A DNA stretch of 58,471 nucleotides. Source: Gammaproteobacteria bacterium (GTDB lineage Bacteria > Pseudomonadota > Gammaproteobacteria > SZUA-229). The position numbers and the translations under genes are program-made. Positions 1 through 58,471 of the stretch are shown here, piece by piece; the first letter of the stretch is position 1; every line of letters begins with the position of its first letter. The notes beneath the pieces are model-generated. The model had not been told where the DNA came from, ran no database searches, and saw only the letters and a program-made list of their open reading frames with translations. The stretch spans positions 1-58,471 of the forward strand of contig JAOUNI010000013.1 in assembly GCA_029881035.1 (NCBI GenBank), written 5' to 3'.

Positions 1-1
1 T

Positions 2-169
2 GCCACAAGAGGACAATGTTATCTTAGTTGCCATGGAGAACAACATACACCCTGTGGATACGATCGTAGCACTGGCACTGTATGTGGCCCCTGCCTTAAT
101 AATGGTGGGGGTGGCGGTGGCGGTGGCGGTGGTGGCGGTGGTGGCAGTGCTTGTACAGCAATCCCGTAA
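2..169 (+). CDS. C-terminal end of a Cys-rich, possibly haem-binding protein with a polyglycine tail (5' partial)
   Basis: The frame starting at base 2 is open from the window edge to a TAA at 167-169, giving the last 55 residues of a protein whose start lies outside. It holds CYLSCHG, a CX3CH motif (one residue longer than canonical CXXCH), three more cysteines within about 20 residues, then 14 consecutive glycines and the ending SACTAIP. The glycines are coded by a GGT/GGC tract at about 104-145. The family is not recognisable from this fragment. The neighbouring multihaem cytochromes make a c-type cytochrome or exported Cys-rich protein plausible, but that is inference. It converges on the cytochrome cluster. 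A different frame of the same stretch is open too, but it is just the Gly tract read as Val/Ala. Confidence 0.5.
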   Translation, partial: ATRGQCYLSCHGEQHTPCGYDRSTGTVCGPCLNNGGGGGGGGGGGGGGSACTAIP

Positions 170-413
170 CATTATTATACAACCAGATATTGAGTTTATT
201 ACTACTACAAATATTCATGTAAAAATTAATGTTTAGAGTGTTACAACCATCGATGATAGCACAAGCTGCTTTTATCTATAAAAACACTTATATAATTCAA
301 AAATATGAATTATTAGAAGAATAATGATCTACGCTGACAACAAAACACTAAAAGAATATTATCAAAATGTTAACAAGCTTCTACAACAAAACCACTTGAA
401 AAATAAAATAGTT
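170..413. other. AT-rich intergenic region between convergent genes
   Basis: This spacer separates the end of the Cys/Gly-rich protein from the end of the diheme cytochrome on the opposite strand. I see no GC-rich hairpin with a U-tract and no short ORF with a credible ribosome binding site. Confidence 0.5.
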
Positions 414-1007
414 TCACAGCGTACTTAAGAATTCCGCAACTGCATCTATTTCATTATCAGTCAGTTGTTTAAGAATTCTATTCATCAAATTATAATTATC
501 TGCCTTACGTATGCCTTCCTGAATATCCTTAAGCGATTTATACAGGTAACCCTTATTCTGCCCACCAACTCTCGCTGTCTTACTTATGTATATTTTTACA
601 CTATCATCATGATCGTTATGACAGAAATTACATTGATGAATAAAAAAAACGTCTCTACCAAGTCTCCCATTATCAGTAAGAACACCATCACCCGACATCA
701 TAGGCAATCTAGAGTAATAAGCAGAAATATCCGAAATATCTTCGGCACTAGGTTTCACTTTATTAATCACCTTGCCCATTACAGTATCAAAACGTGCGCC
801 AGTAACATATTGCATTGTTTGAATATACAGAAAATTCTCGTATTGCCCATTTAATTTTGGCACTAATTGATCTTTTGTATCACCATCAATAGCATGACAC
901 TCTATACAAATTTCAGCTTTTTTTTCGCCAATAACAGGATTACCGTCAGCATATAAACAGCACGGTGTAAGAGGTATAAATAGCAACAAATAAGATAACT
1001 TATTCAT
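414..1007 (-). CDS. Diheme cytochrome c, c4/c553-like
   Basis: An exported electron-transfer protein of 197 aa. It has a hydrophobic signal sequence (residues 1-20, ending LYA) and two class I cytochrome c domains, each with one CXXCH: CIECH at 34-38 and CNFCH near 124. The segment following the first haem (YIQTMQYVTGARFDTVM, then DISDISAYYSRLP) matches the cytochrome c4/c553 pattern, in which a Met downstream is the sixth haem ligand. The length is close to that of cytochrome c4. It is the last gene of a minus-strand group with two triheme cytochromes, so it probably exchanges electrons with them in the periplasm. The physiological donor and acceptor are unknown. Confidence 0.85.
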   Translation of the reverse strand: MNKLSYLLLFIPLTPCCLYADGNPVIGEKKAEICIECHAIDGDTKDQLVPKLNGQYENFLYIQTMQYVTGARFDTVMGKVINKVKPSAEDISDISAYYSRLPMMSGDGVLTDNGRLGRDVFFIHQCNFCHNDHDDSVKIYISKTARVGGQNKGYLYKSLKDIQEGIRKADNYNLMNRILKQLTDNEIDAVAEFLSTL

Positions 1008-1069
1008 CGATAATATTTGACAAATAAATAATCGATATTTTTTCCTGAAAATTCCTGCAACATAATTAA

Positions 1070-1945
1070 TCAGGGAATAAATGCGCCCGTATTCCTGATA
1101 ACATTAATGATTTCCATAGTAGATTTCTCTAGCATAGTGACAGCTTGTTTGTGTTTAAAGTTAGATGCTAATTTTTCAGCCTCATTGCGATGACTCCTGG
1201 CAACCTTAATGACATCATTCATACTGGAAGTTAAACCAGCAGCTTTATCATTTTCTGACAAAAACATATTAAGCAACATAAAATGCGTGTCATTTCTATC
1301 AATTTCATATAAATACTCCTCCTTATCACTTGCAAAATTAAGTGACTTTGTCAGCGTATCACCTGAACGTTGTTTACTAATCTCAATTTTAATTGTTTGA
1401 AGAACCTGACTTAGCTCAACTATTGCAGAATCATACTGTTCCTGAAAATAAAGCTTATCTGAATGACTAAGCTTTACGTTAACGTCCTCTGATAAAATCC
1501 TGAACTTATCCTGAGCATCTTTTTCAGCACTTATTCTTTCCAGGGCATCCATTAAAGCATTAGCGCTCTTCCTTAATGAATCATAATTATTTTTACCTCT
1601 CTTTTTATGTTTTGCCCCCTTAAGGTTAGCAAATTCAACTGCATCTAACAGGGCAGCCCTGGATTTATTTATTAATTCATTGGCTTTTTCTATATCACTT
1701 TTATCGTATGCATCACTTGCATCATCATAAAGTGATTTTGCAAATCTATAATATTGTATTGCCGCTTCGTTGTTACTGTGGAGCACCTGATTACTAATTG
1801 TTGATCGATTCAATAGACTAGAAACCGAATTCATCTTATTCTCAAGTTCAAGATTTTTATCCATAGAGTTTGCATATATTGCTGCGGTCGATATATACAT
1901 AAAAATAAACATTTTGATATATTTTTTCATAATTTTCTCATTCAT
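1070..1945 (-). CDS. Exported, cysteine-free, helix-rich protein of unknown function
   Basis: I do not recognise this 291 aa protein. It begins with a signal-peptide-like segment (residues about 7-25, best from the internal Met at 6, MKKYIKMFIF), predicting export. The mature part contains no cysteine, so it cannot bind c-type haem. It reads as almost entirely amphipathic helix. Three stretches look like diverged copies of one helical-hairpin unit: about 69-103 (AKSLYDDASDAYDKSD then AN..LI..S...L..A), about 160-192 and about 249-286. This resembles TPR-like or similar solenoids. It lies between the lipoprotein triheme cytochrome (30 bp away) and the diheme cytochrome (62 bp away) on the same strand, so it is probably co-expressed and may be a scaffold. 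That role is inference. Confidence 0.7.
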   Translation of the reverse strand: MNEKIMKKYIKMFIFMYISTAAIYANSMDKNLELENKMNSVSSLLNRSTISNQVLHSNNEAAIQYYRFAKSLYDDASDAYDKSDIEKANELINKSRAALLDAVEFANLKGAKHKKRGKNNYDSLRKSANALMDALERISAEKDAQDKFRILSEDVNVKLSHSDKLYFQEQYDSAIVELSQVLQTIKIEISKQRSGDTLTKSLNFASDKEEYLYEIDRNDTHFMLLNMFLSENDKAAGLTSSMNDVIKVARSHRNEAEKLASNFKHKQAVTMLEKSTMEIINVIRNTGAFIP

Positions 1946-1975
1946 ATTAAGTTATGAATATATTATTAATAATTA

Positions 1976-2734
1976 TTACCACTTCCAATTGGTTTGCTTA
2001 ATCTCCTTTTGAGCTTTTTTTTGAGAATGACAGGATGTACATCTTGAAAGTGGGAATGCCACCTTGCCATGACAAACACCACACATCTCACCCATTAGAT
2101 TTTTCGCCATGCTCATATTATTCGCCCCCTTCTGAGGAACAAAAATACCTGGATGGCAGTTTGTACAGTCAAGAACCTCTGTATGCTGTTTGTGCGGGAA
2201 CACAACATCGGGCATTGAACCTTTTACTTCCCTGATAATATTCAGATCCATAACCAGCGGAACTGCATCAGGGTTATATAAATCGCTACGTGGCTTAATT
2301 TTCCCTAACTCTACTGCTTTTACCCAATCTACAGAGTTACCTCCTTTAGCGATTGGAAGATCGGAAAAAGCCTCTTGTGGATTCTGTAACAACACTGCCC
2401 CAGGGTTGTTCGCATCGTGTATACCATCATCTTTTATACTTTTTTTCGATCTGGCGTTAATCTTTAAAATTCTGTTAAACTGATTCGGGTTTTTTGTATT
2501 TATTATAGATATTGCATCATCCTGATTTTCTTTTTCAATATTGACAGAATCAGTATTTTTTTTATGACCATCAGTTACCTCTGATACCTGCTGTTTAATT
2601 TCTACACTTTTTCCAATTTTATTGGGCATAGAATTCTCTTCCTTATCCGCATATTCAGGTACTGAACTGCAACTATATAACGCAAAACAAATCAGTAGAA
2701 AATTAAATACTAATCTCAGTTTATTAGCAGACAT
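1976..2734 (-). CDS. Triheme c7-type cytochrome, predicted outer-membrane lipoprotein
   Basis: A 252 aa exported cytochrome. The N-terminus is a lipoprotein signal with a lipobox-like LYSC, Cys at 22. The residues after Cys are SS rather than Asp, which by the usual Lol rule favours the outer membrane. A long polar, Lys/Asn/Ser-rich linker follows (about 25-165). The C-terminal domain has FPHKQH, then three CXXCH motifs (CTNCH, CGVCH, CTSCH) with a GANNMSM segment between haems 1 and 2. This spacing is that of c(7)-type triheme domains. The same domain occurs in the next gene upstream, 6 bp away, suggesting duplication and a shared electron path. A role at the outer membrane is inferred from the lipobox only. 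Confidence 0.82.
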   Translation of the reverse strand: MSANKLRLVFNFLLICFALYSCSSVPEYADKEENSMPNKIGKSVEIKQQVSEVTDGHKKNTDSVNIEKENQDDAISIINTKNPNQFNRILKINARSKKSIKDDGIHDANNPGAVLLQNPQEAFSDLPIAKGGNSVDWVKAVELGKIKPRSDLYNPDAVPLVMDLNIIREVKGSMPDVVFPHKQHTEVLDCTNCHPGIFVPQKGANNMSMAKNLMGEMCGVCHGKVAFPLSRCTSCHSQKKAQKEIKQTNWKW

Positions 2735-2740
2735 TATAGA

Positions 2741-3151
2741 TCACTCCACCTGCGCTTTAGGTTCACGACCTATTTCTGTATTTAGTAAATTCTGAAGTGA
2801 GCTGCGTTCAACATGGGTATTCATTTCAGAATTTCCAGAGTGACAAAGATCACATCGTTCACTACCCCATGCTGTTTCTCCATCATGGCATTCACCACAG
2901 AACTGCCCTTCAAGAATGTCAATCATTTTAATTTTGTTTGCACCTGCTTTTAATTCAAAACCAAGATCTGAATGACAAACCTTGCAGGTAAATCGAATAC
3001 GATGAAACCAGTGAGGAAAAATAACCGGCTTCATACCCGAAGCTTCAGCATAGGTATTTAATACTACGTCACCATATTCAGCATTTGATTCAATGCTATA
3101 TAAGAATGAAACTAATACAAAAAAAAGATTAGCCAATAACTTAGTTCGCAT
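2741..3151 (-). CDS. Triheme c7-type periplasmic cytochrome
   Basis: A 136 aa exported cytochrome with a signal peptide (residues 1-24, cleavage near SNA-E). One triheme domain follows: IFPHWFH supplies candidate axial histidines, then CKVCH, the spacer GANKIKMIDI, CGECH, and CDLCH. Order and spacing match the domain in the downstream lipoprotein, so the two are paralogous. It is the first gene of the minus-strand cluster and has an 890 bp AT-rich region upstream that should contain the promoter. It probably carries electrons across the periplasm, as PpcA-type c7 cytochromes do, but no partner enzyme is in the window. Confidence 0.85.
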   Translation of the reverse strand: MRTKLLANLFFVLVSFLYSIESNAEYGDVVLNTYAEASGMKPVIFPHWFHRIRFTCKVCHSDLGFELKAGANKIKMIDILEGQFCGECHDGETAWGSERCDLCHSGNSEMNTHVERSSLQNLLNTEIGREPKAQVE

Positions 3152-3482
3152 GTTTCACCTTCACGCAGTTATATTTATAAACAAGAATCATTATTACCAA
3201 AGTTCTTATTATTTAAGCTCAAATTATCAAATATGTGATCATGACATATCACATTAATAAGAATCATCTATTTGATTAAAAAGGAGATTTAATAATTTAT
3301 TATATTTACAACATCTTTTATTAAATGTACAAAATATACAACTACAAACCCGTATATCTCAATCTCTAACTTATTTATAAGCTAATTTATAGCAAATATT
3401 ATCTTAATAATAGCTAAATATACATTTAACAAAATATTAAATAACGTATTGTATTATCTGAAGCTAATTTAATCATTCAACA

Positions 3483-3592
3483 GAACACATACTCCCCATA
3501 TTGGTAAAATTCATATAGCTAAACTAAAAATAGCTATTTCCTTACTTCTCAATAGAACATTGGTGCTATTTATCTAAAATAGCGATGTGTTC
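3483..3592. repeat. Nested inverted repeats in AT-rich spacer
   Basis: GAACACAT (3483-3490) and ATGTGTTC (3585-3592) are perfect reverse complements about 110 bp apart. They enclose the palindrome AAATAGCTATTT (3528-3539) and the hairpin GCTATTT-ATCTA-AAATAGC (3565-3583). The arms do not extend further. This could be a small MITE-like relic, a structured RNA, or coincidence. No target-site duplication is evident. Confidence 0.3.
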
Positions 3593-3978
3593 CCCCAACT
3601 CTCTACGATCTAAGAGTCTGTCTGGTTAGATTTAGCACAAGCGCATACCAGCAATGCTTAATCAAAATATTAAAAGAGGATCTTACGATTTAACCTGAAA
3701 CTTCTATCTACTACATATTATTACCGCCACGCTTACAGCTGCACTTTACCGATATATAGAGAAGCTAATTTTGTACAATCAATATAACTTATTATTACGA
3801 GTTACTTCAGATCTACTTCAATACTAATAAGCTTTGTTGCCATCATATGGAAGATATTTGCCTTATACGACACTGTAAATACATGTATACATTAGATGTT
3901 GATTCATATAGAAAAATCTTAACGATTAATAATTTAGATCGTCACGATCAATAAAATTGGCTTTACAGATCCAGAACC

Positions 3979-4006
3979 TTGGTGAATATTACACGCCGCT
4001 TATATT
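3979..4006 (+). promoter_or_regulatory. Candidate sigma70 promoter for the PA3496-family gene
   Basis: TTGGTG (3979-3984) and TATATT (4001-4006) are separated by 16 bp, with the ATG about 37 bp downstream of the -10. Both hexamers are near consensus, but the surrounding DNA is AT-rich, so chance matches are likely. Confidence 0.35.
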
Positions 4007-4042
4007 GTTTAAGTTAGTTTTATATTTATGAGATAGATTTTT

Positions 4043-4252
4043 ATGGCTGATGATATTGAAGATGATAGTGATGGTGACGAAGATACATTTGTTGGTATGG
4101 ATGAAGATGAGGCACTTGATGATCAGGATGATGATGAAGATAAAGAGATTACCGCCAGAAGTCAATCTGACGCACGTCGTCGACTCGAACAATTAAAGGA
4201 AGATAGAGAACTGGAACGTTTGATTAAAGGTGATTATTACGATTGGGATTAA
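4043..4252 (+). CDS. PA3496-family small acidic protein
   Basis: A 69 aa protein with a very acidic N-terminal half (runs of Asp/Glu) and a basic-then-acidic C-terminus, ARRRLEQLKEDRELERLI ending DYYDWD. That C-terminal pattern is the hallmark of the PA3496 family found across gammaproteobacteria; its function is not established. No signal peptide or membrane segment is visible, so it is probably cytoplasmic. It converges on the LysR gene and their 3' ends overlap by 4 bp. Confidence 0.75.
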   Translation: MADDIEDDSDGDEDTFVGMDEDEALDDQDDDEDKEITARSQSDARRRLEQLKEDRELERLIKGDYYDWD

Positions 4253-5088
4253 CGTTTATCGAACCATATTAATACGTTTTCAATGGTCTCTTTCTTGCTG
4301 TTCGCCTGTGAGTAAATAGCGTAAGCATCTTTATGAACGACAGCAGCATCCCCAACCTTAAACAAACTTACGCCTAATCGTTCAATAATCATAGCTTCAG
4401 GCAAATAGGCTGAACCACCTATTTTCTTCAAAAACTCAAGAGCAATTCTACCTGCACCTGCTCGTAACATCGGTGGTGGCATATCTGGATACTGCCTGGC
4501 ATGTATCATGCCAAATGAGGTCCCCCAGTCAACAAAGATATAATTTTCTCTAACTGCATTCTCGGCAATCATTCCGGCTTCCGTTGAAACCATTATAAGT
4601 GGCAAAGGAACCAGCTCTTTAACCAGTAATTGTGGTGTTTTAGGCGGATCAAGCACAAAACCAAGATCCAGGGTTCCATCAAGCAGGCTACGAATCTGGG
4701 CATCTGAACCCATGACAGAAGCGTGAAGAGCGGTAGCCGCGTTACCCTGATGAACCCAGCTCAACCAGTCATCTAAAAAAATATCCCAAATACTAGGCAG
4801 CGCAGCAATACTTAATAATGTATCAACTCCTTCTGGTACAGCAATTTCCTGTCTTGCCCTGTTCCAGGTATTGATAATATTTTCTGCATAGAGAAGAAAC
4901 TTTTTACCCGCACCGGTTAGCTCAATATTATTTCGATCGCGTGTAAACAGGCGTACCCCAAGCTCATCTTCAAGTTGTTTTATTCTGGCACTAACGGCTG
5001 ACTGGCTGATAAAGAGGTTTTTAGCAGCATGGCCAAAATGCCTTGAGCGATATACCTCAACAAAGGCTTTTAATAATCCTACATCCAT
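4249..5088 (-). CDS. hdfR: LysR-type transcriptional regulator, HdfR-like
   Basis: A 279 aa LysR regulator. Residues 1-60 form the winged helix-turn-helix (MDVGLLKAFVEVYRSRHFGH, then SQSAVSARIKQLEDELGVRLF), followed by a linker helix and a periplasmic-binding-like effector domain from about 90. Similarity through the N-terminus, including RDRNNIELTGAGKKFLLYAE, is to HdfR, which in enterobacteria represses flhDC. The target here is unknown, as no flagellar genes are near. LysR proteins usually act on a divergent promoter; the divergent neighbour is the small exported protein at 5313, and the 224 bp between them contains an imperfect inverted repeat. Confidence 0.82.
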   Translation of the reverse strand: MDVGLLKAFVEVYRSRHFGHAAKNLFISQSAVSARIKQLEDELGVRLFTRDRNNIELTGAGKKFLLYAENIINTWNRARQEIAVPEGVDTLLSIAALPSIWDIFLDDWLSWVHQGNAATALHASVMGSDAQIRSLLDGTLDLGFVLDPPKTPQLLVKELVPLPLIMVSTEAGMIAENAVRENYIFVDWGTSFGMIHARQYPDMPPPMLRAGAGRIALEFLKKIGGSAYLPEAMIIERLGVSLFKVGDAAVVHKDAYAIYSQANSKKETIENVLIWFDKR

Positions 5089-5143
5089 TGACTCATCATC
5101 TCTATAGATTCAAAGACTAAGTGTTTTATGTGTTTTTTGATGC

Positions 5144-5162
5144 GGTCACTATGAAAGTAACC
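5144..5162. promoter_or_regulatory. Imperfect inverted repeat, possible LysR operator
   Basis: GGTCACT (5144-5150) and AGTAACC (5156-5162) form a 7-bp inverted repeat with one mismatch around a 5-bp centre, inside the divergent hdfR-like / small exported protein intergenic region. LysR regulators often bind such dyads. Assignment is from position only. Confidence 0.3.
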
Positions 5163-5312
5163 GGATCTATCATAATCGAAAACTATGATTGTAACATGCA
5201 ATATTATGATCTTTACTAAGAAGAAGTAAGCCCTAAGAATCCGCCCTCTGTCCGTATAATAAATGGCCAGATAGAAACATTAAACAACGGTTTAACTATG
5301 GGAGTAACATAA

Positions 5313-5531
5313 ATGAAATTTTTAGTAGTACTGGCAATTTTATCCATAACAACTGCATTTAACTCTGCTTATGCCACAGAAGCAGGCGCTGACAGTGATA
5401 ATGTGACAGCATATTGCGAAGAACAGGCACAGTTAGCTGGCATAGAAGATAACATTGAAAAACAGGAGTATATAAAAGACTGCGCTGAAAGCTATGCATC
5501 TCCATCTGATGGGGGACGACCAACAGAGTAA
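5313..5531 (+). CDS. Small exported protein with one cysteine pair, unknown function
   Basis: A 72 aa protein I do not recognise. It has a clear signal peptide (about residues 1-21, ending AYA), a short acidic N-terminus and a central helical segment with two cysteines in the pattern YCEEQAQLAGI ... EYIKDCAESY. They could form a disulfide clamping a helical hairpin in the periplasm. The start is supported by GGGAG about nine bases upstream of the ATG. A strong rho-independent terminator 50 bp after the stop makes it a monocistronic unit. Confidence 0.65.
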   Translation: MKFLVVLAILSITTAFNSAYATEAGADSDNVTAYCEEQAQLAGIEDNIEKQEYIKDCAESYASPSDGGRPTE

Positions 5532-5580
5532 TAGTTAAGCTGTAAACTTCATAAGTTATTAGCCTGCATTCCTGACACCT

Positions 5581-5610
5581 AAAAAGCCTCGGCATACACC
5601 GGGGCTTTTT
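5581..5610 (+). terminator. Rho-independent terminator after the small exported protein gene
   Basis: AAAAAGCC-T-CGG and CCG-G-GGCTTTTT form a GC-rich stem with a short loop, flanked by an A-tract and a T-tract. It lies 50 bp after the stop at 5531 and ends 68 bp before the likely ptsP start. Confidence 0.85.
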
Positions 5611-5678
5611 ATTGCTTGTTTGCCCAAAATAGCCTATTTTCTCTATTTTGGCCTGAACTAGTTTTAACGGATAAATTT

Positions 5679-7961
5679 ATGACTAATAAAATGTTCGATA
5701 CTCTGAGAAACATTATCCAGGATGTTAATGAAGCTTCAGAGCTTGAACAGGCGCTAAATATAGTTGTACATCGCACCAGGCAGGTTATGCATGCTGATGC
5801 CGTATCCGTCTATTTTCTTGATGATAAGAATGATCAGCTGGTATTAATGGCAAGTGATGGCTATAACCAGAAAGCGGTCGGTAAAATAAAATTTAATCTG
5901 AACCAGGGTCTTGTGGGCCTGGTCTTTAACCAGACTGAGCCAGTCAATATCAAAAATGCTCATACACATCCAAATTATCATTTTGTCACTGAAACAGACG
6001 AGATATCATTTCATGGTTTTTTGGGTGTTCCCATCATTCAACATCGCCGTGCACTTGGCGTACTGGTTGTTCGACAAACTCAGCATAGACGTTTTTCTGC
6101 CAATGATGAAACATTCCTTGTCACTCTAGCCGCTCAGCTAGCAGGGGCAATTTCTCACGCAAAGAAAGCTGGTGAATTAACCAAATCACTTGAAGATGTT
6201 AATGACTCCTCATTCATCATGACAGGTTTATGTGGATCACCTGGAATTGCCATTGGTGAAGCCCTGGTAGTTTTTCCACCTGCTAGCCTAAGTGCTGTAC
6301 CTGATAACCACATTTCAGACGATGAGGTAAATGAACAGATAAATGCCTTCAACGATGCTATCAATAACGTTGAGCATGAATTCAAAGAACTATCCCAACA
6401 TATGGCAGGTACTTTATCGAATGAAGAATTGGGCTTATTTGATGCATTTTGTCTGATGCTTCGAAGTGATACCTTAGTCGACAATGTTATTGATCGCATA
6501 AAGTCAGGTCAATGGGCACAGGGAGCTTTACGTGAAACCATTGATGAACATGTTAAACAATTCAACTCAATGGAAGATTCGTATTTACGCGAGCGTGCTG
6601 CTGACATCAAAGATCTGGGACGTCGTATTTTGATGCATCTACAGAAACAACAAACAAGCAGACAGGAAGTCACCGGTCCAGTAGTACTCATAGGAGAGGA
6701 AGTTAGCGTCTCTCAATTTTCTGAGGTTCCACTACAGCACCTTGCTGCTATTATTTCATCGAAAGGCTCTGCCTCATCACATGTTGCCATATTGTCACAT
6801 GCCTTAGGTATTCCCTCAGTTATGGGCGTTGACAATTTCCCTGTTAGTCGTATTAAGGGACAAAAATTGGTGGTAGATGGCTATAGTGGGCAGATTTATG
6901 TCAAACCAAAACAAGCAATTATTGATGAATTCAATCAATTAATAAATAAAGAAAAAACACTTAATGCTGAACTTAAAGCGTTAATTAATAAACCATCAGA
7001 AACTAAGGATGGCGTTCACATACCGCTGTATGTTAATACTGGCTTATTACAGGATGTTTCACCCTCATTAAAGAGTGGTGCTGAAGGTGTTGGTCTGTAT
7101 CGAACAGAAATACCATTTCTCATGCGCGATGGCTTCCCTGGTGAAGACGAACAGGCAAAAACATATCAGCAGGTACTAAAAAGCTTTTCGCCTCGGCCTG
7201 TCACTTTTCGAACGCTGGATATTGGTGGCGACAAAGCACTACCCTACTTTCCAGTCGTGGAGGCCAACCCTTTTCTTGGCTGGCGTGGAATTCGTATCAT
7301 GTTAGATCACCCTGAAATATTTTTAACTCAAATTAGGGCGATTTTAAAATCCAACATTTACAACAATAATCTACGCTTAATGTTACCCATGATCAGTGAC
7401 GTTAGCGAAGTGGATGAGTCACTAAAATTAATCCAGAAAGCACATCAGGAATTAATCACGGAAGGAATTGATGTCCCCTATCCGATTATTGGTATAATGA
7501 TCGAGGTACCTTCTGCCATATATCAAATGGATGCTCTGGCTAAACGTGTCGATTTCTTTTCCATTGGAAGCAATGATCTAACACAATATTTATTGGCCGT
7601 TGACAGAAATAACAAGCAGGTAGCGAGCCTTTATAACTGTTTACATCCATCTGTTTTGAATTCAATCAATTACATAATAACTATCGCCCACAAATACAAC
7701 AAACCGGTGAGTCTCTGTGGAGAAATGGCCGGTGACCCTGCTTCAGCATTACTGCTTGTTGGCATGGGTATTGATAGCTTAAGTATGAGCGCGGGTAGTT
7801 TATTAAAAGTAAAATGGGCAATACGCTCTTTTACCAAAAAGAAGACAGAGGAACTAGTGGCCAGAACATTAACCATGGAAAGCGCATCATCCATTCGTTC
7901 ATTAATAAAACATGAACTTAATCAAGCTGAATTAGATAACCCGATCAGTATCGATAATTAA
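5679..7961 (+). CDS. ptsP: Phosphoenolpyruvate-protein phosphotransferase EI-Ntr (PtsP)
   Basis: First enzyme of the nitrogen PTS: takes phosphate from PEP and passes it to NPr. From the chosen ATG the protein is 760 aa, close to the family length. Domains: GAF sensor domain (about 1-165), HPr-binding/N-terminal EI domain, the swivelling phospho-His domain with GSASSHVAILSHALGIPSVM (phosphorylated His at about 368), and the C-terminal PEP-binding TIM barrel with GLYRTEIPFLMR, GWRGIRI and the CGEMAGDP motif. The frame stays open back to 5616 but that lies just after a terminator; ATG 5679 has ACGGA eight bases upstream and aligns with the family start. rppH, npr and ptsN are not in the window. 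Confidence 0.95.
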   Translation: MTNKMFDTLRNIIQDVNEASELEQALNIVVHRTRQVMHADAVSVYFLDDKNDQLVLMASDGYNQKAVGKIKFNLNQGLVGLVFNQTEPVNIKNAHTHPNYHFVTETDEISFHGFLGVPIIQHRRALGVLVVRQTQHRRFSANDETFLVTLAAQLAGAISHAKKAGELTKSLEDVNDSSFIMTGLCGSPGIAIGEALVVFPPASLSAVPDNHISDDEVNEQINAFNDAINNVEHEFKELSQHMAGTLSNEELGLFDAFCLMLRSDTLVDNVIDRIKSGQWAQGALRETIDEHVKQFNSMEDSYLRERAADIKDLGRRILMHLQKQQTSRQEVTGPVVLIGEEVSVSQFSEVPLQHLAAIISSKGSASSHVAILSHALGIPSVMGVDNFPVSRIKGQKLVVDGYSGQIYVKPKQAIIDEFNQLINKEKTLNAELKALINKPSETKDGVHIPLYVNTGLLQDVSPSLKSGAEGVGLYRTEIPFLMRDGFPGEDEQAKTYQQVLKSFSPRPVTFRTLDIGGDKALPYFPVVEANPFLGWRGIRIMLDHPEIFLTQIRAILKSNIYNNNLRLMLPMISDVSEVDESLKLIQKAHQELITEGIDVPYPIIGIMIEVPSAIYQMDALAKRVDFFSIGSNDLTQYLLAVDRNNKQVASLYNCLHPSVLNSINYIITIAHKYNKPVSLCGEMAGDPASALLLVGMGIDSLSMSAGSLLKVKWAIRSFTKKKTEELVARTLTMESASSIRSLIKHELNQAELDNPISIDN

Positions 7962-8000
7962 AATAATTAATTGAAAGTTATCAGATAACGTTTACATAAT

Positions 8001-8030
8001 AAAAAAAGCCGCTTTTGCGGCCTTTTTTTA
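8001..8030. terminator. Bidirectional rho-independent terminator between ptsP and yggX
   Basis: An A-tract, GCCGC, a TTTT loop, GCGGC and a T-tract form a terminator that would work on both strands. It sits between the convergent ends of ptsP (7961) and yggX (8045). Confidence 0.85.
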
Positions 8031-8044
8031 TTATAAAACGTGAA

Positions 8045-8326
8045 TTACTTACCGCCACCAGCCCTGAAACCTGCAGGTGCATGACCATAATCACCTTCTT
8101 TAAAAAAGAAACCTAACATATGTTTTTCTATTAATTCGACACTCTTAACATCAGCAGTATTTAAACCATTCTCATTAATAATGGCAGATAACCGAGTTAA
8201 CCATTGATTCCAGCCTTCCTGTGAAACATTTTCATAAATACGTATACCAATTTCACCTGGATAAGTCGGCACATCTAACCCTTCGGATTCTGTTTTTAAT
8301 ACTACACATTGTACTTTTCTAGTCAT
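8045..8326 (-). CDS. yggX: Fe(II)-trafficking / oxidative damage protection protein YggX
   Basis: A 93 aa cytosolic protein of the YggX family, which protects Fe-S clusters from oxidants and supports iron trafficking. Family features seen: the N-terminal Cys in RKVQCVVL, the PGEIG turn, WNQWL and the C-terminal HMLGFFF segment. Its usual partner mutY is not adjacent. It lies 38 bp after the radical SAM gene on the same strand and may be transcribed with it. The C-terminus is slightly longer than usual with GFRAGGGK. Confidence 0.93.
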   Translation of the reverse strand: MTRKVQCVVLKTESEGLDVPTYPGEIGIRIYENVSQEGWNQWLTRLSAIINENGLNTADVKSVELIEKHMLGFFFKEGDYGHAPAGFRAGGGK

Positions 8327-8364
8327 GATTACCTCTTACTGCTTAAATGGTCAAATTCGATTTT

Positions 8365-9423
8365 CTATTTAATTTCATATTTTTTCAACAATACACCGTC
8401 ATCGCCACAACAACTGGCGGCACACTTCTTGGTCTGATGTATTTCTTCTGCGCTGCTGTTCAAATAAAACTCAACGGGAACATTTTCTACTGCACAATCA
8501 CAGCCCTTATCATTATACACGTAAATACTTTTCAACCCTGCCCGCTCAGCTTCATGCCTTGCCTGAAAAAGCATACTTTCGGGGGTCGCAGGCACATCAC
8601 TCAGTTTATAGGCTGGAAAGAACCGCGTAATATGCCAGGGACTATCAGCACCTAAATTATCGCGTATCCAGCTGGCAATTTCATAGTACTCTTCAGGACT
8701 ATTATTCTTACCAGGAATAATATTAGTACGAGTTTCAACATGGACACCTAACTCTTGAGCTTTTTTGATAGCGTGCAACACCTGCTCAACTTTGGCAGGT
8801 TTACATATCTCTGCGTAAAAGTCATCAGACATGCTTTTGATATCCGAACACATTACGTCAATGTGTGGCGCCACCAACTCGAGTGCTTCATCAGTGATGA
8901 AACTGTTGGAAACATAAACAGTATAAAGTCCTGCTTCATGAGCCAGCTGACAGACATCCAGTACATATTCCAGCCAGACTGCCGGTTCTGAATAGGTGAA
9001 AGCGATTCCCTGCACACCCGCGCTTAATGCTGCATTAACTAATGCCTGCGGTGGCACCCAGGCTTCCGTGGATTGCCCCCTGGCTAAACCGTCCAGCGCT
9101 TCGACACCCCAGGATATCTCCAGGTTATGGCAGCCACCACAACGGAAGCTACAACCATAACTACCCACCGACATGACCTTTGTGCCCGGTCGGTAATGCT
9201 TCACTGGTTTATCTTCGATAGCATCAATGCTAATTGAAGAAATAATACCGTAGGAAAGATTATATAAAGTGCCATTACGATTAACATGCGCTTGACAGAA
9301 ACCACGTTGCCCGTGGACGATCTTGCAGCGCCACAGACATAAATTGCAGCGGGTGGTGCCATTGGCCAGCTTCTCCTGCAGGCGAGTTTCAATCAACTGA
9401 TATTGTGGCGCGACGCTGCTCAT
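8365..9423 (-). CDS. AmmeMemoRadiSam-type radical SAM enzyme with extra C-terminal cysteines
   Basis: A 352 aa PflA-like radical SAM protein. The N-terminus carries four cysteines (C26, C29, C33, C43) in the pattern typical of AmmeMemoRadiSam enzymes. The radical SAM cluster site is C91-x3-C95-x2-C98 in GCSFRCGGCHN. SAM-barrel segments follow (GIAFTYSEPAVWLEYV, TRTNIIPGKNNSPEE, WHITRFFPAYKL). The C-terminus is unusual: instead of the usual short zinc-ribbon-like end it carries C308, C310, C334, C338 and C339, which could hold a further metal cluster. The product of these enzymes is unknown. The partners Memo and AMMECR1 are not in the window. The start lies 2 bp after the M16C gene's stop, so the two form an operon. 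Confidence 0.88.
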   Translation of the reverse strand: MSSVAPQYQLIETRLQEKLANGTTRCNLCLWRCKIVHGQRGFCQAHVNRNGTLYNLSYGIISSISIDAIEDKPVKHYRPGTKVMSVGSYGCSFRCGGCHNLEISWGVEALDGLARGQSTEAWVPPQALVNAALSAGVQGIAFTYSEPAVWLEYVLDVCQLAHEAGLYTVYVSNSFITDEALELVAPHIDVMCSDIKSMSDDFYAEICKPAKVEQVLHAIKKAQELGVHVETRTNIIPGKNNSPEEYYEIASWIRDNLGADSPWHITRFFPAYKLSDVPATPESMLFQARHEAERAGLKSIYVYNDKGCDCAVENVPVEFYLNSSAEEIHQTKKCAASCCGDDGVLLKKYEIK

Positions 9424-9425
9424 GG

Positions 9426-12389
9426 TTAAAGATTAATAACCTCTAAGCCGAGATCACCTACTTGCTCACGAGTCGCGGAACTGGTGATTACCGCCGTGCT
9501 TGCCCTGTCTGTCTGCAAATAAGTTTCTGTCACGCGCTTAAGGTCGTCCAGCGTGACGGCCAGCACACGTTGTCGTGCTGCCTGCAGTTTTTCACGTGTT
9601 CGACCGTGTAAATTATTATGAAAATCATGGCGCGCTTCACCAGAGGGCGAACCCGGCTTATCCATGGTTCCAATGACTCCTAGAATCGCTTCTTCAACCT
9701 GTCGCCACTCGTGCTTGTTGTTCAGCATCCAGTCGATAGAGCGATCGAAATCGTCCAGCGTTTCAGTCAGGCGTGGATCGCGGTAAGAGTAGAATTTGAA
9801 TGCTGCAATATTTGAATCATGACTGGCGCCGCCACCGTAAGCGCCACCCTTTTCACGAATGGAAGTATGCAGATAACCATTGCGCAGGAAGCCGCCTAAT
9901 ACTGCGAGCGCCGCCGCATCTTCGTGTTCCATTGGTACAGTAGGATAAGCCCTGGCGCAGAAGTTGACCTGGGTGTTAGCGATCCACATCTGCCGGGTCT
10001 GCTGGTGTTTTTCAGCCAGCGCAAAAGGTTTAAATGAAGTGGCGGCTGACTCGGGCGTCCAGATGATTTCAAATTCACTGACCAGCGAATCCAGCTTATC
10101 GCCTTCTGCCGTCAGCATATAACGCTGCGGAGAAGCGATGATCTGTTGGTGTATTTCGGACAGGCTGCTGGCAAATTCAGCAATCGCATTCTTGCCATTT
10201 TCGCCGGTGTTGGCATCATCAAGTCGTTTGATGTAACGAATGGCTTCCAGGCCACCAAAGCGATGTGACAAAGCCGCTACCGGGCTCAGGCCACTGGCCG
10301 CAGCGGTCATAGCGAGGACATGGCCGTTACCGGTAACACTGCGTTCGCGGCGAGCACGTTGCTGGGAAATCAGCTCCTCAATACGATCATGTTCATCAAA
10401 TCGAACAGAGTGAATGGTTTCGTGCATCAGCCCGGCAAGCTCACCGTTATTCCTGTTCAGCGCCTTGCCCATAAACAAATAATAAGCATTGGCGGCTTGA
10501 ACATTATCGGTATGACCAAGAATACTCGACTGCGAATGAATGCCACCACTGACACTGGACTGACGTTCCTGCATTTTCAGGTAATCGTTGTCGCCACAGC
10601 CCAGTTCGGTCAGGCAGGACGAATAATAGGGAATCAGGTCGAGCTGTGCGTCAGTTAACGCTGGCATATCAATGGCAATTTCGTGATAGACCAGACCATT
10701 AGTGCCCTGCGCATAGAGCGTGGAATCAGCACCTGAAATTTTTCTGGGCAGAGATTCAGGAATAGACAGTTCAGCAGGTACATCCTCAAGGCCAACTTTC
10801 GGCAGTATTTCAGGATCATCCACCTGCGCCTGGCGCTGTGCGAGATCGGCGGCGCGCTTAATCACCAGCAGCTTGTCCTGTTCTGACATGGCGGCTTTCA
10901 TTGTGGCAAGGCGGTGTTTTTCTGCCTGCTCTTTACGCTGGCTGAGTTGCGTGTCGGGACGCAGCGTCAGGCGCACACGATGCGGATTATCCAGCAAATA
11001 TTTTTTAACCAGCTGCTTGATGAATTCAGGGTCTTTGATATCTTCACGCAGTGATTCAATCACCGGATCAAGATCAAGCAAAGCAGTAGGGTCGCTGCGG
11101 TGAATCGCTGCGGTTAAGCCACCCAGAATCAATTGCAGGCCATAAGGATAACCGTCACCACCAATTTCGCGCTGACTGATTTCAAGCTGGTGCAACACTG
11201 ATTCAAGTTTGTCATGAGCCACGCCATTTTCGGCGACATCTTCCAGCACGCCCAGAACCAGTTTCTCAACCTCGACCGCGTGTTCAACTTCACTGCCTTC
11301 AAGACCGCAAACGAAACACATCTCGTAATTGGAATCTTCCAGTCCGCACAAAGGCGATGGTGCGGTACCGAGTTCTGTTTTTTCCAGAGCATAACGCAGT
11401 GGTGACGAACTGTTATCCAGCAACACCTGTGACAGCAGATTAGCCTTCATCATTTCATCGAGTGAAGTACACGGCCCCAGTAGCCACGACACAACATGAT
11501 GGGTTTTCTGTTCAGTATCTTCATCGGCGGTTAAATCAAATGCATAAGCCTCTTCGACCGAAACAGGCGCCAGATATCTTTTCTCGGGATTAACCGCAAT
11601 ATGCACATCCAGTTTATCGAATTCGGCCAGCGCTTTTTCTTCGAAGACCGCCTGATGCTCGGCTGCAGTAATATCACCGAAGGTCATGAAGACCGCATTG
11701 CTGGGGTGATAATGCGTTTTGTGAAAGTCTTTCAATTGCTGATAAGTTAAATCAGGAATATCAGCCGGTTCGCCGCCACTATTGAAATGATAGGTCGTGC
11801 TCGGATAAAGGTACTTGCTCAGCGTCTGCCAGAGCACACTCACGGGCGAGCTCATTGCGCCTTTCATCTCATTGAAGACAACACCTTTGAAGATCAGATC
11901 AGATTCCGCATTATCCGGTTTGGCAAATTCAACACGATGACCTTCCTGCAGAAAATCCAGCTCATCCAGACGCGTGAAAAAAACAGCATCGAGATAGACA
12001 TCGAGAAGATTTTTAAAATCTTTTTTGTTCTTGCTGGCAAACGGGTAAGCCGTCCAGTCACTGCTGGTGAAGGCATTCATGAATGTGTTCAATGAACGGC
12101 GGATCATCATGAAGAAAGGATCGCGCACCGGGTAATGTTTACTGCCACACAATGCAGTGTGCTCAAGAATATGCGCAACGCCGGTTGAATCCATGGGCAC
12201 GGTTCTGAAACCCACCAGAAAAACATTCTCCGCATTTTCAGAAGCCAGGTGGTAATGAAGCGCTCCGGTTTTTTTGTGACGGTATTCTTCGACGGTAATA
12301 TTCAGTGAATCAATCCGTCGTTGGCCAAGACTTTCAAATGCGTCATGACATTTCATTAATTCGGTCGCTGGCTTCTGGTTTGTTTGCAT
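9426..12389 (-). CDS. M16C zinc metalloprotease, presequence protease (PreP)-like
   Basis: A large peptidase of about 987 aa related to mitochondrial/plastid PreP, which degrades free peptides in a closed chamber. The inverted zinc motif HxxEH is in HILEHTALCGS (about H73, E76, H77), with a downstream glutamate expected in the first M16 domain. The rest fits two M16 halves joined by the M16C-associated domain, with C-terminal GGAYGGGASHDSN. No signal peptide, so it is cytoplasmic. The frame is open to a TTG at 12419, but ATG 12389 has GAGAG just upstream and is preferred. It is flanked on the same strand by the methyltransferase-like gene and the radical SAM gene. Confidence 0.92.
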   Translation of the reverse strand: MQTNQKPATELMKCHDAFESLGQRRIDSLNITVEEYRHKKTGALHYHLASENAENVFLVGFRTVPMDSTGVAHILEHTALCGSKHYPVRDPFFMMIRRSLNTFMNAFTSSDWTAYPFASKNKKDFKNLLDVYLDAVFFTRLDELDFLQEGHRVEFAKPDNAESDLIFKGVVFNEMKGAMSSPVSVLWQTLSKYLYPSTTYHFNSGGEPADIPDLTYQQLKDFHKTHYHPSNAVFMTFGDITAAEHQAVFEEKALAEFDKLDVHIAVNPEKRYLAPVSVEEAYAFDLTADEDTEQKTHHVVSWLLGPCTSLDEMMKANLLSQVLLDNSSSPLRYALEKTELGTAPSPLCGLEDSNYEMCFVCGLEGSEVEHAVEVEKLVLGVLEDVAENGVAHDKLESVLHQLEISQREIGGDGYPYGLQLILGGLTAAIHRSDPTALLDLDPVIESLREDIKDPEFIKQLVKKYLLDNPHRVRLTLRPDTQLSQRKEQAEKHRLATMKAAMSEQDKLLVIKRAADLAQRQAQVDDPEILPKVGLEDVPAELSIPESLPRKISGADSTLYAQGTNGLVYHEIAIDMPALTDAQLDLIPYYSSCLTELGCGDNDYLKMQERQSSVSGGIHSQSSILGHTDNVQAANAYYLFMGKALNRNNGELAGLMHETIHSVRFDEHDRIEELISQQRARRERSVTGNGHVLAMTAAASGLSPVAALSHRFGGLEAIRYIKRLDDANTGENGKNAIAEFASSLSEIHQQIIASPQRYMLTAEGDKLDSLVSEFEIIWTPESAATSFKPFALAEKHQQTRQMWIANTQVNFCARAYPTVPMEHEDAAALAVLGGFLRNGYLHTSIREKGGAYGGGASHDSNIAAFKFYSYRDPRLTETLDDFDRSIDWMLNNKHEWRQVEEAILGVIGTMDKPGSPSGEARHDFHNNLHGRTREKLQAARQRVLAVTLDDLKRVTETYLQTDRASTAVITSSATREQVGDLGLEVINL

Positions 12390-12423
12390 ACTGCTCTCTG
12401 TTGCTTCTTTTAAAGACAATTAA

Positions 12424-13110
12424 TTATTTTCGGGTTAACTTATAGGCGGTTTCGTATAAGGAACTAAGACCACGCTGCTGGAACCTTGGTTCATCAACAA
12501 GAATATCTTTGCCCAATAATTTATCGATTTTGAATGCTTCACCGTATAACTCATTGAGCTCATTTTCAGTCACAGAAAATGGTGGCCCATCCATTTCCTG
12601 TTGCGGGTAAGTCAGGGTAATCAGCAGGGTGCGCATACCTTCTGTCTGTAATTCCAGCATCTTTTTAAAATAATCCAGACGCATAGTTTCAGGCAGGGCG
12701 ATCATTGAAGCTCGATCATAAATATCGGTAATACCTTCAAGATCGGCAGGTGCAAGATCAAAAAAATCACCATGCAGAATCTCGATACGACTTTGCCCTG
12801 TTTTTTCCTCAGAGACATATCGTATAAAGGGCTGCCCCGGCTCTACCCGATACTCAAGTTTGTGTTCCTGGAAAAAGTCTTTAATCGCGATATCACTGCA
12901 CTCGATACCCAGTACCTGATAGCCATTTTGTGCCAGCCAGAGCATATCGAGCGATTTACCGCATAACGGTACGAATACTTTCAAGCTCTGCCGAGCCGCC
13001 AGCGCCGGGCCTTTCTCGCCATAAAAATAAGCGAGGTACGGGTTCAGAATGTCCTGATGAAATCCGGTTTCACCCTTTTGCCAGCGCTCTTCCCAGAAAT
13101 CACGTTGCAT
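12424..13110 (-). CDS. tpm: Thiopurine S-methyltransferase family protein
   Basis: A SAM-dependent methyltransferase of 228 aa from ATG 13110. The N-terminus MQRDFWEERWQKGETGFHQ is characteristic of bacterial TPMT, followed by the SAM-binding VFVPLCGKSLDMLWLA and GIECSDIAI, and YDRASMIALP near the middle. Bacterial TPMT methylates thiopurines in vitro and is linked to selenium/tellurium methylation; the natural substrate is uncertain. The frame extends 22 codons further upstream, but that would overlap the preceding gene, which ends at 13112; the chosen start leaves a 1 bp gap. Confidence 0.9.
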   Translation of the reverse strand: MQRDFWEERWQKGETGFHQDILNPYLAYFYGEKGPALAARQSLKVFVPLCGKSLDMLWLAQNGYQVLGIECSDIAIKDFFQEHKLEYRVEPGQPFIRYVSEEKTGQSRIEILHGDFFDLAPADLEGITDIYDRASMIALPETMRLDYFKKMLELQTEGMRTLLITLTYPQQEMDGPPFSVTENELNELYGEAFKIDKLLGKDILVDEPRFQQRGLSSLYETAYKLTRK

Positions 13111-13111
13111 G

Positions 13112-13387
13112 TTATTCCGGCTTCCAGATTCCAAACGCGCCTTCCTGGGGTGATTTTGGCTTATTGTCTGCTTCAACCTGTCTGACCACCTGCCCCATAA
13201 AACCAGTCAGGTCGGAGAGGAATTCCTGCTTATCCAGGCCGGACTGCGTCTGGTGCGCCAGCACAAAACCAGTGACTGCGGTTAAATACTGCATAAACAG
13301 CATGTCATTATTAGCTTCCGCATCATGCGCGACCACAACTTCCTGTAATTTAGCGACCAGTTCAGACGATAGTTGGATACCACTCAT
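13112..13387 (-). CDS. Small conserved-looking protein of unknown function
   Basis: A 91 aa soluble protein, mostly helical, with no cysteine, signal peptide or membrane segment. I do not recognise a named domain. It sits 1 bp upstream of the thiopurine methyltransferase gene on the same strand and probably starts that transcription unit, opposite the YqfO-like gene. The tight coupling supports it being real. Confidence 0.6.
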   Translation of the reverse strand: MSGIQLSSELVAKLQEVVVAHDAEANNDMLFMQYLTAVTGFVLAHQTQSGLDKQEFLSDLTGFMGQVVRQVEADNKPKSPQEGAFGIWKPE

Positions 13388-13457
13388 TTTTTGGATACTC
13401 GTGTTATATTAAAACAGTAAATTCTAATGGATTCTCACTAATTATTCTTGCTTAGAT

Positions 13458-13769
13458 ATGTACAAACTCTGTTTTTATGTCCCTGAAAACGTTGCGGATT
13501 TGGTCAAAACGGCGGTTTTTGAAGCCGGTGCGGGCAAAATCGGCGATTACGATTCCTGCTGCTGGCAAACACTGGGCACCGGCCAGTTCCGCCCCCTCGA
13601 CAACAGCAATCCGTATATTGGCGAGAAAGGCCAGTTTGAAACGGTGACAGAATTAAAAGTTGAGATGGTGTGCGCCGATGAGCACATCAAAGCCGCGATC
13701 GCGGCATTAAAAAAGGCGCACCCTTATGAAGAGCCCGCCTATGATGTCTGGAAGCTGGAAGGTTTTTAA
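13458..13769 (+). CDS. YqfO/NIF3-like domain protein
   Basis: A 103 aa stand-alone version of the small ferredoxin-like/CutA-type domain that is inserted in some NIF3 (DUF34) proteins. Recognisable features are MYKLCFYVPENVADLVKTAV, GAGKIGDYDSCCW, the GTGQFRPL turn and the HPYEEPAYDV ending. The role is unsettled; related domains have been discussed in metal binding. No operon partner: the upstream neighbour is divergent and lpxA converges 24 bp downstream. Confidence 0.85.
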   Translation: MYKLCFYVPENVADLVKTAVFEAGAGKIGDYDSCCWQTLGTGQFRPLDNSNPYIGEKGQFETVTELKVEMVCADEHIKAAIAALKKAHPYEEPAYDVWKLEGF

Positions 13770-13793
13770 GTCGAAGAAAAAAACTGGAAATTA

Positions 13794-14564
13794 CTAACGT
13801 ATCCAGCCGCGCTCGCTGGCCGCAAGAAAATCCATCACCTGCTGAACTTCGACATGATCTTTGGCCAGTTCATTGGCTTTTTCAACCGCTTCCTTGTGTG
13901 AGCATTTGGATTTTACCAGCAGCTTGAACGTTTCCTGTAATGCCCGGATAGAGTCGGCACTATAGCCACGACGTTTGAGGCCTTCTTTATTGATACCAAA
14001 AGCACGGGCGCGGTTGCCGGCGATGGTGAAGAACGGCAGGATGTCGCGATCAATCGCGCTGGCAAAGCCTGAGAAGCTGTGCGCACCGATGCGGGTGAAC
14101 TGGTGCACGGTTGAATAGCCGCCAAGGATGGCGTGATCTTCAATAATCACATGCCCGGCCAGCGCGACCGCGTTGGCAAGGATGATGTTATTGCCCAGAC
14201 GACAATCGTGAGCGACGTGCGCCGAGACCATCAACAGATTATCGTTGCCGATTGAGGTGATGCCTTCATCATCAATGGTGCCACGATTCAGGTTGGCATA
14301 TTCACGAATGGTATTACGATCACCAATTTCGAGCCGTGTGGGTTCACCTTTGTATTTCAGGTCTTGCGGCTGCTCACCGATCGAAGCAAACTGGAAGATG
14401 TGATTATCCTTGCCGATTTTGGTCGGGCCTTTGATCACGACATGCGATTCAATTACCGTACCCGAACCAATCTCGACATCAGCGCCGATGACACTGAATG
14501 GACCGATTGAAACATCATCTGCAATAACCGCAGAAGGATCTACAATGGCATGAGAATGAATCAC
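13794..14564 (-). CDS. lpxA: UDP-N-acetylglucosamine O-acyltransferase (LpxA)
   Basis: First step of lipid A synthesis: transfers an R-3-hydroxyacyl chain from ACP to the 3-OH of UDP-GlcNAc. The 256 aa length matches the family. The protein is a left-handed parallel beta-helix with hexapeptide repeats (IADDVSIGPFSVIGADVEIG), the catalytic His region in SAHVAHDCRLGNN, and a C-terminal helical domain. The start is GTG at 14564 with AAGGA about nine bases upstream. It is the last gene of the lipid A/BAM cluster, 6 bp after fabZ. Confidence 0.97.
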   Translation of the reverse strand: MIHSHAIVDPSAVIADDVSIGPFSVIGADVEIGSGTVIESHVVIKGPTKIGKDNHIFQFASIGEQPQDLKYKGEPTRLEIGDRNTIREYANLNRGTIDDEGITSIGNDNLLMVSAHVAHDCRLGNNIILANAVALAGHVIIEDHAILGGYSTVHQFTRIGAHSFSGFASAIDRDILPFFTIAGNRARAFGINKEGLKRRGYSADSIRALQETFKLLVKSKCSHKEAVEKANELAKDHVEVQQVMDFLAASERGWIR

Positions 14565-14570
14565 CTGGAC

Positions 14571-15017
14571 TTATCCTTTTTCCTTGGCCGCACACAGTAA
14601 ATTAGCCGTGGTGACGATTTGACCATCAACACTGGCTTCGCAGCTAAATTTCCAGATGACTTTAGACTGACGTTCAACTTTGGCTTTCAGGGTCAGTTGA
14701 TCACCAGGCACCACCTGGCGCTTAAAACGCACATCATCAACACCGACCAGCATGTAAAGTAAATCAGAGCTGGGTTCTTCACTCATGGTTCTGAAGCCAA
14801 GCAGGCCGGTGGCCTGAGCCAGCGCTTCAATAATCAATACGCCGGGCATAATCGGTGTCTCCGGGAAATGGCCGGTAAAAAATGGTTCGTTGACTGAAAC
14901 ATTTTTAATTGCGGTGAGGGTCTCGCCGGGCACACAATCGATCACACGGTCGATCAGCAAAAAAGGATACCGGTGCGGAAGGAAACGCCGAATCTCATCT
15001 ATATACATTGCACTCAC
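14571..15017 (-). CDS. fabZ: 3-hydroxyacyl-ACP dehydratase (FabZ)
   Basis: Dehydrates 3-hydroxyacyl-ACP in fatty acid elongation and so competes with LpxA for the same acyl-ACP pool. The 148 aa hot-dog fold protein shows [13 protein letters not shown], the catalytic His in [13 protein letters not shown] and the catalytic Glu in [11 protein letters not shown]. The start is GTG 15017, with GGAG seven bases upstream; the ATG three codons later is worse placed. It lies between lpxD (40 bp) and lpxA (6 bp). Confidence 0.97.
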
Positions 15018-15057
15018 AATCTATCTCCAGTCTAATAATTTATTATTCAACAGATGT

Positions 15058-16077
15058 TTAATCGGCTGATTTGTTTGTTTTTTCCAGATTAGCCACACGC
15101 CGGGCCAGCTCATCGAGGCGACGAAAGCGCGCGCTATTTTTGCGCCAGTTTTCAGTGGTATCCATCGGCGTGCTGGATGAATAAGAACCTGATTGCGTAA
15201 TTGAACGGGTCACCATGGTGCGGCCTGTAATAACGACATTATCGGCGATATTGAGGTGCTCAACAATACCGACCAAACCACCGATTAGACAACCACGGCC
15301 AATATGGGTGCTACCTGCGATCGCGGTTGATGATGAAATTACCGTGTTATCACCGATACTGACACCATGTGCAATCTGAATCTGGTTGTCGAGCTTAACG
15401 CCGTTACCGATAATGGTGTTTTCCAGCGCACCACGATCGATGGTTGTGTTGGCACCAATCTCGACGTTATTGCCAATGACTACGTTACCAATCTGAGGAA
15501 TTTTCAAAAAAGTATCGCCATCCTTCACAAAACCAAAACCATCCGTACCCAGAACAACACCCGAATGGATAATACAGTCATCACCGATTTGGCAGCCGTA
15601 GCCCACTGTCACATTGGCGCTAATGCGGGTGTTCGAACCAATCACCACATCATTCTCAATGACGCAGCCAGCGCCAATCTGAGCGCCGGCACCAATGCTG
15701 ACGCCCGCTGAAATAACCGCACCAGCCGCTATCGATGCCGTTTTATCTATACTCGCCAGACTGGAAACAACAGCATTCGGGCTGACACCTGCATCCGACT
15801 TTCTGGGTGGATACAGGAGATTGGCCACTTTGGCATAAACCAGTCTCGGGTTCTCCGTTACCAGCGCAGGCACAGGACACTTATCCAGGAGCTCAGCTTT
15901 TATGATCAGTGCCGACGCACTAGACGTAGACAGGTGTTCAGCATAGGCAGGGTTCGAGATAAAAGCTATATCACCCGACCCCGCTGAACTGATTTCAGCA
16001 ATACCTTCAATCAGACAATCATCACCCTCAAGTTTTGAGCCTGTTTGTGTCGCTAGATCTGCTAACAGATAAGCCAT
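15058..16077 (-). CDS. lpxD: UDP-3-O-(3-hydroxyacyl)glucosamine N-acyltransferase (LpxD)
   Basis: Third lipid A enzyme: adds the N-linked hydroxyacyl chain to UDP-3-acyl-GlcN. The 339 aa protein has the N-terminal uridine-binding domain (about 1-100), a long hexapeptide-repeat beta-helix (IGAGAQIGAGCVIENDVVIG onward), the catalytic His in QIAHGVSIGDNTVIS, and a C-terminal helix ending LARRVANLEK. LpxC, which acts before it, is not in the window. It is 12 bp downstream of skp. Confidence 0.97.
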   Translation of the reverse strand: MAYLLADLATQTGSKLEGDDCLIEGIAEISSAGSGDIAFISNPAYAEHLSTSSASALIIKAELLDKCPVPALVTENPRLVYAKVANLLYPPRKSDAGVSPNAVVSSLASIDKTASIAAGAVISAGVSIGAGAQIGAGCVIENDVVIGSNTRISANVTVGYGCQIGDDCIIHSGVVLGTDGFGFVKDGDTFLKIPQIGNVVIGNNVEIGANTTIDRGALENTIIGNGVKLDNQIQIAHGVSIGDNTVISSSTAIAGSTHIGRGCLIGGLVGIVEHLNIADNVVITGRTMVTRSITQSGSYSSSTPMDTTENWRKNSARFRRLDELARRVANLEKTNKSAD

Positions 16078-16089
16078 GACTATTTTATC

Positions 16090-16599
16090 TTACTTCTTAA
16101 ATGATTTTTTCATTTCAGCAAGCACAGTCTCGGTAATGTCTAGCTTTTCAGAGGCAAAAACCACGCCTTCACTAAGAATCAAATCATAATTATCTTTTTT
16201 GGCAATGTCGTTGATAATGTCACGCACAGACTTTTGCAGCACGGCCAGTTCCTGGCTACGCATGGTTGACACTTCCTGACTCAAGGTAGCTTCCATTTGC
16301 TTAAATGCCTGAACTTTTCCAATCAACTTGTCTTTGAGTTCGTTTAACTTGTCTTCGGTCATAACAAGCTCGTTACGCTTGTAATTTTCCTGCATGGTTT
16401 TTATTTCTTTTTCCATCGCCTGCAATTCATCTTTTTTGCCACCAAAGCGTTCCATCATAGCCGTATTAACAGCTTCAACCTGCGGTGCCTGAGTCAATAA
16501 TTTTTCAACACTGACATAACCTATTTTAAGTTCACTGGCTGCCATTGCATTACTGCAAGTTGCCATTAAAAACAAAGTCGCTATTATTATTTTTTTCAT
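16090..16599 (-). CDS. skp: Periplasmic chaperone Skp/OmpH
   Basis: Holds unfolded outer-membrane proteins in the periplasm and delivers them to the BAM complex. The 169 aa protein has a signal peptide (1-20, ending AMA), then KIGYVSVEKLLTQAP, the conserved mature start of OmpH proteins, and a long coiled-coil arm rich in Lys/Glu/Met (about 50-130) that forms the tentacles of the trimer. Ribosome binding site GGAGATAG precedes the ATG. It lies between bamA (10 bp) and lpxD. Confidence 0.95.
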   Translation of the reverse strand: MKKIIIATLFLMATCSNAMAASELKIGYVSVEKLLTQAPQVEAVNTAMMERFGGKKDELQAMEKEIKTMQENYKRNELVMTEDKLNELKDKLIGKVQAFKQMEATLSQEVSTMRSQELAVLQKSVRDIINDIAKKDNYDLILSEGVVFASEKLDITETVLAEMKKSFKK

Positions 16600-16609
16600 T
16601 ACTATCTCC

Positions 16610-18949
16610 TTAAAAGAAAGAACCTATACTAAATTGAAATACTCTTAATCTATCACCTTCAACATCATTCAAAGCCTTTGTCCAGCTAAAGCGCAAAGGC
16701 CCTATTGGAGCCAGCCAGACAAATGAAAGGCCAGCTGATGCACGCAACTCCTCAAATGCGAAACCATCCTTTGTAGAATTATAAGTCGGCTTCGAACTGA
16801 GGAAAACATTACCAAGGTCATAAAAAGCACTCAATCTTACCGAAGACGGCGCTTTTTCTACAAACGGTATTGGGAAAATAAAGTCTGCACCAGCCGTGAC
16901 ACGCATATTACCACCTGTCGGATCACCATAATCATCACGTGGCCCCAGAGAATTGGACTCAAAACCTCGAACAGTACGTAATCCGCCAGCAAAGTATCGC
17001 TCATAGAAGGGCAATGTATCAAGTTCCCCATAACCATTGCCATAAGCCAGGTTGGATCTTAATAACAAGGTCAAATCATCAGTCAAACCAAAATAAAATG
17101 AAGTCAGGTAAGAAAGCTTATAAAACTCCAGATCACTGCCCGGGGCTGACAGATCCAGCGCCACTGTCTGTGAACTACCCCTGGTCGCAAATACCGTTCT
17201 GTTACGAGTATCATAATTATAACTGGCGTTAAGCAATAGATTGTCATAACTATCACCATGCTCATTAACAAACGCACTAGCTTCAAGTGACGGATTTATA
17301 CTCGATAAAAGCAACTCAACATGGCTCCATCCATAACCCAGACGTAATGTTGAAAATTCTGTCAAAGGAATACCATAATTAACATTGGCGCTATATGAAT
17401 CAGTTTGGAAATCATTAATTTCCTCTTCTGCTGCATCCCTTTTAGCAAAGGATAAACCAATGGTACGACTGATACCATCAATAGTGTAATAAGGATCAGT
17501 AAATGAAATATTGTAAACTGTGTTCGCCGAATCAGTATTAATGTTTACAGCAAGACGTTGTCCTGTGCCCATAAGATTCTCTTGTGTCAGGCCTACATTA
17601 AACAGGAAGCCCTGTGTTTGCGAGAATCCTGCCCCGATATTAAAACTACCTGACAGCCGTTCCTCAACACTAACTTCAAGATCCACCATGTCATCAGTAC
17701 CAGGAACCGGTTTGGTTTCAACTTCAACATTTTCCAGATAACTCAATCGTTGCAAACGAATTTTTGACCGCTCAAGTTTATCACTGGCGAGTATAGAGCC
17801 TTCCATTAAACGCATTTCACGTCTCAGTACTTCTTCATGCGTTCTGAAATTACCGTGAAAATTTATATTTCTTACCTGCGTTTTATTACCTGGCACTAAT
17901 TGATAGGTAAGATCGATGGTTTTTTTGTTCTCATCAATTTCGGGAACAAGCTTAACTTTAGCAAAGGCATAACCTACTTTACCAAGTCGATCTTCCAGTT
18001 GCTTCTGCGTGGAGGTCATAAGTTTTCTGGAAAATATTTCATCTGGTTTAGTAAGAATCAATGCTTTTAGCACATCTTCATCAACCACCATCGGCCCGAC
18101 CAACTTAACTTCTCCAATAGTATATTGTTCACCCTCTTCCAGATTGATGGTGATATAAATATCCTTTTTATCTGGCGTAATCGATACCTGGGTCGAGTCT
18201 GCAGTAAATTTGATATAACCACGATCAAGATAATAGGAACGTAATGCTTCAAGATCAGCGTTCAATTTGGGCTTTGAGTACTCATCTGAGTCTGAAAACA
18301 CGGCAAACGAACCGGGAACTCCTAACTGCAACTCGTTAAGTAATATTTCATCGTCAAATTTTTCATTACCAATGATATTAATTTGTTTAATAAGGGCAAT
18401 GCGTCCTTCGGATATTTTGATATCAATATCAACACGATTCTGATCAAGTTCGGTAATTTCAGTTTCAATACGAATACCATATTTCCCTTGACTAAAATAA
18501 ACGCGCTCAAGTTCCTGTGTTAATTTTTCCAGTAAAGAACGGTTATATATGCGTCCTTGAACAATACCAATATCCTCAAGCGCTCCTTCCAGTGTCTTAC
18601 TATCTATATCAGAATTCCCCGAAAATTTAACTTCAGAAATTGAAGGGCGCTCCTTAACTTTTACAATCAACGCATTACCGTCTCTGAACAGCTGAACATC
18701 TGCAAAAAAACCGGTTTTATATAATTCTTTAATGGAGAAGGCAATCTGTTTACTATCTAACGGATCACCCACCTGTACCGGTAAATAATTTAATAGCGTG
18801 CCATCTGGTAGACGTTCTAAACCTTCAATACGAATATCACTAACAACAAAGCCTTCCGATGACCATGAAAACCCGGATATTAATAATAAGTTGATGAGTA
18901 AGAAAACTCTGGGCAATAAAGATCTTAAATTAAACTGAACAGGCATCAT
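16610..18949 (-). CDS. bamA: Outer-membrane protein assembly factor BamA
   Basis: Central Omp85 protein of the BAM complex. The 779 aa precursor has a signal peptide (about 1-30), five POTRA domains (DIRIEGLERLPDGTLLNYLP begins POTRA1, about 33-430) and a C-terminal 16-strand barrel. The conserved VRGFESNSLGPRD of loop 6 is present, and the protein ends in Phe as expected of an outer-membrane beta-signal. Two ATGs stand in tandem at 18949 and 18946; the first overlaps the rseP stop by 1 bp, indicating translational coupling. Confidence 0.97.
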   Translation of the reverse strand: MMPVQFNLRSLLPRVFLLINLLLISGFSWSSEGFVVSDIRIEGLERLPDGTLLNYLPVQVGDPLDSKQIAFSIKELYKTGFFADVQLFRDGNALIVKVKERPSISEVKFSGNSDIDSKTLEGALEDIGIVQGRIYNRSLLEKLTQELERVYFSQGKYGIRIETEITELDQNRVDIDIKISEGRIALIKQINIIGNEKFDDEILLNELQLGVPGSFAVFSDSDEYSKPKLNADLEALRSYYLDRGYIKFTADSTQVSITPDKKDIYITINLEEGEQYTIGEVKLVGPMVVDEDVLKALILTKPDEIFSRKLMTSTQKQLEDRLGKVGYAFAKVKLVPEIDENKKTIDLTYQLVPGNKTQVRNINFHGNFRTHEEVLRREMRLMEGSILASDKLERSKIRLQRLSYLENVEVETKPVPGTDDMVDLEVSVEERLSGSFNIGAGFSQTQGFLFNVGLTQENLMGTGQRLAVNINTDSANTVYNISFTDPYYTIDGISRTIGLSFAKRDAAEEEINDFQTDSYSANVNYGIPLTEFSTLRLGYGWSHVELLLSSINPSLEASAFVNEHGDSYDNLLLNASYNYDTRNRTVFATRGSSQTVALDLSAPGSDLEFYKLSYLTSFYFGLTDDLTLLLRSNLAYGNGYGELDTLPFYERYFAGGLRTVRGFESNSLGPRDDYGDPTGGNMRVTAGADFIFPIPFVEKAPSSVRLSAFYDLGNVFLSSKPTYNSTKDGFAFEELRASAGLSFVWLAPIGPLRFSWTKALNDVEGDRLRVFQFSIGSFF

Positions 18950-20313
18950 TACATAAACCGCTGAAAATCATTATAGAAGGCAATAATCATTAATGCCCCA
19001 AGGATAGCTATACCTATTTGCTGGCCACGTAATTCAAAGGCCTCAGAAACGGGAGAGCCTTTTATAGCTTCGATCATATAAAAAAATAAATGCCCACCAT
19101 CGAGCACAGGAATCGGTAACAAATTTAACACACCTAAACTCACCGAAATGATCGCTAAAAAACCTATAAACGTTGTTAGACCAATTTCTGCAGTAACACC
19201 CGCATATTTAGCAATCGTCACTGGCCCTGATATATTACTCAGCGAAGCCTCACCAACAATCATTTTCCAGATAACACGTAATGTGAGTTTTGACATATCC
19301 CATGTTTTAGCGATAGCCGCAGGGATGGCCTCAAACGCGCTATAGTCGATATCAATAAACAATTTATCTTTTAATTCTTTTGGTATTTCCTGATAAGCCC
19401 CGATAAAACCTTTATTTTCACCCTGCTTCTCTTTGATAGCGGGAATTACGATAATCGATATTTCCTGCTGACCACGTAGAATCACAAAATTGATTGGCTT
19501 GGCCTGACTGTGCTCAACTCGTTCAACCAGTTCATCCCAGTGTTTAATAGTGTAATCATCAAGCCTGAGCAATTGGTCGCCCTGCTGCAAACCTGCCTGT
19601 TCGGCAGGACCGCCTTCGATTACACCACCAATCACTGCAGGTAAATCTGGCCACCAGTGCCGAAAGCCCAATTCAGCCATGACATCAGATTCACGTTCAA
19701 GCAATTGAGTTGATGATAAATCAATCTGCCTGTTTTCAATCAGACCATCGGCATTTCTAACCTGCACATCTAGAGTGCCACCATCCAGCCCCTGATCTAA
19801 TACCAGCATATGAAAATCAGACCATGATTTAACGACATCATCACCAACTTTCAACACTTCATCATTATTTTCAAAACCAGATAAAGCGGCTATTGATGCC
19901 TCTGCGGGAGCACCCAGTAATGCCCTTTCCACTGTAATACCCGATATAAAAACAATCCAATAAAGGACAACGGCAAGAATAAGGTTAAATAAGGGACCGG
20001 CAGCGACAATAGCCACACGAGTTAACAAAGGCTGTGTATTAAATGCATAAGGCCGCTCTTCCTCAGCCACTTCACCTTCACGCTCATCCAGCATCTTCAC
20101 ATAACCACCCAGAGGAATAGCCGCGATTATATATTCGATAGTCTTACCATTAACATCACGAGCCCATGTATACAAAGGTCTACCAAAGCCAATAGAAAAA
20201 CGCAGCACTCTAACGCCCAGTTTACGTGCTACCCAATAATGCCCGAACTCGTGAATAGTCACCAGAATAGCGATGGCTACGATAAAAAATAAAAGATTAT
20301 GCAAAATGCCCAT
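18949..20313 (-). CDS. rseP: Site-2 intramembrane protease RseP
   Basis: Inner-membrane zinc protease that cleaves anti-sigma factor RseA after DegS, activating sigma-E when outer-membrane assembly fails; it also clears signal peptides. The 454 aa protein shows the zinc motif HEFGH in the first membrane helix (about 21-25), two tandem PDZ domains in the middle (AEQAGLQQGDQLLRLD is in the second) and the C-terminal zinc ligand motif NLLPIPVLDGGHL. It lies directly upstream of bamA with 1 bp overlap and 8 bp after dxr. Confidence 0.96.
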   Translation of the reverse strand: MGILHNLLFFIVAIAILVTIHEFGHYWVARKLGVRVLRFSIGFGRPLYTWARDVNGKTIEYIIAAIPLGGYVKMLDEREGEVAEEERPYAFNTQPLLTRVAIVAAGPLFNLILAVVLYWIVFISGITVERALLGAPAEASIAALSGFENNDEVLKVGDDVVKSWSDFHMLVLDQGLDGGTLDVQVRNADGLIENRQIDLSSTQLLERESDVMAELGFRHWWPDLPAVIGGVIEGGPAEQAGLQQGDQLLRLDDYTIKHWDELVERVEHSQAKPINFVILRGQQEISIIVIPAIKEKQGENKGFIGAYQEIPKELKDKLFIDIDYSAFEAIPAAIAKTWDMSKLTLRVIWKMIVGEASLSNISGPVTIAKYAGVTAEIGLTTFIGFLAIISVSLGVLNLLPIPVLDGGHLFFYMIEAIKGSPVSEAFELRGQQIGIAILGALMIIAFYNDFQRFM

Positions 20314-20321
20314 ATTTATAA

Positions 20322-21506
20322 TTATTGTTTTCTGGCTATATATTGATTAACGATATCTCTTGCCTGATGGTCTACTACCAAAATGTGCTCAATAGTCGAC
20401 ACATCTTGATCGATAGCTACGTTTTCAAGTGTCTGCTCGATCAATACTGAAATATCTGTGTACGCGATCTTATTATCCAGAAATGCAGCTACAGCTATTT
20501 CATTAGCTGCATTTAAAACAATACTCGCAGCTCCACCCATGCGAATAGCTTCATAACATAAGCTCAGGCATGGAAAACGCTGAAAATCAGGTTTTTCAAA
20601 TTCCAGTTTTGCGACCTCAAATATATCAAGAGGTTCCACGCCTGAAAAAATACGATCAGGGAATGCCAGCGCGTGTGCAATTGGAGTTCTCATATCTGGA
20701 TTACCCAGCTGCGCCAGCACCGAGCCATCCGCATAGGAAACCATCGAATGAATCACACTCTGTGGATGCACAATAACTTCGATATCATCGACTGCAACAG
20801 CGAATAACCAGTGCGCTTCAATGACCTCCAGACCTTTATTCATCATGGTGGCAGAATCAACCGAAATTTTTGGGCCCATATCCCAATTAGGATGATTAAT
20901 GGCCTGCTTCGGTGTGACCATAGCTAACTGTTCTTTTGTGAAAGTACGGAATGGGCCACCACTCGCAGTCAGTAAAATCTTATTAATACCTGACTTGTTT
21001 ATAGCTCTGTCACTGACCGAAGGTAAACACTGAAAAATAGCATTATGTTCACTATCGACTGGCAGCAATTCTGCGTGGTGTTTTGCCACCGCATCCATAA
21101 ATAACTGTCCAGACATCACCAGCGCTTCCTTATTTGCCAGTAAGATACGTTTACCGGCTTTGGCCGCTGACAGACTGGGTAGCAGACCTGCTGCTCCCAC
21201 TATTCCGGCCACCACGGTATCAACATCATCAAGACTGGCCACCTGGCACAAGCCCTGTACACCGGATAACACTTGCGTATCCGAACCTTGCTGACGTAGT
21301 ACATCATGTAAGCGCTGCGCCGCTGATTCATCACACATGACCGCATAGCGCGGGCGCCACTGCTGGCATTGTAATGCCATGGTATCTACATCGGAGTTCG
21401 CGGTCAGCGCTCTGACTTCATACTGTTCAGTATGTCGCGAGATGACATCCAGTGTGCTCTTGCCAATGCTGCCCGTTGAGCCAAGGATGGTGACAACTCT
21501 GGACAC
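20322..21506 (-). CDS. dxr: 1-deoxy-D-xylulose 5-phosphate reductoisomerase (Dxr/IspC)
   Basis: Commits DXP to the MEP isoprenoid pathway, making 2-C-methylerythritol 4-phosphate with NADPH. The 394 aa protein has the nucleotide-binding GSTGSIGKSTLDV, ANKEALV, the metal-binding LLPVDSEHNAIFQ, and the substrate loop with MNKGLEVIEAHWLF. The start is GTG 21506, which overlaps the cdsA stop by 1 bp. Confidence 0.97.
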   Translation of the reverse strand: MSRVVTILGSTGSIGKSTLDVISRHTEQYEVRALTANSDVDTMALQCQQWRPRYAVMCDESAAQRLHDVLRQQGSDTQVLSGVQGLCQVASLDDVDTVVAGIVGAAGLLPSLSAAKAGKRILLANKEALVMSGQLFMDAVAKHHAELLPVDSEHNAIFQCLPSVSDRAINKSGINKILLTASGGPFRTFTKEQLAMVTPKQAINHPNWDMGPKISVDSATMMNKGLEVIEAHWLFAVAVDDIEVIVHPQSVIHSMVSYADGSVLAQLGNPDMRTPIAHALAFPDRIFSGVEPLDIFEVAKLEFEKPDFQRFPCLSLCYEAIRMGGAASIVLNAANEIAVAAFLDNKIAYTDISVLIEQTLENVAIDQDVSTIEHILVVDHQARDIVNQYIARKQ

Positions 21507-22333
21507 TAGTGCAAGCCTTTAACAGGCTCGATCAACCAGTCGAACATCACGACAAAGACCGGCATGACCGCGAGTACACTATCAACGCGGTCAAGTATGC
21601 CACCATGACCTGGCAAAATATTACCGCTGTCTTTTACACCTGCTTCGCGTTTCAGAAAACTTTCATACAAATCACCGACAACAGAAATAATTGTCAGCAT
21701 CAGCGACAGGCCTAATAACATTAATAACTGCCTGACCGGCAGGTCGAAATAATATGCCGCTAATAGCGCATAAACTCCCACTGCCAACAAAGCACCGAAT
21801 AATCCTTCACGCGTTTTTCCCGGGCTTATATTAGGCGCCAGTTTAGTTTTGCCCAATTTCTTGCCGCTGAAATAAGCGCCACTATCAGCGATCCAGACTA
21901 GCATTAAACTATACAACAGCCATTCTGCACCACGATCCATGCTGTGAATCATGTACATCGCAACGATTGTTGATGGCACGACTAATAGAGAAACCAGTAA
22001 TTTTTGCGGTGAAAGGACCAATGCTTTCAGCTGTGGCTGCGCCGATTTTAGAAACAGCAGAACAGCAAACCACCAGCCGGTAGCTAGCAACAACAGAAAA
22101 TAAATATACTGCGACAGATATTCAATACAAAACCAGGAGAACACGCTCACCAGCAGTGCAAATGCGAACTGCCATACTCTAGCTGTAACGCCACTGAGAC
22201 GTGCCCATTCGAAACCGCAAACCAGAGCAAGCAGCAATAAAACATAGGTCAGAGCTGATGTAGGTTGGGTAAGTATCAACCAGATGACAGCCAGTGCTAG
22301 CGGGATTGCAGTCAGTATGCGTTGTAATAACAT
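21506..22333 (-). CDS. cdsA: Phosphatidate cytidylyltransferase (CdsA)
   Basis: Makes CDP-diacylglycerol, the precursor of all phospholipids, at the inner membrane. The 275 aa protein has many membrane helices and the CTP-transferase signature near the C-terminus: SFLKREAGVKDSGNILPGHG followed by GILDRVDS. The ATG immediately follows the uppS stop and the 3' end overlaps dxr, so it is translationally coupled on both sides. Confidence 0.97.
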   Translation of the reverse strand: MLLQRILTAIPLALAVIWLILTQPTSALTYVLLLLALVCGFEWARLSGVTARVWQFAFALLVSVFSWFCIEYLSQYIYFLLLLATGWWFAVLLFLKSAQPQLKALVLSPQKLLVSLLVVPSTIVAMYMIHSMDRGAEWLLYSLMLVWIADSGAYFSGKKLGKTKLAPNISPGKTREGLFGALLAVGVYALLAAYYFDLPVRQLLMLLGLSLMLTIISVVGDLYESFLKREAGVKDSGNILPGHGGILDRVDSVLAVMPVFVVMFDWLIEPVKGLH

Positions 22334-23089
22334 TTATTTAACCGCTGTCTTCTTATTTTCTATCTGGGCGGGTGTCTGGCCGAAACGACGTTGACGTGTG
22401 CCATACCATGCAATTGCTTCCTGCAGCGAAACATCATTAAAATCCGGCCACAGTGTATCGGTAAAATATAGCTCGGTGTATGCCAGCTGCCACAACAGGA
22501 AATTGCTAATACGACGCTCGCCGCCGGTTCTGATAAAAAGGTCAATCTCAGGCAGTTTCGCCAGACACATTTCTTCTGATAACAACGACTCATCAATCTC
22601 ATCTACAGACAAATTTTCCGAAGACACTTTATGCGCAACACGCTTGCAGGCCTCGGTGATATCCCAACGTCCACCATAGTTTGCCGCAATCGTTAAAGCC
22701 AGGCCTGTATTATTTTCTGTTTGAAGCTCCGTTTCATTGATCACCACTTGCAGCTCCTCAGGGAACGAGGATCGATCACCAATGAACCTGACGCAAACAT
22801 TCTGTTGCTTCAGCTTTTTCATTTCGCTTTTGAGTGTCGAAATAAATATCGACATCAGCGCATCCACTTCCTTTTTGGGCCTGTTCCAGTTTTCACTGCT
22901 GAAAGCGAAAACCGTTAAGGCCTCTATGCCGCGCTGATGACAGTTTTCGACAATAGCCCGGGTAGCGCTAACACCCGCACGATGTCCGGCGGATCTTGGT
23001 AAGAATCGTTTTTTTGCCCAGCGACCGTTACCGTCCATGACGACAGCAACATGTTTGGGAATTGAGGGAGTATGATCGCTTTCGCTCAT
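22334..23089 (-). CDS. uppS: Undecaprenyl diphosphate synthase (UppS/IspU)
   Basis: Elongates farnesyl diphosphate with cis-isoprene units to the C55 carrier used for peptidoglycan and O-antigen. Motifs: catalytic Asp in VVMDGNGRWAKKR, SAGHRAG, FSSENWNRP and the isopentenyl-diphosphate binding RTGGERRISNFLLWQ with downstream ELYFTDTLWPDF. I place the start at ATG 23089; a GTG three codons upstream (23098) is also possible. It follows frr by under 30 bp. Confidence 0.96.
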   Translation of the reverse strand: MSESDHTPSIPKHVAVVMDGNGRWAKKRFLPRSAGHRAGVSATRAIVENCHQRGIEALTVFAFSSENWNRPKKEVDALMSIFISTLKSEMKKLKQQNVCVRFIGDRSSFPEELQVVINETELQTENNTGLALTIAANYGGRWDITEACKRVAHKVSSENLSVDEIDESLLSEEMCLAKLPEIDLFIRTGGERRISNFLLWQLAYTELYFTDTLWPDFNDVSLQEAIAWYGTRQRRFGQTPAQIENKKTAVK

Positions 23090-23116
23090 CAGTAACACTT
23101 TAGAAATAAGCTCGCT

Positions 23117-23674
23117 CTACACTGCCATCAATTCGACTTCTTTCTTAGCCAGCACTTCATCAATTTTAGTGATGTAGCTATCAGTCAACTTCTGCACCTT
23201 GTCTTCTGCCTGCCTGGCCTGGTCTTCAGTGATCTCTTTTTCCTTGAGCAGATCTTTAAAGTCACCATTCGCATCACGGCGAATATTTCTGATGGCGATG
23301 CGGCCATTCTCGGCTTCGTTTCTAACCACGCGTACTAGCTCATGACGACGCTGTTCAGTCAGCTGCGGCATAGGGATTCGAATAACCGTTCCTGCTGTGG
23401 CCGGATTTAAACCTAAATCAGATTTCATAATCGCCTTTTCAATCGCTTTCACCATATCTTTTTCCCATGGTGTAATCGACAATGTCCTGGCATCCTCGAC
23501 CGATACATTAGCCACCTGCGACAACGGCGTTGCTGCACCGTAATACTCAACGGTCAGGTGATCCAGCAAACTGGGATGCGCACGACCCGTACGAATTTTT
23601 GTTAATTCAGTGCGCAAAGACTCCACACTCTTACCCATACGTGTTTCTGCATCTTCAATAATCTCATCGATCAT
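23117..23674 (-). CDS. frr: Ribosome recycling factor (Frr)
   Basis: Splits post-termination ribosomes together with EF-G. The 185 aa length is standard. Features: N-terminal helix of domain I ([19 protein letters not shown]), domain II beta-sandwich, and [20 protein letters not shown] plus IRRDAN in the returning helices. The ATG overlaps the pyrH stop as ATGA. Confidence 0.97.
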
Positions 23675-24405
23675 TTACTCTCTCCCATAACAACTTCAGT
23701 CCCTATCGACTGATTTCTCAAAGCTTCAGGCAAAGCGCCTTCATCATTTAAATTAAATATACGTAGTGGTAGATTATTATCGCGACATAAAACAACAGCC
23801 GTTGCATCCATAACTTTCAGGTCTTTTTCCAGAACCTCATCAAAGCTTAAGCGCTCATAGCGTTTGGCATCCGGATTCTTCATAGGATCAGAATCAAATA
23901 CACCATTAACCTTGGTCGCTTTCATGATGACATCAGCTTTTATTTCAACAGCACGCAAGCAGCCTGCGGTATCAGTGGTAAAAAATGGATTACCTGTACC
24001 TGCCGCGAAGATAACCACACGCGAATTTTCCAGATGCGCGATCGCATCACGTTGTGTGTATTCTTCACAGATGCGATGCATACTCAGTGCCGACATCACC
24101 GTGGTTGGCTGACCAATCTTTTCCAGCGCATCCTGCATGGCCAGGCTGTTCATCACCGTTGCCAGCATGCCCATACTGTCGCCGGTAACACGATTCATAC
24201 CTGACTCAGCTAAACCAGCACCACGAAAGATGTTACCGCCGCCGATAACAATGCCAACCTCAACACCCATGGCAACTACTTCAGCGATCTCTTTAGCAAC
24301 ACGGTTAATCATGGCTGGATCAATACCATAATCCATCTCGCCCATCAGAGCTTCGCCACTAAGTTTGATTAACACTCTTTTATATAAGATCGATTTTGAC
24401 GTCAT
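23671..24405 (-). CDS. pyrH: UMP kinase (PyrH)
   Basis: Phosphorylates UMP to UDP; bacterial hexameric type of the amino acid kinase fold. The 244 aa protein shows [23 protein letters not shown], the [18 protein letters not shown] helix, and [15 protein letters not shown]. It begins a new transcription unit after the terminator at 24428-24457, and couples to frr by a 4 bp overlap. Confidence 0.97.
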
Positions 24406-24427
24406 AACACTACCAAATGGATTACAT

Positions 24428-24457
24428 AAAAAACCGGGAAATTTGACCCGGTTTTTT
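24428..24457 (-). terminator. Rho-independent terminator after tsf
   Basis: AAAAAACCGGG and CCCGGTTTTTT form a perfect 11-bp inverted repeat with an 8-base loop, followed by more T on both strands. It lies 23 bp after the tsf stop and 23 bp before the pyrH start, ending the rpsB-tsf operon; pyrH may depend on read-through or its own promoter. Confidence 0.9.
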
Positions 24458-24479
24458 ATTTTTTACATGATTACCTGAA

Positions 24480-25364
24480 TTACTTGGCGCCCACTTGTGC
24501 CATGACTTCCTCGGCAAAGTTTTCCTGCTTCTTCTCGATGCCTTCACCTACTTCGTATCGAATAAAGCGAGTTACTTTTGCACCGGCATCAGCCAGTAGA
24601 GCACCTACGGTCTTATCAGGATCTTTCACAAATGGCTGACCGACTAAAGTAATCTCAGCCAGGTACTTACGTACACGACCTTCCAGCATTTTTTCAACGA
24701 TATCGGCGGGCTTGCCACTTTCCAGCGCCTGAGCACGAAGAATCTCTTTTTCCTTCTCAAGCACATCAGCAGAAACTTCTGATTCTGATACAAAAGCAGG
24801 ATTACTTGCCGCAATATGCATGGCGATGTCTTTAATCAGATCATCATTACCATTTTCCATTTCAACTAGTACACTCATACGGACACCGTGTGCATAGCTG
24901 CCAAACGAACCATTTTCAGTTGCCAGTAACTCGAAGCGGCGAACCTGAATGTTCTCACCGATTTTTGCCACCATTGCCTGACGGGTTTCTTCGACAGTTG
25001 CAGCACCACCAGCCAATGGCAATGCGAGCAATTCTTCAACTGACTTTGGCTTGCTCGCCAGACCAGTTTTTGCTACCGCTGTAACAAATGACATAAAGTC
25101 ATCGCCACCTGATACGAAATCAGTTTCGCAGTTAATCTCAAGAATAATGGCATTTTTGCCGTCTTCACTGATCTCGATTGCGACACGACCTTCGGCAGCA
25201 ATTCGACCTGATTTTTTGTCAGCCTTGGCAAGACCGGACTTGCGCATATTTTCGATTGCTACATCGATATCACCGTCTGTTTCCTGTAGTGCTTTTTTAC
25301 ACTCCATCATGCCTGAGCCGGTACGCTCACGCAGTTCTTTAACCATAGCAGCTGTAATCTGCAT
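24480..25364 (-). CDS. tsf: Translation elongation factor Ts (Tsf)
   Basis: Guanine nucleotide exchange factor for EF-Tu. About 294 aa. The N-terminal UBA-like domain ([30 protein letters not shown]) is followed by the core with [13 protein letters not shown], where the TDFV segment contacts EF-Tu, and a coiled-coil insertion. Two ATGs stand in tandem (25367, 25364); the second has better spacing from GAGGTG and fits the family start. It is co-transcribed with rpsB, 58 bp upstream. Confidence 0.97.
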
Positions 25365-25422
25365 CATTTCACCTCTTTAGAAAATATTAATTAGTCCTGG
25401 ATTCAAATAAGTAAGTAATTAC

Positions 25423-26325
25423 TTATTCAGCATCCTTTGCAGCGGCTTTTTTCTTAGGAGCTGCTTTCTTTTTAGGTGCTGCTTTTTTCTTGGGTGCTGC
25501 TTTCTTCTCCTCAGTAGCAGCTTCTACTGCAACTTCAGCAGATGTTTCTTCAGCTTCAGCAACTTTAGGCGCTGCTTTTTTCTTCTTAACAGCAATGTTA
25601 GATGGTTTTTCTTTAGCTGGCTCTTCAGCTCTCTGGATCACTGCTGCTGCACGGCCTTCGATAACAGCATCAGCCACACCCTGTGTGTATAAGCGAAGCG
25701 CTTTGATGGCGTCATCATTGCCAGGAATAATGTAATCGATACCATCAGGTGAATTATTTGAATCAACAATACCAAATACTGGGATGCCCAGCGTTCTCGC
25801 TTCCATGACAGCAATATCTTCATGGCCTACATCGATAACGAAAATCGCATCGGGTAAACCTTTCATGTTCTTAATGCCGCCGAGAATTTTTTCTTTCTTT
25901 TCCATTTCGCGCGTCAGGCCCAGTGCTTCTTTCTTGATCAAACGATCAAAAGAACCATTGGTTGACATTTCTTCCAGTTCGATCAGACGCTGAATTGACT
26001 GACGAATAGTGGCAAAGTTGGTCAACATGCCGCCCAACCAGCGATGATTGACATAAGGCATACCACAACGTGTCGCTTCTTCGCCAACGATCTGGCGTGC
26101 TGCACGTTTGGTACCAACAAAAAGGATGGTGCCTCGATTTGATGCAATCTTGCCCAAAGCATTAACCGCATCGTTATACATGGGTAATGTTTTCTCAAGA
26201 TTGATAATATGGATCTTGTTACGTGCACCAAAAATGAACTCTGCCATTTTTGGATTCCAGAAACGAGTTTGGTGACCGAAATGAACGCCTGCTTCAAGCA
26301 TAAGGCGCATAGATACATTAGACAT
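25423..26325 (-). CDS. rpsB: 30S ribosomal protein S2 with long basic Ala/Lys/Pro tail
   Basis: Small-subunit protein S2. The body (about 1-245) is standard: [43 protein letters not shown], and [20 protein letters not shown]. At 300 aa it is about 60 residues longer than E. coli S2. The extension runs from about 245 to the end: a KKKKAAP stretch, an acidic Ala/Glu-rich segment, then three near-identical KKKAAP units and [10 protein letters not shown]. The DNA repeats as an 18-bp unit at about 25438-25510. The tail resembles histone-H1-like or nucleoid-protein tails. It begins the rpsB-tsf operon. Confidence 0.96.
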
Positions 26326-26495
26326 AATTGTTCCTATAAAGGGTTAAGCCTCTATATACCCCATGAAATAACCGTTTATTAAGACGGCACCCAATTACAT
26401 GTGACGGTATATGTGAGAAGTAAAATTAGATATAGTCTGCCCATGGGCAGTCACTCTATCCGGTTATGGCTCAAGGAAAGCTTGAGCGCGGCGGC
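26326..26495 (-). promoter_or_regulatory. 5' leader of rpsB-tsf mRNA, candidate S2 autoregulatory element
   Basis: The leader of about 165 nt contains a hairpin GCTCAAG-CTTTC-CTTGAGC (26469-26487), a perfect 14-bp palindrome CTGCCCATGGGCAG (26437-26450), and close to the start codon a GGGGTA ... TTAACCC element (26341-26362) just before AGGAAC. In E. coli S2 represses its own operon through a conserved leader. That this region does the same here is inference; I cannot compare it with the Rfam model. Confidence 0.5.
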
Positions 26496-26524
26496 TTTAT
26501 ACCATATTGAAGACTAAGAAACAA
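26496..26524 (-). promoter_or_regulatory. Sigma70 promoter of rpsB-tsf
   Basis: On the minus strand TTGTTT (-35, plus-strand 26519-26524) and TATAAA (-10, plus-strand 26496-26501) are spaced by exactly 17 bp. The -10 is followed at once by the GC-rich discriminator GCCGCCGCGC, a feature of promoters repressed by ppGpp/DksA. It gives the leader described above. Confidence 0.7.
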
Positions 26525-26590
26525 CATTTGATGGCATGTTAAACATGGCCTAATTTAACCCTAACAACTTGATTAACAAAGAAAAATACC

Positions 26591-27358
26591 GTGTCCATAC
26601 TGATAAAAAATAAACAGGAAATTGAAAAAATGCGCGTTGCCGGCCGATTAGCAGGTGAAGTCCTGCAAATGATTCGCCCCCATGTTCAGACCGGCATCAC
26701 CACTGATGAGCTTGATAAAATTTGCCATGACTACATCGTTAATGTACAAAAAGCGATTCCAGCCCCTCTGAACTATCATGGATTCCCGAAATCCATCTGC
26801 ACATCAGTTAACCATCAAGTCTGCCATGGTATCCCAAGCGATAAAAAATTAAAAAAGGGTGACATTGTTAATATTGATATCACCATCATCAAAGATGGCT
26901 ATCACGGTGACACCAGTAAAATGTTTTTCATTGGCGAACCACCCATCAAGGCCATCCGCGTTTCTGAGGTATCTCTAGAATGCCTCAGACTGGGTATAGC
27001 GCAAGTTAAACCCGGTGCTCATCTGGGTGATATTGGACATGTAATTCAGCAATACGCAGAATCACACAATTGCTCGGTGGTCAGAGAATACTGTGGCCAT
27101 GGTATCGGCCTGGGTTTTCATGAAGATCCACAGATTCTGCACTATGGTAAAGCCGGTACTGGAGCGATAATGGAGCCCGGTATGATATTCACCATTGAAC
27201 CGATGATTAATGCCGGTAAACGTCATGTGAAATTACTCAGTGATGACTGGACCGTAGTCACCAAAGATCATAGCCCTTCAGCGCAATGGGAACACACCAT
27301 ACTGGTAACAGAAACAGGCCATGAAGTTCTGACACAATGCCCCGGCGACGAGATTTAG
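26591..27358 (+). CDS. map: Methionine aminopeptidase type I (Map)
   Basis: Removes the initiator Met from nascent proteins. The 255 aa pita-bread enzyme has all metal-binding positions: Asp in VNIDITIIKDG, Asp in YHGDTSKMF, His in CGHGIGLGFHE, Glu in FTIEPM and Glu in QWEHTI. IEKMRVAGRLAGEVL matches the family N-terminus, which supports the GTG start at 26591. It is divergent from rpsB, as in other gammaproteobacteria, and is followed by glnD after 19 bp. Confidence 0.97.
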   Translation: MSILIKNKQEIEKMRVAGRLAGEVLQMIRPHVQTGITTDELDKICHDYIVNVQKAIPAPLNYHGFPKSICTSVNHQVCHGIPSDKKLKKGDIVNIDITIIKDGYHGDTSKMFFIGEPPIKAIRVSEVSLECLRLGIAQVKPGAHLGDIGHVIQQYAESHNCSVVREYCGHGIGLGFHEDPQILHYGKAGTGAIMEPGMIFTIEPMINAGKRHVKLLSDDWTVVTKDHSPSAQWEHTILVTETGHEVLTQCPGDEI

Positions 27359-27377
27359 TTTTATTATCGCTAATATC

Positions 27378-30056
27378 ATGTTCAACAATCAACACAAGCC
27401 AGATCATGACATCGAACAATTACTTGATCTAGGCGAGCTCGAACAAGCATTTTCTGATAACAGCCGAGATATTATCAAGCCTCTAAAAAAAGCTGTTATA
27501 CAAATTAATGACGGTTTAAAAAATCTGTATCAGTCTGGCTGTGATGCAGAAGTCATTGTTTATGGTCGCTCACACCTGATTGACCGTTTACTAATTACTG
27601 TATTTAAATATTTATTCCAGCATATTAAACAAAAAGTGTCTTTAATTGCGGTTGGCGGTTACGGACGCGGTGAACTGCACCCAGCATCTGACATCGACTT
27701 AATGCTGCTATTAGATGAAAATGAAAATGAAGAAACCAAAGATGCACTCGAACGATACCTGACTTTGTTATGGGACAGTCGTCTTGAAATCGGGCACAGC
27801 GTACGCACACTCGACGAGTGTGTTACTGAAGCAGAAAAAGACATTACCGTTGTTACTAACATCATGGAAGCGCGGTTACTCTGTGGTGACCAGCCACTAT
27901 TCATAAAAATGAAATCACGCACGGGTCCGAATGCAATATGGGACAATCAGTCCTATTTTCAGGCCAAATTAGAGGAACAGGTACAACGCAGTGGCAAGTT
28001 TAATGACACCGCCTACAGTCTGGAACCCAATATTAAAGAAAGCCGTGGTGGCCTGCGCGATATACAAATGATCGGCTGGGTCGCCAAACGTCATTTCAAT
28101 GCCGACAACATGTATGATCTTGTCGAAAAAAATTTCATCCGACAGGATGAATTAAACACGCTGCTCAAAGGTCAACACCTGCTATGGAAAATTCGCTGTA
28201 GCCTGCACTATCTGGCCGGACGACGTGAAGATCGATTGCTGTTTGATTATCAACGTGATCTGGCCGAAGAATTTGGCTTTAGAAATGACACAAACAACAG
28301 AAATAACCAGGCCATCGAACAGTTCATGCAGCAGTATTACCGCACTGTCATGGAACTGGAGCGACTCAACGAAATGCTGTTGCAATTATTCAGGGAGGCG
28401 ATTCTTTACGCCGATGAAGTCTGCGAACCTGAGGTTATCAACGATTCATTTCAAACCCGTCACGGCTATCTGGAAATTCGTCAGGCCAATCTTTTTATTG
28501 AACAACCCATCGCTTTGCTGGAACTGTTTTATATCATGCAGCAGCACCCTGATATTCAGGGCGTCAGGGCTGAGACCATTCGATCAATCCGTAAACATAA
28601 ATATCTGATTGATGATAATTTTAGATCGTCGACAAAAGCAAAAAAATTATTTCTGAAAATCATCAGCCATCATCGTGGCGTCACCCACGAGCTGCGCAGA
28701 ATGAACCGCTATGGCATTCTCGCTGCCTACATTCCGGCCTTTGCATCCATCGTCGGGCGTATGCAGTATGATTTGTTCCACGCTTATACGGTCGACCAAC
28801 ACACATTATTCCTGATCAGAAATTTACGTCGTTTTTCTGTGCCCGAATTCTGTCATGAATTCCCTCTCGCTAGCGGTATCTTCCACCATTTAAACAAACC
28901 GGAGCTGCTTTATCTGGCCGGCTTGTTTCATGACATCGCCAAAGGCCGTCAAGGTGATCATGCGGTTCTTGGCGCAGAAGATGCACTTGAGTTCTGTATC
29001 AGCCACAACATGGACACCAACGATGCTGAGCTGGTCAGCTGGTTAGTGCGCAGCCATCTGGACATGTCGATGACCGCACAACGTAAAGACATTAGCGACC
29101 CCGATATTATCCTGGCATTTGCCGAAAATGTCCGCACGCTGTTACGGCTGGATTATCTTTATCTGCTGACCATCTCTGACATTCGCGCCACCAATCCAAA
29201 CCAGTGGAACAGCTGGAAAGATAATTTACTGATTGAGCTATATAATAAAACAGCAGCACTGTTACAGCAGGGTCTTGAGTCAAAGACCGACAGGCTGGAA
29301 AATATCCAGCTCAACCAGACCGATGCACTGCGCATGCTTGACCATAAAGGCATCAGCTCCTATCAGGCGCACGCTATCTGGAAAAATCTCAATGATGAAT
29401 ATTTCCTTCGGCACACACCCGGAGAAATTGTCTGGCACACCCAGCTTATTTTTAACAACAGAAACAGCAAATATCCATTAGTCAAAACACGCACCAACAA
29501 CCAGTCTGACAGTCTCGATCTTTTTATATACACACCATCAAAGGAAGGTATTTTCGCCACGGCCGTCAGCACGGTTGGCAGCTTGGGGCTCAATATTGTC
29601 AGCGCAGAAGTCGTCAACTGCAAAAATGACTATGCACTGGAAACATTCAAAATTATTTCCGACAATTACACGCTGGAAGTGCTCGAGCATAGTGTTATCG
29701 AAATGATCCCGAATCTTTGTGAAAGACTGGCCAGCGACAAAAGCGAACTGGCCGAGATCAGTTTGTCGATGCCAAGAACACACAAGCATTTTGATGTCCC
29801 CACTAGCATTAGCTTCGAAGAAACTAACGATCCAAATACGATCCGCATTCATATCGACACGGTTGATCGTCCGGGCGTGCTGGCGACCATTGCCAAGGCA
29901 TTTATCGATTGCGACATAGACATCCTTAGTGCGAAGATATCAACCGCAGGCGAAAAAGCTATTGACTACTTTGATATCCGGCACAAAGGGACCAACATGC
30001 GTCTCAGCGATAATGAACAACAACAATTAAAGTCCACCTTACTGAGCTACTTATAA
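27378..30056 (+). CDS. glnD: Bifunctional uridylyltransferase / uridylyl-removing enzyme (GlnD)
   Basis: Nitrogen sensor that uridylylates PII proteins when glutamine is low and removes UMP when it is high. The 892 aa protein has the expected order: nucleotidyltransferase domain with VGGYGRGELHPASDIDLML (about 90-110), a helical GlnE-like segment, the HD hydrolase domain with GLFHDIAKGRQGDHAV (about 510-530), and two C-terminal ACT domains that sense glutamine (beginning FIYTPSKEGIFATA and IDTVDRPGVLATIAKAF). No PII gene is in the window. Confidence 0.97.
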   Translation: MFNNQHKPDHDIEQLLDLGELEQAFSDNSRDIIKPLKKAVIQINDGLKNLYQSGCDAEVIVYGRSHLIDRLLITVFKYLFQHIKQKVSLIAVGGYGRGELHPASDIDLMLLLDENENEETKDALERYLTLLWDSRLEIGHSVRTLDECVTEAEKDITVVTNIMEARLLCGDQPLFIKMKSRTGPNAIWDNQSYFQAKLEEQVQRSGKFNDTAYSLEPNIKESRGGLRDIQMIGWVAKRHFNADNMYDLVEKNFIRQDELNTLLKGQHLLWKIRCSLHYLAGRREDRLLFDYQRDLAEEFGFRNDTNNRNNQAIEQFMQQYYRTVMELERLNEMLLQLFREAILYADEVCEPEVINDSFQTRHGYLEIRQANLFIEQPIALLELFYIMQQHPDIQGVRAETIRSIRKHKYLIDDNFRSSTKAKKLFLKIISHHRGVTHELRRMNRYGILAAYIPAFASIVGRMQYDLFHAYTVDQHTLFLIRNLRRFSVPEFCHEFPLASGIFHHLNKPELLYLAGLFHDIAKGRQGDHAVLGAEDALEFCISHNMDTNDAELVSWLVRSHLDMSMTAQRKDISDPDIILAFAENVRTLLRLDYLYLLTISDIRATNPNQWNSWKDNLLIELYNKTAALLQQGLESKTDRLENIQLNQTDALRMLDHKGISSYQAHAIWKNLNDEYFLRHTPGEIVWHTQLIFNNRNSKYPLVKTRTNNQSDSLDLFIYTPSKEGIFATAVSTVGSLGLNIVSAEVVNCKNDYALETFKIISDNYTLEVLEHSVIEMIPNLCERLASDKSELAEISLSMPRTHKHFDVPTSISFEETNDPNTIRIHIDTVDRPGVLATIAKAFIDCDIDILSAKISTAGEKAIDYFDIRHKGTNMRLSDNEQQQLKSTLLSYL

Positions 30057-30063
30057 CAACAAT

Positions 30064-31191
30064 ATGTCTGACACACTTGATCTCGCCAAAACCCTGATTT
30101 CAATCGATTCGATTACGCCTGATGACAAAGGCTGTCAAAAAATGATTGCCGATTATTTGCAGCCACTAGGCTTCAATATCGAACACATGAAATTCGGCGA
30201 TGTCGACAACCTCTGGGCTCGCTATGGCACAGAAGCACCACTGTTTGTTTTTGCCGGCCACACCGATGTTGTACCCACCGGTCCGATTGAACGCTGGTCG
30301 CATCCACCTTTTCAGCCCACACTGGTCGGCGATACGCTCTACGGACGTGGCGTAGCGGATATGAAAAGCAGTATTGCCGCTATGATGGTAGCGTGCAAAG
30401 CCCTGATCGAGTCTGGTACAGCCATCAAAGGCTCGATCGGCTTTTTAATCACCAGTGACGAAGAAGGTCCGGCGCTGGATGGCACTGTCCGCGTTATTGA
30501 GACACTGGAAGCGCGCAATGAAAAAATAGACTGGTGCCTGGTCGGCGAACCTTCGAGCACAGATACGGTGGGCGACGTGATTAAAAACGGCCGCCGTGGT
30601 TCCATATCGGGTACGCTCACCATCCATGGTCAGCAGGGACATATTGCTTACCCGCATCTGGCCGTCAATCCAATCCATCTGTTCTCACCGGCACTCAACG
30701 ATTTAGTCACCGAGCACTGGGACAAAGGTAATGAATTCTTCCCGCCCACCAGCTTCCAGATCTCAAACATCAATGCAGGCACGGGCGCCACTAATGTTAT
30801 TCCCGGCGATCTGGAAGTGCTGTTCAATCTACGCTTTTCCACCGCGCTCACTGACGCCGAAATCCAGAATCGTATCGAGAGCATATTAAATAAACATCAG
30901 CTTGATTACACGCTGGACTGGACAATCTCCGGCCAGGCTTTTCTCACCCCACGCGGCCAACTGGTTGATGCCGTTCAGGATGCCATTAGTAACGTGTGTA
31001 ATATTGAAACTGAATTATCCACGGCCGGCGGCACATCCGATGGACGCTTCATCGCACCGACGGGGGCGCAGGTTATTGAAGTCGGCCCGGTAAATAAAAG
31101 CATTCATCAAATTGATGAAAATATTAATATCAATGATCTGGAAAAACTAACCGAAATTTATCAGCACATTCTGGTTAAATTACTGACCTAA
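30064..31191 (+). CDS. dapE: N-succinyl-L,L-diaminopimelate desuccinylase (DapE)
   Basis: Zinc enzyme of the succinylase branch of lysine/diaminopimelate synthesis. The 375 aa M20 protein carries the metal-site motifs VFAGHTDVVPTGP, GRGVADMKSS, the catalytic pair in TSDEEGPALDGT, and the C-terminal GGTSDGRFIA. The dimerisation domain sits in the middle (about 180-290). It starts 7 bp after glnD. Confidence 0.97.
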   Translation: MSDTLDLAKTLISIDSITPDDKGCQKMIADYLQPLGFNIEHMKFGDVDNLWARYGTEAPLFVFAGHTDVVPTGPIERWSHPPFQPTLVGDTLYGRGVADMKSSIAAMMVACKALIESGTAIKGSIGFLITSDEEGPALDGTVRVIETLEARNEKIDWCLVGEPSSTDTVGDVIKNGRRGSISGTLTIHGQQGHIAYPHLAVNPIHLFSPALNDLVTEHWDKGNEFFPPTSFQISNINAGTGATNVIPGDLEVLFNLRFSTALTDAEIQNRIESILNKHQLDYTLDWTISGQAFLTPRGQLVDAVQDAISNVCNIETELSTAGGTSDGRFIAPTGAQVIEVGPVNKSIHQIDENININDLEKLTEIYQHILVKLLT

Positions 31192-31214
31192 AAAAAACTA
31201 TTCAGGAGTTACAC

Positions 31215-31598
31215 ATGAACCTCGAAAAAGTCGTATTCAGCTTTTTTATGATATTAGCCCTGACACTCAACTTCGGCTTTTTTTACGGTGACGTTGTCGA
31301 CCCCGATCATCATAATATCTATGAATTATTTGCGGTCATCGTTATTAACCTGATTGCTACCGTCCTAAAATTTGGCGACCGTTCTCAAATGGGTGCAATG
31401 TTACTGGCAACCAGCCTGGTCGCTGTAGTGCAATTAATTTCTGCTTCAGTAGTCTGGACTTTTGCTGTCCATATCCAGCAAATTGGTCTGACGCCCACGG
31501 TTATGGCAACTATTGTTTCGCTCAGTGGCGGTGCTTTTTTAGCTAATATTATCTCTGTTATTCTATTGATGATTGAAGCCGCCATGCTCCGTCGTTAA
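31215..31598 (+). CDS. Small inner-membrane protein, DUF6394-like
   Basis: A 127 aa protein with about four hydrophobic helices (roughly 5-25, 37-52, 58-85, 95-122). I recognise it only as similar to the DUF6394 family, which has no assigned function. AGGAG precedes the ATG. It lies 23 bp after dapE and 12 bp before the K+-channel gene on the same strand; the pairing suggests it could be an accessory to that channel, which is inference. Confidence 0.65.
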   Translation: MNLEKVVFSFFMILALTLNFGFFYGDVVDPDHHNIYELFAVIVINLIATVLKFGDRSQMGAMLLATSLVAVVQLISASVVWTFAVHIQQIGLTPTVMATIVSLSGGAFLANIISVILLMIEAAMLRR

Positions 31599-31610
31599 AG
31601 GAAAAAACCG

Positions 31611-33377
31611 ATGAATACGGTTACATTAATAATACTTCGGCGCATGCGTACGCCGATTTTATTATTGATTGGTGTATACAGCATTACAATTCTAGGCATG
31701 GTACTGATTCCTGGTGTTGACGATCAGGGTAACGTCTGGCACATGAGTTTTTTTCATGCCTTCTATTTTGTTAGTTATACCGCGACTACCATTGGTTTTG
31801 GTGAAATTCCTTATGCACTGACTGATGCGCAACGTCTATGGGCACTGATAACAGTCTACTCTACCGTCATCGCCTGGTTTTATGCACTAGGGAAAATCCT
31901 TGGCCTCATACAAAACAAAGCCTTTCAGAATGCGGTTGCTACCAATAAATTCAAAAATGATATTAAAGCCATACATCAACCTTTCTATCTCATTTGTGGT
32001 TTTGGCGAAACCGGCAAAGCTGTAGTTAACTCCCTCACCGAGGAACATTACCGCACTGTTGTCGTCGAAAAAGATGAAAAAAATCTTAATCAGTTAAATC
32101 TTGATGAACTCAAGGAATATGTCCCCAGTATCATCGGTGATGCATCAGAGCCGAACATATTAGAGCTGGCCGGCATTCAGCACAAAATGTGTCAGGGCGT
32201 CATTGCAGTTACCGCCTCTGATGAAACCAACTTAAAAATTGCGATCACAAGCAAACTATTACACCCCGAAATAAAAGTTGCCTGCAGGTCAGAATTCAAA
32301 GATGTCGAAGAAAATATGCTGTCGTTCGGCACAGATCATATCGTCAATCCGTTTGAGAGTTTTGCTGATATATTCTCTATGCTGATACATTCACCTTCTC
32401 TGTATCTCATCTATGACTGGCTAACTGGTGCGCCCAATACAAAACTCAGCGAACCTATCTATATCAATAAAGGCCCATGGATACTTTGTGGTTATGGTCG
32501 ATTCGGCTGCGAACTATATAAACATCTAAAAACTAAAAACTTACCTACAGTTATCATTGACCCCGACGAAAATCTTAAAGAAGCATTTGATCAGAAAAGA
32601 GAAGATAGCCCTTTTATCGTTGGCACTGGAACCGATCACAAAACATTAAATAAAGCTGGCGTTGTTAGTGCTGCAGGCATCATTGCAGGTTCGGATAATG
32701 ATTCTAATAATTTGTCCATCATCATGACTGCACTTGAAATCAATCCCAATATTTTCGTCATCGCCAGACAAAATAAATGGAACAATCACATTCTTTATTC
32801 CTCATTTGACAAACAAAATAAAGTTGAAGACGACCCTACTACCTGTCTAATAATGCACCCACGGGAAATTATTGCCAGAAAAATTCGATCTTATTTCCTC
32901 ACTCCATTGCTGGATAATTTTTTAAACCTTGCCAGACAACAGGATAATGAATGGTCAAATATAACCATCAGCAGGCTCAGTGCAATTGCAGGGGAGTCAA
33001 GACCACATGTCTGGTCTATACGTATAGATAAATTATCTGCTCCCACCATCGAGCAGGCTTTAAGATTTGGCCGCACCATGAAAATCGAACACCTGATCCA
33101 GGATCCGGGTAATCGTCAATCTAAACTTCGCTGTGTTCCTTTGCTACTAATTCGCGACAATAAAGAACAACTATTGCCTAACGATGATATTGATATAGAA
33201 ATGAATGATAGAATATTATTCTGTGGTACTCATGACGTTAAAAGAAATATGAACTGGACACTCAATGTTATGCGCAGCCTTAACTATGTAATGAGCTTTG
33301 AAGATGAACCCGAATCGTATATCTGGCGGCTTTTTTATCGTTACCGAAACAAATTAGAGCGACGCCATAATCGTTAA
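31611..33377 (+). CDS. Potassium-channel-like protein with two RCK (TrkA-N) domains
   Basis: A 588 aa membrane protein. The N-terminus has a two-helix pore module (about 12-100) with the pore-loop sequence TATTIGFGEIP, a variant of the K+ filter TVGYG. Two cytosolic Rossmann-type RCK domains follow: the first begins YLICGFGETGKAVVNSL (about 127) and the second WILCGYGRFGCELYKHL (about 285); C-terminal RCK-C-like segments complete it. Such channels are gated by ligands bound to the RCK ring. The ligand here is unknown. AAAGGAAAA precedes the ATG; no terminator is evident before the tRNA. Confidence 0.85.
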   Translation: MNTVTLIILRRMRTPILLLIGVYSITILGMVLIPGVDDQGNVWHMSFFHAFYFVSYTATTIGFGEIPYALTDAQRLWALITVYSTVIAWFYALGKILGLIQNKAFQNAVATNKFKNDIKAIHQPFYLICGFGETGKAVVNSLTEEHYRTVVVEKDEKNLNQLNLDELKEYVPSIIGDASEPNILELAGIQHKMCQGVIAVTASDETNLKIAITSKLLHPEIKVACRSEFKDVEENMLSFGTDHIVNPFESFADIFSMLIHSPSLYLIYDWLTGAPNTKLSEPIYINKGPWILCGYGRFGCELYKHLKTKNLPTVIIDPDENLKEAFDQKREDSPFIVGTGTDHKTLNKAGVVSAAGIIAGSDNDSNNLSIIMTALEINPNIFVIARQNKWNNHILYSSFDKQNKVEDDPTTCLIMHPREIIARKIRSYFLTPLLDNFLNLARQQDNEWSNITISRLSAIAGESRPHVWSIRIDKLSAPTIEQALRFGRTMKIEHLIQDPGNRQSKLRCVPLLLIRDNKEQLLPNDDIDIEMNDRILFCGTHDVKRNMNWTLNVMRSLNYVMSFEDEPESYIWRLFYRYRNKLERRHNR

Positions 33378-33457
33378 GCAGGGACATTTTGGATCAACAC
33401 CATGCTTCAGGAAATGCAAAGCATGGTAAATCAATGTAATATTCGCACCTAATTCAA

Positions 33458-33534
33458 GTCCCGGTAGCTCAGCAGGATAGAGCGTCCCCCTCCTAAGGGG
33501 AAGGCCAGAGGTTCGAATCCTCTCCGGGACGCCA
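33458..33534 (+). tRNA. tRNA-Arg (anticodon CCT)
   Basis: A complete cloverleaf: acceptor GTCCCGG / CCGGGAC, D-arm GCTC/GAGC, anticodon stem TCCCC / GGGGA with loop CTCCTAA giving anticodon CCT (reads AGG), T-arm AGAGG-TTCGAAT-CCTCT, discriminator G at 33531 and encoded CCA at 33532-33534. It lies just upstream of ppiB. No repeat of its 3' end is seen nearby, so it is not marking an integrated element here. Confidence 0.97.
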
Positions 33535-33569
33535 TTGATTCATACAATCCACTAGCAAAGGTATAGCTC

Positions 33570-34070
33570 ATGTCTAAAACAATTATCCTTGAAACCTCCA
33601 AAGGTAATATCACTGTCGAACTTAATGAAGAAAAAGCACCTGCAACGGTCTCTAATTTCATGAAATATGTTAACGATGAATTCTTTAATGGCACTATATT
33701 TCATCGTGTTATACCAAACTTCATGATCCAGGGTGGTGGATTCATGCCGGGCATGGTGCAGAAAATGACTGAAAACCCGGTCAAAAATGAGGCAGATAAC
33801 GGCCTTTGCAATGTCCGTGGCAGTATTGCGATGGCCAGAACTAGTGACCCACACTCAGCCACTGCTCAGTTCTTTATCAATCACAAAGACAATGGCTTTC
33901 TTGACCACACTGCGCCAACAGGACAAGGCTGGGGCTACTGCGTATTTGGTATGGTCACAGATGGTATGGATATTGTTGATGCCATCGCTAGCGTAGCAAC
34001 AAGCAATCAGGGTGGTCATGGTGATGTACCGAAAGAAACAATCACTATTGAAAAAGTGACAGCAGCTTAA
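33570..34070 (+). CDS. ppiB: Peptidyl-prolyl cis-trans isomerase B (cyclophilin)
   Basis: Cytoplasmic cyclophilin of 166 aa that speeds prolyl isomerisation. Motifs: FHRVIPNFMIQGGGF (active-site Arg, Phe and Gln), MARTSDPHSATAQFFIN, and VFGMVTDGMDIVD. There is no signal peptide, so PpiB rather than PpiA. AAAGG lies upstream of the ATG. It is followed by lpxH after 9 bp, a common pairing. Confidence 0.96.
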   Translation: MSKTIILETSKGNITVELNEEKAPATVSNFMKYVNDEFFNGTIFHRVIPNFMIQGGGFMPGMVQKMTENPVKNEADNGLCNVRGSIAMARTSDPHSATAQFFINHKDNGFLDHTAPTGQGWGYCVFGMVTDGMDIVDAIASVATSNQGGHGDVPKETITIEKVTAA

Positions 34071-34079
34071 TCGGCTTAC

Positions 34080-34805
34080 ATGCGTGACTGGTTATTTATA
34101 TCTGATCTGCATCTCGATCCTGATCGTCCAGAAATCGTTCATCTTTTTGAGCGATTTATCGATGAAATAGCCATTCACGCTGAAAGACTTTATATCCTCG
34201 GTGATTTTCTTGAATATTGGCTTGGCGATGATGACAAAGCCACTGGCCTGGATGCCGCATTTAAATCACTAAAAAAATTATCTGATTGTGGCACTGATGT
34301 TTTTTTCATGGCCGGTAATCGTGATTTTCTGGTCGGTGAAACACTGGCGCGAAAATGCGGTTTTAAAATCATTGATGAACCCTTCATAGAAATCATCAAT
34401 GGTAAGGCAGCGCTTTTAATGCATGGTGACACTCTCTGCACTGATGATGTTGCCTATCAATCATTTAGAACCATGGTCAGAAATAAAGCATGGCAGGATG
34501 AAATACTCGCTAAATCACTCGAAGAACGCCAGCAACTTGCCCGCTCATTCCGCAAACAGAGTGGACAAGCTAATGCAAAAAAAGACTATGAAATCATGGA
34601 TGTGAATCAGGAGACCGTAATAACCACCATGCAGCAGCACTCAGTCAATCTATTAATCCATGGCCATACACACCGTAAAGCTATACATCATTTCAAAATA
34701 AACAACCAGCCTGCAAAGCGTATAGTCCTGGGTGACTGGCATGAAAAAGGCAGCTATTTGCGTATAAGTAAACAATCAGAGCCTGAACTTATTAGCTTTG
34801 AGTAA
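34080..34805 (+). CDS. lpxH: UDP-2,3-diacylglucosamine diphosphatase (LpxH)
   Basis: Hydrolyses UDP-2,3-diacylglucosamine to lipid X in lipid A synthesis, a peripheral inner-membrane enzyme. The 241 aa calcineurin-like phosphoesterase has the metal motifs FISDLHLDPDRP, LGDFLEYWLGDD, MAGNRDFLVG, MHGDTLCTDD and LIHGHTHRKA in the usual order. It complements lpxA and lpxD elsewhere in the window. Its stop abuts the convergent neighbour. Confidence 0.96.
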   Translation: MRDWLFISDLHLDPDRPEIVHLFERFIDEIAIHAERLYILGDFLEYWLGDDDKATGLDAAFKSLKKLSDCGTDVFFMAGNRDFLVGETLARKCGFKIIDEPFIEIINGKAALLMHGDTLCTDDVAYQSFRTMVRNKAWQDEILAKSLEERQQLARSFRKQSGQANAKKDYEIMDVNQETVITTMQQHSVNLLIHGHTHRKAIHHFKINNQPAKRIVLGDWHEKGSYLRISKQSEPELISFE

Positions 34806-35510
34806 TTAATCCAGAGAATATTTCTGATAGGTTTGTTCTAATTGAAATATTTCAGGATCAATTTTTATCTTCTTGTAAGACAACAATAATCGACTTTTTC
34901 CATTGCTATGCCACTCCTGTATCGGCAGGCCCTTATGATAATAATCGCCATCATTAAAAACCTGGTCGTATAAATAACAAGTACTCTGATATTCTTTGGG
35001 TGTCGCATCTAACAAATGTGATTGCTGCCCTGCCAACATTTTTTGATACGACATAAGTATATTCGATACCTCCGGCAACAAACCTTCTGCCAGTTTAATA
35101 TCGAGACATTTCTGTTTATCTACAGCAGAAGAAGTTGCACGATATAAATAAATGGATTTACCAGTAATTGTTGGTGCATCTGGAATAATATAATAATCAA
35201 CAGTAATAGCTCCAGTAAAATCCGGTTTTTTATACTGATACTCAGGAACAACCAATACTGACTTATCATTATGTGCCACACTATAAACTAGGTGCTGATT
35301 ATCATCATAAACAACGTAACCACTTGAATCACCCAACTGATCAATTCGAAGATAGTGTTCTGTTACGATGAATTTAACCTGATAAGAATCAGTACCTGGT
35401 TCCCGTTCTTCATATATAAGTTCGTATGCATCAACACTATTGACTGCATTTGCTATGTTGATGCCAAAATAAATAAAACAAAAAAACAAAAAATAATTTA
35501 CTTTATTCAT
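34806..35510 (-). CDS. Exported protein of unknown function
   Basis: A protein of about 234 aa with a signal peptide (from ATG 35510: MNKVNYFLFFCFIYFGINIA, cleavage near NA). The mature part begins YELIYEEREPGTDSYQVKF and reads as beta-rich; two cysteines (in KQKCLDI and QSTCYLYD) may form a disulfide. I recognise no domain. The frame opens at a TTG nine bases earlier, directly after the DUF455 stop; the ATG is preferred. It follows the DUF455 gene almost without gap, so they probably share a transcript. Confidence 0.6.
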   Translation of the reverse strand: MNKVNYFLFFCFIYFGINIANAVNSVDAYELIYEEREPGTDSYQVKFIVTEHYLRIDQLGDSSGYVVYDDNQHLVYSVAHNDKSVLVVPEYQYKKPDFTGAITVDYYIIPDAPTITGKSIYLYRATSSAVDKQKCLDIKLAEGLLPEVSNILMSYQKMLAGQQSHLLDATPKEYQSTCYLYDQVFNDGDYYHKGLPIQEWHSNGKSRLLLSYKKIKIDPEIFQLEQTYQKYSLD

Positions 35511-35519
35511 AATTAACAA

Positions 35520-36341
35520 TTATCTCGTATGCCTGTTTCTGGCAGCAAGCTCAATTAATTCCTTTTTTGAAAACCCGGCTTCCATCCTTGCTTCTTCATT
35601 TAACGAATCAAACATTGATTCTTCCATATACACATCCAGTAATTGGTGAAAAGTTTCTGAAGATGGAAGTGAGCGTTGCTGACATAATTTTTTAAACCAG
35701 TAACTACCTCTTTCAACATGACCAATCTCATCGCGCTGAATCACATTTAGAATATTAACTAATTCCTGTTCACCTATACTTTTAAACTTTTTGATCATCC
35801 CTGGTGTTACGTCTAAACCACGTGCTTCTAGAACTCGTGGCACCAATGCCATTCTCACCATAACATCATGATCTGTTTTAAGAGCCATTTCCCATAACCC
35901 ATTATGCGAATCAAAAGCACCATAAAAAGACCCCTTTGAATGCATAAATTCTTCCAGCAAGGAAAAATGTAAGGCTTCTTCAACAGCAATATTAAGCCAG
36001 TCGGTATAATACTGTTCTGGCATGTCTCTGAATCGATACACAGCATCGAGTGCCAAATTGATAGCATTAAATTCTATGTGTGTTATCGCATGCACCAATT
36101 TTAGGCGTGCTGCTTCAGAATTAAAACCGCGTTTTGGTACTTCTCTCGGATTAATCAGTTTGGGTAATTCCGGCCGGCCGGGTTCGACAACAGGTTTCAC
36201 CTCATTCAAAGAACATTGACTGAGCCGCCCAGCTAGCCATTGCTCATTTAAATTGCGAACCTGTTGAATTTTTTCATCTGGCTGCTCAACAAGAAGGCAT
36301 GCTAAGGCCGCATCAAACAAGTTTAGGTTTTCATTATTCAT
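35520..36341 (-). CDS. DUF455 ferritin-like protein
   Basis: A 273 aa protein of the DUF455 family (COG2833), predicted to have a ferritin-like four-helix bundle. Candidate di-metal ligands are the helix motifs AITHIEFNAINLALDAVYRF and AVEEALHFSLLEEFMH, with a later RDEIGHVERG. The function is not established; related ferritin-like proteins are oxygenases or hydroxylases. It is cytoplasmic and leads an operon with the exported protein downstream. A terminator on the other side (36367-36398) separates it from comEA. Confidence 0.85.
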   Translation of the reverse strand: MNNENLNLFDAALACLLVEQPDEKIQQVRNLNEQWLAGRLSQCSLNEVKPVVEPGRPELPKLINPREVPKRGFNSEAARLKLVHAITHIEFNAINLALDAVYRFRDMPEQYYTDWLNIAVEEALHFSLLEEFMHSKGSFYGAFDSHNGLWEMALKTDHDVMVRMALVPRVLEARGLDVTPGMIKKFKSIGEQELVNILNVIQRDEIGHVERGSYWFKKLCQQRSLPSSETFHQLLDVYMEESMFDSLNEEARMEAGFSKKELIELAARNRHTR

Positions 36342-36366
36342 CGCAACTAGTTTAACAACTACGGAG

Positions 36367-36398
36367 CAAAAAAAAGACCTGCAATGCAGGCCTTTTTT
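36367..36398 (-). terminator. Rho-independent terminator after the comEA-like gene
   Basis: An A-tract and T-tract flank a stem of CCTGCA / TGCAGG with a one-base mismatch, so it can act on both strands. It lies between the comEA-like stop (36419) and the DUF455 start (36341), both on the minus strand, ending the upstream unit. Confidence 0.8.
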
Positions 36399-36418
36399 CT
36401 CAACAATTGAACTGGTGA

Positions 36419-36679
36419 TTATTCGGTAACGATATTACCGGTGTTTTTGTGCAGAATACTCTCACCGATGCCTTTTACGTTCATCAGATCTTCAGCCGAT
36501 TTGAAAGGCCCATTGGCCTCACGATAAGCCACAATAGCCTCTGCCTTTTTCTCGCCAACACCGACAAGTTCAGTCGATAGAGTCGCCACATCGGCTTTGT
36601 TAATGTTGACCTGTGCTGCAAATACAGAGGCAGAGATTGAAAGGAATGCAGATAGTAATAAGGATTGAATGATTTTCAT
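36419..36679 (-). CDS. ComEA-like helix-hairpin-helix DNA-binding protein
   Basis: An 86 aa exported protein: signal peptide about 1-21 (ending VFA) and a helix-hairpin-helix domain, with NINKADVATLSTELVGVGEK and FKSAEDLMNVKGIG as the two hairpins. Small periplasmic ComEA proteins bind incoming DNA during natural transformation; many organisms carry it, and the assignment to uptake here is inference. Two ATGs in tandem (36682, 36679); GGGAAG suits the second. It lies 68 bp after pyrF. Confidence 0.88.
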   Translation of the reverse strand: MKIIQSLLLSAFLSISASVFAAQVNINKADVATLSTELVGVGEKKAEAIVAYREANGPFKSAEDLMNVKGIGESILHKNTGNIVTE

Positions 36680-36746
36680 CATAACGCTTCCCTGTGTTAG
36701 TTGATAGAGCGCTCAAACTATCACGGCGTATTTTGTTATGCAAGCT

Positions 36747-37433
36747 TTATATCTGTGCATTTATTTCCTGTAAGACCCGAACCGGGTCTTCTGCTTGCGT
36801 CACCGGTCGGCCAATAACAAGATAATCAGAACCATTATCAATTGCTTGCCTCGGTGTCATAATACGATTCTGATCATCGGCACTGGTATTCTCAGGTCGA
36901 ATACCCGGTGTCACCAGCAAAAAATCATTACCGCATTGCTGCTTCAGTATCGATGCTTCCTGAGCAGAACAGACAACACCATCAAGCCCGACGCATTTTG
37001 CCATATTCGCCAGACGTTTAACAAAATCTGCCGGGGTCTGATTAATTCCCAGTGCTTGTAGCTCTTTTTCACCGCTACTGGTTAACAAAGTGACGGCAAT
37101 CAATAAAGGCGCGTCCTTATACGACAGTACATTACGCGCAGCCTCCATCATGGCCGAACCACCCATACTATGCACATTCATCATCCAGACGCCCAGTTCA
37201 GCCGCTGATTCACAAGCTTTGGCTACCGTAGTAGGAATATCATGAAATTTCAGATCCAGGAAAACATCAAAACCAGAAGCGACCATGGTTTTAACCAGCG
37301 CTGGCCCACAGTGTGTAAAGAGCTCTTTGCCTACTTTTAGGCGGCACAGGTCGGGATTGAGTTTATCTACCAATTGCATGGCAGCTTTATCAGTCGGAAA
37401 ATCTAGCGCAACAATCACTTTTGAATTATTCAT
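36747..37433 (-). CDS. pyrF: Orotidine 5'-phosphate decarboxylase (PyrF)
   Basis: Last step of UMP synthesis. The 228 aa TIM barrel has the catalytic DLKFHDIPTTV motif, the early VALDFPTDKAAM strand, and the phosphate-binding VTPGIRPE and YLVIGRPVTQ loops. It follows lapB by 4 bp, the usual gammaproteobacterial arrangement. Confidence 0.97.
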   Translation of the reverse strand: MNNSKVIVALDFPTDKAAMQLVDKLNPDLCRLKVGKELFTHCGPALVKTMVASGFDVFLDLKFHDIPTTVAKACESAAELGVWMMNVHSMGGSAMMEAARNVLSYKDAPLLIAVTLLTSSGEKELQALGINQTPADFVKRLANMAKCVGLDGVVCSAQEASILKQQCGNDFLLVTPGIRPENTSADDQNRIMTPRQAIDNGSDYLVIGRPVTQAEDPVRVLQEINAQI

Positions 37434-37437
37434 TACT

Positions 37438-38613
37438 CTATGCAGCTTCTATCATTGTTGGTTTGACTTCTGCCCAGCTCTGGCAGCTGGGACACAACCA
37501 GTAAAGGGTATTAGACTGAAATCCACAGTGGTGGCATTGGTACTCAGAATCATCCATTTGCATTTTAACCAGTGCCGATTTCAGATCGAGTAGCAAAGTA
37601 AGCTCCCCCGCATCGCTCTGATTAGTTTTATAACTAATCAGGGAGTGCATACCCCTGATATCCGGATATTTCCTAATTCTATCAGTCAGGTATGCAATAG
37701 CCGCATCTTTGCTTTGATATCGCTCAATCACCATGGCATGTTTCTCAATCATGGCCAATGACTGATGTCTTGACTCGACCTCAGCCAGGTAAGATAGCAA
37801 CTTATTAGGATCACCAAGCCGGTGATAACATTCAATTAATTTATCTAAAATAACCGGAAAGAACTCAGCATCACGTTTTTCTATCTGCTCAAAAAAATGC
37901 ACAGCCTGTTTGTAATTTTGCTTATCCATTTCATGATCAGCAAGAAAAATTAACGCTCGAATAGAGCCCTTATCGTAATGCAAAGCCTGTTTTGAATTAT
38001 AGGCAACCTGACTAACGTCACCTTTTGTCTTGGCAATATCAGCTAGTTCACAATAATACTGTGAAACCATGATACCGACATCCGATGCACCTTGTAAAAA
38101 CAAATCAACACCAACATCAATCGCCTTGTGCCAATCTTTTTCCTGCTGGAAAATCAAAATCAAATTCCTTTTTGCTTCTTCTGATTTACTGTCGTGAATC
38201 AACACTTCTTTAAACAACCCCTCAGCACGATCAAACCAGCCAGCTGCCAGATAATCATACCCTAACTCCAGCAAAACTTTACTACGGTACTCATCAGGTA
38301 AGGAGGGCCTGGCAATTAAACCCTGGTGTATTTTTATAGCTTTATCAATCTCACCATTTTTACGAAATATCTTGCCTAAGGCAAAATGAGTATCAACCAG
38401 ATCCCAATCTGTCTCAACCAGTTTTACGAATATATCGAGCGCTTTGCCATGCTCATCATTGAGGAGGTAATTCAAACCCGTAAAGTACTCCGGTGGGAGC
38501 TTGATGGGTTTATTATGTTTGACTGAACGTCCGCGCCGGCTAATCCAGAGCAACGCCAGTAAAATGAAGGGAGTAAATAGTAACCACGTTGGCATTTCAG
38601 ACAAATTAGTCAC
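37438..38613 (-). CDS. lapB: LPS assembly regulator LapB (YciM)
   Basis: Inner-membrane TPR protein that with FtsH controls LpxC turnover and so lipid A output. The 391 aa protein has one N-terminal membrane helix (about 8-24), a cytosolic array of TPR repeats (about 45-340), and a C-terminal rubredoxin-type metal site CHHCGF ... CPSC. The start is GTG 38613, with AGGA nine bases upstream. lapA, normally immediately upstream, is missing: only 108 bp separate it from ihfB. Confidence 0.95.
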   Translation of the reverse strand: MTNLSEMPTWLLFTPFILLALLWISRRGRSVKHNKPIKLPPEYFTGLNYLLNDEHGKALDIFVKLVETDWDLVDTHFALGKIFRKNGEIDKAIKIHQGLIARPSLPDEYRSKVLLELGYDYLAAGWFDRAEGLFKEVLIHDSKSEEAKRNLILIFQQEKDWHKAIDVGVDLFLQGASDVGIMVSQYYCELADIAKTKGDVSQVAYNSKQALHYDKGSIRALIFLADHEMDKQNYKQAVHFFEQIEKRDAEFFPVILDKLIECYHRLGDPNKLLSYLAEVESRHQSLAMIEKHAMVIERYQSKDAAIAYLTDRIRKYPDIRGMHSLISYKTNQSDAGELTLLLDLKSALVKMQMDDSEYQCHHCGFQSNTLYWLCPSCQSWAEVKPTMIEAA

Positions 38614-38721
38614 AACGAGATATCCTAGTTAAGATTGCTTATAAATAAACCAACCAGAATGCTCAGTATTGTCGTTCAATAAACGCAACCAGAAAGGCGC
38701 CACTATTGAAACCACTTATTT

Positions 38722-39042
38722 TTAGCCTTTCTTCAGAGAATCAATTACTCGTTCTCTAAGCTCTTTTCCAGGCTTAAAATGAGGTACATACTTACCCGGC
38801 AATGAAACTGAATCCCCAGTTTTGGGGTTTCTACCTGAGCGTGGTGGCCTAAAATGCAGGGAAAAGCTACCAAATCCTCTGATTTCTATTCTTTCACCTG
38901 TTGATAGCGAATTACTCATTCGCGCCAAAAGGCTTTTAACAGCCAGTTCTACGTCCTTGTAGGCAAGATGTGTTTGCTTGCGTGAGATCCTCTCAATCAA
39001 TTCAGACTTCATCATTGACTTTTCTAGTGATTCATCAGTCAT
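38722..39042 (-). CDS. ihfB: Integration host factor subunit beta (IhfB)
   Basis: DNA-bending architectural protein that pairs with IhfA. Motifs: the conserved [20 protein letters not shown] and [20 protein letters not shown] arm, and [11 protein letters not shown]. The family normally starts at MxKSELIER, which would put the start at 39015; the ATG at 39042 adds nine residues and has AGGAAGG about 12 bases upstream, so I cannot decide. It lies between rpsA and lapB. Confidence 0.96.
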
Positions 39043-39102
39043 TTCTACTTGAAACCTTCCTCGATTAACTGTCTTCTATTACTTTATTTGTAGCAGCAAA
39101 AA

Positions 39103-40779
39103 TTACTTTTTGCTAGCATCCATCTGTTCTTTAAGTAAATCACCTAAAGTAGTTGATGCCGTTTCTTGCGAGTTAGAGTAATCTTTCATCGCTTCAGATT
39201 CATCTTCATAATCTTTAGCTTTAACTGAAAGGTTAAGAGCACGGCTCTTACGATCAACACCCATCAACTTGGCTTCAACGACGTCACCTACTTTCAATAC
39301 CGTGCTAGCATCTTCAACACGATCACGTGAAAGCTCAGAAGCACGTAATGTACCCTCTACACCATCACCCAGATCAATGATTGCGGCTTTAGCATCAACA
39401 GATACAACAGTGCCTTTAACGATAGCGCCTTTTTTGTATTCTGCCATAAAAGTTGAAACAGGATCCTGTTCCATCTGCTTGATGCCTAAAGAAATACGCT
39501 CACGCTCAGGGTCAATTGAAAGCACTACTGCTTCAATGGTATCACCTTTCTTATAATCACGAATGGCTTCTACACCTTCAACATCCCAGGACACATCGGA
39601 CATATGAACCAAACCATCGATATCGCCATTCAGGCCAACAAATACGCCGAAATCGGTGATTGATTTGATAACACCGGTTACTTTATCGCCCTTATTATGG
39701 GTGGCAGAGAACTCATCCCATGGATTAGTCTTACACTGTTTCATACCCAGAGATATACGACGACGCTCAGGATCGATGTCCAGAATAGTGACTTCAACTT
39801 CATCACCCAATGTGACTACATTACCAGGGCTAACGTTCTTATTAGTCCAGTCCATTTCAGAAACGTGAACCAGACCTTCAACGCCATCTTCAATTTCAAC
39901 AAAACAACCGTAATCAGTAATATTGCTAACTTTACCAAACAGACGTGAGCCTTCAGGGTAACGACGAGCGATTTCAGCCCATGGATCCTGACCTAGTTGT
40001 TTCAGACCCAGAGATACGCGAGTTTTCTCCTTGTCATATTTAAGTACAACCACTTCGATTTCATCACCCACTTCAACAATTTCTGATGGATGACGAACAC
40101 GTTTCCAGGCCATATCAGTAATATGCAACAGACCATCGATACCACCCAGATCCAGAAATGCGCCGTAATCGGTAAGATTCTTAACAACACCCTTAATGGT
40201 CTTGCCTTCTTCGATACTTTCAAGCAACTGTTCGCGCTCAGCACTATATTCGTTTTCAACAACAGCACGACGAGAAACCACAACGTTATTACGTTTCTGA
40301 TCCAGCTTGATGACTTTAAATTCAAGCTCTTTACCTTCGAGGTAAGAAGTGTCTCTAACAGGTCGTACATCAACCAGTGAGCCAGGCAGGAAGGCACGAA
40401 TATCGCCCATTTCAACAGTAAAGCCACCTTTGACTCTTCCTGTAATCGTACCCAGAATAATTTCTCCAGCTTCAAATGAGCTTTCCAGCGATGTCCATGC
40501 TCTAGCACGTTTAGCTTTCTCACGAGACAGGCGCGTTTCACCAAAACCATCTTCTACGGCTTCTAAAACGACTTCCACATCATCGCCAACAGCTACTTCC
40601 AGCTCGCCAGCGAGATTATAAAATTGACTTTCAGGGATAACACCCTCGGATTTCAGCCCAGCAGAAACGGTCACATAACCATCATAGATTTCTACAACAG
40701 TGCCCATCACAACGGTACCCGCTGTCATTTCAGTGTGGGCTAGGCTTTCTTCAAATAATTCGGCAAAATTTTCAGACAT
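39103..40779 (-). CDS. rpsA: 30S ribosomal protein S1 (RpsA)
   Basis: The 558 aa protein binds mRNA on the ribosome through six S1 OB-fold domains; repeats of the G.V....DYG.F......GL.H.S.M pattern are clear (for example [20 protein letters not shown], then [20 protein letters not shown] and [20 protein letters not shown]). The length matches E. coli S1. An 8-bp inverted repeat AGCAAAAA / TTTTTGCT surrounds its stop codon (39095-39114). It lies between cmk (113 bp) and ihfB (60 bp). Confidence 0.98.
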
Positions 40780-40850
40780 AATATTAGGTTTTATGCATAT
40801 CTACCGTATAAAACTTGATGATAGATACACTAGGTTATAGTTAAACAAAT

Positions 40851-40873
40851 GACCTGTGGAATGATCCCAGGTC
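40851..40873 (-). terminator. Hairpin between cmk and rpsA, possible weak terminator or attenuator
   Basis: GACCTG and CAGGTC are perfect reverse complements; with the inner GG/CC pairs the stem is eight base pairs with one bulge. On the minus strand it is followed by ATTTGTTT, a poor U-tract. It sits 20 bp after the cmk stop and could reduce read-through into rpsA, which probably has its own promoter in the next 70 bp. Confidence 0.4.
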
Positions 40874-40892
40874 TCCAATTTCAAACTACCTG

Positions 40893-41564
40893 CTAAAAAC
40901 GCTGTTCAACGAGCTGCATGACCTTACTGCACACCTGACCGATATCCAGATTAGTGGTATCGATAATGATGGCATCGTCGGCAGCTAACAGCGGTGAAGC
41001 TAATCGTGTTGAATCTCTTTCGTCGCGTTCTATGAGCTCGGCGGTAAGCTGCGAGAGATTAGCATCTATGCCCTTTTCTTTCAACTGCTTATAGCGTCTT
41101 TTCGCACGTTCTTGGGCACTGGCTGTGAGAAAGATTTTTAGCCCTGCATCGGGGAATACGGTTGTCCCCATGTCACGGCCATCAGCCACCAAACCGGGAA
41201 CTTTTGCAAAAGCTCTTTGCTTATCGAGCAGAGCCTGACGTACTTCGGGAATGGCGGCGATTTTCGAAGCCAGCACACCAGTCGCCTCGGTGCGAATTAC
41301 CTCAGAGACATTTTCTCCGCGTAAATAAATACCCAGCGCATCCCCTGATGTCACATACTCTATTTGCATATCCCTTGCCAAATCAGCAAGTTGCGAGACA
41401 TTATCAAGATCAGTATTGTCGCCGGCGCTCAATGCTAACAGTCGATACAGCGAACCACTATCAAGGATATGCCAGCCGAGTTTTTTTGCCACTAACAGGC
41501 AAACTGTGCCTTTGCCTACTCCACTGGGGCCATCTAATGTTAATACTGGAATATTGGCACTCAT
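40893..41564 (-). CDS. cmk: Cytidylate kinase (Cmk)
   Basis: Phosphorylates CMP and dCMP. The 223 aa protein has the P-loop LDGPSGVGKGTVCLLVAKKLG, GSLYRLLAL for the nucleotide site, DGRDMGTTVFPDA, and the lid segment RAKRRYKQLKEKG. It follows aroA by 6 bp and precedes rpsA, the conserved order. Confidence 0.97.
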   Translation of the reverse strand: MSANIPVLTLDGPSGVGKGTVCLLVAKKLGWHILDSGSLYRLLALSAGDNTDLDNVSQLADLARDMQIEYVTSGDALGIYLRGENVSEVIRTEATGVLASKIAAIPEVRQALLDKQRAFAKVPGLVADGRDMGTTVFPDAGLKIFLTASAQERAKRRYKQLKEKGIDANLSQLTAELIERDERDSTRLASPLLAADDAIIIDTTNLDIGQVCSKVMQLVEQRF

Positions 41565-41570
41565 CAGATA

Positions 41571-42872
41571 TCAGCCTTTTAACTCAATGCTTAAACCTGC
41601 TTTCGAAGCCAGCTCAACAAAGTCAGGGAAAGAAGTGCTGACGTTGTCACAGTCTTCAATTTCGATATTTCCTGTAGCACACAGAGCCGCCATGGAAAAA
41701 GCCATGGCTATACGGTGGTCATCATGACTATAAACCGTACCAGACTGAATCTCACCACCCTGAATAATCATGCCGTCATTTGTTGCCTGTGCATCCACAC
41801 CCAAAGCCTGTAGTCCTTCGGCCATCACCTGAATACGATCACATTCCTTAACGCGCAATTCTTCTGCACCAGTAATGATGGTTTCACCTTCAGCACAGGC
41901 AGCCGCTACAAATATCACTGGAAATTCATCAATTGCCAGCGGTACCAGATGCTCTGGAATGATCACACCTTTTAATTGTGCACTTCTGACCCGGATATCC
42001 GCCACTGGCTCGCCACCCGCTTCACGTTGATTGAGTAATTCGATATTCGCCCCCATCAACTTCAGAATGTCAATCACACCAGTTCGGGTAGGATTAATAC
42101 CGACGTGCTCCAGCGTAATATCTGAACCCTGAGCAATACTGGCTCCGACCATAAAAAAGGCTGAAGACGAAATATCTGCAGGCACATCAATATCACAGGC
42201 TTTGAGCCGAGCAGGGCCTTCAAGACACATAGTCGAACCTTTCACCTCTACAGGCACACCAAAAGCCGTTAACATTCTTTCAGTATGGTCACGCGTTGGC
42301 GCCGGCTCAGTCACACAGGTTTTACCTTCAGCATAAAGCCCGGCCAGCAAGCAGCAGGACTTCACCTGCGCACTGGCCATTGGCATCTGATAGTCGATAC
42401 CATGTAATTTATTACCGCCAAATATTTTCAGGGGCGGGCGTCCTTCAGCTGCCGTTTTTACGACCGCACCCATTTCGGTTAATGGATTAGTCACACGCGC
42501 CATAGGACGCTTTGACAATGAAGCATCACCCTTGAGCTCAACATCGAACGGCAGCCCCGCAAACAGGCCTGCCAGTAAACGCATGGACGTGCCGGAATTA
42601 CCGACATCAAGTGCATGTGCAGGTTTTTTTAGCCCCTGCATACCCACGCCATGTACAACAACCCTGCCATTTTCCGGGCCTTCAATTTCAACACCCATGG
42701 CACGAAACGCACGCAGGGTATTAAGACTGTCTTCACCTTCAAGAAAGCCGCTTATGTGACTGGTGCCTTCAGCAATCGCACCAAACATAATAGAGCGATG
42801 TGAAATTGATTTATCGCCAGGAACACGAATATTCCCTTTTAATGCACCACCATTTTTTACTGTAAATTTCAT
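41571..42872 (-). CDS. aroA: 3-phosphoshikimate 1-carboxyvinyltransferase (EPSP synthase, AroA)
   Basis: Sixth shikimate step: joins PEP and shikimate 3-phosphate. About 433 aa. Features are VPGDKSISHRSIMFGAIAEG, the loop GNSGTSMRLLAGL, SKRPMARVTNPL, and EELRVKECDRIQVMAEGL. The GNSGTSMR loop resembles Bacillus/Pseudomonas-type enzymes rather than the E. coli GNAGTAMR type. In Pseudomonas this gene is fused to tyrA; here they are separate, 42 bp apart. ATG 42872 has GGAA about seven bases upstream; the longer frame would need a TTG. Confidence 0.96.
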   Translation of the reverse strand: MKFTVKNGGALKGNIRVPGDKSISHRSIMFGAIAEGTSHISGFLEGEDSLNTLRAFRAMGVEIEGPENGRVVVHGVGMQGLKKPAHALDVGNSGTSMRLLAGLFAGLPFDVELKGDASLSKRPMARVTNPLTEMGAVVKTAAEGRPPLKIFGGNKLHGIDYQMPMASAQVKSCCLLAGLYAEGKTCVTEPAPTRDHTERMLTAFGVPVEVKGSTMCLEGPARLKACDIDVPADISSSAFFMVGASIAQGSDITLEHVGINPTRTGVIDILKLMGANIELLNQREAGGEPVADIRVRSAQLKGVIIPEHLVPLAIDEFPVIFVAAACAEGETIITGAEELRVKECDRIQVMAEGLQALGVDAQATNDGMIIQGGEIQSGTVYSHDDHRIAMAFSMAALCATGNIEIEDCDNVSTSFPDFVELASKAGLSIELKG

Positions 42873-42914
42873 CAATGATTTCCAGAAGCCTTTGGACTAC
42901 AAGTCACGACTTAA

Positions 42915-43784
42915 CTATTGATTGTTAAATTGATCGCGCGCCCGCTTGGCACGCGCAAAAATATTCATCAGCGCTTCACCATCACTGTCCTGCAAAGCAC
43001 TACTAATTGTTTTAAGTTGTTCTTCGTATTTTTTTATCATGCGCAAAATATCTTCACGATTACTCAAACAGATATCGCGCCACATCACCGGATCACTGGA
43101 GGCAATGCGGGTAAAGTCGCGAAAGCCACCCGCAGCAAAACGAAAAATCTCATCAACTTCTTTAAGATTATTCAGGCAATCAACCAGACCGAAAGCCAGA
43201 ATATGCGGCAAATGACTGGTACCGGCCAGCACCATGTCATGATGCTCCGCTGACATTGACTCAACTTCTGCGCCCGACGCCTGCCACATCTCAGTGATTA
43301 ATTTCAGCGCATCGCTATCGGTTTTTTCCGTCGGCGTGAGAATAACTTTACGATTTTTATAAAGATCAACCAGCGCTGCTGTTACACCACTTTTTTCTGT
43401 GCCCGAAATGGGATGCCCGGCAACAAAGCGATTCACCTTATTACCAAACGCCGCCTCAGCATCCCTGATCACGCTTTGTTTAGCACTGCCAGCATCAGTG
43501 ACCACCGCGGTTGCAGGCAAGGCAGGCGCAATCTGTTCGAAAACACTTTTCATTGCGCTCAGGGGCACAGCAACTACAACAATATCAGCGTCTTTTACTG
43601 CCAGTGAAAAATCAGTCTCGTAGTGATCGATAACGCCCAGCTCAATCGCTTTCCTGAGGGTTTCCTCGGTGCGACCTGCGCCAATAATACGCTGGCAAAA
43701 ACCAGCCTGCTTTAAAGCCAGCGCCAGCGAGCCACCAATCAGCCCTGTGCCAATAATACAAACGGTCTGCACTTTGGTCGTCAC
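42915..43784 (-). CDS. tyrA: Prephenate/arogenate dehydrogenase (TyrA)
   Basis: Oxidative decarboxylation of prephenate (or arogenate) for tyrosine. The 289 aa monofunctional protein has the NAD(P)-binding IIGTGLIGGSLALALKQAG, the VVAVPLSAM segment, TDAGSAKQSV, and the His-containing FVAGHPISGTEKSG substrate loop. There is no chorismate mutase domain; that activity is in pheA. The start is GTG 43784 overlapping the hisC stop by 4 bp. Confidence 0.95.
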   Translation of the reverse strand: MTTKVQTVCIIGTGLIGGSLALALKQAGFCQRIIGAGRTEETLRKAIELGVIDHYETDFSLAVKDADIVVVAVPLSAMKSVFEQIAPALPATAVVTDAGSAKQSVIRDAEAAFGNKVNRFVAGHPISGTEKSGVTAALVDLYKNRKVILTPTEKTDSDALKLITEMWQASGAEVESMSAEHHDMVLAGTSHLPHILAFGLVDCLNNLKEVDEIFRFAAGGFRDFTRIASSDPVMWRDICLSNREDILRMIKKYEEQLKTISSALQDSDGEALMNIFARAKRARDQFNNQ

Positions 43785-44902
43785 GCTAGTACCTCAGTCA
43801 AGGCACGAATAAAGCGCTGGTTCTGCGCTTCGGTGCCGATACTAATGCGCAAAAATTCTGGCATATTATAGTTAGCCACGGGCCGGACAATTACACCTTT
43901 TTTCAACAGCGCCTGATAAATCGGCTGCGCATCCTGATGAAGATTGACCGTAATAAAGTTAGCCATCGTCGGCAAATAATCCAGCCCCAGTTCTGTAAAC
44001 GATGTTTGCAAATAGGCTTTGCCCAGATTATTTACCAATACACTTTTTTGAATATGTTCATCATCATCCAGTGCAGCCAGTGCTGCCACCTGCGCCAGTA
44101 AACTGGTGTTAAAAGGTTGCCTGACACGATTTAACAAATCCGCAATGTCAGGGCTGGATAGCGCGTAACCAATACGCAGCCCTGCCAGGGCGTAGATCTT
44201 GGAGAAAGTGCCGGTAATAACCAGGTTCGGGTAAGCTGCCAGCCATTCATTCACTTCAAATTGAAATGAATCATCCATGTATTCGTTATAAGCCATATCC
44301 AGCACAACCACGACGTCATCGGGCATGCCATCAAGTATCTGTTTCAGCATCTGGACCGATAGGCAGGTCCCGGTCGGGTTATTAGGGTTGGCGATAAACA
44401 CAACGCGCGTTTTTTCATCCACGCTCGAAAGCAATGTTTCAGGGTTATGCCCTAACGGCATAGTCTCATGATCAAGTGGAAATGCTTTGGCCACATTCGC
44501 GGTTGCGCCGACGGCCTGAGTCGCAATAGGATAAACGGCGAAAGCATATTCGGAAAAGACTGCCGAGATATCAGGCCCTAAAAAAGCATGCGCCACCAGC
44601 TCGAGCACATCATTGGAGCCATTGCCCAAAGTCACGCAGGCTCGCTCAATCTGAAATTTTTCAGCAATACGCGCGCGCAGTTTAAAACCGCCGCCATCAG
44701 GATAAAAATTCACCGACTCACAATGCGCACGAATGGCATCAACCGCTTTTGCACTGGGCCCTAAAGGATTTTCATTGGAAGCCAGTTTGATCGAGTTGGT
44801 GATACCCAGCTCGCGCTCCAGCTCATCGATGGGTTTTCCCGGCAGATAAGGTTTTAGCTGTTGAACACCCTTAGTCGCCAGCGATTGGAAGGACTTACTC
44901 AT
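43781..44902 (-). CDS. hisC: Histidinol-phosphate aminotransferase (HisC)
   Basis: PLP enzyme of histidine synthesis; members in this gene context often also serve aromatic amino acids. The 373 aa class I/II aminotransferase shows KLASNENPLGPS, TLGNGSNDVLELVAHAF, FIANPNNPTGT, VVLDMAYNEYMDD, and the PLP lysine in TGTFSKIYALAGLRIGY. Its position between pheA and tyrA suggests it may transaminate prephenate or phenylpyruvate as well. Confidence 0.95.
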   Translation of the reverse strand: MSKSFQSLATKGVQQLKPYLPGKPIDELERELGITNSIKLASNENPLGPSAKAVDAIRAHCESVNFYPDGGGFKLRARIAEKFQIERACVTLGNGSNDVLELVAHAFLGPDISAVFSEYAFAVYPIATQAVGATANVAKAFPLDHETMPLGHNPETLLSSVDEKTRVVFIANPNNPTGTCLSVQMLKQILDGMPDDVVVVLDMAYNEYMDDSFQFEVNEWLAAYPNLVITGTFSKIYALAGLRIGYALSSPDIADLLNRVRQPFNTSLLAQVAALAALDDDEHIQKSVLVNNLGKAYLQTSFTELGLDYLPTMANFITVNLHQDAQPIYQALLKKGVIVRPVANYNMPEFLRISIGTEAQNQRFIRALTEVLA

Positions 44903-44935
44903 AGCGCTTACAAATGGTTATTGATTATTAAAAGT

Positions 44936-46021
44936 TTAGATGACTGCTTTTGGGTAGGCGCCCAGAACTGTGACCATCGCACTTGCCTGTCCAATCTCGG
45001 CAATGGCCTCCCGTACATTTTCATCGTCGCGATGTCCATCAATATCCATGAAGAACACGTACTCCCAGACACCCTTACGCGATGGCCTGGATTCGATATT
45101 GCTCATACTGATATTACGTTTTGCCAGCGGCTGCAGCAAACCAAACAGCGAGCCCGGACGATTATGCGCAAACACCAGCAAGCTGGTGCGGTCATTACCA
45201 CTCGGCGGCGACTGGTGTTTACCGATAACAACAAAACGTGTCGTATTATCCGGTTCATCTTCGATATCTGCCTTTAGCACAGGCACGTGATAAAGCTCTG
45301 AAGCCTGAATGCCTGCGATTGCCGCGGAATGCTCGTGCTCATGGGCTACCTGTACGGCTTCGGCATTGCTATTGGTCGCAATGCGCTGGGCGTTCGGTAA
45401 ATACTTATCCAGCCACAAACGGCATTGCGCAAAAGATTGCTGATGTGAATAAACACGCTCGATTCTGGTTAATTCAGTTTCAAGCGACAAAAGATTGTGA
45501 CGAATTCTTAACTCAACTTCACCGCTAATGGAGAGTGACGAGCGCATCAGCAAATCCAGGGTATGGTTAATCATACCTTCGGTCGAATTCTCGATTGGCA
45601 CCACGCCAAAGTCAGCGCCATCAGCCTCGACCAGTCGGAACACTTCTTCGATACTGTCTACCGATTCTTTTTCAAAAAAATTACCAAAATGTTTGAGCGC
45701 AGCTGAATGCGTATAAGTTCCTTCCGGGCCAAGAAAGGCAATCTTTAATGGTTTCTCGAGCGCCAGACAGGCAGCCATGATCTCGCGAAAAATGCCCGCC
45801 ATCGAGTTATCGCTAAGTGGACCTTTATTTCTATCTTTAACAGCCTGCAGAACCTGAGCTTCACGTTCGGGGCGATAAAAATGAACTGTATCACCCTGCT
45901 GTTTTTTAATTTCAGCCACTTTTGCGGCACACTCTGCACGTTCAGCCACTAACTGCTGTATCGACATATCAATCGTATCAATACGTGCACGAATATCAGC
46001 TAGTGGGTCTTTTTCACTCAT
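44936..46021 (-). CDS. pheA: Bifunctional chorismate mutase / prephenate dehydratase (PheA)
   Basis: Converts chorismate to prephenate and on to phenylpyruvate. The 361 aa protein has an AroQ mutase domain (about 1-90: IRARIDTIDMSIQQLVAERA), a prephenate dehydratase domain (about 93-270: IAFLGPEGTYTHSAAL, VVPIENSTEGMINHTLD, with the TRF motif near the end of the domain), and a C-terminal ACT domain (LVFAHNRPGSLFGLL, then IESRPSR) for phenylalanine feedback. It is 9 bp after serA. Confidence 0.97.
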   Translation of the reverse strand: MSEKDPLADIRARIDTIDMSIQQLVAERAECAAKVAEIKKQQGDTVHFYRPEREAQVLQAVKDRNKGPLSDNSMAGIFREIMAACLALEKPLKIAFLGPEGTYTHSAALKHFGNFFEKESVDSIEEVFRLVEADGADFGVVPIENSTEGMINHTLDLLMRSSLSISGEVELRIRHNLLSLETELTRIERVYSHQQSFAQCRLWLDKYLPNAQRIATNSNAEAVQVAHEHEHSAAIAGIQASELYHVPVLKADIEDEPDNTTRFVVIGKHQSPPSGNDRTSLLVFAHNRPGSLFGLLQPLAKRNISMSNIESRPSRKGVWEYVFFMDIDGHRDDENVREAIAEIGQASAMVTVLGAYPKAVI

Positions 46022-46030
46022 AGAAATAAA

Positions 46031-47194
46031 TTAAATCAACCGTGCGTTGAGCACACCATCAATTTTAACAATTTGATCAAGCACTACATCAGCAATGGTC
46101 GACTCCAGATCAATGAGCGTATAGGCCAGACCATTTTTAGATTCATTAGCCATATGCAGAATATTTGCGCCAGCTTCACCCAGAACCTGAGAAATCTTAC
46201 TAACCATACCGGGCATATTTTTATTTGCTATAGCCAGACGTATATTTCCTACTCTAGGTAATTTTATATCAGGAAAATTGACGGAATTTTTTATATTGCC
46301 ATTTTCCATAAAATCTTTGATCTGATCAGCCACCATGATCGCACAGTTTTCTTCCGCTTCAGCCGTGGAAGCGCCCAAATGAGGCAAAGTAATAACCCGA
46401 TCATTACCTTTCAGTTTTTCAGCAGGAAAATCCGAAACGTAAGCGCGAATTTTTCCGCTATTGATTGCTGCTAACACTGCATCATCATCGACGATGCCGT
46501 CACGGGCAAAATTCAAAATCACAGAACCATCTTTCATGCTGGCAATGCGTTCTGCATTCAATAGATTTTTGGTCGCTTCGATCAATGGCACGTGAAAGGT
46601 GACGAAATCAGCCTGCTGAACCAGCTCGTCCACACTGGACATTTCCTTCACCTCGGACGACAGTTTCCAGGCGCTTTTTATGGTGATGGTCGGATCAAAA
46701 CCAACAACGCGCATACCTAGAGCTACTGCGGCATTGGCTACCTGCACACCGATTGCACCCAGACCAATCACACCAAGAGTGCGACCGGGTAACTCAAAAC
46801 CCACGTATTTTTTCTTGCCGTCTTCGACTGCCTTACTCTGTTCTTCAGCCGTGCCAGTCACATTCGCCGCATATTGCCATGCATGAACAATATTACGACA
46901 CGCCAGCAACATTCCTACAATCACCAGTTCTTTTACCGCATTTGCGTTAGCACCTGGAGCATTAAAAACAACAACACCATTTTCGCTCATTCGATCAACC
47001 GGTACATTGTTGGTGCCGGCACCGGCACGACCAACAGCTTTCAGACTTGCCGGTATTTCCATATCGTGTAGTTTCGCAGAGCGCAGAATAATTGCATCAG
47101 GGTTATTATGATCCGCACTAATATTGTAGGCATCTTTCGGCAGGCGACTAAGCCCTTTATCGGAAATATTATTGTATGTTTTTACATTTATCAT
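46031..47194 (-). CDS. serA: D-3-phosphoglycerate dehydrogenase, short ACT type (SerA)
   Basis: First step of serine synthesis. The 387 aa protein has an NAD-binding domain with LGVIGLGAIGVQVANAAVAL, the catalytic Arg in NFARDGIVDDDAV, the Glu region in SDFPAEKLKG, the catalytic His in LPHLGASTAEAEEN, and a C-terminal ACT domain (about 315-387). It lacks the extra domain of long actinobacterial enzymes. It lies between serC and pheA, where many gammaproteobacteria have none, which places two consecutive serine enzymes together. Confidence 0.93.
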   Translation of the reverse strand: MINVKTYNNISDKGLSRLPKDAYNISADHNNPDAIILRSAKLHDMEIPASLKAVGRAGAGTNNVPVDRMSENGVVVFNAPGANANAVKELVIVGMLLACRNIVHAWQYAANVTGTAEEQSKAVEDGKKKYVGFELPGRTLGVIGLGAIGVQVANAAVALGMRVVGFDPTITIKSAWKLSSEVKEMSSVDELVQQADFVTFHVPLIEATKNLLNAERIASMKDGSVILNFARDGIVDDDAVLAAINSGKIRAYVSDFPAEKLKGNDRVITLPHLGASTAEAEENCAIMVADQIKDFMENGNIKNSVNFPDIKLPRVGNIRLAIANKNMPGMVSKISQVLGEAGANILHMANESKNGLAYTLIDLESTIADVVLDQIVKIDGVLNARLI

Positions 47195-47223
47195 AATTAT
47201 AAATTTGGTCAGGTGTTAATTAC

Positions 47224-48306
47224 TTATGCGTTGTTTTTCTCAAAGTCAGCCATAAAATCTATCAGTGCATCAACACCTTCAACGGGCATTGCGTTATATA
47301 TGCTGGCACGCATGCCACCCACTGAACGATGCCCTTTTAAAGCTACCAGTTTATGCTTAGCCGCTTCTTCAAGGAATTTAGCATCGAGCTCAGCATTAGC
47401 CAATACAAACGGCACATTCATCCATGAACGACAGTTTTTATCAACCGGGCTCGAATATAAACTCGATGAATCAATTGCGGCATAAAGTTTCTCAGATTTT
47501 TTCTGGTTGATAGCTTCCATCGCTGACAAACCACCATTATTCAGCAGTCTTTCAAACACTAAACCAGACAGATACCAGCTATAAGTTGGCGGCGTGTTGT
47601 ACATGGAGTCGTTATCGGAATGCGTTTTGTAATCAAGCATAACAGGCATATTTGGCATCGCCTTGCCCAGCAGGTCTTCGCGAATGATGACAATAGTCAA
47701 ACCGGCAGGGCCGATATTTTTTTGCGCACCGGCATAGATCAATCCGAATTTAGATACATCAATCTGACGAGATAAGATTGTCGATGACATATCAGCAACC
47801 AGAGGTACATTTCCGGTATCGGGAATATAAGGAAACTCGACTCCCACGATGGTCTCGTTAGGCGTGTAATGAACATAGGCTGCATCAGGATTAAATTTCA
47901 AATCTGCTTCAGCGGGTACTGTTGTAAATTTACTGGCAGCAGTATCTGCCACAATGTTCACGTTGCAGTATTTTTTTGCTTCAGCAATGGCTTTCTTGGA
48001 CCATTGTCCGGTTAACAGATAATCTGCACTGGTTTTATCACCCAGCAGATTGATCGGCACCATCGCGAACTGGCTGCTGGCACCGCCTTGCAGGAATAAA
48101 ACTTTGTAATTATTCGGTATTACCATTAATTTACGCAGATCAGCTTCAGCCTTTGCTGCAATCGACATATATTCTTTACCGCGATGACTCATTTCCATCA
48201 CTGACATGCCGGAACCATTCCAGTCCAGCATTTCATCACGAGCGCGTTCTAGCACTTCTATTGGCAATATGGCGGGGCCGGCACTGAAATTAAATACTCT
48301 GTTCAT
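47224..48306 (-). CDS. serC: Phosphoserine aminotransferase (SerC)
   Basis: Second serine step, also used in pyridoxine synthesis. The 360 aa PLP enzyme begins [18 protein letters not shown], with [14 protein letters not shown] and the PLP lysine in [14 protein letters not shown]. The C-terminus has [17 protein letters not shown], the family's substrate-binding His-Arg region. It follows gyrA by 68 bp. Confidence 0.97.
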
Positions 48307-48374
48307 TTTATTTTTTATTAATAGTTAATTGTAAGGATAGGTTTATTTTTTATATCTAAACTTTGAAAAAACGA

Positions 48375-50963
48375 CTATTCGCTATCTTCATTAGCTCCAT
48401 CTGGCACGGCTTCATCTTCGACACCAACATCACAAGACAAAGCATCAATTTTCTCGATTTCAACCAGTTTTTCGCCGTTCGTCAATCGAATCAAACGTAC
48501 ACCCTGGGTGTTTCGCCCCATTTCGCTGACATCATCAACAGCAATTCGTACCAGTGTTCCGTTATTAGTTATCATCATGATTTCATCATCTGGTTTCACT
48601 TGTACAGCACCGACGATTTCACCATTGCGTTCATTGGTTTTGATTGAAATAACACCCTGACCACCTCGACCCTTTAACGGGTAATCAGTAACAGCTGTGC
48701 GCTTACCGAAACCATTCTCAGTTGATGTCAGGATTGAACCTTCTTCATCAATTAAAATCATGCTAATAATACGTTGCTCTGCGGCTAATTTCATACCACG
48801 TACACCAGCAGCGGTTCTACCCATAGTGCGAACATCAGTTTCCGAGAAGCGAATAGATTTACCCGCATTGGATAGCAACATAATATGATTAGAACCATTA
48901 GTAATCACTACATCGACCAGAACATCATCATTTCTTAGATCGACTGCAATAATGCCTGAAGTTCTTGGTCGCGAGAAATTCGACAAAGCTGTTTTCTTAA
49001 CCGTGCCCGAACTGGTAGCCATAAAGACAAAACTGTTCTCATCGTATTCACGAATCGGCAATACTGCATTGATTCGTTCACCGTCTTCGAGTGGCAGCAA
49101 ATTCACGATAGGCTTACCGCGTGAGCCACGACCTGCCATCGGTAACTGATAGACTTTTAACCAGTAGACTTTGCCGCGGCTGGAAAAGCACAACAAGGTA
49201 TCGTGTGTATTGGCGACGAACAACTTGTCGATAAAATCTTCTTCTTTCATGCTGGTTGCCGATTTACCACGACCACCACGGCGCTGGGTATTGTAGACAT
49301 CCATGGCCTGACACTTGGCATAACCTTCATGCGAGAAGGTCACCACCACATCTTCCTCGGTGATCAGGTCTTCCATGGTGAGGTCCAGCTGACTCTCGAT
49401 AATTTCGGTACGGCGGGCATCACCGTAATTTTCGCGGATTTCATTGAGCTCGTCACGAATCACCTGCAGGAGGCGGTCGGGGTTCGACAGGATATCCAGC
49501 AGGTTCTTGATAGTTTCGAGTATTTCCTTGAATTCGCTAACAATTTTATCCTGTTCGAGACCGGTAAGACGATGCAGGCGAAGTTCAAGAATAGCCTGTG
49601 CCTGTGCCTCTGAAAGATGATAACCATCTTCCTTCAGGCCAAACCGGGGGTCGAGCTGATCCGGGCGCGATGAATCAGCACCTGCACGGCTCACCATGTC
49701 GGTGACCATGCCAGGCTCCCAGATTCTGTTTATCAGGGCAATTTTGGCATCGGCAGGGCTGGCTGATTGCTTGATCAGCGCAATCACTTCGTCGATATTG
49801 GCCAGCGCTACTGCCAGGCCTTCCAAAATGTGTGCACGTTCACGGGCCTTGCGTAATTCGTAAATAGTACGACGTGTTACTACTTCGCGACGGTGGCGGA
49901 TAAAGGCTTCAATAATCTGCTTGAGGTTCAGTAGCTGAGGCTGGCCATCGACCAGCGCCACCATATTGATACCAAACACGCACTGCATGGAGGTCAGCTG
50001 GAACAGGTTATTCAGCACCACTTCACCGACTTCACCGCGGCGAAGCTCGATAACAATGCGCATACCGTCTTTATCGGATTCATCGCGCAACTCAGTAATA
50101 CCCTCAATGCGTTTTTCCTTGACCAGTTCAGCGATGCGCTCAATCAGGCGCGCCTTGTTAACCTGATAAGGAATTTCACTGACAATAATGCTTTGCCGGC
50201 CTGATTTCTTGCTCTCTACAATCTCTGCGCGTGAGCGCATAACCATACGACCACGACCCGTTTTATAAGCCTCACGAATACCTTTAGTGCCATTGATCAG
50301 ACCAGCGGTTGGCAGATCCGGCGCCGGCAAATATTGCATTAAAGCATCGATATCCAGAGCGGGATCATCAATCAGCGCCAGACAGGCATTGATCACTTCG
50401 GTCAGGTTATGCGGCGGAATATTCGTCGCCATGCCTACAGCAATGCCGGAAGAGCCATTCACCAGCATATTGGGAACGCGCGTCGGCAGTACATTAGGTT
50501 CGGTCTCAGAACCGTCATAGTTCTCGGTGAAATCGACAGTTTCCTTGTCCAGATCAGCCAGCAACTCGTGGGCAATCTTCGACATACGGACTTCGGTATA
50601 ACGCATTGCCGCGGGTGAATCACCATCCACCGAACCAAAGTTACCCTGGCCATCGACCAGCATGTACCGCAAAGAGAAAGGCTGCGCCATGCGTACGATG
50701 GTGTCATAGACAGCGGTATCACCATGTGGATGGTATTTACCAATCACATCACCGACGACACGGGCTGATTTTTTATAGGGCTTATTCCAGTCATTACCGA
50801 GAACGCGCATCGCATAAAGCACTCTTCGATGCACCGGTTTCAGGCCATCACGCACATCCGGCAGCGCACGACCAACAATAACGCTCATTGCATAGTCCAG
50901 ATAGGACTGCTGCATTTCGTCTTCGATATTTACCGGGGAAATTTCTTTTGCAAATTCAGACAT
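48375..50963 (-). CDS. gyrA: DNA gyrase subunit A (GyrA)
   Basis: Breaks and rejoins DNA for negative supercoiling with GyrB. The 862 aa protein has the N-terminal breakage domain with catalytic Tyr122 in [11 protein letters not shown], the quinolone-resistance region [14 protein letters not shown], and a C-terminal beta-pinwheel with [18 protein letters not shown], the GyrA-box. Residue 83 is Thr rather than the Ser of E. coli; Thr is wild type in Pseudomonas, so it is not by itself evidence of selected resistance. It heads the serC-serA-pheA-hisC-tyrA-aroA cluster. Confidence 0.98.
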
Positions 50964-51145
50964 TTAGAAAGAGTAACCAGAGTTTTAAATTCGTTTTAAA
51001 AGCGTGTTCATAAAGCGGGAATGTTAACACAGATAGTTAGCTCACTGCACTGTTATGGACAATAAAAGCCGATGAATTAACTCAAAAACAACCAGTACAA
51101 AAATACCTAAATATTCTCACTGAAATCATCACTTATCTGCGCTGA

Positions 51146-51640
51146 TTATTTAGGCTCACAGACCGTTGCCTCACTAAATTCATGCCCCAGATGCAGACAA
51201 TATCCCAGCCACTTATAAAGAAAACGATTTAGACGCCATTTAAGCTTAAGCGCGGTTGCCGGCAGATGATCAAGACGTTGCCGCCCATGTTTGAGATGGC
51301 CCGCCAGAACCTCTACCAGACAGGCATCATGATAAATACGCAGCTTTATATCCGGCTCAGCCATCTCCCGTTGATTCTCAAAAAAATAATAGGTCATGCG
51401 CACGGTGGTAGTAAATTTGCTACGTTCAACCACATGTAGATGCAAATCCAGACACCCGGGCACGACCGATATAGCATGATCAGTAATCGCATCGAGATCA
51501 CCTACCAGCCTCTTAAAACGAAGATAGTTATTTTCATACAGATCCATCAGGCTGACATAGCCACGTGGCGACACCTCTGCACAGCCGTATCCATCGCGGG
51601 CGACCAGCAAAGAGCCAATCAATGATGAGTTATCATTCAT
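51146..51640 (-). CDS. DUF1249 family protein (YqiB-like)
   Basis: A protein of about 164 aa related to E. coli YqiB. Shared pattern: LYENNYLRFKRLVGDL, VERSKFTTTVRMTYYF, IKLRIYHDACLVEVLAGH and a C-terminal LNRFLYKWLGYCLHLGH. The function is unknown. The frame also opens at a TTG at 51667, but ATG 51640 is preferred. The usual nudF/cpdA neighbours are not here. Confidence 0.87.
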   Translation of the reverse strand: MNDNSSLIGSLLVARDGYGCAEVSPRGYVSLMDLYENNYLRFKRLVGDLDAITDHAISVVPGCLDLHLHVVERSKFTTTVRMTYYFFENQREMAEPDIKLRIYHDACLVEVLAGHLKHGRQRLDHLPATALKLKWRLNRFLYKWLGYCLHLGHEFSEATVCEPK

Positions 51641-51769
51641 AAAGTACTGCCGTGATAAAAACACCAAAAGCTACTGATTAGCCTGCTCGCGTCTATTTTG
51701 TTCGATGATTTCTGCATTGCGATAGTATAATATAGCGCCCCATCCTAATTAGAACTATATTGAATCCCT

Positions 51770-52357
51770 ATGGCACGTACAGACTCATTACCCGAAGCTC
51801 AAGGCATTAACAAACTTATTCGCAAACTTCGTTATCACGAAGCATCCAGACAATGGTTTGCGGTTTTATTCGTCTTACTGGTCAGCCTTCTGGGTGAACC
51901 CCAACCGATACCGCTGTATGTAGGCGCATTTATTGCGGCGATAGGTACCTTGATACGACTGTGGGCTTCTGGCCATGTCATGAAAAACAAAGAACTGGCC
52001 ACAGATGGTCCCTATGCCTTTGTTAGACACCCTCTTTACGTTGGCAACATTTTACTGCTGGTTGGCTTCTCCATGGCCTCGTCATTATGGTGGTCTTACT
52101 TATTAATGTTTGCACTACTACTTTTTTATTACCCTCCCACTATTGCTTACGAAGACAATAAACTGCACAATTTTTTTGGTGAATCATGGGAAGAGTGGAG
52201 CAAAGCCACACATGCCCTGATCCCGTCTTTCCCTCACCGTTCGGCTGACCGTGACCAGACCAGCAGCTGGTCATTCAAGAAGAGTCTTGTTCAAAATGGT
52301 GAGCCTGTAATTGTCATCTACCTCATCGGCTGCCTGTATATTCTATATAGCCATTAA
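51770..52357 (+). CDS. Isoprenylcysteine carboxyl methyltransferase (ICMT)-family membrane protein
   Basis: A 195 aa integral membrane protein with about five hydrophobic helices. The core GPYAFVRHPLYVGNILLLVG and the later AYEDNKLHNFFGESWEEW are typical of ICMT/PEMT-type methyltransferases that use SAM at the membrane. The bacterial substrate is unknown. TATAAT at 51726-51731 is a possible -10. It is followed by the kinase-like gene after 11-17 bp. Confidence 0.85.
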   Translation: MARTDSLPEAQGINKLIRKLRYHEASRQWFAVLFVLLVSLLGEPQPIPLYVGAFIAAIGTLIRLWASGHVMKNKELATDGPYAFVRHPLYVGNILLLVGFSMASSLWWSYLLMFALLLFYYPPTIAYEDNKLHNFFGESWEEWSKATHALIPSFPHRSADRDQTSSWSFKKSLVQNGEPVIVIYLIGCLYILYSH

Positions 52358-52374
52358 GATAGTTTTCTTTGACA

Positions 52375-53031
52375 ATGCTTAAAGACCTGGATCAATCTAA
52401 GCTAAAACAATGGATTGAAGACAGCTTAAACAACAATACAAACATACTGGCTGCAGGTTATCAGGGGAAGACACTACTCTACAGTTGCAACGATCAAAAG
52501 CTGGTAATAAAAATTCCACATGGACGGGGATTTATTAAATATTTACATACCCGCATGCTTCAACACGAAGCACGTGTTTATCAGCAGCTACAACACATGA
52601 AAGGCATTCCCGCCTGTTACGGCCTGATCGACAACCGATACCTGGTGCTGGAGTTTATTCAGGGTGACCCGATTCGAATCAAACGCCCAATCAACCATGA
52701 TCTATATTTTAAGATGCTTTTTAACCTGATTGGGCAGATGCATCAAAACGGTGTAGCACACATGGATTTGAAGAAAAAAGACAATCTTCTGGTAACTCAC
52801 CACGACGAACCCTGCATTCTTGATTTTGGCGCTGCCATCATCAGGAAAAAAGGCCTACACCCAGTCAACCACTTTTTATATCGAGTAGCCATACGTTTTG
52901 ATTACAATGCCTGGGTAAAGCATAAATATCACAACGACATGCACAACATGGGCGAAGAAGATAAAATTTATTATCAGCGTACTTATATTGAGAAAATCGC
53001 TAAAAATTTAAAAAAAATATTTCGCCTGTAA
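52375..53031 (+). CDS. Kinase-fold protein, WaaP/InaA-like
   Basis: A protein of about 218 aa with small protein-kinase motifs: the nucleotide-binding Lys in LVIKIPHGRG, a Glu in LQHEARVYQQL, the catalytic HMDLKKKDNLL and the metal-binding DFGAAI. It most resembles LPS core kinases (WaaP/InaA) or RIO-like kinases. No membrane helix is seen. The start is ATG 52375; a TTG six bases earlier is also in frame. It lies just downstream of the ICMT-like gene and may act on the same envelope lipid, which is inference. Confidence 0.8.
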   Translation: MLKDLDQSKLKQWIEDSLNNNTNILAAGYQGKTLLYSCNDQKLVIKIPHGRGFIKYLHTRMLQHEARVYQQLQHMKGIPACYGLIDNRYLVLEFIQGDPIRIKRPINHDLYFKMLFNLIGQMHQNGVAHMDLKKKDNLLVTHHDEPCILDFGAAIIRKKGLHPVNHFLYRVAIRFDYNAWVKHKYHNDMHNMGEEDKIYYQRTYIEKIAKNLKKIFRL

Positions 53032-53073
53032 TTCAGAACAAATTACTTCGACACTAAATTACACTTGGATCGG

Positions 53074-53523
53074 TTACGTTAAAAGAACATCCGCCTGATC
53101 TGAAAAAAGTTTCAATCTTGATCTAAGCTGACTATGCATGCCAGCATCAATGGAATCTGGAAAGATAGCAAGACTGTGAGTAGCACCCGTTTCTCTGTTC
53201 GAAAAAATCAGCAACATCAGCATATCGGAAACATAACTTTTTCCAGACAGTTGAAAATCATGGTAATCGCAATTTCCAATACTTAACTCGGCCTGATTAT
53301 CTGACTTCAAATAAAAACAGTGTTTATTTTTCAGATCAGACAAGCATCGCTTAAAACTAATCAGGACAAACAAAACAAGAAGAATTTTAAGAACAGAACT
53401 GATCATTCCGGAATCAGTTACCAGCAAAACTGATAGCACTGAAAAAATATGCGTCACAACAAAAAAATACAGCTTTAAAGTTGATGACTGAATATCAATG
53501 AACAAAGGAAGTGGATCCGTCAT
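53074..53523 (-). CDS. ygfX: YgfX/CptA-like membrane protein
   Basis: A 149 aa protein with two N-terminal membrane helices (about 16-36 and 41-58) and a soluble C-terminal domain. Similarity is weak, but topology and position match YgfX, which in E. coli is next to sdhE. YgfX was described as a toxin acting on cytoskeletal proteins and later as an SdhE partner; the function is debated. It ends the sdh gene group and converges on the kinase-like gene. Confidence 0.65.
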   Translation of the reverse strand: MTDPLPLFIDIQSSTLKLYFFVVTHIFSVLSVLLVTDSGMISSVLKILLVLFVLISFKRCLSDLKNKHCFYLKSDNQAELSIGNCDYHDFQLSGKSYVSDMLMLLIFSNRETGATHSLAIFPDSIDAGMHSQLRSRLKLFSDQADVLLT

Positions 53524-53543
53524 ATAACACCAACGACGATCAC

Positions 53544-53762
53544 CTATTTCTTAACACCATAAGTTGCCAGATGATTTAGCTGACGAATATAATCGATGAG
53601 ATCACCTTCAGCCTCGGATCTGCTTTCAAAAGGACCTTTTTCTTCGCCCTCACGAGTTGTATAAAACCATTGGCCATTCATTTGCACAAATCGATCCATC
53701 TGGAAAAATGTTTTGGGCTTATCACCATCTGATTTTCTTGCCAAGTTCGTATCCTCTAGCAT
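53544..53762 (-). CDS. DUF6316 family protein
   Basis: A 72 aa soluble protein. FFQMDRFVQMNGQWFYTTREG with KGPFESRSEAEGDLIDYIRQ is the pattern I associate with DUF6316 proteins, which have no known function. No cysteines are present. It overlaps the sdhE stop by 1 bp and precedes ygfX by 20 bp, so it is part of the complex II transcription unit. Confidence 0.75.
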   Translation of the reverse strand: MLEDTNLARKSDGDKPKTFFQMDRFVQMNGQWFYTTREGEEKGPFESRSEAEGDLIDYIRQLNHLATYGVKK

Positions 53763-54037
53763 TAATTTTGTAATTTAAATTTTTCGTGACAGGCATTTTT
53801 TATTCTAGCGGCTAAATTTGAAATCGTAGCATCTGGGGATTGTGTTTTTCCCAACAATAAGTCCAGCAAAAACTGATCCTGATAATCCAGCATGGTTGAA
53901 AACAATATTGTGTCTTCTTTAGTCAGAGAATTATATTCAGCTTCAACAAAAGTATTTAACAATAAATCAAGCTCTAACATGCCACGTCGGCAGCGCCAGT
54001 ATAGCTGTGATGCACTGATATGGGCTAGTTGACTCAT
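53762..54037 (-). CDS. sdhE: Succinate dehydrogenase flavinylation factor SdhE
   Basis: Assists covalent FAD attachment to SdhA. From ATG 54037 the protein is 91 aa, the family length. The conserved RGxxE motif is in RCRRGMLELDLLL, followed by FVEAEYNSLTKED. The frame continues upstream to a TTG at 54136, but that part overlaps sdhB; ATG 54037 overlaps the sdhB stop as ATGA, which fits coupling. Confidence 0.95.
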   Translation of the reverse strand: MSQLAHISASQLYWRCRRGMLELDLLLNTFVEAEYNSLTKEDTILFSTMLDYQDQFLLDLLLGKTQSPDATISNLAARIKNACHEKFKLQN

Positions 54038-54729
54038 AAAGAATTCTTCACCATTTTCTTCTTGATATTGCCAATCGCTCTGGTTGGGTTCAGGCCCTTG
54101 GGGCAAACCTGCACGCAATTCATGATGGTATGACAACGGAACATCTTGAATGGCCCTTCCAGATTTTCCAGACGTTCTTCCATTGCCTGATCACGACTAT
54201 CTTCGATAAAACGTGATGCCTGTAACAAGGCCGCAGGGCCGAGGAATTTATCCGGGTTCCACCAGAAAGAAGGGCATGATGTTGAGCAACAGGCGCAGAG
54301 AATGCACTCGTACAAACCATCCAGCTTTTCACGCTGCTCAGGTGTCTGCGGCAGCTCAACTTCGGGCATAGGGTCTTTGACAATCAGGTACGGTTTGACC
54401 GCGCGATATTGCTGATAGAACTGCTCCATATCAACAATCAGGTCACGTACCACCGGCAAGCCAGGCAGAGGTCTTATTTCCACCGGCTCCTTAAGCTCAT
54501 TCAACGGTGTGACACAGGCGAGACCATTAACGCCATTGATATTCATGCTATCCGAACCACAAACACCCTCTCCACATGAACGTCTGAAGCTCAACGTTTC
54601 ATCCTGCTCCTTTAGTTTCAGCAATGCCGCCAGCAACATCATTCCGGGCTCGATGTCCTTCAGCTCATAATTCTGAGTGTAAGGTTTGGCATCAACATCA
54701 GGGTTATAGCGATAAATATTAAAACGCAT
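54034..54729 (-). CDS. sdhB: Succinate dehydrogenase iron-sulfur subunit (SdhB)
   Basis: Carries electrons from the flavoprotein to quinone. The 231 aa protein has the [2Fe-2S] site (SCGEGVCGSDSMNINGVNG, then ACVTPL), the [4Fe-4S] site in CILCACCSTSCPSFWW, and the [3Fe-4S]/[4Fe-4S] site in FRCHTIMNCVQVCPKGLNP. It follows sdhA by 9 bp. Confidence 0.98.
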   Translation of the reverse strand: MRFNIYRYNPDVDAKPYTQNYELKDIEPGMMLLAALLKLKEQDETLSFRRSCGEGVCGSDSMNINGVNGLACVTPLNELKEPVEIRPLPGLPVVRDLIVDMEQFYQQYRAVKPYLIVKDPMPEVELPQTPEQREKLDGLYECILCACCSTSCPSFWWNPDKFLGPAALLQASRFIEDSRDQAMEERLENLEGPFKMFRCHTIMNCVQVCPKGLNPTRAIGNIKKKMVKNSL

Positions 54730-54738
54730 GGTTTTCCC

Positions 54739-56508
54739 CTAATACACTCTTGGTCTGGGTGGAAAGCTATCGACACTCACTGGTTTCGTACGTACCGGTT
54801 TGTAATCAAGACCATTTTCAAATGAATACAAAGTATGACGCATCCAGTTTATGTCATCTCGCTCGGGATAATCTATACGCGAATGTGCGCCACGACTCTC
54901 AGTGCGGGCATACGCTGAATGCATGGTGGCAAGACCACAGGCCATCAAATTCTCAAGCTCCAGTGCCTCGACTCTGGCGGTATTAAAGATATCGCTATGA
55001 TCAGTAATGCTGGCTTCTTTCATACGCTCAGCCAGTTGCTCAATTTTCTGCACACCCTCTTTTAAAACTTCCTCATTTCTAAACACACCACAGTGTTCTT
55101 CCATCACCTTCTTCAATTCATCGCGTAGAACGCTTACTGGCTCACCCGTTTTATTTGAATTTTTACCCCAACGTTCAAAACGTTGCATAGCTTTTTCTAC
55201 ACAACTTTCATCCATCGAGCGATGGTAACGATTCTCCGCCAGATAACCAATAATATGATTCGCTGCCGCCCGGCCAAATACCAGAATATCGAGCAGAGAG
55301 TTTCCACCCAGACGGTTGGCACCATGAACAGAAACGCAGGCACACTCACCCGCCGCATACAGACCTTCAATAGCTTCTTCCGGCGTGTCTTTAACCGGCA
55401 TAACTACCTGTCCATTTCGATTAGTCGGAATACCACCCATGGTGTAATGAGCCGTCGGAAAAACAGGGATTGGCGCTTCCGCCGGATCAATACCCAGAAA
55501 AGTCATACAAGTTTGCCGGATGCCGGGCAACCGCATTTGAATAACCTCTTCGCCTAAATGATCAAGCTTCAACATAACGTGGTCTTTATTAACACCGCAA
55601 CCACGACCTTCACGGATTTCGGTGGCGATGGCCCGACTGACCACATCGCGGCTGGCCAGGTCTTTTGCCTTGGGCGCGTATCGTTCCATCATGCGCTCAC
55701 CTTCACCATTGACTAGATAACCGCCTTCACCTCGGGCCCCTTCGGTAATTAACATGCCACGACCGGCAATGCCGGTCGGATGGAACTGGAAAAATTCCAT
55801 ATCCTGCAAGGGTATGCCAGCACGTAAAGCCATGCCCAGACCATCACCAGTATTAATCAGTGCATTGGTCGTCGTTTTGTATAGCTGGCCTGCACCACCG
55901 GTCGCCAGTAAAGTCGTTTTCGCTTCAATGATGATAGGTTTACCATCCTGAATGTTAAACACCAGAGCACCTAACACATGTCCTTCATCATCTTTCAGTA
56001 AATCAACCGAAAAATATTCATCGAAGAAATGCGTTTTGGCGCGAATATTCTGCTGATAAAGACTATGCAAAATGGCATGACCGGTTCGGTCGGCGGCGGC
56101 ACAGGTTCGCGCTGCCTGATCGCCACCAAAATTCTGGCTTTGCCCGCCAAAGGGGCGCTGATAAATATTGCCGTTATCTAACCGAGAAAATGGCACACCA
56201 AAATGTTCCAGCTCATAAACCGCTTTCGGCGCTGCCCGGCACATATATTCAATCGCATCCTGATCACCCAGATAATCACTACCCTTAATAGTATCGAACA
56301 TGTGCCAGTGCCAGTTATCGGGTAAGACATTACCGAGTGCGGCATTCATACCGCCTTGCGCAGCGACAGTATGTGAACGCGTAGGAAATACTTTAGAAAC
56401 AACTGCAACACTGGCATCGGCATCAGACAGTTTCAAGGCCGCACGTAGGCCACCACCACCTGCACCAATAATCAGGGTATCGAACTTCCTTCTTTGAATC
56501 GCCGCCAT
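54739..56508 (-). CDS. sdhA: Succinate dehydrogenase flavoprotein subunit (SdhA)
   Basis: Oxidises succinate to fumarate. About 589 aa. The FAD-binding TLIIGAGGGGLRAALKLSDA, the covalent FAD-His in TRSHTVAAQGGMNAALG, the catalytic region RGEGGYLVNGEGERMMERY, and HGANRLGGNSLLDILVFGRA are present. The frame opens 14 codons further upstream; ATG 56508 (MAAIQRRKFD), 2 bp after sdhD, matches the family start. Confidence 0.98.
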   Translation of the reverse strand: MAAIQRRKFDTLIIGAGGGGLRAALKLSDADASVAVVSKVFPTRSHTVAAQGGMNAALGNVLPDNWHWHMFDTIKGSDYLGDQDAIEYMCRAAPKAVYELEHFGVPFSRLDNGNIYQRPFGGQSQNFGGDQAARTCAAADRTGHAILHSLYQQNIRAKTHFFDEYFSVDLLKDDEGHVLGALVFNIQDGKPIIIEAKTTLLATGGAGQLYKTTTNALINTGDGLGMALRAGIPLQDMEFFQFHPTGIAGRGMLITEGARGEGGYLVNGEGERMMERYAPKAKDLASRDVVSRAIATEIREGRGCGVNKDHVMLKLDHLGEEVIQMRLPGIRQTCMTFLGIDPAEAPIPVFPTAHYTMGGIPTNRNGQVVMPVKDTPEEAIEGLYAAGECACVSVHGANRLGGNSLLDILVFGRAAANHIIGYLAENRYHRSMDESCVEKAMQRFERWGKNSNKTGEPVSVLRDELKKVMEEHCGVFRNEEVLKEGVQKIEQLAERMKEASITDHSDIFNTARVEALELENLMACGLATMHSAYARTESRGAHSRIDYPERDDINWMRHTLYSFENGLDYKPVRTKPVSVDSFPPRPRVY

Positions 56509-56510
56509 GC

Positions 56511-56855
56511 TTATCCAACCATCGAAAATAATAAAATACGAATTACCCACAGGCCGCAGCCGACCAATACACCTACAATCATCGCCAGAAAAAACATGCG
56601 TAACATAATGTTGTGAATATAATCCAGAATCACATCACGCATACCGACCCATGCATGGAACAAAACCGCGACTACAAACAGTCCAAATGTAATGGAATTG
56701 AACGGATGAAACAGCCAGTCACGCCAGTGCTCATAACTGACTACATCAATATTGATGCTGCAATAAAATGAGTAGAATAAAAACAAAGTGATATAGACAG
56801 CACTAACACGCTGAACAACCCAGGGCTTTAAACCTTCCAGAATATAAAGACTCAT
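56511..56855 (-). CDS. sdhD: Succinate dehydrogenase membrane anchor subunit (SdhD)
   Basis: Anchors complex II and helps bind haem b and quinone. From ATG 56855 it is 114 aa with three membrane helices; VQRVSAVYITLFLFYSF and LFHAWVGMRDVILDYIH are the family marks, the His in LFHAW being the likely haem ligand. The start overlaps the sdhC stop as ATGA; the longer open frame upstream is not used. Confidence 0.95.
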   Translation of the reverse strand: MSLYILEGLKPWVVQRVSAVYITLFLFYSFYCSINIDVVSYEHWRDWLFHPFNSITFGLFVVAVLFHAWVGMRDVILDYIHNIMLRMFFLAMIVGVLVGCGLWVIRILLFSMVG

Positions 56856-57244
56856 AACAACATCCCTATCAATGCAACAATGACCACACTGGCAGTTAGC
56901 AACATAACCAGCCATGCCGCCATACTGGCGGGTTTTTTCTCGATGCCAATGTCTGCATCAATCAGCAGAAAGCGGATGCCTGCAAACAAATGATGCGCCA
57001 GCGCCCATATAAACAAAATTTGCACGACAACCAGCACAGGGTGCTGAAGAATAGAAACAGCCTGCTCAAAACTCTCACCAGATTGCACCGATAAATCTAG
57101 AAGATAGACAATAAAAGGCATGGCCAGAAACATTAAAACACCTGAGCCCCGATGAGCCAGAGAAACCACGCCAGCAATTGGTAAACGAATCTTGAATAAA
57201 TTCAGATAAACTGGGCGCCTACCTTTGGATGTGGCTTTTTCCAT
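56852..57244 (-). CDS. sdhC: Succinate dehydrogenase cytochrome b556 subunit (SdhC)
   Basis: Membrane subunit of complex II. From ATG 57244 it is 130 aa: RPVYLNLFKIRLPIAGVVS, the helix I HRGSGVLMFLAMPF, and the haem-ligand region ALAHHLFAGIRFLLID, with three membrane helices. AAGGTG lies about six bases upstream of this ATG; an upstream GTG in the same frame overlaps that site. It heads sdhCDAB-sdhE-DUF6316-ygfX. Confidence 0.95.
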   Translation of the reverse strand: MEKATSKGRRPVYLNLFKIRLPIAGVVSLAHRGSGVLMFLAMPFIVYLLDLSVQSGESFEQAVSILQHPVLVVVQILFIWALAHHLFAGIRFLLIDADIGIEKKPASMAAWLVMLLTASVVIVALIGMLL

Positions 57245-57441
57245 AAACATCACCTTGAACAGATATTTTTATAATTATAAGGACTATCATAGACCAGTCG
57301 GCTTCTGATTCACAGTCGATACAAAACTGAATTAAGACAACATCAGCCTATACCCCTGTAATCTATATTATGATTCGATCATATAGATTGACTAAACTAG
57401 GCATAAATACAAAGTAATCATTCAACAATGAGATAACGCTG
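57245..57441. promoter_or_regulatory. Divergent promoter region between sdhC and ygfZ
   Basis: A spacer of about 197 bp must drive both sdhCDAB and ygfZ. On the minus strand TATAAT is found about 25-30 bp upstream of sdhC (in CTTATAATTATAAA), a plausible -10, but no clear -35 is placed. The region also holds the palindrome listed separately. Confidence 0.45.
57360..57389. promoter_or_regulatory. Long near-palindrome in sdhC-ygfZ intergenic region, candidate operator
   Basis: AATCTATAT (57360-57368) and ATATAGATT (57381-57389) are perfect inverted repeats. The core TATGAT-TCG-ATCATA (57369-57383) is also a perfect dyad. Overall the left arm carries three extra bases relative to the right. It is not a recognised FNR, Fur or IscR site: the core has a three-base centre where FNR boxes have four. 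It has no U-tract, so it is not a terminator. Confidence 0.5.
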
Positions 57442-58471
57442 ATGAAAATCGAATGGGAAAAATTTTTAATAGATGCCGGCGCTGAATTTAACAATGACAA
57501 GGTCGAGTCCTTTGGCAATCCTTCGCAGGAACGCAGCATCATTCATACCGGCGACACCCTATGCGACCTGTCACATTACGGCCTGATCTCGGCCTGCGGC
57601 GCAGATGCAGTTGCATTTCTTCAGGGCCAGTTCACCAACGATGTCGCCCAGGTTAACGAAACCCACAGCCAGCTCAGCAGTTACTGCAACCCCAAAGGCC
57701 GCATGCTGGCCAATTTCAGGATCTTCAAGCGCGATGAAACACTCTACCTGTCGCTACCCTATTCATTACTCGAAGCCGTATTAAACCGACTACGCATGTA
57801 TGTAATGCGGTCAAAAGTCACCCTGGAAGATGCTAGCGATGCACTAGTACGCTTCGGCCTGAATGGCCCAAAAGCCGATAACCAGTTAAAAGCCATTGCC
57901 GGCCTGACCCCCGAGAACGTTAATGACACCATTCATCATAATGGCTACACCATTATTCGTGTGCACGGCACCGACCCGCGTTATGAAATCTATGGTGAAC
58001 TGAATGCAGCCACACAACTGTGGCAGTCACTGGACGTCAATGCCACCGCCGTCGGCTCGCACATCTGGGAACTACTGAACATTCAGTCAGGCATCCCGGT
58101 GATTACCGCCAGCACCTATGAATCATTCGTACCGCAAATGGCCAACATGTCATTAATTGGCGCGATCAATTTCAAGAAGGGCTGCTACACCGGTCAGGAA
58201 ATCGTCGCGCGCATGCATTATCTGGGCACACTTAAAAAACGCATGTATCGCATTTCGATTGATACCAACGAAGCCCCCAAAGCAGGCGATAAGATCTTTG
58301 CTGAAAACTCCACTGCCGGCACAGGCACAGGTACGATTGTCAGTGTAGAATTAAATGCCGATGACATTTATGAAGCACTGGCGGTGATACAGATTGCTGA
58401 TGCAGAGAGTCAGACTTTAAAGTTGCATGATGCTAATGGGCCGGTGGTTAAGTTGTTGGAATTGCCTTATA
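57442..58471 (+). CDS. ygfZ: Folate-binding Fe-S maintenance protein YgfZ (3' partial)
   Basis: GcvT-like protein needed for maintenance of some Fe-S enzymes, including the tRNA thiomethylase MiaB. The reading frame from ATG 57442 is open for 343 codons to the window end, without stop, so it is slightly longer than E. coli YgfZ (326 aa). Evidence includes FLQGQFTNDVAQV near the start, YCNPKGRMLANFRIF, and the family signature KGCYTGQEIVARMHYLG with its conserved Cys. It is divergent from sdhC, whose product depends on Fe-S subunit SdhB; the link is suggestive. Confidence 0.95.
   Translation, partial: MKIEWEKFLIDAGAEFNNDKVESFGNPSQERSIIHTGDTLCDLSHYGLISACGADAVAFLQGQFTNDVAQVNETHSQLSSYCNPKGRMLANFRIFKRDETLYLSLPYSLLEAVLNRLRMYVMRSKVTLEDASDALVRFGLNGPKADNQLKAIAGLTPENVNDTIHHNGYTIIRVHGTDPRYEIYGELNAATQLWQSLDVNATAVGSHIWELLNIQSGIPVITASTYESFVPQMANMSLIGAINFKKGCYTGQEIVARMHYLGTLKKRMYRISIDTNEAPKAGDKIFAENSTAGTGTGTIVSVELNADDIYEALAVIQIADAESQTLKLHDANGPVVKLLELPY

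Follow-up and report, generated by a model that had tools for sequence, protein, structure and literature searches.

Near one end of the window, the 58,471-nucleotide stretch of contig JAOUNI010000013.1 analysed here (C13 of the genome G000), four close-spaced genes on the minus strand form a compact operon (Table 1). They encode a soluble triheme cytochrome c7 (D), a second triheme c7 that is a lipoprotein (E), an all-helical protein with no haem motif (F), and a diheme cytochrome resembling cytochrome c4. The genes are separated by 62, 30 and 6 bp, counted from the diheme. Throughout the window, 17 matches to CXXCH-coding sequence were found, compared to 5.5 ± 2.1 in shuffled sequences; eight of the 17 are in frame on one strand inside 2.4 kb, and these are the eight haem motifs of the operon. 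Promoter-like sites near the operon did not exceed the level of the shuffles, and none of the sites listed between positions 169 and 414 was terminator-like. Genome-wide, the plain CXXCH pattern gave 475 matches and was too unspecific for use, and a two-haem DNA pattern, which was too strict, gave 0.

Table 1. Features of the four-gene operon and of the multihaem gene end that opens the window
Feature	Positions	Strand	Details
3' end of UetJ-like multihaem gene	2-169	plus	last 55 codons and stop; body on C92
c4-like diheme	414-1007	minus	197 aa; signal peptide; 2 CXXCH, at 894-908 and 618-632
UetF-like all-helical non-haem protein	1070-1945	minus	291 aa; 0 CXXCH
UetE-like c7 triheme lipoprotein	1976-2734	minus	252 aa; 3 CXXCH; TIGR04257 63.4 bits; tree placement
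c7 triheme domain within lipoprotein	2024-2218	minus	
Codon of lipobox Cys22 (FLLICFALYSC-SS)	2669-2671	minus	PROSITE-like pattern
UetD-like soluble periplasmic c7 triheme	2741-3151	minus	136 aa; 3 CXXCH; first gene of the operon; TIGR04257 64.6 bits
c7 triheme domain within soluble protein	2837-3043	minus	

Both trihemes score above the TIGR04257 cut-off of 40 bits and pass that of Pfam Cytochrome_C7, and a profile search of the genome found TIGR04257 domains in these two proteins alone. The closest solved structures are 3ov0 (1.3e-31), 1rwj and 1os6; the c7 polymer structures of the 3ov0 type, given in the structure table as a cytochrome c family protein, are of the GSU1996 type. The triheme c7 domain is common to the operon proteins and to the GSU1996-type and PpcA cytochromes, but here each protein has a single domain and one of the two is lipid-anchored. 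The lipobox of E ends LYSC-S, with Ser rather than Asp at position +2, which is consistent with a predicted location at the outer membrane. A lipobox is found on E in four of the five four-gene loci described below, compared to 0 of 72 second c7 proteins in other loci, where protein starts were set mechanically and some lipoboxes may escape; a looser pattern flagged one of these (L041). No plasmid-borne copies of the lipoprotein gene were found.

The diheme matches the cytochrome c4 structure 6q2u (5.5e-15 over residues 22-195) and Pfam Cytochrom_C, and its score of 51 bits for PdsA is far below the curated NCBIfam cut-off of 330. Two class I haem domains and a periplasmic signal are shared with cytochrome c4, Cyc1 and PdsA; the difference here is that the gene is encoded with c7 genes. 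Among the loci compared, a c4-like diheme adjoins D-E-F only in four-gene loci. One further diheme, in L051, is encoded approximately 10 kb away from the c7 genes of a full Uet (undecaheme electron transfer) locus and was treated as a separate cytochrome. F is 50% identical to its counterpart in L023 and approximately 27-40% identical to most others, including the F proteins of full loci. Its AlphaFold model (pLDDT 90) is all-helical, with ten helices. TPR matched nowhere in the window protein, and TPR_2 matched weakly in 7 of 44 relatives. Sequence searches found no solved relatives of F, and a Foldseek search of its model against the PDB returned nothing at E < 0.001. A second structural comparison returned nothing but helical bundles; the best, EzrA, had a Z of 11.6, which is within the range that helical models reach by chance, so we name no fold for F. 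An earlier note on this DNA had proposed eight haems in a compact one-strand operon, two triheme c7 proteins, one of them a lipoprotein without Asp at +2, and a c4-like diheme, and the analysis bears out each of these proposals.

The same note overlooked the end of a plus-strand multihaem gene with which the window begins. The final haem motif of this gene is of the CX3CH form (CYLSCH, positions 17-34) and is followed by a Gly-rich end. Positions 1-156 of the window correspond to positions 19755-19907 of a second contig of the same genome, C92, with 97% identity; the first 124 bp are identical, and the mismatches, a length difference of one Gly codon and one base, are confined to a Gly-codon repeat. 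The genome holds no other site matching positions 1-156 beyond short repeat pieces. We infer with considerable confidence that C92 adjoins the window in the genome and that the assembly broke at the Gly repeat. Read across the overlap (L151:18073-19905 and window 2-169), the gene encodes a UetJ-like protein of 616 aa with 11 CXXCH motifs and one CX3CH. From its stop codon, 244 bp separate it from the end of the four-gene operon, toward which it is transcribed convergently.

On C92, a four-haem cytochrome gene (L151:12922-13650; four CXXCH) is followed by genes for an NHL lipoprotein, a 675-aa barrel-like protein, a second NHL lipoprotein and the UetJ-like protein, which runs off the contig end. 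The UetJ profile finds this last gene in the genome at 2e-78, with the four-haem gene upstream. The four-haem protein is homologous to the four-haem proteins of Uet loci, both NHL proteins beside the barrel have lipobox-like starts, and the barrel has remote, partial profile similarity to UetC (probability 97%). The four-haem protein also matches 7tfs (5e-25) over nearly its full length, and over its first approximately 205 aa the UetJ-like protein shows homology to the entire 7TFS subunit, which is that of the OmcE cytochrome filament of Geobacter sulfurreducens (PMC12954529). UetJ may thus consist of an OmcE-like unit followed by additional haems. The host here is a gammaproteobacterium and the partner genes differ from those of OmcE, which the two proteins resemble in sequence. 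The N-terminal 205 or so residues of the UetJ proteins in L041, L067 and L102 are likewise homologous to the OmcE subunit.

Uet clusters have been described in Tenderiales and Gallionella and comprise a four-haem cytochrome (UetA), a PPIase (UetB), a barrel (UetC), three trihemes (UetDEG), NHL proteins (UetHI) and an undecaheme cytochrome (UetJ) (PMC10734462), and we use that definition here. With the soluble triheme as query, species genomes yielded 399 relatives, of which 77 were read as loci and their genes clustered. Approximately 65 of the 77 carry the whole or parts of a block encoding NHL, four-haem, PPIase, barrel, c7, c7, F, (F'), c7, (c7), NHL, 11-haem, ResB and CcsA proteins, a gene content that matches the published cluster. 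By homology, D, E and F of the operon are counterparts of UetD, UetE and UetF of iron- and cathode-oxidising bacteria, and the operon is not an orphan. The earlier note knew of no matching operon; for the exact four-gene set nothing in the literature searched contradicts this, but D-E-F are parts of the published Uet system (PMC10734462, PMC5371394). Its suggestion of an unknown terminal partner fails on the outer-membrane side, where the partner appears to be encoded next door on C92.

The locus shares with Uet of ‘Candidatus Tenderia electrophaga’ and Gallionella the c7 proteins D and E, the helical F (annotated there as TPR), and four-haem, NHL and UetJ-like proteins; a barrel-like protein with remote similarity to UetC stands where the porin would be expected. 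It differs in being divided into two convergent operons across the junction of C92 and C13 rather than forming a single block, and in lacking the third triheme, UetG. The ORFs surrounding the conduit on C92 include no PPIase and no ResB/CcsA genes. Further differences are that E is a lipoprotein, that a c4-like diheme lies inside the operon, and that the UetJ-like protein is 616 aa long, compared to approximately 800-950 aa, and carries the extra CX3CH. Membership in Uet is partial, with D, E, F and UetA-, NHL- and UetJ-like genes present and the single block and UetG missing, and the locus looks like a two-operon Uet variant supplemented by a c4-like carrier.

This set of four genes recurs in unchanged order in L023, L064 (‘Candidatus Thiodiazotropha’), L084 and L092, with different flanks; L084 and G134 were counted once because they are apparently one record, with contigs of equal length and dihemes 99.5% identical. 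In each of the five four-gene genomes, D and E are the only c7 genes that pass the TIGR04257 cut-off. None of the four other genomes, all gammaproteobacterial, has the usual Uet cluster; three have a UetJ-like conduit and the fourth has at least the tetraheme gene. Orthologues of all five C92 conduit genes are present in G060 and G059 (barrel 30-33% identical, the rest 43-52%), a UetJ-like gene is present in G061, and G058 has only a four-haem gene, cut by the contig end. The four-gene operon of G060 lies on the same contig as the conduit, downstream of it and convergent, with genes for 8-haem, 7-haem, cytochrome b, 3-haem, NHL and 24-haem proteins between them. Operon and conduit are on separate contigs in G059 and G061. 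The set is a conserved unit, its gene order recurring beside or together with an outer-membrane conduit, which is the kind of support that the earlier note looked for. In a sample of 369 genomes of the class, eight have a UetJ-like gene scoring at least 490 bits, and both sampled four-gene genomes (G000 and G134) are among them. Five further genomes (G107, G323, G085, G166 and G162) contain the conduit and show no lipoprotein match at 1e-10, so the conduit does not depend on the c7 relay everywhere; all five have parts of the module of 8-haem, 7-haem and cytochrome b genes near the conduit.

Several side observations concern these neighborhoods. A locus with genes for 4-haem, NHL, barrel, NHL, 12-haem, 8-haem, 7-haem, cytochrome b, 3-haem, NHL and 18-24-haem proteins recurs in several gammaproteobacteria (L152, L154 and L160-L166), and no name for this locus type was found in the literature searched. 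Contig C30 of G061 (L166:16239-18172) has its first NHL gene broken into three pieces and a short four-haem gene, reflecting either decay or an assembly error; a UetJ-like gene of this genome is on C264. Near the four-gene operon of L092 are a second, lone F-like gene (11277-12143) and, downstream, genes that, judged by eye, resemble an arsenite oxidase pair (14150-17441).

The ancestry of the two c7 proteins was addressed with a tree of 100 domains, which was built from few columns, so that many inner forks are open, and has no outgroup. A deep fork (support 100/99) sets D-type apart from E/G-type domains. The five D proteins of the short operons share a clade with the proteins at the UetD position in full loci (97/92). 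The five E proteins of these operons make up a separate clade (99/96) amid second- and third-position (UetE/UetG) proteins. Because the fork is deep and each protein groups with its own Uet counterpart, neither appears to have arisen from the other within the operon, contrary to the earlier note; they are better read as ancient paralogues. The short four-gene operon itself looks like one lineage, which may either have been excised from Uet or have been the core around which Uet was assembled.

We consider it probable that the operon supplies the periplasmic relay for an extracellular electron conduit of the Uet type that is encoded in two operons. This reading draws on homology, gene order, contig overlap, recurrence and the lipobox; from these we infer the joint work of the two operons, the formation of a filament, the role of F as a scaffold, the link from c4 to an oxidase and the inward direction of flow. 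In the outer half, the OmcE-like tetraheme may form an extracellular filament, acting with the barrel, the two NHL propeller lipoproteins and the UetJ-like 12-haem cytochrome. The UetJ-like protein and the barrel would span the outer membrane, following the filament or a surface cytochrome. Lipid-anchored E, on the inner face of the outer membrane, and then soluble D would shuttle electrons between conduit and periplasm, with F as a putative helical scaffold holding the two. The c4-like diheme could link the c7 pair to the respiratory chain, with a haem-copper oxidase and/or bc1 as the simplest partner.

Electron flow through such a relay is probably inward. Uet is associated with electron uptake (PMC5371394, PMC10734462); in Tenderia growing on a cathode, the three trihemes and a TPR gene rank near the top in expression, and one expression cluster holds the trihemes together with the undecaheme and a c4 (Cyc1) (PMC5371394). 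The diheme of the operon is c4-like, and the orthologue of Cyc1 has been proposed to feed a cbb3 oxidase (PMC5371394). Inward flow is also favored because G000 has no more than a weak, partial match, with 27% identity, to the cytochrome b that accompanies this conduit elsewhere.

The same proteins could serve outward respiration, with electrons passing from quinol to the diheme and c7 proteins and through the conduit to an external acceptor, in the manner of PdsA/PpcA-type carriers. Geobacter uses c7 cytochromes of the PpcA/GSU1996 kind for outward transfer, and the nearest solved structures are of that kind; the resemblance of the diheme to PdsA, weak as it is, and the cytochrome b module adjoining the same conduit in other genomes point the same way. 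Against this, the counterpart of that cytochrome b in G000 is the weak match mentioned above, the diheme is nearer to cytochrome c4, and the published association of Uet is with uptake, and we regard outward flow as a possible but rather unlikely arrangement.

It is also conceivable that the operon encodes independent periplasmic carriers, for example for the oxidation of sulfur compounds, and lies close to a conduit by accident. The placement of operon and conduit on different contigs in G059 and G061 would fit this, as would the genomes that have the conduit and lack the operon. We nevertheless think it improbable, given the convergent proximity of operon and conduit in two genomes, the presence of the conduit or its four-haem gene in all five operon genomes, and the homology of the operon genes to genes embedded in Uet loci. 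UetG and the canonical Uet block are absent from this genome, and the operon might instead be a decaying remnant of a full cluster that has no present function. This seems very improbable, since the four genes are intact in the same order, diheme included, in five genomes, and the D and E proteins form clades.

The reading of the operon as the periplasmic relay of a conduit bears on how electrons enter cells. Uet is among the handful of systems proposed for taking up electrons from minerals and cathodes. A relay joined to a c4-like carrier would name a testable link for the step from the Uet trihemes of the periplasm to the respiratory chain. The separation of relay and conduit here would also mark D-E-F as a unit of its own, and the OmcE homology ties Uet-type conduits by sequence to filament proteins. 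We speculate, more tentatively, that a portable relay detached from Uet hands electrons from an OmcE-like conduit straight to a high-potential oxidase, so that uptake would bypass the quinone pool; we hold this to be somewhat doubtful, and if true it would represent a modular form of nanowire-conduit wiring.

Other arrangements of related genes were also seen. Uet-like genes occur in two blocks in Aromatoleum/Azoarcus (L025-L031), where D-E-F lie away from the barrel block and are followed by other genes. A third arrangement, in relatives of the window genome from the same genus or family (L105-L107), combines lipoprotein and soluble c7 genes with four-haem and NHL genes, and L105 and L107 additionally have a barrel-like gene and an 11-haem gene. 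In another species of the window's genus (L108, G002:C119), a soluble c7 that is 77% identical over 90 aa lies at a contig end and adjoins alaS- and lysC-like genes, in a neighborhood unlike that of the window.
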